A model generated the notes under the pieces. The model did no database searches, was not told the origin of the DNA, and saw only the letters and a list, made by a program, of their open reading frames with translations. A stretch of DNA of 33,926 bases from assembly GCA_905480405.1 (NCBI GenBank), contig CAJQQH010000132.1, positions 1 to 33,926 on the forward strand, read 5' to 3'. Made by a program: the position numbers and the translations under genes. Shown piece after piece: positions 1 to 33,926 of the stretch; position 1 is the first letter of the stretch; every line of letters begins with the position of its first letter. Source of the stretch: an uncultured Polaribacter sp. GTDB lineage: Bacteria; Bacteroidota; Bacteroidia; Flavobacteriales; Flavobacteriaceae.

Positions 1-63
1 GAAGTACCACCACGTAGAGACTTTATTGAAAGAAATGCAAAATATGCAAATATAGACGCGTAA
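1..63 (+). CDS. gyrB: DNA gyrase subunit B, C-terminal fragment
   Basis: Only the last 20 codons and the TAA stop (61-63) lie in the window. The reading frame gives a tail containing VPPRRDFIERNAKYANIDA, which matches the usual end of GyrB (the R-R-x-F-I-E-x-N-A motif of the TOPRIM/C-terminal region). GyrB is the ATPase subunit of gyrase, which introduces negative supercoils. An intrinsic terminator follows 25 bases after the stop. The short length limits certainty, although ParE is less likely given the I-E-x-N-A ending. Confidence 0.82.
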   Translation, partial: EVPPRRDFIERNAKYANIDA

Positions 64-87
64 TACACTAAAAAAGATACAGATTAC

Positions 88-120
88 ACACACTCCTAAT
101 ATAGGAGTGTGTTTTTTTTT
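88..120 (+). terminator. Intrinsic terminator of gyrB
   Basis: A 10-bp stem (ACACACTCCT, positions 88-97, pairing with 103-112) with a 5-base AATAT loop runs into a T tract. It separates gyrB from the next gene. Confidence 0.9.
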
Positions 121-180
121 ATATATTAGCTACAATACCAAACTAAACATAACTTACTATTAACTTAAATCAACTACAAA

Positions 181-1188
181 ATGAAAAAGTATTTATTAAT
201 TTTTATAGGCGTGTTCGCCTTATCGTTTAACACAAAAGCCCAAGATGGATTTGAAGGTTATCTTTTAGCTGATAATAATGATCGAGGTAAATTAATTGAC
301 GCATACATTAATCCTGTTATGAAAGGACTAATATACGGTATGAACAATGGCTGGTATCATACAGCAAAAGTTCATAAAGCTTTTGGTTTTGATATATCTA
401 TAGGTTTAAATGCTTCTCTAGTACCTGGTAAAGATGAAATGTTTACGCTATCTGGCTTAACATCAATTAACCAAGCTACAGGAAAAAGTATTACTGCTGC
501 TACAGTTGGTGGTTCTGAAGATGATACACCCTTTACAACTGTTAATTTTGATGAAGGAGGCGTAAATTATAGTACAACTTTTGATGCTCCAGGTGGTGTC
601 AAAGAAAGTTTACCTTTAAGTGCGGTTCCTGCACCAGCAGTTCAATTAAACTTAGGCTTACCAGCAAAGTTTGAAGTAAGCTTACGTTTAGTACCAAAAG
701 TAGGTTCTGATGATGTAAAAGGAAATTTATTTGGTATTGGATTAAAAAAAGAAATTACAAGTATATTTGGTCCTTTAGAAAAAACACCTTTACACGTATC
801 TATACTTGCAGCCTATACTTCTATGACTGTAGATTATAATATAGAAAGTAGTGGAGATGTATCTGTACAAAACGGTTTAGCTGAATTTAAATTAAACTCT
901 TATACTGTACAGGCAATTGCTTCCTTAAACTTTCCTATCATAAACTTGTATGGAGGAATAGGATATGGATCTGGAAGTTCTACGCTTAAAATGACTGGTA
1001 AATACGACCTAAGCTATGGACCTCTTACAAGAACAATAACAGACCCTATAGATTCTGAATTTAATGCTGGTGGTTTTAGAACAACAATTGGTACTAGATT
1101 AAGTTTAGGGTTCTTTAAAATATTTGGAAGTTATACCTTACAAGAATACAATACAGCTAACTTAGGTATTGCTTTTAGTATTAGATAA
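181..1188 (+). CDS. DUF6588-like secreted protein, probable outer-membrane beta-barrel
   Basis: The 335-residue product begins with a clear signal peptide (MKKYLLIFIGVFALSF then NTKA, with cleavage likely before Q21). The rest is rich in glycine and alternating beta-type strands, and the C-terminal part (residues about 235-335) alternates polar and hydrophobic residues and ends in a short strand, as in small outer-membrane barrels. A stretch around residues 45-70 (YGMNNGWYHTAK, then FGFDISIGLNAS) resembles the family I know as DUF6588, found in Bacteroidota. No enzymatic motif is visible. It is transcribed on its own, with terminators before and after. I see no clear TAnnTTTG box in the 60 bases upstream. 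Family name moderately sure; function unknown. Confidence 0.72.
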   Translation: MKKYLLIFIGVFALSFNTKAQDGFEGYLLADNNDRGKLIDAYINPVMKGLIYGMNNGWYHTAKVHKAFGFDISIGLNASLVPGKDEMFTLSGLTSINQATGKSITAATVGGSEDDTPFTTVNFDEGGVNYSTTFDAPGGVKESLPLSAVPAPAVQLNLGLPAKFEVSLRLVPKVGSDDVKGNLFGIGLKKEITSIFGPLEKTPLHVSILAAYTSMTVDYNIESSGDVSVQNGLAEFKLNSYTVQAIASLNFPIINLYGGIGYGSGSSTLKMTGKYDLSYGPLTRTITDPIDSEFNAGGFRTTIGTRLSLGFFKIFGSYTLQEYNTANLGIAFSIR

Positions 1189-1206
1189 ATAATATTAAAA
1201 TATAAC

Positions 1207-1240
1207 AAAAAAAGACATCTAGTTTAGATGTCTTTTTTTT
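1207..1240 (+). terminator. Intrinsic terminator after the DUF6588-like gene
   Basis: An 8-bp stem (GACATCTA, 1214-1221, with TAGATGTC, 1225-1232) has a 3-base loop. It is flanked by an A tract and followed by eight T residues. Confidence 0.9.
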
Positions 1241-1273
1241 GTTTTTAAAGACATAAACCTTGTCTAATTTTTG

Positions 1274-1281
1274 TACTTTTG
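1274..1281 (+). promoter_or_regulatory. Flavobacterial -7 box upstream of mdh
   Basis: TACTTTTG fits the Bacteroidota TAnnTTTG consensus and lies 36 bases before the mdh ATG. No TTG at the expected -33 spacing was found. Confidence 0.6.
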
Positions 1282-1317
1282 TAATACATAAATTAACACA
1301 ATTAAAAATATATTAAT

Positions 1318-2244
1318 ATGAAAGTTACAGTTGTAGGAGCAGGTGCAGTAGGTGCAAGTTGTGCTGAGTACATAGCTATTAAAGACTTCGCATCAGAAGT
1401 TGTAATTCTAGACATTAAAGAAGGTTTTGCAGAAGGTAAAGCAATGGATTTAATGCAAACAGCTTCTTTAAACGCATTTGATACTAAAATATCAGGAAGC
1501 ACAAACGATTACTCTAAAACTGCAGGTTCTGATGTATGTGTAATTACTTCAGGAATTCCTCGTAAACCAGGAATGACTCGTGAAGAGTTAATTGGTATAA
1601 ACGCTGGAATTGTAAAAATGGTTTCTGCTAATTTAATTGAGCATTCTCCAAATACTATTATCATCGTTGTTTCTAATCCTATGGATACAATGACTTATTT
1701 AGTGCATAAAACTACAGACTTACCAAAAAACAGAATTATTGGAATGGGTGGAGCATTAGATTCTGCACGTTTTAAATATAGATTAGCTGAAGCTTTAGGT
1801 GCGCCTATTTCTGATGTTGACGGAATGGTTATTGGTGGTCACTCTGATAAAGGAATGGTACCTTTAATAGGTAAAGCAGCAAGAAATAGTGTTGTTGTTT
1901 CAGAATTTTTATCTGAAGAAAGAATGGAGCAAGTTGTTCAAGACACTAAGGTTGGTGGAGCTACTTTAACTGGTTTATTAGGTACATCTGCTTGGTATGC
2001 ACCAGGTGCAGCAGTTTCTGCAATGGTACAGGCAATAGCATGTGATACTAAAAAAATATTTCCATGTTCTGCTTTATTAGAAGGTGAATTTGGTTTAAAC
2101 GATTTATCAATTGGTGTGCCTTGCGTATTAGGTGCTAACGGAATTGAAAAAATAGTTGAAATCAGTTTAACTGATGCTGAAAAAGCAAAATTATCTGAAT
2201 CTGCTGTTGGCGTTAAAGCAACAAACGGTTTATTAGAATTATAG
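1318..2244 (+). CDS. mdh: Malate dehydrogenase (LDH-like type)
   Basis: This enzyme interconverts malate and oxaloacetate with NAD in the TCA cycle, in the cytoplasm. The 308-residue protein has the Rossmann signature GAGAVG (7-12) and an acidic residue after beta-2 (D32) that favours NAD over NADP. It also has the substrate-binding arginines R82 and R88 in the mobile loop (PRKPGMTREE), N120 in VVSNPMD, the D148/R151 pair in GALDSARF, and the catalytic H175 in GGHSD. Arginine at the loop position, rather than glutamine, supports malate over lactate dehydrogenase. Length is normal for the family. It is monocistronic, with a -7 box upstream and two hairpins downstream. Confidence 0.97.
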   Translation: MKVTVVGAGAVGASCAEYIAIKDFASEVVILDIKEGFAEGKAMDLMQTASLNAFDTKISGSTNDYSKTAGSDVCVITSGIPRKPGMTREELIGINAGIVKMVSANLIEHSPNTIIIVVSNPMDTMTYLVHKTTDLPKNRIIGMGGALDSARFKYRLAEALGAPISDVDGMVIGGHSDKGMVPLIGKAARNSVVVSEFLSEERMEQVVQDTKVGGATLTGLLGTSAWYAPGAAVSAMVQAIACDTKKIFPCSALLEGEFGLNDLSIGVPCVLGANGIEKIVEISLTDAEKAKLSESAVGVKATNGLLEL

Positions 2245-2248
2245 AAAA

Positions 2249-2312
2249 TAGTATCTAGTTTTTAGATACTAATAAATACTAAAATCCAACTCTTTTGAGT
2301 TGGATTTTTTTT
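2249..2312 (+). terminator. Tandem hairpins ending in an intrinsic terminator after mdh
   Basis: The first hairpin (TAGTATCTA, 2249-2257, with 2263-2271) has a 5-base loop and no T tract. The second (stem 2284-2292 with 2297-2305, loop TTTT) runs into eight T residues and is the likely terminator. Confidence 0.85.
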
Positions 2313-2465
2313 GTGAAAAATTGAGAGCAATAAAAACATAAAATGATTCTAAACTTAGGGATAGATTTAATTTGAAAATCAAAATAAATAAAACCTAATT
2401 TAGTTGTAGATATTTAAGAATCTTCAACTATTTAAAAAATCCTATTTAGATAATTATTAACCGCC

Positions 2466-2502
2466 TTGAAATAAATTAAACATATCAATCTCCGTATGTT
2501 TG
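2466..2502 (+). promoter_or_regulatory. Probable recQ promoter
   Basis: TATGTTTG (2495-2502) fits TAnnTTTG. A TTG at 2466-2468 is 26 bases upstream, slightly long for a -33 element. The box contains the ATG at 2496, so that ATG is probably not transcribed. This argues for the start at 2520. Confidence 0.55.
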
Positions 2503-2519
2503 TATATAAATTGCAGATA

Positions 2520-4631
2520 ATGAAAAACCAAACACATACACTTCTTAAAAATATTTTCGGTTACGATAACTTTCGCCCATTGCAGGAAGATATTATCAAC
2601 AGAACAATAGAAGGGAAAGATAGTTTTGTTTTAATGCCAACTGGAGGCGGTAAATCGATGTGCTTTCAAATTCCTGCTATGGTTTTTGATGGAATTACTA
2701 TAGTTGTTTCTCCTTTGATTTCATTAATGAAAGATCAAGTACAAGCCTTAAAATCAAATGGAATAAAAGCGGATTTTTTTAACAGTTCTATTTCTGTACA
2801 AGAAGAAAACGAGGTAATTAATAAAGCAATTAATGGAGACTTACAACTCTTATATTTATCACCAGAAAAATTAATTTCTGTTAGCAATACTTGGTTAAAA
2901 CAGCTAAACATAAAACTAGTTGCTATTGATGAAGCACATTGTGTTAGTATGTGGGGGCATGATTTTAGACCTGAATACACACAACTTAAAGTGTTTAGAA
3001 ATTCTATACCAAATGTTCCTTTTATGGCATTAACTGCCACTGCAGATAAATCTGCTAGAAAAGATATTGAAGATCAACTTGGTTTAACAAATTCAAAATT
3101 GTTTATTTCTTCTTTTGATCGTAAAAACTTGAGTATTGAAGTGAGAGGTCAAGTACAGAAAAAGAAAAAATTACAAGAAATTATTAGTTTTATTAAACGA
3201 AGAAAAAATGAAAGTGGTATTATCTATTGTTTAAGTAGAAAAAACACTGAAGAAGTCGCAAATCACCTTAAAGAAAACGGGAATTCTGTTGCATATTATC
3301 ATGCAGGAATGAATCATGAAGAAAGAGAGCAAACGCAAACTGATTTCATTAATGATGACACAAAAATAATAGTTGCTACAATTGCTTTCGGAATGGGAAT
3401 TGATAAATCTAATGTTCGTTTTGTAATCCATTATAACTTACCAAAAAATCTAGAAGGGTATTACCAAGAAATAGGACGTGCAGGAAGAGATGGATTACCC
3501 TCAGAAACCGTACTTTATTATAATATGCGAGACTTTGTTTTGTATAGTCAGTTTGCAGATGATGGTGCAAATACTGCTATGCAAAAAGAAAAGTTAAATA
3601 GGATGTTGCAATTTGCTGAAGCAAAATCTTGTAGAAGAAAAATATTACTTTCTTATTTTGGAGAACATCTTACTGAAAATTGTGGCAATTGTGATGTTTG
3701 CGAAAATCCGCCTAAAGATTTTGATGGTACTATTTTATCTCAAAAAGCACTTTCTGGTATCGCTAGAATGAAAGAAAAAGACGGAATTACGATGTTAATT
3801 AATGTTTTAAGAGGTAGTAATAATGCAGATATACACTCAAAACAATATTTTAATCTTAAAACGTATGGCATTGGGAAAGAAATTTCTTTTTTTGATTGGC
3901 GAGATTATGTGATTCAAATGGCAAATCTAGGGTTGATAGAAATAATGTATGCAGAAAGTTCTGCTTTAAAAATAACACCTATTGGTTGGAATGTTTTAAA
4001 AGGTGAAAAAACAATAAGATTAACCACACCAATTAGTCCAAATGAAAAAAAGAAGAAACCAAATGTAATTAGAAAAGCTACAGAAGGCGAAGCAAACCAA
4101 GATTTATTTACAGCTTTAAAAAAAATAAGATATACTATTTCAAAAGAAGAAAAAATGCCTGCTTACATTATTTTTAATGACAAAACATTAAAATTAATGG
4201 CAAGTGACTTACCAACAACTGAAAATGAATTTTTGGCTATTTCTGGAGTTGGAATGAGTAAAATGGAAAAATATGGTGAAGAGTTTATGAATGTAATTCG
4301 TAAATTTAAAAGTGCAGCAAAACCAAGAAAAATTCCTACTACAAAATTAACTTTTGACTTATATAAAGAAAATTTAACCCCAAAAGAAATTGCAGAAAAA
4401 AGAAACTTATCAATTACTACTATTTTTTCGCATTTATCTCAATTATATACTGAAGGAAAAGATATTGAACTAGAAAAATATGTTACTAAAGAAACTATAG
4501 ATAAAGTTAGAATTGTTTTTAATCAATTTAATCAAAAAATAGAGTTAAAACCAATTTACGAAAAGCTTAATGAAGAAGTTTCATACAGCGAAATAAGAAT
4601 AAGTATTACTTTGATTTTAAAAAATGAATAA
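2520..4631 (+). CDS. recQ: ATP-dependent DNA helicase RecQ
   Basis: This is a superfamily-2 3'-5' helicase acting in recombination and fork repair. Numbering from the chosen start (703 residues), it has motif 0 (FRPLQ), Walker A MPTGGGKS (39-46), DEAH (137-140) followed by the aromatic-rich loop, motif III ALTATA, and motif VI QEIGRAGRDG (316-325). The RecQ-Ct zinc site follows (C371, C388, C391, C394), then a winged helix, an HRDC domain (about 529-597) and a C-terminal helix-turn-helix segment (about 611-697) of the kind seen in long Bacteroidota RecQs. An in-frame ATG at 2496 would add eight residues, but it lies inside the promoter box. Bacteroidota genomes often carry RecQ paralogs; this one has the full domain set. 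Confidence 0.95.
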   Translation: MKNQTHTLLKNIFGYDNFRPLQEDIINRTIEGKDSFVLMPTGGGKSMCFQIPAMVFDGITIVVSPLISLMKDQVQALKSNGIKADFFNSSISVQEENEVINKAINGDLQLLYLSPEKLISVSNTWLKQLNIKLVAIDEAHCVSMWGHDFRPEYTQLKVFRNSIPNVPFMALTATADKSARKDIEDQLGLTNSKLFISSFDRKNLSIEVRGQVQKKKKLQEIISFIKRRKNESGIIYCLSRKNTEEVANHLKENGNSVAYYHAGMNHEEREQTQTDFINDDTKIIVATIAFGMGIDKSNVRFVIHYNLPKNLEGYYQEIGRAGRDGLPSETVLYYNMRDFVLYSQFADDGANTAMQKEKLNRMLQFAEAKSCRRKILLSYFGEHLTENCGNCDVCENPPKDFDGTILSQKALSGIARMKEKDGITMLINVLRGSNNADIHSKQYFNLKTYGIGKEISFFDWRDYVIQMANLGLIEIMYAESSALKITPIGWNVLKGEKTIRLTTPISPNEKKKKPNVIRKATEGEANQDLFTALKKIRYTISKEEKMPAYIIFNDKTLKLMASDLPTTENEFLAISGVGMSKMEKYGEEFMNVIRKFKSAAKPRKIPTTKLTFDLYKENLTPKEIAEKRNLSITTIFSHLSQLYTEGKDIELEKYVTKETIDKVRIVFNQFNQKIELKPIYEKLNEEVSYSEIRISITLILKNE

Positions 4632-4748
4632 CCTAATTCTACTTTACAACAATTAATAATCAACAAAAATAAACACATAATTTTAAAAAGAGATTTACAA
4701 AGAGTTTAGCTTTTTTATTTCTAACACGCTGTTAAGTAATCTTTTTTA

Positions 4749-4756
4749 TATATTTG
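4749..4756 (+). promoter_or_regulatory. Flavobacterial -7 box with almost no 5' leader
   Basis: TATATTTG fits TAnnTTTG exactly and ends only 4 bases before the ATG at 4761. The transcript would therefore be leaderless or nearly so. No TTG -33 element is evident. Confidence 0.6.
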
Positions 4757-4760
4757 ACAC

Positions 4761-5369
4761 ATGAAAGCAAAATGGTACGCTTGTTTATTAATTTTAGTTT
4801 TTTCTTTTTTTGGAGCCATCCAAGAACAAGTTTCTATACCTAATCAAGAAATTCTACTAGAATTTGTTGATTTAAAAATTGAAAAACAAGATATTGAAAG
4901 TACTATTTACACTGTAAAAGAAAAACTTCTTAATGCGGGTGTTACAAACATAAACATACAAGAAACTAGTAATGGAGCTTTAAAAATATCTTACTATAGT
5001 ATTTTAAATGTTGCTAATATAAAAGAGGTTTTATCAAACAATAAACCACTTGTTCTTAATAATCTACCTTTAAAAAAGAATAAACCCTCTCACAAGAATA
5101 CATCAAACTATAATATTGATATTTACGAATTAGATACTGATTCTGACATATCTAATTTTGATGGTAATTCTATCATAGACATAAAATCTAGTACAGAAAG
5201 GTTTACAACAACAAATACTTATGCATTTCTAAGACTTTTAGAAATAGAAAAAAGTAATAAATTATTTAAAACAGCGTACAAGGCTACTAAAAATCTTGTA
5301 TTTGTTAGAAATAACTCTTCTTATAAAGAACCAGAAGTTAGAGCTGGCCCTTTTACTTTCACTATCTAA
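4761..5369 (+). CDS. Uncharacterised envelope protein upstream of secDF
   Basis: I do not recognise a named family. The 202-residue product starts with an uncleaved-looking signal or anchor (residues 4-20, WYACLLILVFSFFGAIQ). A compact domain then follows (about 25-92) whose pattern is strand, helix, GVTNINIQ, strand, helix. This resembles the periplasmic P1 segment of the neighbouring SecDF, which has GVTQPNIQ and a following S-G-x-I-x-I strand. The second half is polar and Asn/Ser/Thr-rich, and the protein ends PEVRAGPFTFTI. It has its own promoter box and is separated from secDF by 162 bases holding another promoter. The SecD-like reading is an inference from one short match. Confidence 0.7.
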   Translation: MKAKWYACLLILVFSFFGAIQEQVSIPNQEILLEFVDLKIEKQDIESTIYTVKEKLLNAGVTNINIQETSNGALKISYYSILNVANIKEVLSNNKPLVLNNLPLKKNKPSHKNTSNYNIDIYELDTDSDISNFDGNSIIDIKSSTERFTTTNTYAFLRLLEIEKSNKLFKTAYKATKNLVFVRNNSSYKEPEVRAGPFTFTI

Positions 5370-5461
5370 AGTATACTAATTTATGGATTTTTATAAATCG
5401 TCTTAGAATAAAATTAGCATATTCGTACTACAAAGAACTACAAAACAATAAATAAAAATAA

Positions 5462-5492
5462 TTGTCAAGTTTTGCGAGAAACTATATATTTG
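5462..5492 (+). promoter_or_regulatory. secDF promoter
   Basis: TTG (5462-5464) is separated by 20 bases from TATATTTG (5485-5492), both at consensus for the Bacteroidota housekeeping sigma factor. The predicted start leaves a leader of about 30-35 bases before the ATG at 5532. Confidence 0.75.
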
Positions 5493-5531
5493 CTCGCTTT
5501 TAAAAATTTGATTATTAAATATATATAAAAA

Positions 5532-8504
5532 ATGCAAAACAAAGGACTTATTAAAGTATTCGCAATCCTTTTTGGATTAGTGAGTTTATACCAATTATCA
5601 TTTACATTCTTAGCCAACAAAGTTGAGTCTGATGCTGTAAATTATGCCGCATCTAAAGTAACTGATAATGACGCAAGACAAAAAGCTGTATTTGAAGGAA
5701 AATACATCGATAGTGTTGCCAATAAAGACATCATAGATTTAGGTATTGCAAAATATACTTATAATGATGTAAGAGACAAAGAAATGAACCTTGGTCTTGA
5801 TTTAAAAGGTGGTATTAATGCAATCTTACAAGTTTCTGTAAAAGAAGTTTTAAAGAGTTTATCTAATGGTTCTAAAAACGAATTTTTTAACAATGCATTA
5901 AATGCAGCAGATAAAAGACAAAAAAGTAGTAATGAAAATTACTTAGACTTGTTTTTTGAAGAGTTTGAAAACATAGCAGGAACTACTAAATTAAGTGATC
6001 CATCTATTTTTGGAACAAAAGCATTAAGCGATAAAATTTCTTTTGATGAAGCTAACATAACTGTTAAAGAAACTTTACAAAATGAAATTGATAGTTCTAT
6101 TGGTACTGCTTTTGAAGTATTAAGAAGTAGAATTGATAAATTTGGTGTTACACAACCAAACATTCAAAGAATTGGAAATTCTGGAAGAATTCAAATTGAA
6201 TTACCAGGAGCTAAAGATATAGATCGTGTTACAAAATTAATTACTAGTAAAGCTGAATTACAGTTTTGGGGAGTTTTTACAAATGCAGAAGTTCAAAACT
6301 TTTTCTTTGCTGCTAACGCAAAAGTTGCAGAACTTTTAAAAGATACATCTGTTCTAGAAGAAGAGAAAGACTCTCTTAAAAAAGATGATATTGATGATTT
6401 ACTAGGTGAAGCAAATGACTCTACAAGTGTTCAAAAGAACTTATTTACTTATTTATTCCCTAGAGTAGCACAATCTCAACAACAATTAAGTTCTGTTGTT
6501 GCTCAGGCAAGAGTATTAGATACTGCAACAGTAAATGACTTATTAAAGAGAAAAGAAGTAAGAGCTTTATTACCTACACAATTAAGGTATACTAAATTTT
6601 TATGGGATTATAAATCTAATAAAGGTGTTGATGGAACAGAGATAATAGACTTATATGCTATAAAAGGAAACAGAAATGACAGACCTACTATAGAAGGTGA
6701 TGTTATTTTAGATGCTGGTCAAGTATTTGACCAATTGAACAAGCCAGAAGTAAGCATGACAATGAATAGCTCTGGAACAAAACAATGGGCAAAAATGACT
6801 GCTGATAATGTAGGAAACTTTGTTGCTGTTGTTTTAGATGATTATGTGTATACTGCACCTTCTGTAAATTTAGCAATTACTGGTGGTAGAACTTCAATTT
6901 CTGGAGGAACTATGACAGTTGCAGAAGCAGAAGACATTTCTACAGTATTAAAAGCTGGTAAATTACCTGCTGCTGCAAGAATTATTCAAGCAGAAGTTGT
7001 TGGACCATCTTTAGGTCAAGAATCTATAGATGCTTCTATCAGTTCTTTCGGTTTAGCAATCTTATTAGTTTTACTTTGGATGGTTTTATACTATGGTAAA
7101 GCTGGTTTATATGCAGATATTGCATTAATAGTAAACATCTTGTTTATCTTCGGAATTTTAGCTTCATTTAATGCTGTGTTAACTTTACCTGGTATTGCTG
7201 GTATTATTTTAACAATTGGTATGTCTGTGGATGCAAACGTAATTATCTTCGAAAGAATTAAAGAAGGATTATTTAAAAAGAAAGGATTGAAACAATCTGT
7301 AGAAGAAGGTTTCTCTGTAAAAGGAGCTTTATCTGCAATTATTGATGCAAATATTACAACTCTTTTAACAGGTATTATTCTTTACATTTTTGGAACAGGA
7401 CCAATTAAAGGTTTTGCTTTAACATTAATGATTGGTATAGCAACATCTTTATTTACTGCTGTTTTTATTACACGTCTTTTAATTGATAGAGGAGTTAACA
7501 AAGGATCTAATTTAACTTTTAATACTTCTGTTTCTAAAGGATGGTTCCAAAACATAAGCGTAGAGTTCTTAAAGAAACGTAAAATTGCGTATGTTGTTTC
7601 TGGTGCTATTATCGTTGCTGGTATTGTTTCTATTTTCTCTATCGGTTTAAAACAAGGTGTAGATTTTAAAGGAGGACGTTCTTATGTTGTTCGTTTTGAA
7701 CAATCAATGAATGCTACAGAAGTAGCTTCTACTTTAAAAGATGCTTTTGGTACAGCTCCAGAGGTTAAAACATATGGAGATGATAATCAATTAAAAATAA
7801 CAACAGTTTATAAAATTGAAGAAGAAGGACAGGAAGTAGATGAACAAGTACAAACTGCTTTATTTACAGGATTAAAATCTTATTTAGGTACAACGTCTTA
7901 TAACAACTTTAAACCAGGTTTCGAAAAAGAAGGTGCTGGTGTAATGAGTTATATGAAAGTAGAACCTACAATAGCAGATGATATTAAAACATCAGCTTTA
8001 TATGCAGTATTAGGTTCTTTACTTATCGTTTTCTTATACATATTATTACGTTTTAGAAAAGTATCTTTCTCTATTGGAGCTGTAATTGCAGTTTTCCATG
8101 ATGTATTAATTGTATTAGGTGTATTCTCTATAACATACAACTTTATGCCTTTTGATATGGAAATAGGTCAATCATTTATTGCTGCTATATTAACAGTAGT
8201 TGGGTATTCTTTAAATGATACCGTGGTAATATTCGATAGAATTAGAGAGTTTACAGGTGCACATCCAGATTGGAAATTTAGTAAAGTTGTAGATACAGCA
8301 TTAAGTTCTACTTTAGGAAGAACAATTAATACCTCTTTAACAACATTATTAGTAATGTTAGCAATCTTCTTCTTTGGAGGAGACTCTATTAAAGGATTTA
8401 TGTTTGCCTTAATTGTAGGTGTAGCTGTAGGTACATATTCATCATTATTTGTGGCAACACCAATTATGTTTGATACTTCAAAAAAAGAAGAAAAAAATAA
8501 CTAG
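5532..8504 (+). CDS. secDF: Fused protein translocase subunit SecDF
   Basis: The protein uses the proton motive force to pull secreted proteins across the inner membrane with SecYEG. At 990 residues it is the fused SecD-SecF form usual in Bacteroidota. A first membrane segment (about 6-28) precedes the SecD signature LGLDLKGG (87-94). The P1 periplasmic region follows, with RSRIDKFGVTQPNIQ near 200-215 and an inserted low-complexity portion (about 250-340). Five SecD membrane helices lie between about 505 and 665, including MSVDANVIIFERI near 566-577 with the conserved aspartate. The SecF half starts near 680, with GVDFKGG near 710 and YSLNDTVVIFDRIREF near 892-907. It has its own consensus promoter and a strong terminator, so it is probably monocistronic. 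Confidence 0.97.
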   Translation: MQNKGLIKVFAILFGLVSLYQLSFTFLANKVESDAVNYAASKVTDNDARQKAVFEGKYIDSVANKDIIDLGIAKYTYNDVRDKEMNLGLDLKGGINAILQVSVKEVLKSLSNGSKNEFFNNALNAADKRQKSSNENYLDLFFEEFENIAGTTKLSDPSIFGTKALSDKISFDEANITVKETLQNEIDSSIGTAFEVLRSRIDKFGVTQPNIQRIGNSGRIQIELPGAKDIDRVTKLITSKAELQFWGVFTNAEVQNFFFAANAKVAELLKDTSVLEEEKDSLKKDDIDDLLGEANDSTSVQKNLFTYLFPRVAQSQQQLSSVVAQARVLDTATVNDLLKRKEVRALLPTQLRYTKFLWDYKSNKGVDGTEIIDLYAIKGNRNDRPTIEGDVILDAGQVFDQLNKPEVSMTMNSSGTKQWAKMTADNVGNFVAVVLDDYVYTAPSVNLAITGGRTSISGGTMTVAEAEDISTVLKAGKLPAAARIIQAEVVGPSLGQESIDASISSFGLAILLVLLWMVLYYGKAGLYADIALIVNILFIFGILASFNAVLTLPGIAGIILTIGMSVDANVIIFERIKEGLFKKKGLKQSVEEGFSVKGALSAIIDANITTLLTGIILYIFGTGPIKGFALTLMIGIATSLFTAVFITRLLIDRGVNKGSNLTFNTSVSKGWFQNISVEFLKKRKIAYVVSGAIIVAGIVSIFSIGLKQGVDFKGGRSYVVRFEQSMNATEVASTLKDAFGTAPEVKTYGDDNQLKITTVYKIEEEGQEVDEQVQTALFTGLKSYLGTTSYNNFKPGFEKEGAGVMSYMKVEPTIADDIKTSALYAVLGSLLIVFLYILLRFRKVSFSIGAVIAVFHDVLIVLGVFSITYNFMPFDMEIGQSFIAAILTVVGYSLNDTVVIFDRIREFTGAHPDWKFSKVVDTALSSTLGRTINTSLTTLLVMLAIFFFGGDSIKGFMFALIVGVAVGTYSSLFVATPIMFDTSKKEEKNN

Positions 8505-8522
8505 TATTATTTAAAATAAATT

Positions 8523-8567
8523 AAAACCGTTTTTAATTACTGAATATCAGATTAAAAACGGTTTTTT
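8523..8567 (+). terminator. Intrinsic terminator of secDF
   Basis: A long stem (AAAACCGTTTTTAAT, 8523-8537, pairing with 8551-8565) has a 13-base loop and ends in six T residues. Confidence 0.88.
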
Positions 8568-8585
8568 CATTTAAGATATAGCAGC

Positions 8586-8593
8586 TATATTTG
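8586..8593 (+). promoter_or_regulatory. Flavobacterial -7 box of the hpt-adk gene
   Basis: TATATTTG fits TAnnTTTG and ends 7 bases before the ATG at 8601, implying a leader of only a few bases. No TTG -33 element is evident in the stretch behind it. Confidence 0.6.
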
Positions 8594-8600
8594 CACTCTT

Positions 8601-9719
8601 ATGAAAATTATAAAACTTCACGATTTATACTTTAAACCTTTTATCAATAAAAAGGAAATTTCTAGTATTGTAAAACATCTTGCACAACAAGTAAAAGAAG
8701 ATTTACCAAAAGATGAAACACCTCTTTTTGTAGGTATTTTAAATGGTTGTTTTCTTTTTGCTGCAGATTTTATAAGAGAATACCAAGGTAACTGCGAAGT
8801 ATCTTTTGTAAAATTAGCATCCTATAATGGTACCTCTTCATCAGAAGATGTAAAGCAATTAGTAGGTATTAATGAAGATTTAACTGGTAGAACTGTAATT
8901 ATATTAGAAGACATTATAGATACTGGTAGAACATTACAAGAAATTTATACTATTTTTAGAAATAAAAACGTAAAACAATTAAAAGTTGCTACACTATTTT
9001 TTAAACCAGATGTATTTAGAAAAGAACTACCAATAGATTATATCGGAAAAAGTATTGAAGATAAGTTTATAGTTGGTTACGGATTAGATTATGATGGATT
9101 AGGACGAAATTACCCAGCAATATATCAACTAACAACACAACCCAAAATGAAAAACATCGTATTATTTGGCCCTCCAGGAGCAGGAAAAGGAACACAAGCA
9201 GAATTTTTAAAAGACATGTACAGTTTAGTACATATTTCTACAGGTGATGTATTCCGTTTCAACATTAAAAACCAAACAGAGCTTGGTTTGTTGGCTAAAA
9301 AATATATGGATGAAGGAGATTTAGTTCCTGATGAAGTAACAATTAATATGCTAAAAGCTGAAGTAGAAAAAAATGCTGATGCCAATGGTTTTATTTTTGA
9401 TGGTTTTCCTAGAACACAATCTCAAGCAGAAGCGCTAGACACATTCTTATCAGAAAAAGGAGAACAAATAAATGCTATGATTGCATTAGAAGTTCCAGAA
9501 GATGCATTAGTTACTCGTTTATTAGAAAGAGGAAAAACAAGCGGAAGAACAGATGATACTGATGAAAGTAAAATTAGAAACCGTTTTAACGAGTACAATA
9601 CTAAAACTGCGATTTTAAAAGATTATTTTGATGCGCAACAAAAATACTATGGAGTTAACGGTGTAGGTTCTATTGAAGACATAACACAGCGTATCTCTGG
9701 AGTATTTGATAAACTTTAA
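8601..9719 (+). CDS. adk: Hypoxanthine phosphoribosyltransferase / adenylate kinase fusion
   Basis: One 372-residue frame carries two purine enzymes. Residues 1-180 are a type I phosphoribosyltransferase: ILNGCFLFAADF near 46-57, and the PRPP loop ILEDIIDTGRT at 101-111, which would salvage hypoxanthine or guanine. Residues 183-372 are adenylate kinase (ATP + AMP to 2 ADP): P-loop GPPGAGKGT (190-198), STGD (213-216), the AMP-site GFPRTQSQAEA (268-278), and a short LID without zinc cysteines (RGKTSGRTDD, 310-319). The domains join with almost no linker, and M183 sits exactly where stand-alone Adk would begin, so internal initiation is possible. From memory this fusion recurs in related Flavobacteriaceae, so it is not an assembly error. 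Confidence 0.95.
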   Translation: MKIIKLHDLYFKPFINKKEISSIVKHLAQQVKEDLPKDETPLFVGILNGCFLFAADFIREYQGNCEVSFVKLASYNGTSSSEDVKQLVGINEDLTGRTVIILEDIIDTGRTLQEIYTIFRNKNVKQLKVATLFFKPDVFRKELPIDYIGKSIEDKFIVGYGLDYDGLGRNYPAIYQLTTQPKMKNIVLFGPPGAGKGTQAEFLKDMYSLVHISTGDVFRFNIKNQTELGLLAKKYMDEGDLVPDEVTINMLKAEVEKNADANGFIFDGFPRTQSQAEALDTFLSEKGEQINAMIALEVPEDALVTRLLERGKTSGRTDDTDESKIRNRFNEYNTKTAILKDYFDAQQKYYGVNGVGSIEDITQRISGVFDKL

Positions 9720-9795
9720 AATGCGTAACTGTTAAAATGTTTAATTTTTTTTAAACAAAAACAGAAATACACATTTAAACAATTACACAACGATT

Positions 9796-10785
9796 ATGAC
9801 TGAAGGAAATTTTGTCGATTACATAAAAATATACGCTTCTTCTGGAAAAGGCGGACAAGGTTCTGTGCATTTACACAGAGAAAAGTTTATTACAAAAGGT
9901 GGTCCTGATGGTGGAGATGGTGGACGTGGTGGTCACATTATTTTACGTGGAGACAAAAATTTGTGGACATTGTTTCACTTAAAATTCAAACGTCATTTTA
10001 GAGCCGAAGGTGGTGGTGGTGGAAGTGCAAGTAGAAGTACTGGTCATGATGCAGAGGATATTTTTATAGATGTACCTTTAGGAACTATTATAAGAGACGC
10101 AGATACAGATGAAGTAATTGTTGAAGTTACAGAACATGGTAAAGAAGTTATTCTATTAAAAGGTGGAAAAGGTGGACTTGGAAACTGGAATTTTAAATCA
10201 TCAACAAATCAAACACCAAGATACGCACAACCAGGTATAGATGGTTTAGATGGATGGTTTAGAATGGAATTAAAGTTATTGGCTGATGTTGGGTTGGTTG
10301 GTTTCCCAAATGCAGGTAAATCTACCTTATTATCAGTTTTAACTTCTGCAAAACCAAAAATTGCAGATTATGCTTTTACAACTCTAAAGCCAAATTTAGG
10401 TATTGTAGAACACAGAAATCATAGAACATTTGTTATTGCAGATATTCCCGGTATTATAGAAGGTGCTGCAGAAGGTAAAGGTTTAGGTCATCGTTTTTTA
10501 AGACATATAGAACGTAACTCTGCTTTGTTATTTTTAATACCAGCAGATAGCGATGATATTAACAAAGAATATGCTATTCTATTAAATGAACTTAAAAAGC
10601 ACAATCCAGAATTATTAGATAAAGATAGATTGTTAGCAATTTCTAAATCTGATATGTTAGATGATGAATTACAACAAGAGATAAAGGCAGAATTACCAGA
10701 AGGTGTTGAGGCTTTATTTATTTCATCTGTTGCAGAAATTGGCTTACAAGAGCTTAAAGACAAACTTTGGGGCCTATTAAATTAA
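9796..10785 (+). CDS. obgE: GTPase Obg/CgtA
   Basis: This essential GTPase binds the large ribosomal subunit and links ribosome maturation to (p)ppGpp. The 329 residues comprise the glycine-rich Obg fold (1-158, with [13 protein letters not shown] near 34-46 and [10 protein letters not shown] near 71-80) and a G domain. In the G domain the P-loop is GFPNAGKST (169-177), TT at 195-196 is in switch I, DIPG is at 216-219, and G5 SSVA is at 310-313. The G4 motif reads SKSD (283-286) instead of NKxD. The OCT extension is absent, which accounts for the short length. It follows hpt-adk by 76 bases with no terminator between, so the two may be co-transcribed. Confidence 0.97.
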
Positions 10786-10808
10786 CAATATTTAAAAGAA
10801 GTAAATAT

Positions 10809-10849
10809 AAAAAGTGATTCTGGTTAATACCAAAATCACTTTTTTTTTG
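10809..10849. terminator. Terminator between obgE and the convergent lipoprotein gene
   Basis: The stem AAAAAGTGATT (10809-10819) pairs with AATCACTTTTT (10834-10844), and a small inner GGT/ACC stem lies in the loop. Nine T residues follow on the + strand and an A tract precedes it. It could serve both obgE and the minus-strand operon ending at 10876. Confidence 0.82.
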
Positions 10850-10875
10850 TCTTTTAAAAAATTATTATTGGTATG

Positions 10876-11355
10876 TTATTCTTCCTTTACAAGAATTCTA
10901 ATTGGTAGTTTGTATTCTGTAGACACAGGAATTCCTCTTTTAATTGCAGGACGAATAGTAGATAAATTTTTAATACTTAGCTTTAGCAAGCTATCTAACT
11001 GTGGCAATTGTAGTTTTATGTTTTGAGTAGAAGTTATTTTTTTTAAAATAATGTTTCCACTAGAGTTAATTAGTATATCAACATAAACAACCTCATCTAT
11101 AGAATCTTTAATTTCTAAAGAAAAATTTTGTAGCTCTACTCCTATTTTTTGATGTATTGTATGTCTAAAACAATCAGATTTTTTTGATTTATCTATTAAA
11201 GAATCACACACTTTAAATGATGGTGAAAAATCTACAGAAGTAAAATCTACAAGAGTATCCGTAACTTGGTTACTATCTTTATTAGAAAATGATAATTTAT
11301 CACAAGAAGTAACAAAAAAAAACAATAATAGAAAAGAACAAATACGCAAGAACAT
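10876..11355 (-). CDS. Small lipoprotein with a TonB_C-like domain
   Basis: The 159-residue product has a lipoprotein signal with a lipobox ending FVTSC (Cys 18), so it is probably lipid-anchored. Residues about 42-159 resemble the TonB C-terminal fold seen in its upstream neighbours. There is a paired-cysteine signature (PSFKVC followed by CF eleven residues later), a central strand-rich part (VDILINSSGNI) and the terminal GIPV...YKLPIRILV strands. It lacks any TonB membrane anchor or proline-rich spacer, so it is unlikely to be an energy transducer by itself. It is the last gene of the BlaI operon, 30 bases after the previous gene, and its TonB_C match is the weakest of the four copies. Confidence 0.78.
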   Translation of the reverse strand: MFLRICSFLLLFFFVTSCDKLSFSNKDSNQVTDTLVDFTSVDFSPSFKVCDSLIDKSKKSDCFRHTIHQKIGVELQNFSLEIKDSIDEVVYVDILINSSGNIILKKITSTQNIKLQLPQLDSLLKLSIKNLSTIRPAIKRGIPVSTEYKLPIRILVKEE

Positions 11356-11385
11356 CTTATTAATTTATTAGGTAAAAATAACATA

Positions 11386-11856
11386 TTAGTTTTTACTTTC
11401 TTTTCTCTTCTTTCTTTTTTTTCTTTTTGTTTTCGTTTCTTCGATATAAATATAAATTGGAACTGTATATATTACAGGAACAGGAACTCCTCTTAATCTA
11501 CCAGGTTTTAGCCTTGGGAATTTTTTTAATACTCTTTTAACTTCTAGCTCCAATTTAGGATGGGGAGCAAGTACTTTAATACTATCTAATTTCCCTTTGC
11601 TATTAATTCTAAAATGAATATAAAGAGTTTTCTTGCCCGGAGATAAATTTAATTTACTAGGTAAAGATGTATTAAATCTTCTTTTAAAATGTTTATTAAA
11701 CTTTTTATCAAAACATGTTTTTAATTGACTAGCATCACCTTTACATCCTTTAAAAACAGGTATTTCTTCAATAAGCTCAAACGATTTGTTTTCTTGAGAG
11801 AATAAAGACAAAGAAATTAAAAAAAATATAAGAACTAAATATTGGATAATTTTCAT
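11386..11856 (-). CDS. Secreted TonB_C-domain protein with a basic tail
   Basis: The 156 residues have a signal peptide (cleavage probably after LFS, before QENKS at about residue 21). They are then almost wholly a TonB C-terminal-like domain: PVFKGC with a second cysteine nine residues on (TCF), SPGKKTLYIHFRINSKGKLD, and the GVPVPVIYTVPIYIYIEE end strands. The last 15 residues are almost entirely Lys/Arg (KTKRKKRKKRK), unlike the paralogs. The domain is homologous by eye to the C-termini of the two M56 proteins upstream. The gap to the TPR gene is 71 bases. No recognisable promoter lies in it, so read-through is the simplest view. Confidence 0.8.
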   Translation of the reverse strand: MKIIQYLVLIFFLISLSLFSQENKSFELIEEIPVFKGCKGDASQLKTCFDKKFNKHFKRRFNTSLPSKLNLSPGKKTLYIHFRINSKGKLDSIKVLAPHPKLELEVKRVLKKFPRLKPGRLRGVPVPVIYTVPIYIYIEETKTKRKKRKKRKESKN

Positions 11857-11927
11857 CTGTAATTTAATAATAAAGACTCAGCTATTAGGATTATTTATCT
11901 TGTGAATTTAATAAATATTGTTGACTT

Positions 11928-13175
11928 TTAATCTAACGACTCTCCACTTAAAAAATATTTTTTTTTAATATCTTTTAATCGTCTCCTAACAAAGTTTGCC
12001 ATGTCTTCATCTTTATCAGAAAAGCTATCTATATATTTATTGTAATGTTTATAAGCTATCTTTTTATCCTTATAATAATCATCAGATAATTTTGCTAATT
12101 GAAACAATGCTTTATAATTTCTTCTATTTTCTAAATATGCTTTTTCAAAGGCTTTTATAGCTTTATTTGGCATTTTTGTTTCATAAAAAGCAGTTGCCAA
12201 ACCATAATACTCCTCATCTCTTTTTTCTTTTCCTATAGAGGTAGCCATCATATAATTCATCATTGCAGATCTATAATCTTTCTCTTTTAAAGCAATGTGA
12301 CCTAAATAAGTTTGAGTTTTAAAATTCTCTCTATCCACTCTATATAATTTTTTAAAATATTTTTTTGACTGTTCGAGGCTGTCTAAATTATAATAAGTTC
12401 TACCTAACATCGATTTACTATAGGTCTCTTTTTTATCTAAAGAATCTAAATTTAATAAAAACGGAATTGCTTCTTTATACTTCTTATCTCTATATAATTG
12501 ATTGATTTTTAATTTATTTAAATTGATATGATTCCTATCTAAGAACAATCCTTTATCTACAAATAATTTGGTAGAATCTTTATCTTTCAATTTATTAAAA
12601 CTTGTGGCTAATCTTGCAATTGCATTTAAGTGAAGTGTATCTTTTTTATAAGCATCTATAAAACTATTAATCATTAAGTTTCTTTTGCCTTGTATAGAAA
12701 AAGATAAACCTAATTGATAGGAGTAATTGGCATTTGTTTCATCTTTACTAATTAAGTGCTTAAAAGTATTTACAGCCTTTTCGGGTTTTCTAGTAAGGAG
12801 ATACAACTTACCAAGTTGATATTTTAAAACCAGGTTCAAAGAGTCTTTTGCTAAAATTTCTTCATAAATTTTTATTGATTTATCTCTTTTATTTAATCTT
12901 TGATACGTTTTTGCTAATTTTAATTTCGCTTTTTTATTCTCTTTAAAAACAAGTGCTTTTTCTAAAAATGTAGCAGTTTTCTTATAATTATCAATCGATT
13001 CATAAATAACAGCTTTTTTGTAGTTAGATAAAAAAGAGGGCAATTTTAAATCTAGTTCTTGTAAAGCTAGTTGATATCTTCCATTTTCAAATAAACTATC
13101 AGAAACCATAAAAGTCGAAGTTTGCGCTTCGACTTTTACAATACATAATAATACAACTAAAACTTTCTTTTTCAT
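11928..13175 (-). CDS. Secreted TPR-repeat protein
   Basis: The 415-residue protein starts with a signal peptide (MKKKVLVVLLCIVKVEA, with Q18 as likely mature start). It is then made of roughly nine tetratricopeptide-like helix pairs, for example ENGRYQLALQEL, RDKSIKIYEEILAKD, PEKAVNTFKHLISKD, QSKKYFKKLYRVD and PNKAIKAFEKAYLEN. TPR arrays act as protein-binding scaffolds, and location in the periplasm is inferred from the signal. It begins 10 bases after the second M56/TonB hybrid in the same direction, so it is very probably co-translated with it. No catalytic motif is seen. Its partner is plausibly one of the M56 or TonB_C proteins. Confidence 0.9.
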   Translation of the reverse strand: MKKKVLVVLLCIVKVEAQTSTFMVSDSLFENGRYQLALQELDLKLPSFLSNYKKAVIYESIDNYKKTATFLEKALVFKENKKAKLKLAKTYQRLNKRDKSIKIYEEILAKDSLNLVLKYQLGKLYLLTRKPEKAVNTFKHLISKDETNANYSYQLGLSFSIQGKRNLMINSFIDAYKKDTLHLNAIARLATSFNKLKDKDSTKLFVDKGLFLDRNHINLNKLKINQLYRDKKYKEAIPFLLNLDSLDKKETYSKSMLGRTYYNLDSLEQSKKYFKKLYRVDRENFKTQTYLGHIALKEKDYRSAMMNYMMATSIGKEKRDEEYYGLATAFYETKMPNKAIKAFEKAYLENRRNYKALFQLAKLSDDYYKDKKIAYKHYNKYIDSFSDKDEDMANFVRRRLKDIKKKYFLSGESLD

Positions 13176-13185
13176 TGGTTAAATT

Positions 13186-14499
13186 TTATTCTACTAGTAT
13201 CACAAATGGGATATTATAATTTACAGCAACTTTCTCTCCTTTATTTTCTCCAGGAGTCATTTTTGGTAAAGAATTCATCACTCTTATAACTTCTTCTTTA
13301 ATATTTATATGTGGAGCTTTTGCTCTAACATCTACAACATTACCTTCAATATCAATTTTAAAACCTATAAAAACTCTTTTTTTTCCTGCTGATAAACCTA
13401 GTGTTTTCGGTAAATCGCTATCAAAATTTTTTATAAAATGTTTTTGTACACTTGTCGAAAAACATTTTTTATCACCAGTTTCACAACCAGGAAAAGTTGG
13501 TGATTTATCAATTGACATAAAAGAAACTCTTTCCGTTTCTACTTTTTCAATATTTTTCTCTTCTTCACTTCTTAGTGTTGCTAATTCATCAATTAGCTCT
13601 GCAATTCTTGCCTCTTTTGTTATGGGTTCTTTTACTTCTTCGGGTGAACAAGATGTATAAAATAACATACTTGCTAGCAAAGGAATAATTACTAGATACT
13701 TTAATTGATTTCTTTTTTTCGATTTGTTTTTTGTCATCATAATAATTCTTTTTTTAATTAATGTTTGTTTATAAAATTGATTGACAAACGAAATGTTTTC
13801 AACCTGAAAAAAGTTGGATAGTAGATTATTCATATAGGTTTCTTTATCTTCTTGTTTTGCTACAATTGCATCAGAAATATATTCATGTACAAGCGTAATT
13901 CTTTTTTGATAGAAATATATCATAGGATTAAACCACATCATAATTTTCAAAACCTCAAACATTAATAAATCTAAAGAATGCTTTTGTTTGCTATGTACTA
14001 ATTCGTGTTCTATAATTTTCGCTCTCTTTACTTCCGTAATTCCCTTACCTAAAAATACATAGTTAAAAAACGAAAATGCTTTTGTCTGATTCGGAATAAG
14101 AATCAACGTAAAACCGGGTTGCTTCAAAACTTCATTTTTTTTAATTAAATGAACAATCTTAACCAGTTTTATTAAAAATAATATTGAAAAAAAAGTGACT
14201 CCAATCCAAAATAAAATTGAAATAGAATTTATAGATTGATAAAAAGAAGTTTCATTAATTACATTCTTTATTACCTTTTGTGGTGATAAAACAAACTCTG
14301 GTAAATACACTATATATTCTTGAGGAACTGCTTTTTGAAACGTTGGTATTTTTATAAACGGAATTAAAAAAGACAAAACGGGTGTACTTAATAAATACCA
14401 TCTATTTTTAGTAAAGAATGTTTCTTTGCTTAGAAAGAAATCATAAACAACCAAAAATAAAATTTGGAATACTATGACTTGAAAGATGTAGTTTATCAT
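13186..14499 (-). CDS. BlaR1-like M56 metalloprotease with a TonB_C domain (copy B)
   Basis: The 437-residue membrane protein is of the BlaR1/MecR1 antirepressor class. Membrane segments lie near 5-22, 36-50 and 92-117. The zinc protease site is HELVH (165-169), with HEYISD (205-210) giving the third ligand E206. After the protease comes MMTKNKSKKRN (254-264) and a hydrophobic run ending FYTSC (280-284), which has the shape of a lipoprotein signal peptide inside the protein. A Glu/Lys coiled linker (about 297-325) follows, then a TonB_C-like domain (334-437) with PTFPGC and a second cysteine six residues later. Family members cleave a BlaI repressor when a periplasmic signal is sensed. It lies downstream of its near-twin, 11 bases apart. 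Substrate and ligand are unknown. Confidence 0.9.
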   Translation of the reverse strand: MINYIFQVIVFQILFLVVYDFFLSKETFFTKNRWYLLSTPVLSFLIPFIKIPTFQKAVPQEYIVYLPEFVLSPQKVIKNVINETSFYQSINSISILFWIGVTFFSILFLIKLVKIVHLIKKNEVLKQPGFTLILIPNQTKAFSFFNYVFLGKGITEVKRAKIIEHELVHSKQKHSLDLLMFEVLKIMMWFNPMIYFYQKRITLVHEYISDAIVAKQEDKETYMNNLLSNFFQVENISFVNQFYKQTLIKKRIIMMTKNKSKKRNQLKYLVIIPLLASMLFYTSCSPEEVKEPITKEARIAELIDELATLRSEEEKNIEKVETERVSFMSIDKSPTFPGCETGDKKCFSTSVQKHFIKNFDSDLPKTLGLSAGKKRVFIGFKIDIEGNVVDVRAKAPHINIKEEVIRVMNSLPKMTPGENKGEKVAVNYNIPFVILVE

Positions 14500-16055
14500 A
14501 AATTTTATTTTTATAATACAGAGAAAGTAATTGGTAATATATACTTTGCTTTAATAGGTTTACCATATTTTTCTCCATGACTCATTATTGGTAAAGAATT
14601 CATTATTTTTATTACTTCATCCTTGATAGTTTTACGAGAAGCTCTAACTTTTAAATCAGTAACATTTCCTTTTAAATCAATATTAAATTCCAAATTCACC
14701 TTTTCTTTTCCTGGTCTTAAACCTAAATTATTAGTGATATTGCTATTAAAATTAGTGTCAAAATGTTCTTGTAATTTCTCTAAGAAACAATCTGAGTCTC
14801 CTTTTTCACATCCTGGAAAAGTAGGTGTTTTTTCTAATCTTGTAAATAAAAGTTCATCACCAATATCATCAGGATGAATAGAATTTAAACCTTTAAAAGC
14901 AACTCCAATAGAAACCCTACCGTTTGGCATTCTAAAAAATCTAAATCCGTTATTATTTTTAAGCTTCGGATATTTTTTAAGAATAGTAATCTGTTTCTCA
15001 TAAGGTTCACTAAACTCTTCCTTTTCTTTTTTTGATAAATTTTGAAATGAAATTTCTTTAAACTCTTTTGGAAGCTCTTCTCCAAAATACGAATCTAAAT
15101 AAGTTTCTTTATTTCCTTTAAAACTAAATAACTTCCCATTACTACTTCTATAAATTGTTTGAAGTTTCATTTCTGATGAAATATCATTTAAAGGAGAAAC
15201 TGAACAAGATGAATACAATAACATACTTGCTAAAACAGGAACCAAAACCAAATACTTTAATTGATTTATTTTTTTCGATTTGTTTTTTGTCATCATAATA
15301 ATTCTTTTTTTAACTAATGTTTGTTTATAAAATTGATTGACAAACGATATGTTTTCAACCTGAAAAAAATTGGATAGTAAATTATTTATATAAGTTTCTT
15401 TACTTTCTGATTTAGCAACAATAGCATCAGAAATGTATTCATGTACAAGCATAATTCTTTTTTGATAGAAATAAATCATAGGATTAAACCACATCACAAT
15501 TTTTAAAACCTCAAACATTAATAAATCTAAAGAATGCTTTTGTTTGCTATGTACTAATTCGTGTTCTATAATATTTACTCTCTTTGTTTTGGTAATTTCC
15601 TTACCTAAAAATACATAGTTAAAAAACGAAAATGCTTTTGTCTGATTTGGAATAAGAATCAACGTAAAACCAGGTTGTTTCAAAACTTCATTTTTTCTAA
15701 TTAAATGAACAATCTTAACTAGTTTTATTAAAAATAATATTGAAAAAAAAGTGACTCCAATCCAAAATAAAATTGAAATAGAAGTTAAAGATTGATAAAA
15801 AGAAGTTTCTTTAATTACATTTACTATTTCCTTTTCTGGCGATAAAACAAGCTCTGGTAAATACACTATATATTCTTGCGAAACTGCTTTTTGAAACGTT
15901 GGTATTTTTATAAACGGAATTAAAAAAGACAAAACTGGTGTACTTAATAAATACCATCTATTTTTAGTAAAGAATGTTTCTTTGCTTAGAAAGAAATCAT
16001 AAACAGCCAAAAATAAGATTTGGAATAATATGACTTGAAGGATGTAGTTTATCAT
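13648..16055 (-). repeat. Tandem duplication of the M56 protease segment
   Basis: Codons 1-284 of the two adjacent M56 genes (15204-16055 and 13648-14499) encode proteins differing at 29 positions by my count, about 90% identical. Identity stops one residue after the putative lipobox cysteine 284. The sensor linkers beyond it are unrelated in length and sequence, while the terminal TonB_C domains are only distantly similar. Confidence 0.88.
14511..16055 (-). CDS. BlaR1-like M56 metalloprotease with a TonB_C domain (copy A)
   Basis: The 514 residues have the same N-terminal build as copy B: membrane helices near 5-22, 36-50 and 92-117, HELVH at 165-169, HEYISD at 205-210, then MMTKNKSKK and a hydrophobic run ending LYSSC (280-284). 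After C284 it differs completely, with a linker of about 120 residues (285-410) that includes an FRMPNGRVSIGVAF stretch. A TonB_C-like domain (about 410-514) then starts PTFPGC, with the second cysteine six residues on. Presumed role: membrane protease that inactivates the BlaI repressor encoded 28 bases upstream. The two copies look like sensors with a common protease module and different outer domains. Confidence 0.9.
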   Translation of the reverse strand: MINYILQVILFQILFLAVYDFFLSKETFFTKNRWYLLSTPVLSFLIPFIKIPTFQKAVSQEYIVYLPELVLSPEKEIVNVIKETSFYQSLTSISILFWIGVTFFSILFLIKLVKIVHLIRKNEVLKQPGFTLILIPNQTKAFSFFNYVFLGKEITKTKRVNIIEHELVHSKQKHSLDLLMFEVLKIVMWFNPMIYFYQKRIMLVHEYISDAIVAKSESKETYINNLLSNFFQVENISFVNQFYKQTLVKKRIIMMTKNKSKKINQLKYLVLVPVLASMLLYSSCSVSPLNDISSEMKLQTIYRSSNGKLFSFKGNKETYLDSYFGEELPKEFKEISFQNLSKKEKEEFSEPYEKQITILKKYPKLKNNNGFRFFRMPNGRVSIGVAFKGLNSIHPDDIGDELLFTRLEKTPTFPGCEKGDSDCFLEKLQEHFDTNFNSNITNNLGLRPGKEKVNLEFNIDLKGNVTDLKVRASRKTIKDEVIKIMNSLPIMSHGEKYGKPIKAKYILPITFSVL

Positions 16056-16083
16056 AATTATTACTTTTTTTTACTGAAACTGT

Positions 16084-16449
16084 TTACTCATTTCTTTTAT
16101 TCACTTCTTTTAAAATGGATTCTAATTCTGTAACATCCATATTATTTTCTTTTACAAAAAAGGAAACTAAGCTTTTAAATGATCCATCGAAATAACCATT
16201 CATAAGTTTATGCAAACTTTGGTTACTATAGGTTTCTTTATCAATTATAGCATAATACACATATCCTCTACCTTTTGGTTTGTGCGCTACAAATTCTTTA
16301 GTTTCTAAAATTCTTATGATGGTAGAAACTGTATTATATGCAGGTTTAGGTTCTGGTAATTTTTCGATAACTTCTTTTACAGATGTTTCTTCTAAATCCC
16401 AAAGAACTTGCATAATTTGCTCTTCTGCTTTTGTTAATTGTTTTTTCAT
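16084..16449 (-). CDS. blaI: BlaI/MecI-family transcriptional repressor
   Basis: The 121-residue protein has the penicillinase-repressor winged helix: LTKAEEQIMQVLWDLEET (5-22), a recognition-helix region PAYNTVSTIIRILETK (36-51), and the wing KPKGRGYVYYAI (57-68). The C-terminal dimerisation part (about 70-121) includes SLVSFFVKENN (93-103), around the position where BlaI/MecI proteins are cut by their BlaR1/MecR1 partner. The family represses its own operon through palindromic operators. Here the only strong palindrome is at 17400-17433, before the first gene. It sits 5 bases after the DUF4350-like gene and just before the two M56 genes. No beta-lactamase gene is present, so resistance should not be assumed. 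Confidence 0.93.
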   Translation of the reverse strand: MKKQLTKAEEQIMQVLWDLEETSVKEVIEKLPEPKPAYNTVSTIIRILETKEFVAHKPKGRGYVYYAIIDKETYSNQSLHKLMNGYFDGSFKSLVSFFVKENNMDVTELESILKEVNKRNE

Positions 16450-16454
16450 AATCT

Positions 16455-17372
16455 TTAATTTTTACTTAACCAGTAAATTAAATTTCTAATAAATTGAATA
16501 TTATTTGGAGCTTGTTCTGAATGAAAACCAAACTTATAAGTAACAGAATCATTTGTTATTGTTTGTGCTGTAAACATTGCTGCTTCTCCAAAAACAGCTA
16601 TTTTTCCTTTTCCAAATTCCAAAATTGCACCTTGATAATTGTTTTCTAAATCAGAACTTGGTGTGTCATCATTAAATCTCCAAGCAATTTCAGGTGCCAA
16701 ACAATAATCTTCTTTTTTAAACTTTAAAATTCCTTTTGCTTTTTTAGGAATTGAAAATGAAGAACCAGTAAATGTGGTAATATTATCTATTTTTTCACCA
16801 ATAGTTCCATCAGAAATAACAGTGTTTAAAAATCGATTATTATTAATAGAAAATATATCAGGAGCATTTCTATCCTCTTTCTGTTGATATGCAAAACCAT
16901 CACAAAAATCAAAACCAAAAGCATTTGCTAATTTATTTGTAGCTCCAGAAAATGGCATATGATCTGCAATTAATAATAGCCTACCTCCTTTTTTAACCCA
17001 GTTTTTTATGAATCTGATATCTTCCTCTGAAAATGCATTATAAATAGGTTGTCTCCAATTGCGAATATTTTTTTGATTTATTGGGTTTGAAATTACTAAA
17101 ACATCATTTTTAAGTATTTTTTTTACGTCAATAATACTATCTAATTGATATCCATCATTGGTCATTAAATCTGCAAAAGGTTTAAATCTTCCATTTAGTT
17201 GATGAAAGTTATGATGACTTTGATCTATCAAAATCCTTGCTCCTTTTCCTTTTTCAAATCTTGGATTTTCTATTTCAGGCACAATAATATTATCAGCTCT
17301 TTGTTGCGTAAAACTTACATCAGCAATTAAAAAAGCTATTAAAAATAGAATTTTAGGCACTATCTTCTTCAT
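16455..17372 (-). CDS. Secreted GATase-like/DUF4350-like protein, first gene of the BlaI operon
   Basis: The 305-residue product carries a signal peptide (residues 1-22, ending DVSFTQ). The rest looks like a class I glutamine-amidotransferase-like Rossmann fold: ARILIDQSHHNF (46-57), DVLVISNPI (about 89-97), a helix then KKGGRLLLIADHMPF (about 127-141), and GKIAVFGEAAMF near 254-265. These match the DUF4350 type of ligand-binding domain. There is no catalytic nucleophile Cys in the usual place, so a binding role is more likely than hydrolysis. It ends 5 bases before blaI and follows the palindrome-controlled promoter, so it is the first gene of the repressed operon. What it binds is unknown. 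Confidence 0.82.
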   Translation of the reverse strand: MKKIVPKILFLIAFLIADVSFTQQRADNIIVPEIENPRFEKGKGARILIDQSHHNFHQLNGRFKPFADLMTNDGYQLDSIIDVKKILKNDVLVISNPINQKNIRNWRQPIYNAFSEEDIRFIKNWVKKGGRLLLIADHMPFSGATNKLANAFGFDFCDGFAYQQKEDRNAPDIFSINNNRFLNTVISDGTIGEKIDNITTFTGSSFSIPKKAKGILKFKKEDYCLAPEIAWRFNDDTPSSDLENNYQGAILEFGKGKIAVFGEAAMFTAQTITNDSVTYKFGFHSEQAPNNIQFIRNLIYWLSKN

Positions 17373-17392
17373 TATAAATATATTTTACCATA

Positions 17393-17400
17393 CAAATGTA
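17393..17400 (-). promoter_or_regulatory. -7 box of the BlaI operon
   Basis: On the minus strand this reads TACATTTG, an exact TAnnTTTG match. It lies 20 bases upstream of the ATG at 17372 and directly abuts the 34-bp palindrome, which fills the spacer and the -33 region. Confidence 0.72.
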
Positions 17401-17433
17401 ACTAAAAAATTAGTTTAAACTAATTTTTTAGTT
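17400..17433. promoter_or_regulatory. Perfect 34-bp palindrome, candidate BlaI operator
   Basis: The half-site AACTAAAAAATTAGTTT (17400-17416) is followed at once by its exact reverse complement (17417-17433), with no mismatch and no spacer. Each arm itself contains an imperfect smaller palindrome (ACTAAAAAATTAGT). The site lies between divergent start codons (17372 minus, 17486 plus). It touches the minus-strand -7 box and covers the candidate -33 TTG of the + strand gene. Its position fits a repressor operator. Assignment to BlaI is inferred from the encoded regulator. Confidence 0.75.
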
Positions 17434-17459
17434 GAAATAATTGTAACAAACTAACTTTT
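17432..17459 (+). promoter_or_regulatory. Candidate promoter of the DUF456 gene
   Basis: TTG (17432-17434) is followed 17 bases later by TAACTTTT (17452-17459), close to TAnnTTTG. The TTG overlaps the right end of the palindrome, so this promoter may be controlled by the same repressor. Confidence 0.45.
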
Positions 17460-17485
17460 TGCTCGTCGAACAAGTAAATTAAGTT

Positions 17486-17986
17486 ATGGATATTTTATTT
17501 TTTATATTAGGTTTTGTCTTTGTAATATTAGGCATTATTGGCGCTTTCTTACCAATATTACCAGGGCCATTAACAAGTTGGATAGGTTTATTATTTTTAC
17601 ATATGACCAAAATTATTCCTTTAGATTATACCTTTTTAGGAATTACATTGGCTATTGCCTTACTAATTTGGGTGTTAGATTATTTTATCCCCGCAATAGG
17701 TACAAAACGTTTTGGAGGTACAAAATACGGCGTTTATGGTACTACAATTGGTTTAATTATAGGCTTACTATCTCCTATTCCCTTCGGTATGTTATTAGGC
17801 GCTTTCTTTGGGGCATTCTTTGGGGAATTATTATATGACAAAAAAGACACCAATAGAGCGTTAAAAGCTTCATTTGGTGCCTTTGTAGGCTTTTTAGCAT
17901 CAGCAACTATTAAATTTTCTATAGCAACTGTTTATCTAATTTTATTTTTTATAAAATTCTGGGAATATAAAAGCGAGTTCTTTTAA
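17486..17986 (+). CDS. DUF456 family membrane protein
   Basis: The 166 residues form four or five membrane segments (about 2-22, 50-68, 83-110, 125-160). They have the glycine- and proline-rich DUF456 pattern: LGIIGAFLPILPGPLTSWIG (15-34), DYFIPAIGTKRFGGTKYGVYG (65-85, central KRFGG), and a duplicated GAFFGAFFGELLYD. The function of the family is not established to my knowledge. It is divergent from the BlaI operon and shares the palindromic control region. It converges on the PhnA-like gene with only 5 bases between the stop codons. Confidence 0.9.
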   Translation: MDILFFILGFVFVILGIIGAFLPILPGPLTSWIGLLFLHMTKIIPLDYTFLGITLAIALLIWVLDYFIPAIGTKRFGGTKYGVYGTTIGLIIGLLSPIPFGMLLGAFFGAFFGELLYDKKDTNRALKASFGAFVGFLASATIKFSIATVYLILFFIKFWEYKSEFF

Positions 17987-17991
17987 GAAGA

Positions 17992-18588
17992 TTACTCTTT
18001 CTCTGCCATTTTTTTAACGTAATCTGTAATAATTACAATTTGAGTAGGTCCAACTTTACCTTCAATAAATTTAGCATTTTCATGGTCTAAAGAAATTCTA
18101 CGAACTGCAGTTCCTTGTTTTGCAACCAAACTAGATCCTTTTACTTTTAAATCTTTAATTAAAACTACAGAATCTCCTGCTTGTAAAATTGCACCGTTGG
18201 CATCTCTATGTATAATTTTTTCACTTTCATCTAAATGATCTCCAGATTCTTTAGCAAAACGTAAATCATCGTCTTCTAAGTACATCATATCTAACAAATC
18301 TTGAGGCCAACCTTCTTTTCTTAGACGAGATAACATTCTCCAGGCAACTACTTTTACAGCTCTGTGCTCAGACCACATAGAATCATTTAAACAACGCCAA
18401 TGGTTTGCTTCAGTTTCTTCTGGGTTATCAATTTGAGTTACACAAGTTTCGCAAGCTAACAGACTTCCATCATTTCCACCACCACCTGTAATAGTAGGTT
18501 TTACATCATAAACTGATAAATTAGTTGTTGATGCACATAATTCGCACTTATTACCGCTTCTATTTTCTAAATCTAGTTGTAAACTCAT
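17992..18588 (-). CDS. PhnA-domain protein (YjdM-like)
   Basis: The 198 residues begin with a zinc-ribbon-like motif (CELC at 15-18 and CETC at 46-49, around ITGGGGNDGSLL). A helical middle follows (HWRCLNDSMWSEHRAVKVVAWRML) and then the C-terminal PhnA/SH3-like domain (about 130-195, GDSVVLIKDLKVKGSS). The E. coli homolog was named for the phosphonate operon, but a role in phosphonate use is doubtful and none of the phn genes is nearby. It is transcribed alone, with a TACTTTTG box upstream. Confidence 0.9.
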   Translation of the reverse strand: MSLQLDLENRSGNKCELCASTTNLSVYDVKPTITGGGGNDGSLLACETCVTQIDNPEETEANHWRCLNDSMWSEHRAVKVVAWRMLSRLRKEGWPQDLLDMMYLEDDDLRFAKESGDHLDESEKIIHRDANGAILQAGDSVVLIKDLKVKGSSLVAKQGTAVRRISLDHENAKFIEGKVGPTQIVIITDYVKKMAEKE

Positions 18589-18610
18589 CTTTCTTTTTTA
18601 TTGATAAAAG

Positions 18611-18618
18611 CAAAAGTA
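18611..18618 (-). promoter_or_regulatory. -7 box of the PhnA-like gene
   Basis: The minus strand reads TACTTTTG, an exact TAnnTTTG match, 22 bases upstream of the ATG at 18588. No clear TTG -33 is seen. Confidence 0.6.
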
Positions 18619-18693
18619 CAGTATTATATGCTAAAGTTTAATTAATTTAACTGTGGAAAATTAGAGGTTTTTATTAAACCTAAAAATAGTAGT

Positions 18694-19005
18694 TTAAAAA
18701 CCACGTAAATGCACAAATTCATTCCAAGATTTCCAACCAGTACTCTTTTGTTTTAAAAAAATAGTTTTGGTAACGTCTTCTATAAATTCTATTTTATTGT
18801 AACACTTTTCTTTTGCATTATACACTTCTAGTTTTTCTAAAGCCTTCTTTAGCCTTACCCCACATCTAGTAAACTCATTCCAATCACTAATCTTAGTTTT
18901 TCCTTTACTATGCATACTTTCTTTGTTATGACTCTGAAATAATTGTTTTTGATAAGCTTCTATAATATCTAATGCATTATTATACTCTTCTCTCGTAATA
19001 ATCAT
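18694..19005 (-). CDS. Small hypothetical protein
   Basis: The 103-residue product has no family I can name. It is hydrophilic, predicted mainly helical, and lacks signal peptide or membrane segments. Two tryptophan-containing motifs recur, DWNEFTRCGVRLKKALEKL near 41-59 and WKSWNEFVHLRGF at the end, so a W-N-E-F element occurs twice. An ATG start follows an AT-rich stretch without a convincing promoter box. Codon use resembles the neighbours and the frame is open throughout, which supports a real gene. Confidence 0.6.
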   Translation of the reverse strand: MIITREEYNNALDIIEAYQKQLFQSHNKESMHSKGKTKISDWNEFTRCGVRLKKALEKLEVYNAKEKCYNKIEFIEDVTKTIFLKQKSTGWKSWNEFVHLRGF

Positions 19006-19308
19006 AATATCGTTATATTTTAAAGTGATATTTTAATTTCTAAATTCAAAAAAAATCAAGTTTTAAAGAGGAATAAGTTATACTACTAATTGTAAAATTA
19101 ACAAATAAAATATATCCATTATTATAAGAAAATAATATTTCCAATGTTAGATTTATTGTTTAGAATACATCAAATATAAAAATGTACAAAACATAAATTT
19201 ATCTATTATAGATGAATTTAACCTTAAGTATAGATGAATAATTATAATATAACTACAAAACGAAAAAACATAATTTTAACGCTGTATAAATATCGATAAA
19301 GAGTAAAA
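19006..19308. other. AT-rich non-coding stretch
   Basis: These 303 bases contain no credible gene. They hold the upstream region of the small hypothetical gene and the downstream region of ade. A TATAGATGAAT motif occurs twice (near 19207 and 19229), and ATCTAT/ATAGAT forms a short hairpin near 19200-19214. No T-tract terminator was found. Confidence 0.6.
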
Positions 19309-20931
19309 TTATTTAATTTCTAAAGAGGTAAACTTAAAAGAAGTACCATCAAACAAACCTTTGTCAGATAATTTTAGAGATGGAATTACCAATAAAGCCA
19401 TAAAAGACAAACTCATATAAGGTGCTCTTAACTTACTTCCCATTTGTTTTGCCATTTTATCTAACTCTGCATATGCTTTCCCTATTTCTTCTGCTGGTTT
19501 ATCAGACATAATTCCTGCAACAGGTAAAGAAACTATTTTTTCTTCGAATGTATTTACTGCACAAACGCCACCTTTATTAGCTATAATTAAATTTACTGCT
19601 TTACAAATAGCATCATCAGAAACACCAACTGCAATAATATTATGAGAATCGTGCCCAACAGAACTTGCAATGGCACCTTCTTTTAATCCGAAGTTTTTAA
19701 TAAAAGCTATTGCTGGTTTATCATTTTTATAACGATTTACAACGGTCATTTTTAAAACATCTGTTTCAGTATTTGAAACTAAATTACCTTCAATAATTAA
19801 AGAGTTCTCTTCAATTTGATTCGTTACCAACTCACCATCTAAAGCTTCTATAACTCTAATTTTTTCTGATGAAGAATCAAATCTAAAATCAACAACTTGT
19901 TTTTTATCTGTATTAAAGTTATTCAAAATTTCAAAAGGAACAGATTTTACAAAAGTTTTTCCGTTTTTGGCAACTAATTCCCCATTTATATATGTTTTTA
20001 AAACATTAAAATTCTCTAAATTATTAACTACAACAAAGTCTGCATCGTCTCCTTTTTGTAGTAAACCAACATCTAAATTGTAATGTTTTACAGGATTTAC
20101 ACAAGCTGCTTGTAATACTTTAAAAACATCAACTCCTTTTGCTACTGCCCTTTCACATAATTGATTTATATGCCCCAATAACAAATCATCTGGATGTTTA
20201 TCATCTGAACAAAACATCATATTCTCAAAATGTTCTGGCAATAAATCGATTAAGGCTTCAAAATTTTTAGCTGCAGAACCTTCTCTTATAATTACTTTCA
20301 TTCCTTTTTGAAGTTTCTCTAAAGCTTCATCATAAGAAAAACACTCATGATCTGTAGAAATTCCAGCAGAAATATACTTGTTAACGTCTTCTCCTCTTAA
20401 ACCTGGAGCATGACCATCAATTGGTTTATTGTTATTTTTAGCATGTTTAATTTTTGCTAAAACGGCTGCATCATCAAACAAAACACCAGGATAATTCATC
20501 ATTTCTGCAAGATATTTAATGTCTGGGTTTTCCATCATCAACTTAATATCTTCAGAATCAATAATTGCACCGGCACTTTCAAAAGAAGTTGCAGGTACGC
20601 AACTTGGAGCGCCAAAATTAAACTTTAACGGAACTTTCTTTCCGTTTTCAATCATAAAATCTACCCCTTTTAGCCCCAAAACATTGGCAATTTCATGCGG
20701 ATCTGATACAGTAGCAACAGTACCATGTTTTACAGCAATTTTAGCAAATTCAGAAGGAACTAACATCGAACTTTCTATGTGAATATGTGCATCTATAAAA
20801 CCTGGTAAAATATAATCTTCACAAGTATGTTGTTGTTCACGAATGTCTAAAATCTTACCATTAATAAATTCAACTTCACCCTTAAAAACTCGCTTGTTTT
20901 GTATATCAACTATATTTCCTTGTACAATCAT
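19309..20931 (-). CDS. ade: Adenine deaminase
   Basis: The enzyme deaminates adenine to hypoxanthine, feeding purine salvage in the cytoplasm; hypoxanthine is the likely substrate of the Hpt domain at 8601. The 540-residue protein is a complete Ade-type amidohydrolase. It has the metal motif [10 protein letters not shown] (47-56, H49 and H51), [10 protein letters not shown], the [12 protein letters not shown] stretch, [23 protein letters not shown] and the C-terminal [12 protein letters not shown] characteristic of this family. These distinguish it from the ADA-type enzyme. Length is slightly below the usual 570 or so, but no motif is missing. It is divergent from the triple-fusion gene, with a TAAATTTG box 18 bases before the ATG. 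Confidence 0.95.
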
Positions 20932-20949
20932 TCTTCAAAATATTTATCA

Positions 20950-20957
20950 CAAATTTA
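20950..20957 (-). promoter_or_regulatory. -7 box of ade
   Basis: The minus strand reads TAAATTTG, an exact TAnnTTTG match, 18 bases upstream of the ade ATG. No TTG -33 element was found. Confidence 0.6.
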
Positions 20958-20981
20958 CAAAGAATTGAAAAAGATATTATG

Positions 20982-21008
20982 TTGTTTCTAATCTTTATCC
21001 TATTTTTA
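20982..21008 (+). promoter_or_regulatory. Weak promoter of the triple-fusion gene
   Basis: TTG (20982-20984), 16 bases, then TATTTTTA (21001-21008), one base off TAnnTTTG. It ends 4 bases before the ATG at 21013, so the transcript would be leaderless or nearly so. Confidence 0.38.
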
Positions 21009-21012
21009 ATTT

Positions 21013-24000
21013 ATGAATTCTAACAATTATATTGTATCAACAGAAGAAGCAGAAAAAATTCTTTTTGAGATCTATAACATAACCGGAGAAGCTTCTAAAT
21101 TACCAGGAGAAATAGATGCTAATTTTAAAATTAAAATTGATAAAAAAAATCGATACATTTTAAAAATTTCTGCAAAAAACACTGATAAAAATGAGTTAGA
21201 CTTTCAACAGAAAATATTACAATATTTAACTGATAAAAACACCTCTTTAATTACACCAAAAGTTATTTTAGATAAAAATAAGAAAACAACTTCAACCATT
21301 TCTATAAACGGAAAAAGCAATTTGCAAGTTCGCCTACTAAGTTGGATTGATGGTAGAGTTTGGTCTTCTGTAAATCCGCAACTAAATAATTTACGTTTTA
21401 GTTTAGGTGAAAAAGCAGGTGAATTAACAAATAACTTACAGGGCTTTAATCATCCTGAAGCCAATAGAGAATTTGTTTGGGATGTTGCACAGGTTTTATG
21501 GACAAAAAAATATTTACATCTTTTTAACAAGGAAGATAAAAATTTAATAAATTCATTTATTCATAAATTTGAAACTTGTCAAATAGAATATAAAAAATTA
21601 AGAAAAAGTATTGTTCATAATGATGCCAACGACAATAATGTTTTAGTTTCAGAAGATTTTAAAAACCCAAAAACTAGAGCTATTATCGATTTTGGAGACG
21701 CGATAAATACACAAATAATAAACGATGTTGCTATAACTTGTGCATACGCAATAATGGATAAAAACAATCCTTTAGAAGCATCATTACCTATTATAAAAGG
21801 GTATCATTCTAAATTTCCTTTACAAGAAAAAGAGTTGCAATTTTTATATACTTTAATTGCAATGCGTTTAATTATTTCCATCACAAAATCTGCTATTAAT
21901 AAAATTGATAATCCAGAAAATAAATATCTATTAATCAGTGAAAAACCTGCTTGGGATTTACTTAAAAAATGGAAAAATATTTCTGAAGACTTTGCACATT
22001 TTAGTTTTAGAAATACATGTGACTTTACTGCACATCCAAATCAAGTTAAATTTAAAAACTGGTCAACAGAAAACAACTTTAATTTATCTGGTTTATTTCC
22101 AACAATTAACAAAAATAAAATTCATCACCTAGATTTAAGTGTATCAAGTGTATTTGTTGGTCATCAAGAAGAATTTAATAATTTAGACTTATTTCAGTTT
22201 AAAATAGAACAACTTCAAAAAGAGGTTCCTTCAAAAATTTTAGCTGGCGGATATTTAGAACCTAGAAATTTATACACATCTTCTGAATATGATACTATTG
22301 GAAATTACGGAAACCAAAGCAGAACAATTCATTTAGGTGTCGATTTTTGGTTACCAGAAAACACACCGGTTAATGCGCTTCTAGAAGGCGAAGTTGTTAT
22401 TGTAGAAAATGATATTGGCGATAAAGAATACGGTGGTTTAGTTGTTTTAAAACACGTACAAAAAGATTTTACATTTTATACTTTATATGGGCATAACACC
22501 CCAGAAAGTGTTTTAAAGCATTCCATTGGAGATCTTATAAAAAAAGGAGAACAAATTGCTGTTTTGGCAAATTACCCCGATAATGGAAATTGGGCACCAC
22601 ATCTGCATTTTCAAGTGATGCTGTCTTTATTAGATTTTAAAATTGATTTTCCAGGAGTTGCTTATTATAACGAAATAGATGTTTGGAAAAGCTTGTGTCC
22701 AAATCCTAATTTATTGTTTAAAATTGAGGGCTTTAAAGATAATTTAATTGATTCTTCTAATAAAATTCTTGCAGAAAGAAAACAACATTTAGGTAAGAGT
22801 TTAAGTTTACAATATAAAAATCCATTGCATATAGTTAAAGGTTCTAATCAATATTTAATTGATAGTTTTGGGCAAAAATATTTAGATACTGTTAATAATG
22901 TTGCTCATGTTGGTCATGAAAATTTTAACGTTGTAAAGGCAGGACAAAATCAAATGGCTTTGCTAAATACCAACACACGTTATTTGCATGAAAACATAAA
23001 TAATTTAGCAAACGAAATTTTAGAAACTTTACCAGAAGAACTCTCTGTTTTGCATTTTGTGAATTCTGGAAGTGAAGCAAATGAACTTGCTATTAGAATG
23101 GTTAAAGCAAATACAAATTCTAACGAAATTATAGCAAGTGAGCATGGTTATCATGGCAATACAAATACTTCTGTAAATATCTCTTCATATAAATTTGATG
23201 GAAAAGGCGGAAAAGGGAAACCTGAAAACACACACATTTTTCCAATTCCTAATACTTTTAGAGGCAAATATAAAGGAACAGATTCTGGTAAAAAATATGC
23301 TGAAGAAGTTCAGGTTTTAATTAATGAAATTCAATTACAAAATAAAAAAGTGGGTGGTTTTATTATTGAACCTATTATTTCTTGTGGCGGACAAGTAGAA
23401 TTACCTGCTGGGTTTTTAAATGAAGTTTATAAAAAAATTAAAAACGTAGGTGGTTTATGCATTTCTGATGAAGTGCAAACAGGCATTGGTAGAATGGGTA
23501 AAACCTTTTGGGGTTTTCAACTTCATAATGTAATTCCAGATATTGTTACTATTGGTAAACCTATAGGAAATGGACATCCAATTGCAGCGGTTGCATGTAC
23601 AAAAGAGGTTGCAGAAAAATTTGCAAATGGAATGGAATACTTTAACACTTTTGGAGGAAACCCGGTCTCTTGTGCTATTGCAACCAGTGTTTTTAAAGAA
23701 GTAAAAAAAGAAAAATTACAAGAAAATGCATTAAAAATAGGAGTATTCTTGAAACAAGAATTAATAAAATTATCAAATCAGTTTCCAATAATTGGAGATG
23801 TTCGTGGTCAAGGCTTATTTTTAGGAATCGAATTGGTAGATGCAAAATTAAATCCGCTTGCAGAACAAACTGATTATATAATTAATCGAATGAAATATTT
23901 TGGTATTTTAATGAGTTCTGACGGTCCAGATCATAATGTTATCAAAATAAAACCACCAATTACATTTACAATTGAAAATGCTAAAGAAGTAATTAAATAT

Positions 24001-24042
24001 CTACAAATTGTTTTTAACGAAAATTTCATGAAACATAACTAA
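21013..24042 (+). CDS. APH-fold kinase / M23 peptidase / class III aminotransferase fusion
   Basis: One 1009-residue frame holds three enzyme modules. Residues about 20-320 are an aminoglycoside-phosphotransferase-like kinase with the catalytic loop HNDANDNN (202-209) and metal site IDFGDA (225-230). Residues about 420-560 are an M23/LytM metallopeptidase-like domain with zinc ligands in HLGVDF (near 441) and HLHF (near 531) intact. Residues about 600-1005 are a class III PLP enzyme with SGSEANE, SDEVQTGIGRMG and the Schiff-base lysine K849 in TIGKPIGNG. The end modules resemble vertebrate hydroxylysine kinase (AGPHD1) and the phospho-lyases AGXT2L1/L2. A phosphorylate-then-eliminate pathway on an amino alcohol such as hydroxylysine or ethanolamine is therefore inferred. 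No signal peptide is present. The architecture recurs in bacteria from memory. Confidence 0.92.
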   Translation: MNSNNYIVSTEEAEKILFEIYNITGEASKLPGEIDANFKIKIDKKNRYILKISAKNTDKNELDFQQKILQYLTDKNTSLITPKVILDKNKKTTSTISINGKSNLQVRLLSWIDGRVWSSVNPQLNNLRFSLGEKAGELTNNLQGFNHPEANREFVWDVAQVLWTKKYLHLFNKEDKNLINSFIHKFETCQIEYKKLRKSIVHNDANDNNVLVSEDFKNPKTRAIIDFGDAINTQIINDVAITCAYAIMDKNNPLEASLPIIKGYHSKFPLQEKELQFLYTLIAMRLIISITKSAINKIDNPENKYLLISEKPAWDLLKKWKNISEDFAHFSFRNTCDFTAHPNQVKFKNWSTENNFNLSGLFPTINKNKIHHLDLSVSSVFVGHQEEFNNLDLFQFKIEQLQKEVPSKILAGGYLEPRNLYTSSEYDTIGNYGNQSRTIHLGVDFWLPENTPVNALLEGEVVIVENDIGDKEYGGLVVLKHVQKDFTFYTLYGHNTPESVLKHSIGDLIKKGEQIAVLANYPDNGNWAPHLHFQVMLSLLDFKIDFPGVAYYNEIDVWKSLCPNPNLLFKIEGFKDNLIDSSNKILAERKQHLGKSLSLQYKNPLHIVKGSNQYLIDSFGQKYLDTVNNVAHVGHENFNVVKAGQNQMALLNTNTRYLHENINNLANEILETLPEELSVLHFVNSGSEANELAIRMVKANTNSNEIIASEHGYHGNTNTSVNISSYKFDGKGGKGKPENTHIFPIPNTFRGKYKGTDSGKKYAEEVQVLINEIQLQNKKVGGFIIEPIISCGGQVELPAGFLNEVYKKIKNVGGLCISDEVQTGIGRMGKTFWGFQLHNVIPDIVTIGKPIGNGHPIAAVACTKEVAEKFANGMEYFNTFGGNPVSCAIATSVFKEVKKEKLQENALKIGVFLKQELIKLSNQFPIIGDVRGQGLFLGIELVDAKLNPLAEQTDYIINRMKYFGILMSSDGPDHNVIKIKPPITFTIENAKEVIKYLQIVFNENFMKHN

Positions 24043-24089
24043 AATATAAATCTTACATTTATACATCTAATTTTTAATGAATGCTTATC

Positions 24090-27000
24090 ATGTATAAAAA
24101 TTTAATTTTACTATTATTAGTATCAATTTCTATTCAATTAAATTCTCAAAAAAAAGAAGTAAAACCAGCTAGTTGGGATGTTAATAACCCTCATGAAAGT
24201 TGGTTATATAATACATTTGAGTTGAATACATCTGAAGGGACTTGGATGAATTTAGATATTTCACCAGATGGAAAAACTATTGTTTTTGATCTATTAGGTG
24301 ATATTTATAAAATGCCAATTTCTGGTGGAACAACAACAATTTTAAGGTCTGGTTTAGCGTATGAAGTACAGCCAAAATTTAGTCCGAATGGAAAATATAT
24401 TTCTTTTACAAGTGATGCAGAAGGCGGAAACAATATTTGGGTGATGACAGCAAATGGAAAAAACGCAAAATCTATTACTAAAGAAAAATTTAGATTATTA
24501 AACAATGCTGTTTGGACGCCAGATGGAAAATCTTTAGTAGCTAGAAAACATTTTACTTCTACACGTTCTGTAGGTGCTGGTGAAATGTGGCAATATCCTC
24601 TTAATGGTACTGCAGGTTTAAAATTAACAAAAAGAAAAAATGATCAGCAAGATGTAAATGACCCATCAATTTCACCAGACGGAAAGTATTTATATTATGC
24701 GGAAGACATGTATCCTGGAGGTTTTTTTCAATACAACAAAGATCCCAACAAACAGATTTATGTAATCAATCAATATAACTTTGAAACTGGCGAAACTGAA
24801 CGAATTACTGGAGGTCCTGGAGGAGCTGCAAGACCTGTAATTTCTAGAAATGGTAAATTATTGGCTTTTGTAAAACGTGTAAGAACAAAATCGGTTTTAT
24901 ACATTCATGAGTTAGAAACGGGTAAAGAATGGCCAGTTTATGAGAATTTAAGTAAAGACCAAAGTGAAGCTTGGGCGGTTTTTGGAGTGTATCCTCATTT
25001 TGCGTGGATGCCAGATAGTAAAGACATTATTATTTGGGCGCAAGGAAAGATAAATCGTGTTAATATCGCCACAAAACAGATAGCAAATATTCCTTTTCAA
25101 GTAAGTCAAGAAATAAAACTAGCAAAAACTCATCGTGTAAAAAGAAAAGTTTTTGAGGAGGAATTTACTTCCAAAATGATTAAAAATGCACAAACTTCTC
25201 CTGACGAAAAAACGGTTGTTTTTACATCTTTAGGTCATATTTATAAAAAAGAGTTACCTAACGGAATCCCGCAAAGAATTACTACTTTATCAGATTTTGA
25301 AGCGGAACCTAGTTTTTCTGTTGATGGACAATCTTTATTATTTGTTACTTGGAATGATGAAAATTTAGGTGCAGTTTATACCGTAAATTTAGATGGCTCA
25401 GGTTTAGAAAAATTAACATCCGAAAAAGGTATTTATAGAACTCCTTCGTTTAACAACTCTAATTCGAAAATTGTATATAGAAAAGAATCTGGTAACGGAG
25501 ACCAAGGATATGATTATTCTAAAAAAACGGGGATTTACATTGCTAATAAAGATGGATCATCTGCTAAAAGAATTTCTAAAAATGGTGAGTTCCCAATGTT
25601 TTCTACGGATGATAAACGTATTTTTCTACAAACCGGAGGTTCCTTTTTTGGTGGTTTAACAAAAAAATTAAAAAGTATCAATTTAAATGGTAAAGATGAA
25701 AGAAGTCATTTTTCGTCTAAACTAGCAAACAGGCTAGTACCAAGTAAAGACAATAATTGGATTTCATTTATACATTTACATAAATTATTTGTAGCTCCTT
25801 TAATTATGAATGGAAGTGAAATTAATTTAGATCAAAATACAAAATCTTTTAAAGTAGAAAGTTTGTCTAAAAATGCAGGAATCAACTTGCATTGGGCAGC
25901 AAATAATAAGAAAGTTTTTTGGACTTTGGGCGACACTTATTTTTCTAAATCAATTGTAAATAATACAACAGACCCTTTTTCTAAAACAAATTTAGTTGCA
26001 GATGAATCTACAGGAATTAAAATAAACTTAAAGGAAAAATCTGATCGTCCAGAAGGTAGAATTGCATTTAAAAACGCAAGAATAATTACCATGAAAGGAG
26101 ATGAAGTTATTAAAAATGGTACGATAATCGTACTTAATAATAAAATTGAAAAAGTTGGTAGAACAAATGCTATAACGATACCTTCTAATGCAAAAGTGTA
26201 TGATATGATTGGTAAGACGATTATGCCAGGTATCGTAGATGTACATGCACATGTTGGTGCTTTTAGAAGTGGTTTAAGTACTCAAAAGCATTGGCAGTTT
26301 TATGCAAACTTAGCTTTTGGTGTTACAACTTCTCATGATCCTTCTGTAAATACTGCAGCTGCATTTACATTGGAAGAAATGCAAAAAAGCGGACAATTGG
26401 TTGGACCCAGAATGTTTTCTACAGGGTTTATTTTATATGGTGCAGAAGGCGATTTTAAAGCTGTAGTTAATAATCTACAAGATGCAAGGTTTGCAGTTTC
26501 TAGAACCAAAGCATTTGGCGCAAAATCTATTAAAAGTTACAATCAACCCAGAAGAGAACAACGCCAGCAAATTATGCAAGCGGCAAGAGAATTAAACGTA
26601 AATGTTGTACCAGAAGGTGGTTCTAATTTTTATGCAAACATGAGTATGATTTTTGACGGTCACACAGGAATTGAGCACAATATTCCTGTAAATCCTGTTT
26701 ATAAAGATGTTTTATCACTTTGGAAAAACAGTAAAACAGGTTACACTCCTACACTAATTGTAAATTACGGAGGAATGAATGGCGAATTTGAATGGTATCA
26801 AAAAATGAATGTGTGGGAAAATAAAACTTTATTAAAATACACACCAAGATATGTAGTGGATTCTCGTTCTAGACATAGAACTATGGTACCAGAAGAAGAG
26901 TATAAAAACGGACATATTTTGACCTCTAAAACGGTAACTGCATTGGCAAATGAAGGTGTAAAAGTAAATTTAGGTGCGCACGGACAATTACAAGGTTTAG

Positions 27001-27365
27001 GTGCTCATTGGGAATTATGGATGTTACAACAAGGTGGTTTATCTAACCACGAAGCTTTAAAAGCCGCTACTATTAATGGTGCAGATTATATTGGGGTTGC
27101 AGATGAATTAGGTTCTTTAGAAAAAGGGAAATTAGCAGATTTAATTATTATGGATAAAAATCCCTTAGAAGATATTAAAAATTCAAATTCGGTAATTTAC
27201 ACCATGGTTAATGGTCGTTTGTATGATGTAAATACTATGAATGAAATTGGTAATTACGATAAAAAAAGAAGTAAGTTTTACTTTGAAATAGATGGTTTTA
27301 ATCAAGGTATTCCTTTAAATTCTAAAACAAACAGTTTTACAATACCAACTTGTAGTTGTCATTAA
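24090..27365 (+). CDS. Secreted beta-propeller (PD40/TolB-like) amidohydrolase
   Basis: With the start at 24090 the product is 1091 residues; an in-frame ATG at 24081 would add three residues ahead of the signal peptide MYKNLILLLLVSISIQ. The N-terminal half (about 50-590) is a beta-propeller built of PD40/WD40-like blades, such as ISPDGKTIVF, FSPNGKYISFTSD, ISPDGKYLYYA and FSVDGQSLLFV. The C-terminal part (about 650-1060) is an amidohydrolase barrel with the metal motif DVHAHVG near 715-721, FDGHTGIEHN and the closing GSLEKGKLADLIIMDKNP. It resembles imidazolonepropionase-type or prolidase-type hydrolases. It follows the triple-fusion gene by about 40 bases without a terminator, so it may be co-transcribed. 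Substrate unknown; the protein is probably periplasmic. Confidence 0.92.
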   Translation: MYKNLILLLLVSISIQLNSQKKEVKPASWDVNNPHESWLYNTFELNTSEGTWMNLDISPDGKTIVFDLLGDIYKMPISGGTTTILRSGLAYEVQPKFSPNGKYISFTSDAEGGNNIWVMTANGKNAKSITKEKFRLLNNAVWTPDGKSLVARKHFTSTRSVGAGEMWQYPLNGTAGLKLTKRKNDQQDVNDPSISPDGKYLYYAEDMYPGGFFQYNKDPNKQIYVINQYNFETGETERITGGPGGAARPVISRNGKLLAFVKRVRTKSVLYIHELETGKEWPVYENLSKDQSEAWAVFGVYPHFAWMPDSKDIIIWAQGKINRVNIATKQIANIPFQVSQEIKLAKTHRVKRKVFEEEFTSKMIKNAQTSPDEKTVVFTSLGHIYKKELPNGIPQRITTLSDFEAEPSFSVDGQSLLFVTWNDENLGAVYTVNLDGSGLEKLTSEKGIYRTPSFNNSNSKIVYRKESGNGDQGYDYSKKTGIYIANKDGSSAKRISKNGEFPMFSTDDKRIFLQTGGSFFGGLTKKLKSINLNGKDERSHFSSKLANRLVPSKDNNWISFIHLHKLFVAPLIMNGSEINLDQNTKSFKVESLSKNAGINLHWAANNKKVFWTLGDTYFSKSIVNNTTDPFSKTNLVADESTGIKINLKEKSDRPEGRIAFKNARIITMKGDEVIKNGTIIVLNNKIEKVGRTNAITIPSNAKVYDMIGKTIMPGIVDVHAHVGAFRSGLSTQKHWQFYANLAFGVTTSHDPSVNTAAAFTLEEMQKSGQLVGPRMFSTGFILYGAEGDFKAVVNNLQDARFAVSRTKAFGAKSIKSYNQPRREQRQQIMQAARELNVNVVPEGGSNFYANMSMIFDGHTGIEHNIPVNPVYKDVLSLWKNSKTGYTPTLIVNYGGMNGEFEWYQKMNVWENKTLLKYTPRYVVDSRSRHRTMVPEEEYKNGHILTSKTVTALANEGVKVNLGAHGQLQGLGAHWELWMLQQGGLSNHEALKAATINGADYIGVADELGSLEKGKLADLIIMDKNPLEDIKNSNSVIYTMVNGRLYDVNTMNEIGNYDKKRSKFYFEIDGFNQGIPLNSKTNSFTIPTCSCH

Positions 27366-27374
27366 TCTCTTTTT

Positions 27375-27926
27375 CTATTCCTTTGGGTAAATAATTTTAT
27401 CCAAAGGAATATCATATTTATTTACATCTTCAATTTTAGATATTGGGTTAAAGAAATTTAAACCTATAGTTAAAACATCTTTTCTACATTTAACAAGAAA
27501 TCTATCATAGAAACCTTTTCCGTAACCAATTCTATAATTTTGTTCGTCAGAAATTAAAAGCGGAACAAAAACCAAATCTAATTGTTTTTCTGAAACCTGA
27601 ACAGCATTTATAGGTTCTGGAATTCCATATTTATTTACTTCTATAATTGTATCGTTTTCTAGATAATAATGAGATAATGTATTCTCTAAAAAGTTACTTT
27701 TACTTACAACAATCTTAACATTACAACTTCTAAAGTACTTGATGATGGGAGCAGTATCAATTTCTTTAAACTTTTCTAAAGTTAGAAAAATATGAATGTT
27801 TTTAATATTAGAAATATCTAACTGAAAAATTTGATTATAAATATTGTCTTGTAATATCTTAATTTGAGACAACGTTAATACTTGTCTCTTTTGTTTGTAT
27901 ATTTTTCGAAGTTCGTTTTTATTCAT
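27375..27926 (-). CDS. 5-formyltetrahydrofolate cyclo-ligase
   Basis: The enzyme converts 5-formyl-THF to 5,10-methenyl-THF using ATP, recovering the storage folate. The chosen start gives 183 residues beginning MNKNELRKIYKQKR, the usual family opening. An in-frame ATG at 27971 would add 15 residues unlike the family and would overlap the upstream gene. The signature FVPLLISD (about 120-127) followed by RIGYGKGFYDRFL (132-144) is complete. It converges on the amidohydrolase gene with 9 bases between stop codons. The 19-base gap to the upstream DUF3781-like gene suggests co-transcription. Confidence 0.93.
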   Translation of the reverse strand: MNKNELRKIYKQKRQVLTLSQIKILQDNIYNQIFQLDISNIKNIHIFLTLEKFKEIDTAPIIKYFRSCNVKIVVSKSNFLENTLSHYYLENDTIIEVNKYGIPEPINAVQVSEKQLDLVFVPLLISDEQNYRIGYGKGFYDRFLVKCRKDVLTIGLNFFNPISKIEDVNKYDIPLDKIIYPKE

Positions 27927-27945
27927 AAAAATTAATTCACAGTAT

Positions 27946-28212
27946 TTACAATATACTCTTAATTCTATCAACTGTAATAACTCTATATGTATTTGAATTA
28001 ATTGTTATTCTAACCATAAACGAGTTGTTAGAAACATAAAAATTCTTACCTTTTTTTACATAATGTTTCGTTGGTGTTTCTTGCAATATTTTTTTTATCA
28101 ACACTTCACTCTCAGTGTTTGTATTACTAACGTTTAGTTTTTTATTAATTCTTTCGTAGACAAGTTTTGTATAACAATGATTCTTTAATATTTGTTTTCT
28201 TAAACTTTCCAT
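27946..28212 (-). CDS. DUF3781-like small protein
   Basis: The 88-residue product has an N-terminal helix with YTKLVYERINKKL (14-26). The C-terminal half is basic, containing HYVKKGKNFYVSNN and ITINSNTYRVITVDRI. This fits what I recall of DUF3781, small uncharacterised proteins with a T-x-L-G/V-x-E-R-I motif and a KGKN-[WF]-Y motif. No signal peptide or membrane segment is seen. It is flanked by the YjbR-like gene (19 bases upstream) and the cyclo-ligase gene (19 bases downstream) on the same strand. Confidence 0.75.
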   Translation of the reverse strand: MESLRKQILKNHCYTKLVYERINKKLNVSNTNTESEVLIKKILQETPTKHYVKKGKNFYVSNNSFMVRITINSNTYRVITVDRIKSIL

Positions 28213-28231
28213 AATTCTAATAAAACAAGGT

Positions 28232-28600
28232 TTATAAATTATTCAATTCTTCTTTTAATTTCTTAGTTAAACCTTTAACAACTAAATCGTAAGAGTGATT
28301 AATTAATTCTACTACTAAATTATCTGAAACATCACTAGTATTTATAAAAACAGTGTTCCAGTGTTTTTTATTCATATGAAAACCAGAAATTACACCTTCA
28401 TATTCACCTCTTAATTCTAATGCTTTTTCGGGATCACATTTTAAATTGATTTTCTGTTCTCCTTTTTCCCAGTTATTTAAACCAACAAGAGCAAACATTT
28501 TATTCATCACTTTAAAAACCAGCGTAGATTCGTCAAAAGGAAAATGTTCTGTTACTCCTTTTTTTGCAATACAAAAATCTCTAAGTTGTTCTATGTGCAT
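28232..28600 (-). CDS. MmcQ/YjbR family DNA-binding-like protein
   Basis: The 122-residue protein from the ATG at 28600 begins MHIEQLRDFCIAKKGVTEHFPFDESTLVFKV-like; the typical opening of this family has EQLRDFC, G-V-T-E-x-F-P-F and an F-K-V strand. Later come KINLKCDPEKALELR and HMNKKHWNTVFI, the conserved W-N-T/TV part of the CyaY-like fold. An upstream TTG at 28657 could extend it by 19 residues, but it falls inside a TAAATTTG promoter box, so the shorter form is right. Function in the family is largely unknown, and DNA binding rests only on a structural fold assignment. Confidence 0.9.
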   Translation of the reverse strand: MHIEQLRDFCIAKKGVTEHFPFDESTLVFKVMNKMFALVGLNNWEKGEQKINLKCDPEKALELRGEYEGVISGFHMNKKHWNTVFINTSDVSDNLVVELINHSYDLVVKGLTKKLKEELNNL

Positions 28601-28641
28601 TTTAATTTTATTTAAAAACCATTTATTATTAGATAAAAAAG

Positions 28642-28662
28642 TATCTTTATGTATCAAATTTA
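28642..28662. promoter_or_regulatory. Overlapping divergent promoters of the YjbR-like and CorA-like genes
   Basis: The minus strand reads TAAATTTG at 28655-28662, an exact match, 54 bases before the YjbR-like ATG. The + strand has TATCTTTA at 28642-28649, one base off consensus, 27 bases before the CorA-like ATG. The two boxes are only 5 bases apart, so the genes may compete for polymerase. Confidence 0.45.
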
Positions 28663-28676
28663 CAATTATTATTTAA

Positions 28677-29657
28677 ATGGAAAATGATTTTTTAAAAAAC
28701 ACATCTCTTATAAGTTATTCTAAAAACAACTATGAAAAAACGAGTTATTTGTCTATTTCTGATGTTGTTCTTACCAATACAACACCATCTACAGAATGGT
28801 TAAATACGTACGGTTTAAATTTTAGAAACATTTTTAAAAAAATAATTACAAATAATAATTTAGATGATTTCTTGATTAAATTGTTCATGGAAGATGAGCA
28901 TCCAAATAAAGTTATTTTACTTGATGATTTGGTGTTTATTAGTACTCGTGTTTTAAAAACTGAAAGTAAAGATTTAGATTCTGAACAAATGTTTTTTATC
29001 TTTTCTTCTGGTTTTCTATGGAGCATTCAAGAAAAAAGTGGCGATTATTTTAACTGGATTCGTGAGCGATTAGAAGGTAATAAAGGAATTGTAAGAAAAA
29101 AGAAAGCTGATTATTTATTGTTTTTGGTTTTGGAGTCTATTGTTGATAATTATGAAGAAACTTATCAAAAAAATGCTGAATTAAGTTCTGACAAGTTAAA
29201 TGCTGAAATAATAAAACCAACTCCTGAATTTACTTCTTTGGTGGAAAAAAGAAAACAAGAATTGTTCAACTTTAAAAAAGCTGCAATTGGTTTAAAAGAC
29301 ATGATTATAAAATTAGAAAAAATTAAAATCGTTGATTTTGACATTAAATATTATAGCGAATTAAAAGAACAAACTAGTAATTTAATTTCTAATATCGATT
29401 TTGAATTACAAGAATTAGAAAGTAAAATAAACTTGATTTTTAGTATACAAGGTCATCGATTAAATGAGGTAATGAAAACATTAACTATTCTATCGGTTAT
29501 TTTTATTCCGTTAACTTTTTTAGCTGGTATTTATGGGATGAATTTCGAAAATATCCCCGAGCTAAAGCTAAAATACGGCTATTTTATACTCTTAGGTATT
29601 ATGGTTTTAGTAACCGTTATTTCTGTTTGGTACTTTAAACGTAAAAAGTGGTTTTAA
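28677..29657 (+). CDS. CorA-family divalent cation transporter
   Basis: The 326-residue protein is a member of the CorA Mg2+/Co2+ channel superfamily. A cytoplasmic alpha/beta N-terminus (about 20-150) leads into a long charged helix (about 185-265). Two C-terminal membrane helices follow (about 267-285 and 300-321) with the signature YGMNF near 284-288 directly after the first. The tail KRKKWF stays in the cytoplasm. The GMN triad is intact, so transport is likely. Ion choice (Mg, Co, Ni or Zn) cannot be read from the sequence. The metal module begins about 300 bases downstream, but a terminator or shared promoter is not evident, so linkage is only positional. Confidence 0.93.
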   Translation: MENDFLKNTSLISYSKNNYEKTSYLSISDVVLTNTTPSTEWLNTYGLNFRNIFKKIITNNNLDDFLIKLFMEDEHPNKVILLDDLVFISTRVLKTESKDLDSEQMFFIFSSGFLWSIQEKSGDYFNWIRERLEGNKGIVRKKKADYLLFLVLESIVDNYEETYQKNAELSSDKLNAEIIKPTPEFTSLVEKRKQELFNFKKAAIGLKDMIIKLEKIKIVDFDIKYYSELKEQTSNLISNIDFELQELESKINLIFSIQGHRLNEVMKTLTILSVIFIPLTFLAGIYGMNFENIPELKLKYGYFILLGIMVLVTVISVWYFKRKKWF

Positions 29658-29923
29658 AAATTAATTTAGTTTGTTTCTAAACTCAATTTTAAAGAACTTC
29701 GCTAACTATGTTTATAAAACATTAAAACGTTGCATAAACATGTTTACGTTGTGCATAATGCGGAAAATCGTTCTAAACATCAACATTTGAACTAAAAAAG
29801 CCAACCGCACAAACAGCACATTTATTTTTTCCAGCCACAAAAAGCCAACACTTAAAAAAAATAAAAGAGCTGTTTTTAGCCAACGCTCAAAACGGAACGC
29901 AAAACAGAATTAAGAAATGACTT

Positions 29924-29938
29924 TGCAATACCATTGCA
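29924..29938. promoter_or_regulatory. Candidate Fur/Zur-family operator, copy 1
   Basis: TGCAAT-ACC-ATTGCA is a perfect 6-3-6 palindrome. It lies 12 bases upstream of the TATCTTTG box, over the -33 region of the DUF6660-like gene promoter. The surrounding 21 bases match copy 2 at 18 positions. Confidence 0.7.
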
Positions 29939-29950
29939 TTAATAATTCTC

Positions 29951-29958
29951 TATCTTTG
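29951..29958 (+). promoter_or_regulatory. -7 box of the metal module operon
   Basis: TATCTTTG fits TAnnTTTG exactly and ends 5 bases before the ATG at 29964. A GTG at 29958 overlaps the box, so it cannot be a sensible start codon. Confidence 0.7.
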
Positions 29959-29963
29959 TGACA

Positions 29964-30281
29964 ATGAAATTTATCACTATCATATTATCTTTATTAATAC
30001 TTGTTTTGTCAATAAAACCTTGTTCTGACGGAAATAATGCCGAAGACCAACACCAAGACGAAATAACTGCTGAACACAATCATCAAAATGATAGTGATGA
30101 TACTTGTCCAATAACTTGTATTTGTAATTGTTGCGGAATCGCAATTACATATCAACCAATTCAAACTTTTGAATTAGGTAATAACAATCAAATTTCTACA
30201 GTAATTCTATCTGCTTATCAATCAATATACAGATTTAATTTTCATTCCAATATCTGGCAACCGCCTCAATTGATTAGCTAA
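29964..30281 (+). CDS. DUF6660-like His/Cys-rich exported protein
   Basis: The 105-residue product starts with a hydrophobic signal sequence (MKFITIILSLLILVLSIKPC). An acidic, histidine-rich stretch with HQ, EHNHQND and DSDDTC follows, then a dense cysteine cluster CPITCICNCCG (about 47-57). The C-terminal 45 residues are polar, ending IWQPPQLIS. Such spacing of His, Asp and Cys suggests metal binding outside the cytoplasm. The pattern matches what I know as DUF6660, often found next to TonB-dependent receptors in Bacteroidota. It is the first gene of the operon, 51 bases before the receptor. Whether it traps, delivers or senses the metal is unknown. Confidence 0.82.
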   Translation: MKFITIILSLLILVLSIKPCSDGNNAEDQHQDEITAEHNHQNDSDDTCPITCICNCCGIAITYQPIQTFELGNNNQISTVILSAYQSIYRFNFHSNIWQPPQLIS

Positions 30282-30332
30282 TTTATCGACCAAAAGTCAA
30301 AAAATTTTAGTTAATTAATTTTTACATTTTCA

Positions 30333-32519
30333 ATGAATAAATACATATTGAGCGCAATGCTCACAATCATAATGTGCTTTTCTATAAAAGCGCAAACATC
30401 TGATATACAAATAAAAGTAGTTTCAGAATCCGAAAACGAACCGTTATTAGGAGCAACAGTATATTTTGAGGAATTAGAAAAAGGAGCAGTAACCGATTTT
30501 GACGGAATTGCAACTTTTACAGAAATTCCAAACGGAGAACATATTATAATAATTTCATATTTAGGTTTTGAAACCTTAAAAACTACTATTCTAATCCCTA
30601 ATAATTCAGATTTAATTTTCAAATTAAAAAGTGGTGGAAACGAATTGGACGAAGTTGTATTGCAATCTTCAAGAAGTACAAGAACGGTAAGAAAAATTCC
30701 AACAAGAATAGAATATATTGGTGCAGAAGAGTTAGGAGAAAAAGCCATAATGAATCCCACTAATATCTCAATGGTACTTCGTGAAAGCACAGGAATTCAA
30801 ATGCAACAAACTTCTTTAAGTAGCGGAAGTACAAATATTAGAATTCAAGGACTCGATGGACGTTACACACAACTTTTAAGAGATGGATTTCCTCTTTATG
30901 GAGGTTTTTCAAGTGGTTTGAGCATATTACAAATTCCACCTTTGGACTTGCAACAGTTTGAAATTATTAAAGGAAGTTCTTCAACACTATATGGTGGAGG
31001 AGCAATCGCAGGATTGATAAATATGGTTTCAAAAACACCAGACGAAGAACCAGCTTTAGATATTATGCTAACGCAAACCCAAGCATTAGGAAGTACAGCA
31101 AATGTATTTTACAGCAAACGAAATGAGAAATTTGGTGTTTCACTTTACGGTTCTGGTCATTCTCAAAAAGTATACGACCCAGAAAATGATGGTTTTAGTA
31201 ATTTACCAAAAACAACATCAATTTCATTCAACCCAAAATTCTTTTATTATCCATCAGAAAAAACAACCTTTTGGATTGGTTTAAATGGAACTTACGATGA
31301 CAGAATTGGTGGAGATGTAACAAAAATTGAAAGTGGAGAAAATGGAATTCATCAATATACTGAAGAAAATATCTCAAAAAGAGTAAGCAGTCAAGCAGTT
31401 TATAAAACACAAATAGATTCAATAAGCTCTTTAAACATAAAAAATAGTGTTTCCTTTTTCGATAGAAACCTTACTATTCCAGATTTTAATTTTGACGGTA
31501 AACAAATCAACACGTTTACAGAAGTTACCTATCAAAAAGTAACTTCAAAAGCTGATTGGATTTTTGGTGCAAACTTATATACATCAAACTTTGATGAGAA
31601 TGATAACGCAACTTTACAACGTGACCAAACAGATATAACTTATGGAATGTTTGCAAACAATATTTATGACCTTTCAGATAATTGGATTTTAGAAACTGGA
31701 TTGAGAGCAGATTACAATACGGATTTTGGATTTTTTCCACTTCCAAGAATTTCATTATTGTATAAAAATGACAATGGATTTTCAAGTAGAATTGGTGGTG
31801 GTTTAGGCTACAAAATACCTGATATTTTCACAGAGGAAGCAGAATTTATAAATTTCGAAAATGTACTTGGTATAGATAAATCAAACTTAAAAGCAGAACG
31901 TTCTTATGGTTTAAATCTTGATTTTAATTATAAAACTCGTCTATTCGAGAGTATAGGTTTTTCAATTAATCAGCTTTTTTACGTTTCTGCAATAAACAAC
32001 GGTTTATTATTAAATAGTACAGATAACGGATTGTTTGCATTTGAAAATGCAACCGACGAAATTTTAAGCAAAGGAGCAGAAACAAATATAAAGTTTACAT
32101 ACAAAGACTTTCGATGGTTTTTAAATTATGCGCTAATAGATACAAAATTGAACTATTTGGCAGGAAATCCGCAAAAGCCTTTAACGGCAAAACATAACGC
32201 AGGAAGCGTGTTGATGTATGAATCTGAAAAATGGCGAATAGGTTATGAAACATTTTATACTGGAAAGCAATTTTTATCAAACGGAACTGAAACAACGGAC
32301 TTTGTAACAATGGGTTTACTATTAATGCGTAATTTTAAATTTGGTAGTGCATTTGTAAACTTTGAAAATTTCACAGATAGAAGACAAAGTAGGTTCTCAC
32401 CATTGGTTTTACCACCACACGAAAATCCTATATTTCCAGAAATATATGCACCAACAGATGGATTTATATTTAGTGTAGGTATAATAATTAAACCATTTGG
32501 AAACGAAGACCACGATTAA
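30333..32519 (+). CDS. TonB-dependent outer-membrane receptor
   Basis: The 728-residue protein has a signal peptide (residues 1-20, ending KAQ). A carboxypeptidase-D regulatory-like domain follows (about 24-98, PLLGATVYFEELEKGAVTD and HIIIISYLGFET). The plug domain (about 120-235) has VLRESTGIQMQQ, IRIQGLDGRYTQLLRDG and STLYGGGAIAGLINMVSK, and the rest is a 22-strand-type barrel. The last strand ends IIIKPF, then a short EDHD-containing tail. It imports a ligand across the outer membrane using the TonB-ExbBD complex. Context with a Fur-family gene (2 bases downstream) and a His/Cys-rich protein points to metal, perhaps zinc, or a metal chelate, rather than a glycan. No SusD partner is present. 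Confidence 0.95.
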   Translation: MNKYILSAMLTIIMCFSIKAQTSDIQIKVVSESENEPLLGATVYFEELEKGAVTDFDGIATFTEIPNGEHIIIISYLGFETLKTTILIPNNSDLIFKLKSGGNELDEVVLQSSRSTRTVRKIPTRIEYIGAEELGEKAIMNPTNISMVLRESTGIQMQQTSLSSGSTNIRIQGLDGRYTQLLRDGFPLYGGFSSGLSILQIPPLDLQQFEIIKGSSSTLYGGGAIAGLINMVSKTPDEEPALDIMLTQTQALGSTANVFYSKRNEKFGVSLYGSGHSQKVYDPENDGFSNLPKTTSISFNPKFFYYPSEKTTFWIGLNGTYDDRIGGDVTKIESGENGIHQYTEENISKRVSSQAVYKTQIDSISSLNIKNSVSFFDRNLTIPDFNFDGKQINTFTEVTYQKVTSKADWIFGANLYTSNFDENDNATLQRDQTDITYGMFANNIYDLSDNWILETGLRADYNTDFGFFPLPRISLLYKNDNGFSSRIGGGLGYKIPDIFTEEAEFINFENVLGIDKSNLKAERSYGLNLDFNYKTRLFESIGFSINQLFYVSAINNGLLLNSTDNGLFAFENATDEILSKGAETNIKFTYKDFRWFLNYALIDTKLNYLAGNPQKPLTAKHNAGSVLMYESEKWRIGYETFYTGKQFLSNGTETTDFVTMGLLLMRNFKFGSAFVNFENFTDRRQSRFSPLVLPPHENPIFPEIYAPTDGFIFSVGIIIKPFGNEDHD

Positions 32520-32521
32520 TT

Positions 32522-32938
32522 ATGCAAACAATAGAAGAATTATTAGAATCTAAAAATATTCGTGTAACAGCAATGCGTTTGTTAATCTACAAGTTCCTTG
32601 CAGAAAAGCAAATTGCTGTTACATTAAGCGATATAGAAAATGCTTTTGAGAAAGCAGATAGAACAACGTTGTACAGAACCGTCAAAACATTTGAAGAAAA
32701 AGATATTGTACATCAAATAGACGATGGTACAGGTATTACAAAATATGCTTTGTGTGAAAAGGGTTGTAATTGCGAACTTGAAACCGATTTACATTTGCAT
32801 TTTCATTGTAATAACTGTAACGAAACCGTTTGTTTAACAGAACATAAAATCCCTCAAATTAAAGTGCCTGATGGTTTTGTTTCAGAAAACGTAAACTTGG
32901 TTGTAAAAGGAATTTGTGATAAATGTAGTGGTCAGTAA
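32522..32938 (+). CDS. Fur-family transcriptional repressor (Zur-like)
   Basis: The 138-residue protein has the Fur winged helix (about 1-75, with RVTAMRLLIYKFL at 14-26 and DRTTLYRTVKTFEEKDIV at 46-63). A dimerisation domain follows, carrying H-L-H-F-H-C-x2-C (91-99) and C-x2-C (132-135). These four cysteines form the structural zinc site, and the histidines at 91, 93 and 95 are the likely regulatory metal ligands. An additional C78/C82/C84 group (CEKGCNC) is unusual. It begins 2 bases after the receptor stop, so translation is coupled. Metal identity (Zn, Fe or Mn) cannot be told from the sequence; Zur is favoured by the His/Cys-rich partner. Confidence 0.92.
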   Translation: MQTIEELLESKNIRVTAMRLLIYKFLAEKQIAVTLSDIENAFEKADRTTLYRTVKTFEEKDIVHQIDDGTGITKYALCEKGCNCELETDLHLHFHCNNCNETVCLTEHKIPQIKVPDGFVSENVNLVVKGICDKCSGQ

Positions 32939-32939
32939 T

Positions 32940-32954
32940 TGCACTTCCATTGCA
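32940..32954. promoter_or_regulatory. Candidate Fur/Zur-family operator, copy 2
   Basis: TGCACT-TCC-ATTGCA is the 6-3-6 palindrome of copy 1 with one arm pair mismatched. It starts 2 bases after the fur stop codon and lies 37 bases before the methyltransferase-like ATG, which suggests a second, internal regulated promoter. Confidence 0.62.
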
Positions 32955-32991
32955 TTGATTTTTAGAGCAATTTTACATCAAATTAGAAACT

Positions 32992-33576
32992 ATGCTACTA
33001 TTCGCTTATTTTATATTGTATTTTTTATTGGTATTTGTGTTAAGGTCTATTTTGCTTTGGAAAAAAACAGGAATAAATCCGTTAACATTTAAAAAGACAG
33101 ACAATGCTCACGATTATAATGGTAAGGTTTTTAAATTTATAACAGTTTTTGAGCTTATAGTAGTAGGAATCTATGCTTTCAAAAATGGGTGGTATGAATA
33201 TTTACTTCCGTTTTGGTATTTAGAAAATCCTATTTTACAAAAGATTGGTTGGATATTTTTGTTTGTATCATTGATTTTGGTATGGATTTCTCAAAGCCAA
33301 ATGTCAACTTCTTGGAGAATTGGAATTGATGAAGAAAATAAAACTAAATTAGTAACAAATGGAATGTTTTCAATTTCAAGAAACCCAATTTTTTTAGGAA
33401 TAATGATTGCGAATATTGGCCTATTTCTTGTAATTCCCAATGCATTTACTTTGCTCATAATCTCATTATCTACTTTAAGCGTGAATACACAAATAAGATT
33501 AGAGGAAGAATTTTTAAAGCGTGAATTTGGAAATGAATATATACAATACGCGGAAAAAGTGAGAAGATGGATTTAA
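32992..33576 (+). CDS. Isoprenylcysteine-methyltransferase-like integral membrane protein
   Basis: The 194-residue protein has membrane segments at about 3-22, 48-63, 84-100 and 134-165, and the SAM-binding signature of the ICMT/PEMT group. That signature is SWRIGIDE (107-114), NGMFSISRNPIFLG (123-136, with RNP in place of the usual RHP), EEEFLKREFGNEY (171-183) and a closing Y-x3-V-x-R-W. Members methylate lipids or prenylated cysteines; in bacteria the substrates are mostly unknown. It sits downstream of the Fur-like gene and a second operator copy, so it likely belongs to the same regulon. The link to metal handling is only contextual. Confidence 0.88.
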   Translation: MLLFAYFILYFLLVFVLRSILLWKKTGINPLTFKKTDNAHDYNGKVFKFITVFELIVVGIYAFKNGWYEYLLPFWYLENPILQKIGWIFLFVSLILVWISQSQMSTSWRIGIDEENKTKLVTNGMFSISRNPIFLGIMIANIGLFLVIPNAFTLLIISLSTLSVNTQIRLEEEFLKREFGNEYIQYAEKVRRWI

Positions 33577-33926
33577 AATAAAAACATAGCATTGCCAACG
33601 CTCAAAGCCATACACATTTCCAGTCGCATCATCCACGCTTCGCCCAAACTGTAAAAGAGTATGTCTTGCCAACACTCACTTTTGAACTAAATAACTAACA
33701 TAGGAAAACCAAGGTAAACGTGAAAAGCACTATGCACAACAACGTGTATAAAACATAGCTATTACAGGATTTCCGAGAGGTTTTTGCTTATTTATTAAGT
33801 ACGCCAAATTTTTATTTTTGTATATTTAGAAAATAAAGTTAAACATAAAAAATAAAAATTCGGCTCGTGTTTTATCCGAAAAGTTAGCGTTTATTTACAC
33901 GCTACGTTTCATACACAAGACCGTTA
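33577..33926. other. Non-coding right flank of the metal module
   Basis: No gene is seen up to the window edge. It holds GCCAACGCTCAAA (33594-33606), GCCAACACTCA (near 33668), TTTGAACTAAA (33681-33691), TATGCACAAC (33731-33740) and an inverted-repeat element (33744-33916). The region is less AT-rich in patches than the neighbouring intergenic DNA. Confidence 0.65.
33744..33916. repeat. Imperfect inverted-repeat element
   Basis: GTGTATAAAACATAGC (33744-33759) is matched at 14 of 16 positions by the reverse complement of 33901-33916. About 140 bases of AT-rich DNA lie between, including an AGCGT/ACGCT hairpin (33886-33890 with 33899-33903). The layout resembles repeated intergenic elements I recall from other Flavobacteriaceae. 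The window ends 10 bases later, so the true right border is unknown. Confidence 0.6.

Follow-up and report, generated by a model that had tools for sequence, protein, structure and literature searches.

Two 16-bp dyads in conserved tandem as a candidate BlaI operator at the head of a BlaI/M56 operon in Polaribacter

The window analyzed here, a stretch of 33,926 nucleotides from an uncultured Polaribacter sp., contains at positions 17400-17433 the sequence AACTAAAAAATTAGTTTAAACTAATTTTTTAGTT, and this locus raises the question of what the element is and which of its neighboring genes it would control. The sequence is identical to its own reverse complement, with two 17-nt arms and no spacer, as the initial annotation had described. 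The G+C content of the window is 28.8%. When the window was shuffled 200 times with its dinucleotides preserved, perfect arms reached 13 nt at most, compared with the 17 nt observed. The structural examination of the palindrome revealed the layout AACTAA-AAAA-TTAGTT, TA, AACTAA-TTTT-TTAGTT, that is, two 16-bp dyads whose centers are 18 bp apart and which are joined by a 2-bp linker. The unit adjoining the promoter of the blaI operon, AACTAAAAAATTAGTT, is located at 17400-17415, and the distal unit, AACTAATTTTTTAGTT, at 17418-17433; both follow the consensus AACTAA-N4-TTAGTT of 202 units and, like the palindrome as a whole, are assigned to no strand. This anatomy supports the earlier proposal that the length of the site suits two dimers. 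Based on the sequence and its comparison among relatives, we consider it very probable that the palindrome is a conserved tandem operator, at which two BlaI dimers would bind and block the operon promoter.

The position of the palindrome relative to the promoter was examined. On the minus strand, a predicted sigma-A -7 box of the blaI operon, TACATTTG, occupies 17393-17400. The consensus of this box is TAnnTTTG, and passages of PMC9723704 on F. psychrophilum give its position as -12 to -5. It had been claimed that the site abuts an exact TAnnTTTG box of the BlaI operon, and this was borne out, with a single base (17400) common to both elements. When TACATTTG is taken as the -12 to -5 box, the operator falls at about -45 to -12 and the transcription start is predicted at about 17388, while the first operon gene begins with an ATG at 17372. 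Among the relatives, the exact TAnnTTTG was found in the matching register at 70 of 96, and TAnnTTWG at 80 of 96.

These positions also bear on whether the palindrome could be a bidirectional transcription terminator or an RNA hairpin. When folded as RNA, it yields -15.8 kcal/mol, which is a good fold for its composition (z -5.76), and its arms are A/T-rich. However, both neighboring genes start alongside the palindrome and point away from it, as stated in the initial annotation, and the palindrome would not be part of the operon mRNA, since it lies upstream of the predicted transcription start. Moreover, the relatives keep the dyads and their spacing while mostly breaking the full symmetry, and the 34-bp palindrome is perfect in only 18 of 96 of their operators. 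We therefore agree with the previous view that a terminator is unlikely, and regard this explanation as hardly credible.

The operon is encoded on the minus strand. Its first gene (16455-17372, 305 aa) lies between the operator and blaI and is DUF4350-like at sub-threshold level; all of its Pfam matches (ABC_transp_aux, DUF4350, and GATase1_like) are sub-threshold, and its named homologues, which come from Polaribacter, Tenacibaculum, and others, are labeled hypothetical or DUF4350-domain proteins. Among 29 same-genus loci, this gene was found between the operator and blaI in one (L217, 72% identity), and another (L232) contains a related stretch of 47 residues at the same place. Based on this sporadic occurrence, the operon head seems to gain or lose genes. 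The next gene, blaI (16084-16449, 121 aa), encodes a Penicillinase_R repressor (PF03965, E 5.8e-32), which is the likely ligand of the operator. By sequence, its residues 4-119 match PDB chains of MecI and BlaI with E-values from 8e-10, for MecI, to 5e-9. It is followed by two adjacent genes for BlaR1-like M56 peptidases, one of 514 aa (14511-16055; PF05569, 3.5e-11) with a weak TonB_C-like C-terminus (0.0011, sub-threshold), and the other of 437 aa (13186-14499; PF05569, 2.9e-12; TonB_C 0.0032, also sub-threshold). A TPR protein of 415 aa (11928-13175), separated from the M56 gene by a gap of 10 bp, likely belongs to the same operon. The two M56 proteins encoded at 13186-16055 are highly alike by eye, including their sub-threshold TonB_C-like ends, and are of the BlaR1 type without a recognized penicillin sensor: Pfam recognized no penicillin-binding sensor domain on either protein, reporting M56, the sub-threshold TonB_C and, on one of them, a weak M48 match, and the NCBIfam model blaR1_generic, whose cut-off is 400 bits, scored them at 30.8 and 29. 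Among the operon genes, no beta-lactamase was found by Pfam, and no copper export genes by gene content and Pfam.

We then compared the locus with its counterparts in other genomes. BlaI was searched in 199 genomes of the family and matched in 153 of them; in the same genus, 42 of 58 genomes contained a match. Orthologues (BlaI-1) and paralogues were split at a gap in the best E-values (1.9e-38 versus 5e-33), and 110 orthologous loci from the high-scoring group were examined (L018-L127). In a tree built from few columns and with an unsettled bootstrap, 109 orthologues were set apart by a supported branch (100/94). The spacing was 18 bp at 103 of the 110 loci and 17 bp at six, and the remaining locus is a contig end and unassessable. 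Thus the palindrome was not absent upstream of orthologous operons, which the initial annotation had named as a check of its proposal; the tandem was present at 109 of 110. Within 600 bp upstream of blaI, the pair was found at 96 loci with 18 bp and at five with 17 bp. The nine loci without a pair in this range are the present window, the contig end, and seven others, in which the tandem lies further upstream, ahead of the gene that opens a longer operon (six at 18 bp and one at 17 bp, by eye). In six of the seven loci in which genes intervene before blaI, DUF456 lies directly across the operator, again by eye. The candidate operator is thus an element that keeps to the operon head where genes intervene before blaI, including in the present window. 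In the same genus, the tandem was found at 18 bp in all 29 loci examined out of 38 further orthologous places, and 14 of these were perfect palindromes.

The genome-wide distribution of the tandem follows that of the repressor. At two or fewer mismatches, the 18-bp tandem was present in 102 of the 108 family genomes with an orthologous blaI and in none of the 91 without it (Fisher p about 4e-50, with genomes counted as independent and kinship uncorrected). Five of the six exceptions have a 17-bp tandem, and in the sixth a contig end truncates the locus. A reversed control pattern matched in 1 of 199 genomes (G133), compared with 102 of 199 for the tandem. Placement beside blaI is known for the tandems among the matches listed, thus not for every tandem genome-wide; G018 has two 18-bp matches, and G144 has an 18-bp match away from blaI while the pair of its own blaI is spaced by 17 bp. 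At the order level, the tandem was found in 25 of 196 genomes, some of them from families beyond that of the window. The sequence and its comparison among relatives establish that this element is built of two units, that their spacing is fixed at 17-18 bp, that a -7 box abuts it, that it strictly co-occurs with the BlaI-1 clade, and that it keeps its position at the operon head. The co-occurrence and the 29 of 29 same-genus loci support the earlier interpretation of a repressor site, most simply for the BlaI of the operon itself.

A perfect palindrome in an A/T-rich genome might also be a mobile-element end, a recombination site, or a product of chance. However, the tandem is mostly a single copy per genome, the present genome contains one at two or fewer mismatches, and it recurs in 101 of 198 genera scanned. 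Its register to the -7 box is fixed, arms in shuffled sequence reach no more than 13 nt, and of 3000 base-shuffled upstream regions, in which base composition alone was preserved, one contained a pair at 12-30 bp. The probability of this explanation is close to nil.

In the preferred reading, that of a tandem BlaI operator, the recognition unit can be delimited by the conservation among the 202 units. A2, C3, T4, and A5 together with T12, A13, G14, T15, and T16 are essentially invariant, A6 and T11 reach 95-97% each, and 186 of the 202 units have both. The four bases at the center are variable and mostly A/T. The linker is TA in 68 of 96 operators, and the 17-bp variants shorten the linker and leave the outer 16-mers intact. 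Because the linkers vary and the 17-bp variants keep both units, the 16-mer is likely the recognition element. The initial annotation had recommended a motif search with the central TTAGTTTAAACTAA, but the outer 16-mer is more likely as the unit. The central 14-mer was dropped as a candidate unit for the same reasons of linker variation and retained 16-mers.

The N4 spacers of the two units showed mirror covariation. They were mirror-complementary in 20 of 96 operators; permutation gave an expectation of 12.0, and 2 of 5000 permutations reached the observed number (kinship ignored). Of the 34 operators with a left spacer other than AAAA, 6 had mirror-complementary spacers, compared with 1.05 expected (1 of 5000, kinship ignored). 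The same-genus operators gave a weak excess of 15 of 29 over 12.5 (129 of 5000 as high, kinship ignored). This covariation suggests symmetric selection or copying from arm to arm. Separately, in the operator of L239 (tandem from 961, in blaI orientation), one unit has a rare base at position 11 and the other has its complement at position 6, and this pairing leaves the 34-bp palindrome perfect.

Next, we compared the element with known systems. The extended CopY operator is RNYKACANNTGTMRNY, and its TACA/TGTA core is termed necessary for CopY in the available passages of PMC7253601. The cop operator of CopY/CopR is likewise a 16-bp dyad, in register with the present unit, and each unit here matches 9 of the 12 specified positions. 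According to the same passages, two operator copies are located upstream of the S. pneumoniae cop operon, like the paired units here. In the core ACA/TGT, however, positions 6 and 11 are C and G there and A and T here, and the copper export genes and the Cys-X-Cys repressor of CopY/CopR have no counterpart here, where the 121-aa BlaI contains no cysteine. The earlier statement that the palindrome is unlike the classic operator is therefore correct for the missing TACA/TGTA core but too strong for the 16-bp unit, given its alignment with RNYKACANNTGTMRNY.

The BlaI/MecI systems of S. aureus and B. licheniformis share with the present locus the repressor family PF03965 and an M56 BlaR1-type partner in the operon. 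As in these systems, the promoter of the operon that encodes the repressor has a dyad, which holds for 109 of 110 orthologous loci. The bla/mec divergons also have their repressor sites between divergent genes, as proposed here, and B. licheniformis has three such operators (passages of PMC3305447). In contrast, the TACA-N2-TGTA core of BlaI/MecI operators is replaced here by units with A6 and T11, a 2-bp linker joins two units into a single 34-bp palindrome, neither a beta-lactamase nor a PBP sensor domain on the M56 proteins was found, and the divergent gene is DUF456 with an ECF-like promoter. In Clostridium thermocellum, EMSA showed binding of BlaI proteins to GACTAT/GTCTAT repeats, and the authors inferred an ordered set of sites for four protomers (passages of PMC8457756). 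As described there, BlaI_0696 and BlaI_1845 resemble the present case in their ACTA-type repeats (GACTAT), in paired dyads for four protomers, and in small regulons around the repressor's own operon with BlaR1 genes. The arrangement differs: in C. thermocellum, either GTCTAT is repeated at a distance of five nucleotides or single GACTAT repeats come in pairs, compared with AACTAA-N4-TTAGTT here. Since the unit aligns with the CopY operator and the C. thermocellum sites would hold four protomers, two dimers per site are a natural inference. Among the titles listed in a literature search, none concerned a BlaI operator in Bacteroidota, which does not imply absence in print as subscription journals were mostly outside its reach; the passages of PMC12578637 do not mention a BlaI repressor, and "M56" is a reagent number there.

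Here, we need to consider that the palindrome might be the operator of another repressor encoded elsewhere, its link to blaI being incidental. The lack of the classic TACA/TGTA core in the unit, and the five examined tandems that lie away from blaI (L155-L159), would be consistent with this. It is nevertheless very unlikely, because the presence and absence of the tandem follow BlaI-1 across the 108 and 91 genomes, a paralogous BlaI clade has similar ACTA-N6-TAGT dyads upstream, and the C. thermocellum BlaI proteins bind repeats of the related type.

Another consideration is the divergent DUF456 gene (17486-17986, plus strand, 166 aa; PF04306, 2.8e-39), which the palindrome might mainly control, or share as a switch of both divergent promoters. 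The head-to-head layout is common, with DUF456 in 84 of 117 locus records at BlaI-1 loci (seven places counted twice) and at 21 of 29 same-genus loci. ECF promoters have the form AAC-N16-CGT. We found a predicted ECF-type promoter of DUF456 at 17443-17467 on the plus strand by sequence and conservation, consisting of GTAAC (17443-17447), N16, and CGTC (17464-17467); passages of PMC9723704 describe an ECF-type motif of F. psychrophilum with a CGT box in its -10 region. The search for GTAAC and CGTC permitted N15-17, and every match had N16. For comparison, 35 of the 91 genomes without BlaI-1 were searched; 29 had DUF456, and 27 had usable upstream DNA. At BlaI-1 loci, 46 of the 84 DUF456 genes have GTAAC-N16-CGTC and 80 have the tandem upstream; of the 27 from genomes without BlaI-1, 10 have GTAAC-N16-CGTC and none has the tandem. 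In 34 of the loci tabulated, the operator ends 5-10 bp from GTAAC, a proximity in favor of DUF456 control; in the window this distance is 9 bp and the core promoter elements are clear of the operator.

Since the operator ends 9 bp ahead of GTAAC without overlap, direct control of DUF456 is not supported. The initial annotation had placed the palindrome over the -33 region of DUF456 as part of a divergent promoter pair under direct control. The overlap could not be confirmed, because the sigma-A-like -7 candidate TAACTTTT (17452-17459) was inexact and spotted by eye, while the conserved GTAAC-N16-CGTC is clear of the palindrome; nor is the direct control of the pair supported, because the tandem at DUF456 genes goes with the presence of BlaI-1. 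A sigma-A promoter of DUF456 overlapping the operator was dropped, as the GTAAC-N16-CGTC pair is conserved both with and without BlaI-1. Most likely, DUF456 has its own ECF-type promoter and any effect of the operator on it is at most secondary, and we judge it unlikely that the palindrome mainly serves DUF456 or switches both promoters.

For the favored BlaI operator, we propose the following mechanism. Each AACTAA-N4-TTAGTT unit would bind one BlaI dimer, and two dimers side by side would cover about -45 to -12, so that RNA polymerase could not enter and the operon would repress itself. Upon an envelope signal, the M56 (BlaR1-like) membrane proteases of the operon would cut BlaI, and this cleavage would release the operon for the 305-aa protein, BlaI, the two M56 proteases, and the TPR protein. 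The cleaved bond of BlaI is N101-F102 according to passages of PMC3305447, and it corresponds, via the MecI alignment, to F97-F98 in the BlaI of the window. Because of this substitution and the M56 proteins without a recognized sensor domain, proteolytic release is the weakest step of the proposal. The analysis yields an operator consensus ready for use with a BlaI/M56 system that is widespread, probably belongs to the Flavobacteriaceae to judge from the named homologues, and has M56 partners without a recognized penicillin sensor; with this consensus in hand, the BlaI/M56 regulon and its signal become testable.

The paralogous clade, BlaI-2, showed a different spacing. Its members are 42-50% identical to the BlaI of the window (20 loci), and we examined 40 BlaI-2 loci (L128-L147 and L166-L185), which are the best-scoring second-tier matches and not a random sample. 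With a single unit pattern applied to both clades, the ACTA-N6-TAGT dyads of BlaI-2 loci were spaced by exactly 20 bp at 29 of 40 loci, by 24 bp at one, and at none by 17 or 18 bp; often two or three dyads follow at exactly 20-bp steps. Of the 11 loci without a 20-bp pair, ten have no pair in 600 bp and L185 has its pair at 24 bp. Four of them (L131, L141, L181, and L185) encode long-branch proteins beyond the well-supported paralogue clade; in the tree, 36 paralogues lie on one side of a branch (100/89), with few columns and an unsettled bootstrap. The genome-wide scans covered 18, 19, and 20 bp and differed in stringency (AACTAA-N4-TTAGTT with two or fewer mismatches for 18 bp; AACTA-N6-TAGTT with at most one for 19 and 20 bp). 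In these scans, 20-bp pairs were found in 106 of 199 genomes, 66 of which also have BlaI-1, and in none of the 46 genomes without any BlaI match; a scan of the present genome found no 20-bp pair.

What is new here is that BlaI-2 dyads mostly lie at 20 bp and BlaI-1 dyads at 17-18 bp, with 19-bp pairs in only 1 of 199 genomes. The spacing may help to keep BlaI-1 and BlaI-2 apart. It need not be the sole discriminator, because positions 6 and 11 differ (14 of 75 BlaI-2 units combine A6 with T11, compared with 186 of 202 BlaI-1 units), and residue 37 near the presumed recognition helix is A in BlaI-1 and H in BlaI-2. Based on these observations, we tentatively suggest, at somewhat less than an even chance, a spacing code in which two often co-resident BlaI paralogues read near-identical ACTA-N6-TAGT dyads at 17-18 bp or at exactly 20 bp, with 19 bp almost unused, so that spacing and bases 6 and 11 would separate the regulons, and in which the mirror covariation of the N4 spacers would reflect a 34-bp unit kept as one symmetric assembly or copied from arm to arm. 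The contrast of 18 and 20 bp between the sister repressors is a natural experiment that shows how cross-talk might be avoided between paralogous transcription factors whose half-sites are almost identical.

Finally, we looked for further sites. In the present genome (92% complete), no tandem was found away from blaI. A regulon of single units in this genome was also rejected, as the two other exact units (L005 and L006) sit within open reading frames; units with at most one mismatch numbered 65 per strand compared with 49 for the reversed pattern, which is near background. In two other genomes, 18-bp tandems away from blaI (L155, 1560-1593; L157, 1512-1545) are located ahead of homologous proteins. 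These proteins are identical at 219 of 504 aligned positions (43%), show weak TPR matches, and are at least 507-532 aa long, as their frames reach the locus ends. The two tandems give a hint of putative further BlaI-1 targets and a wider regulon. The present genome also encodes a second, divergent BlaI (L002, 1-2035, G000:C94), and its upstream sequence CTACATTTGTAG contains the classic TACA-N2-TGTA.
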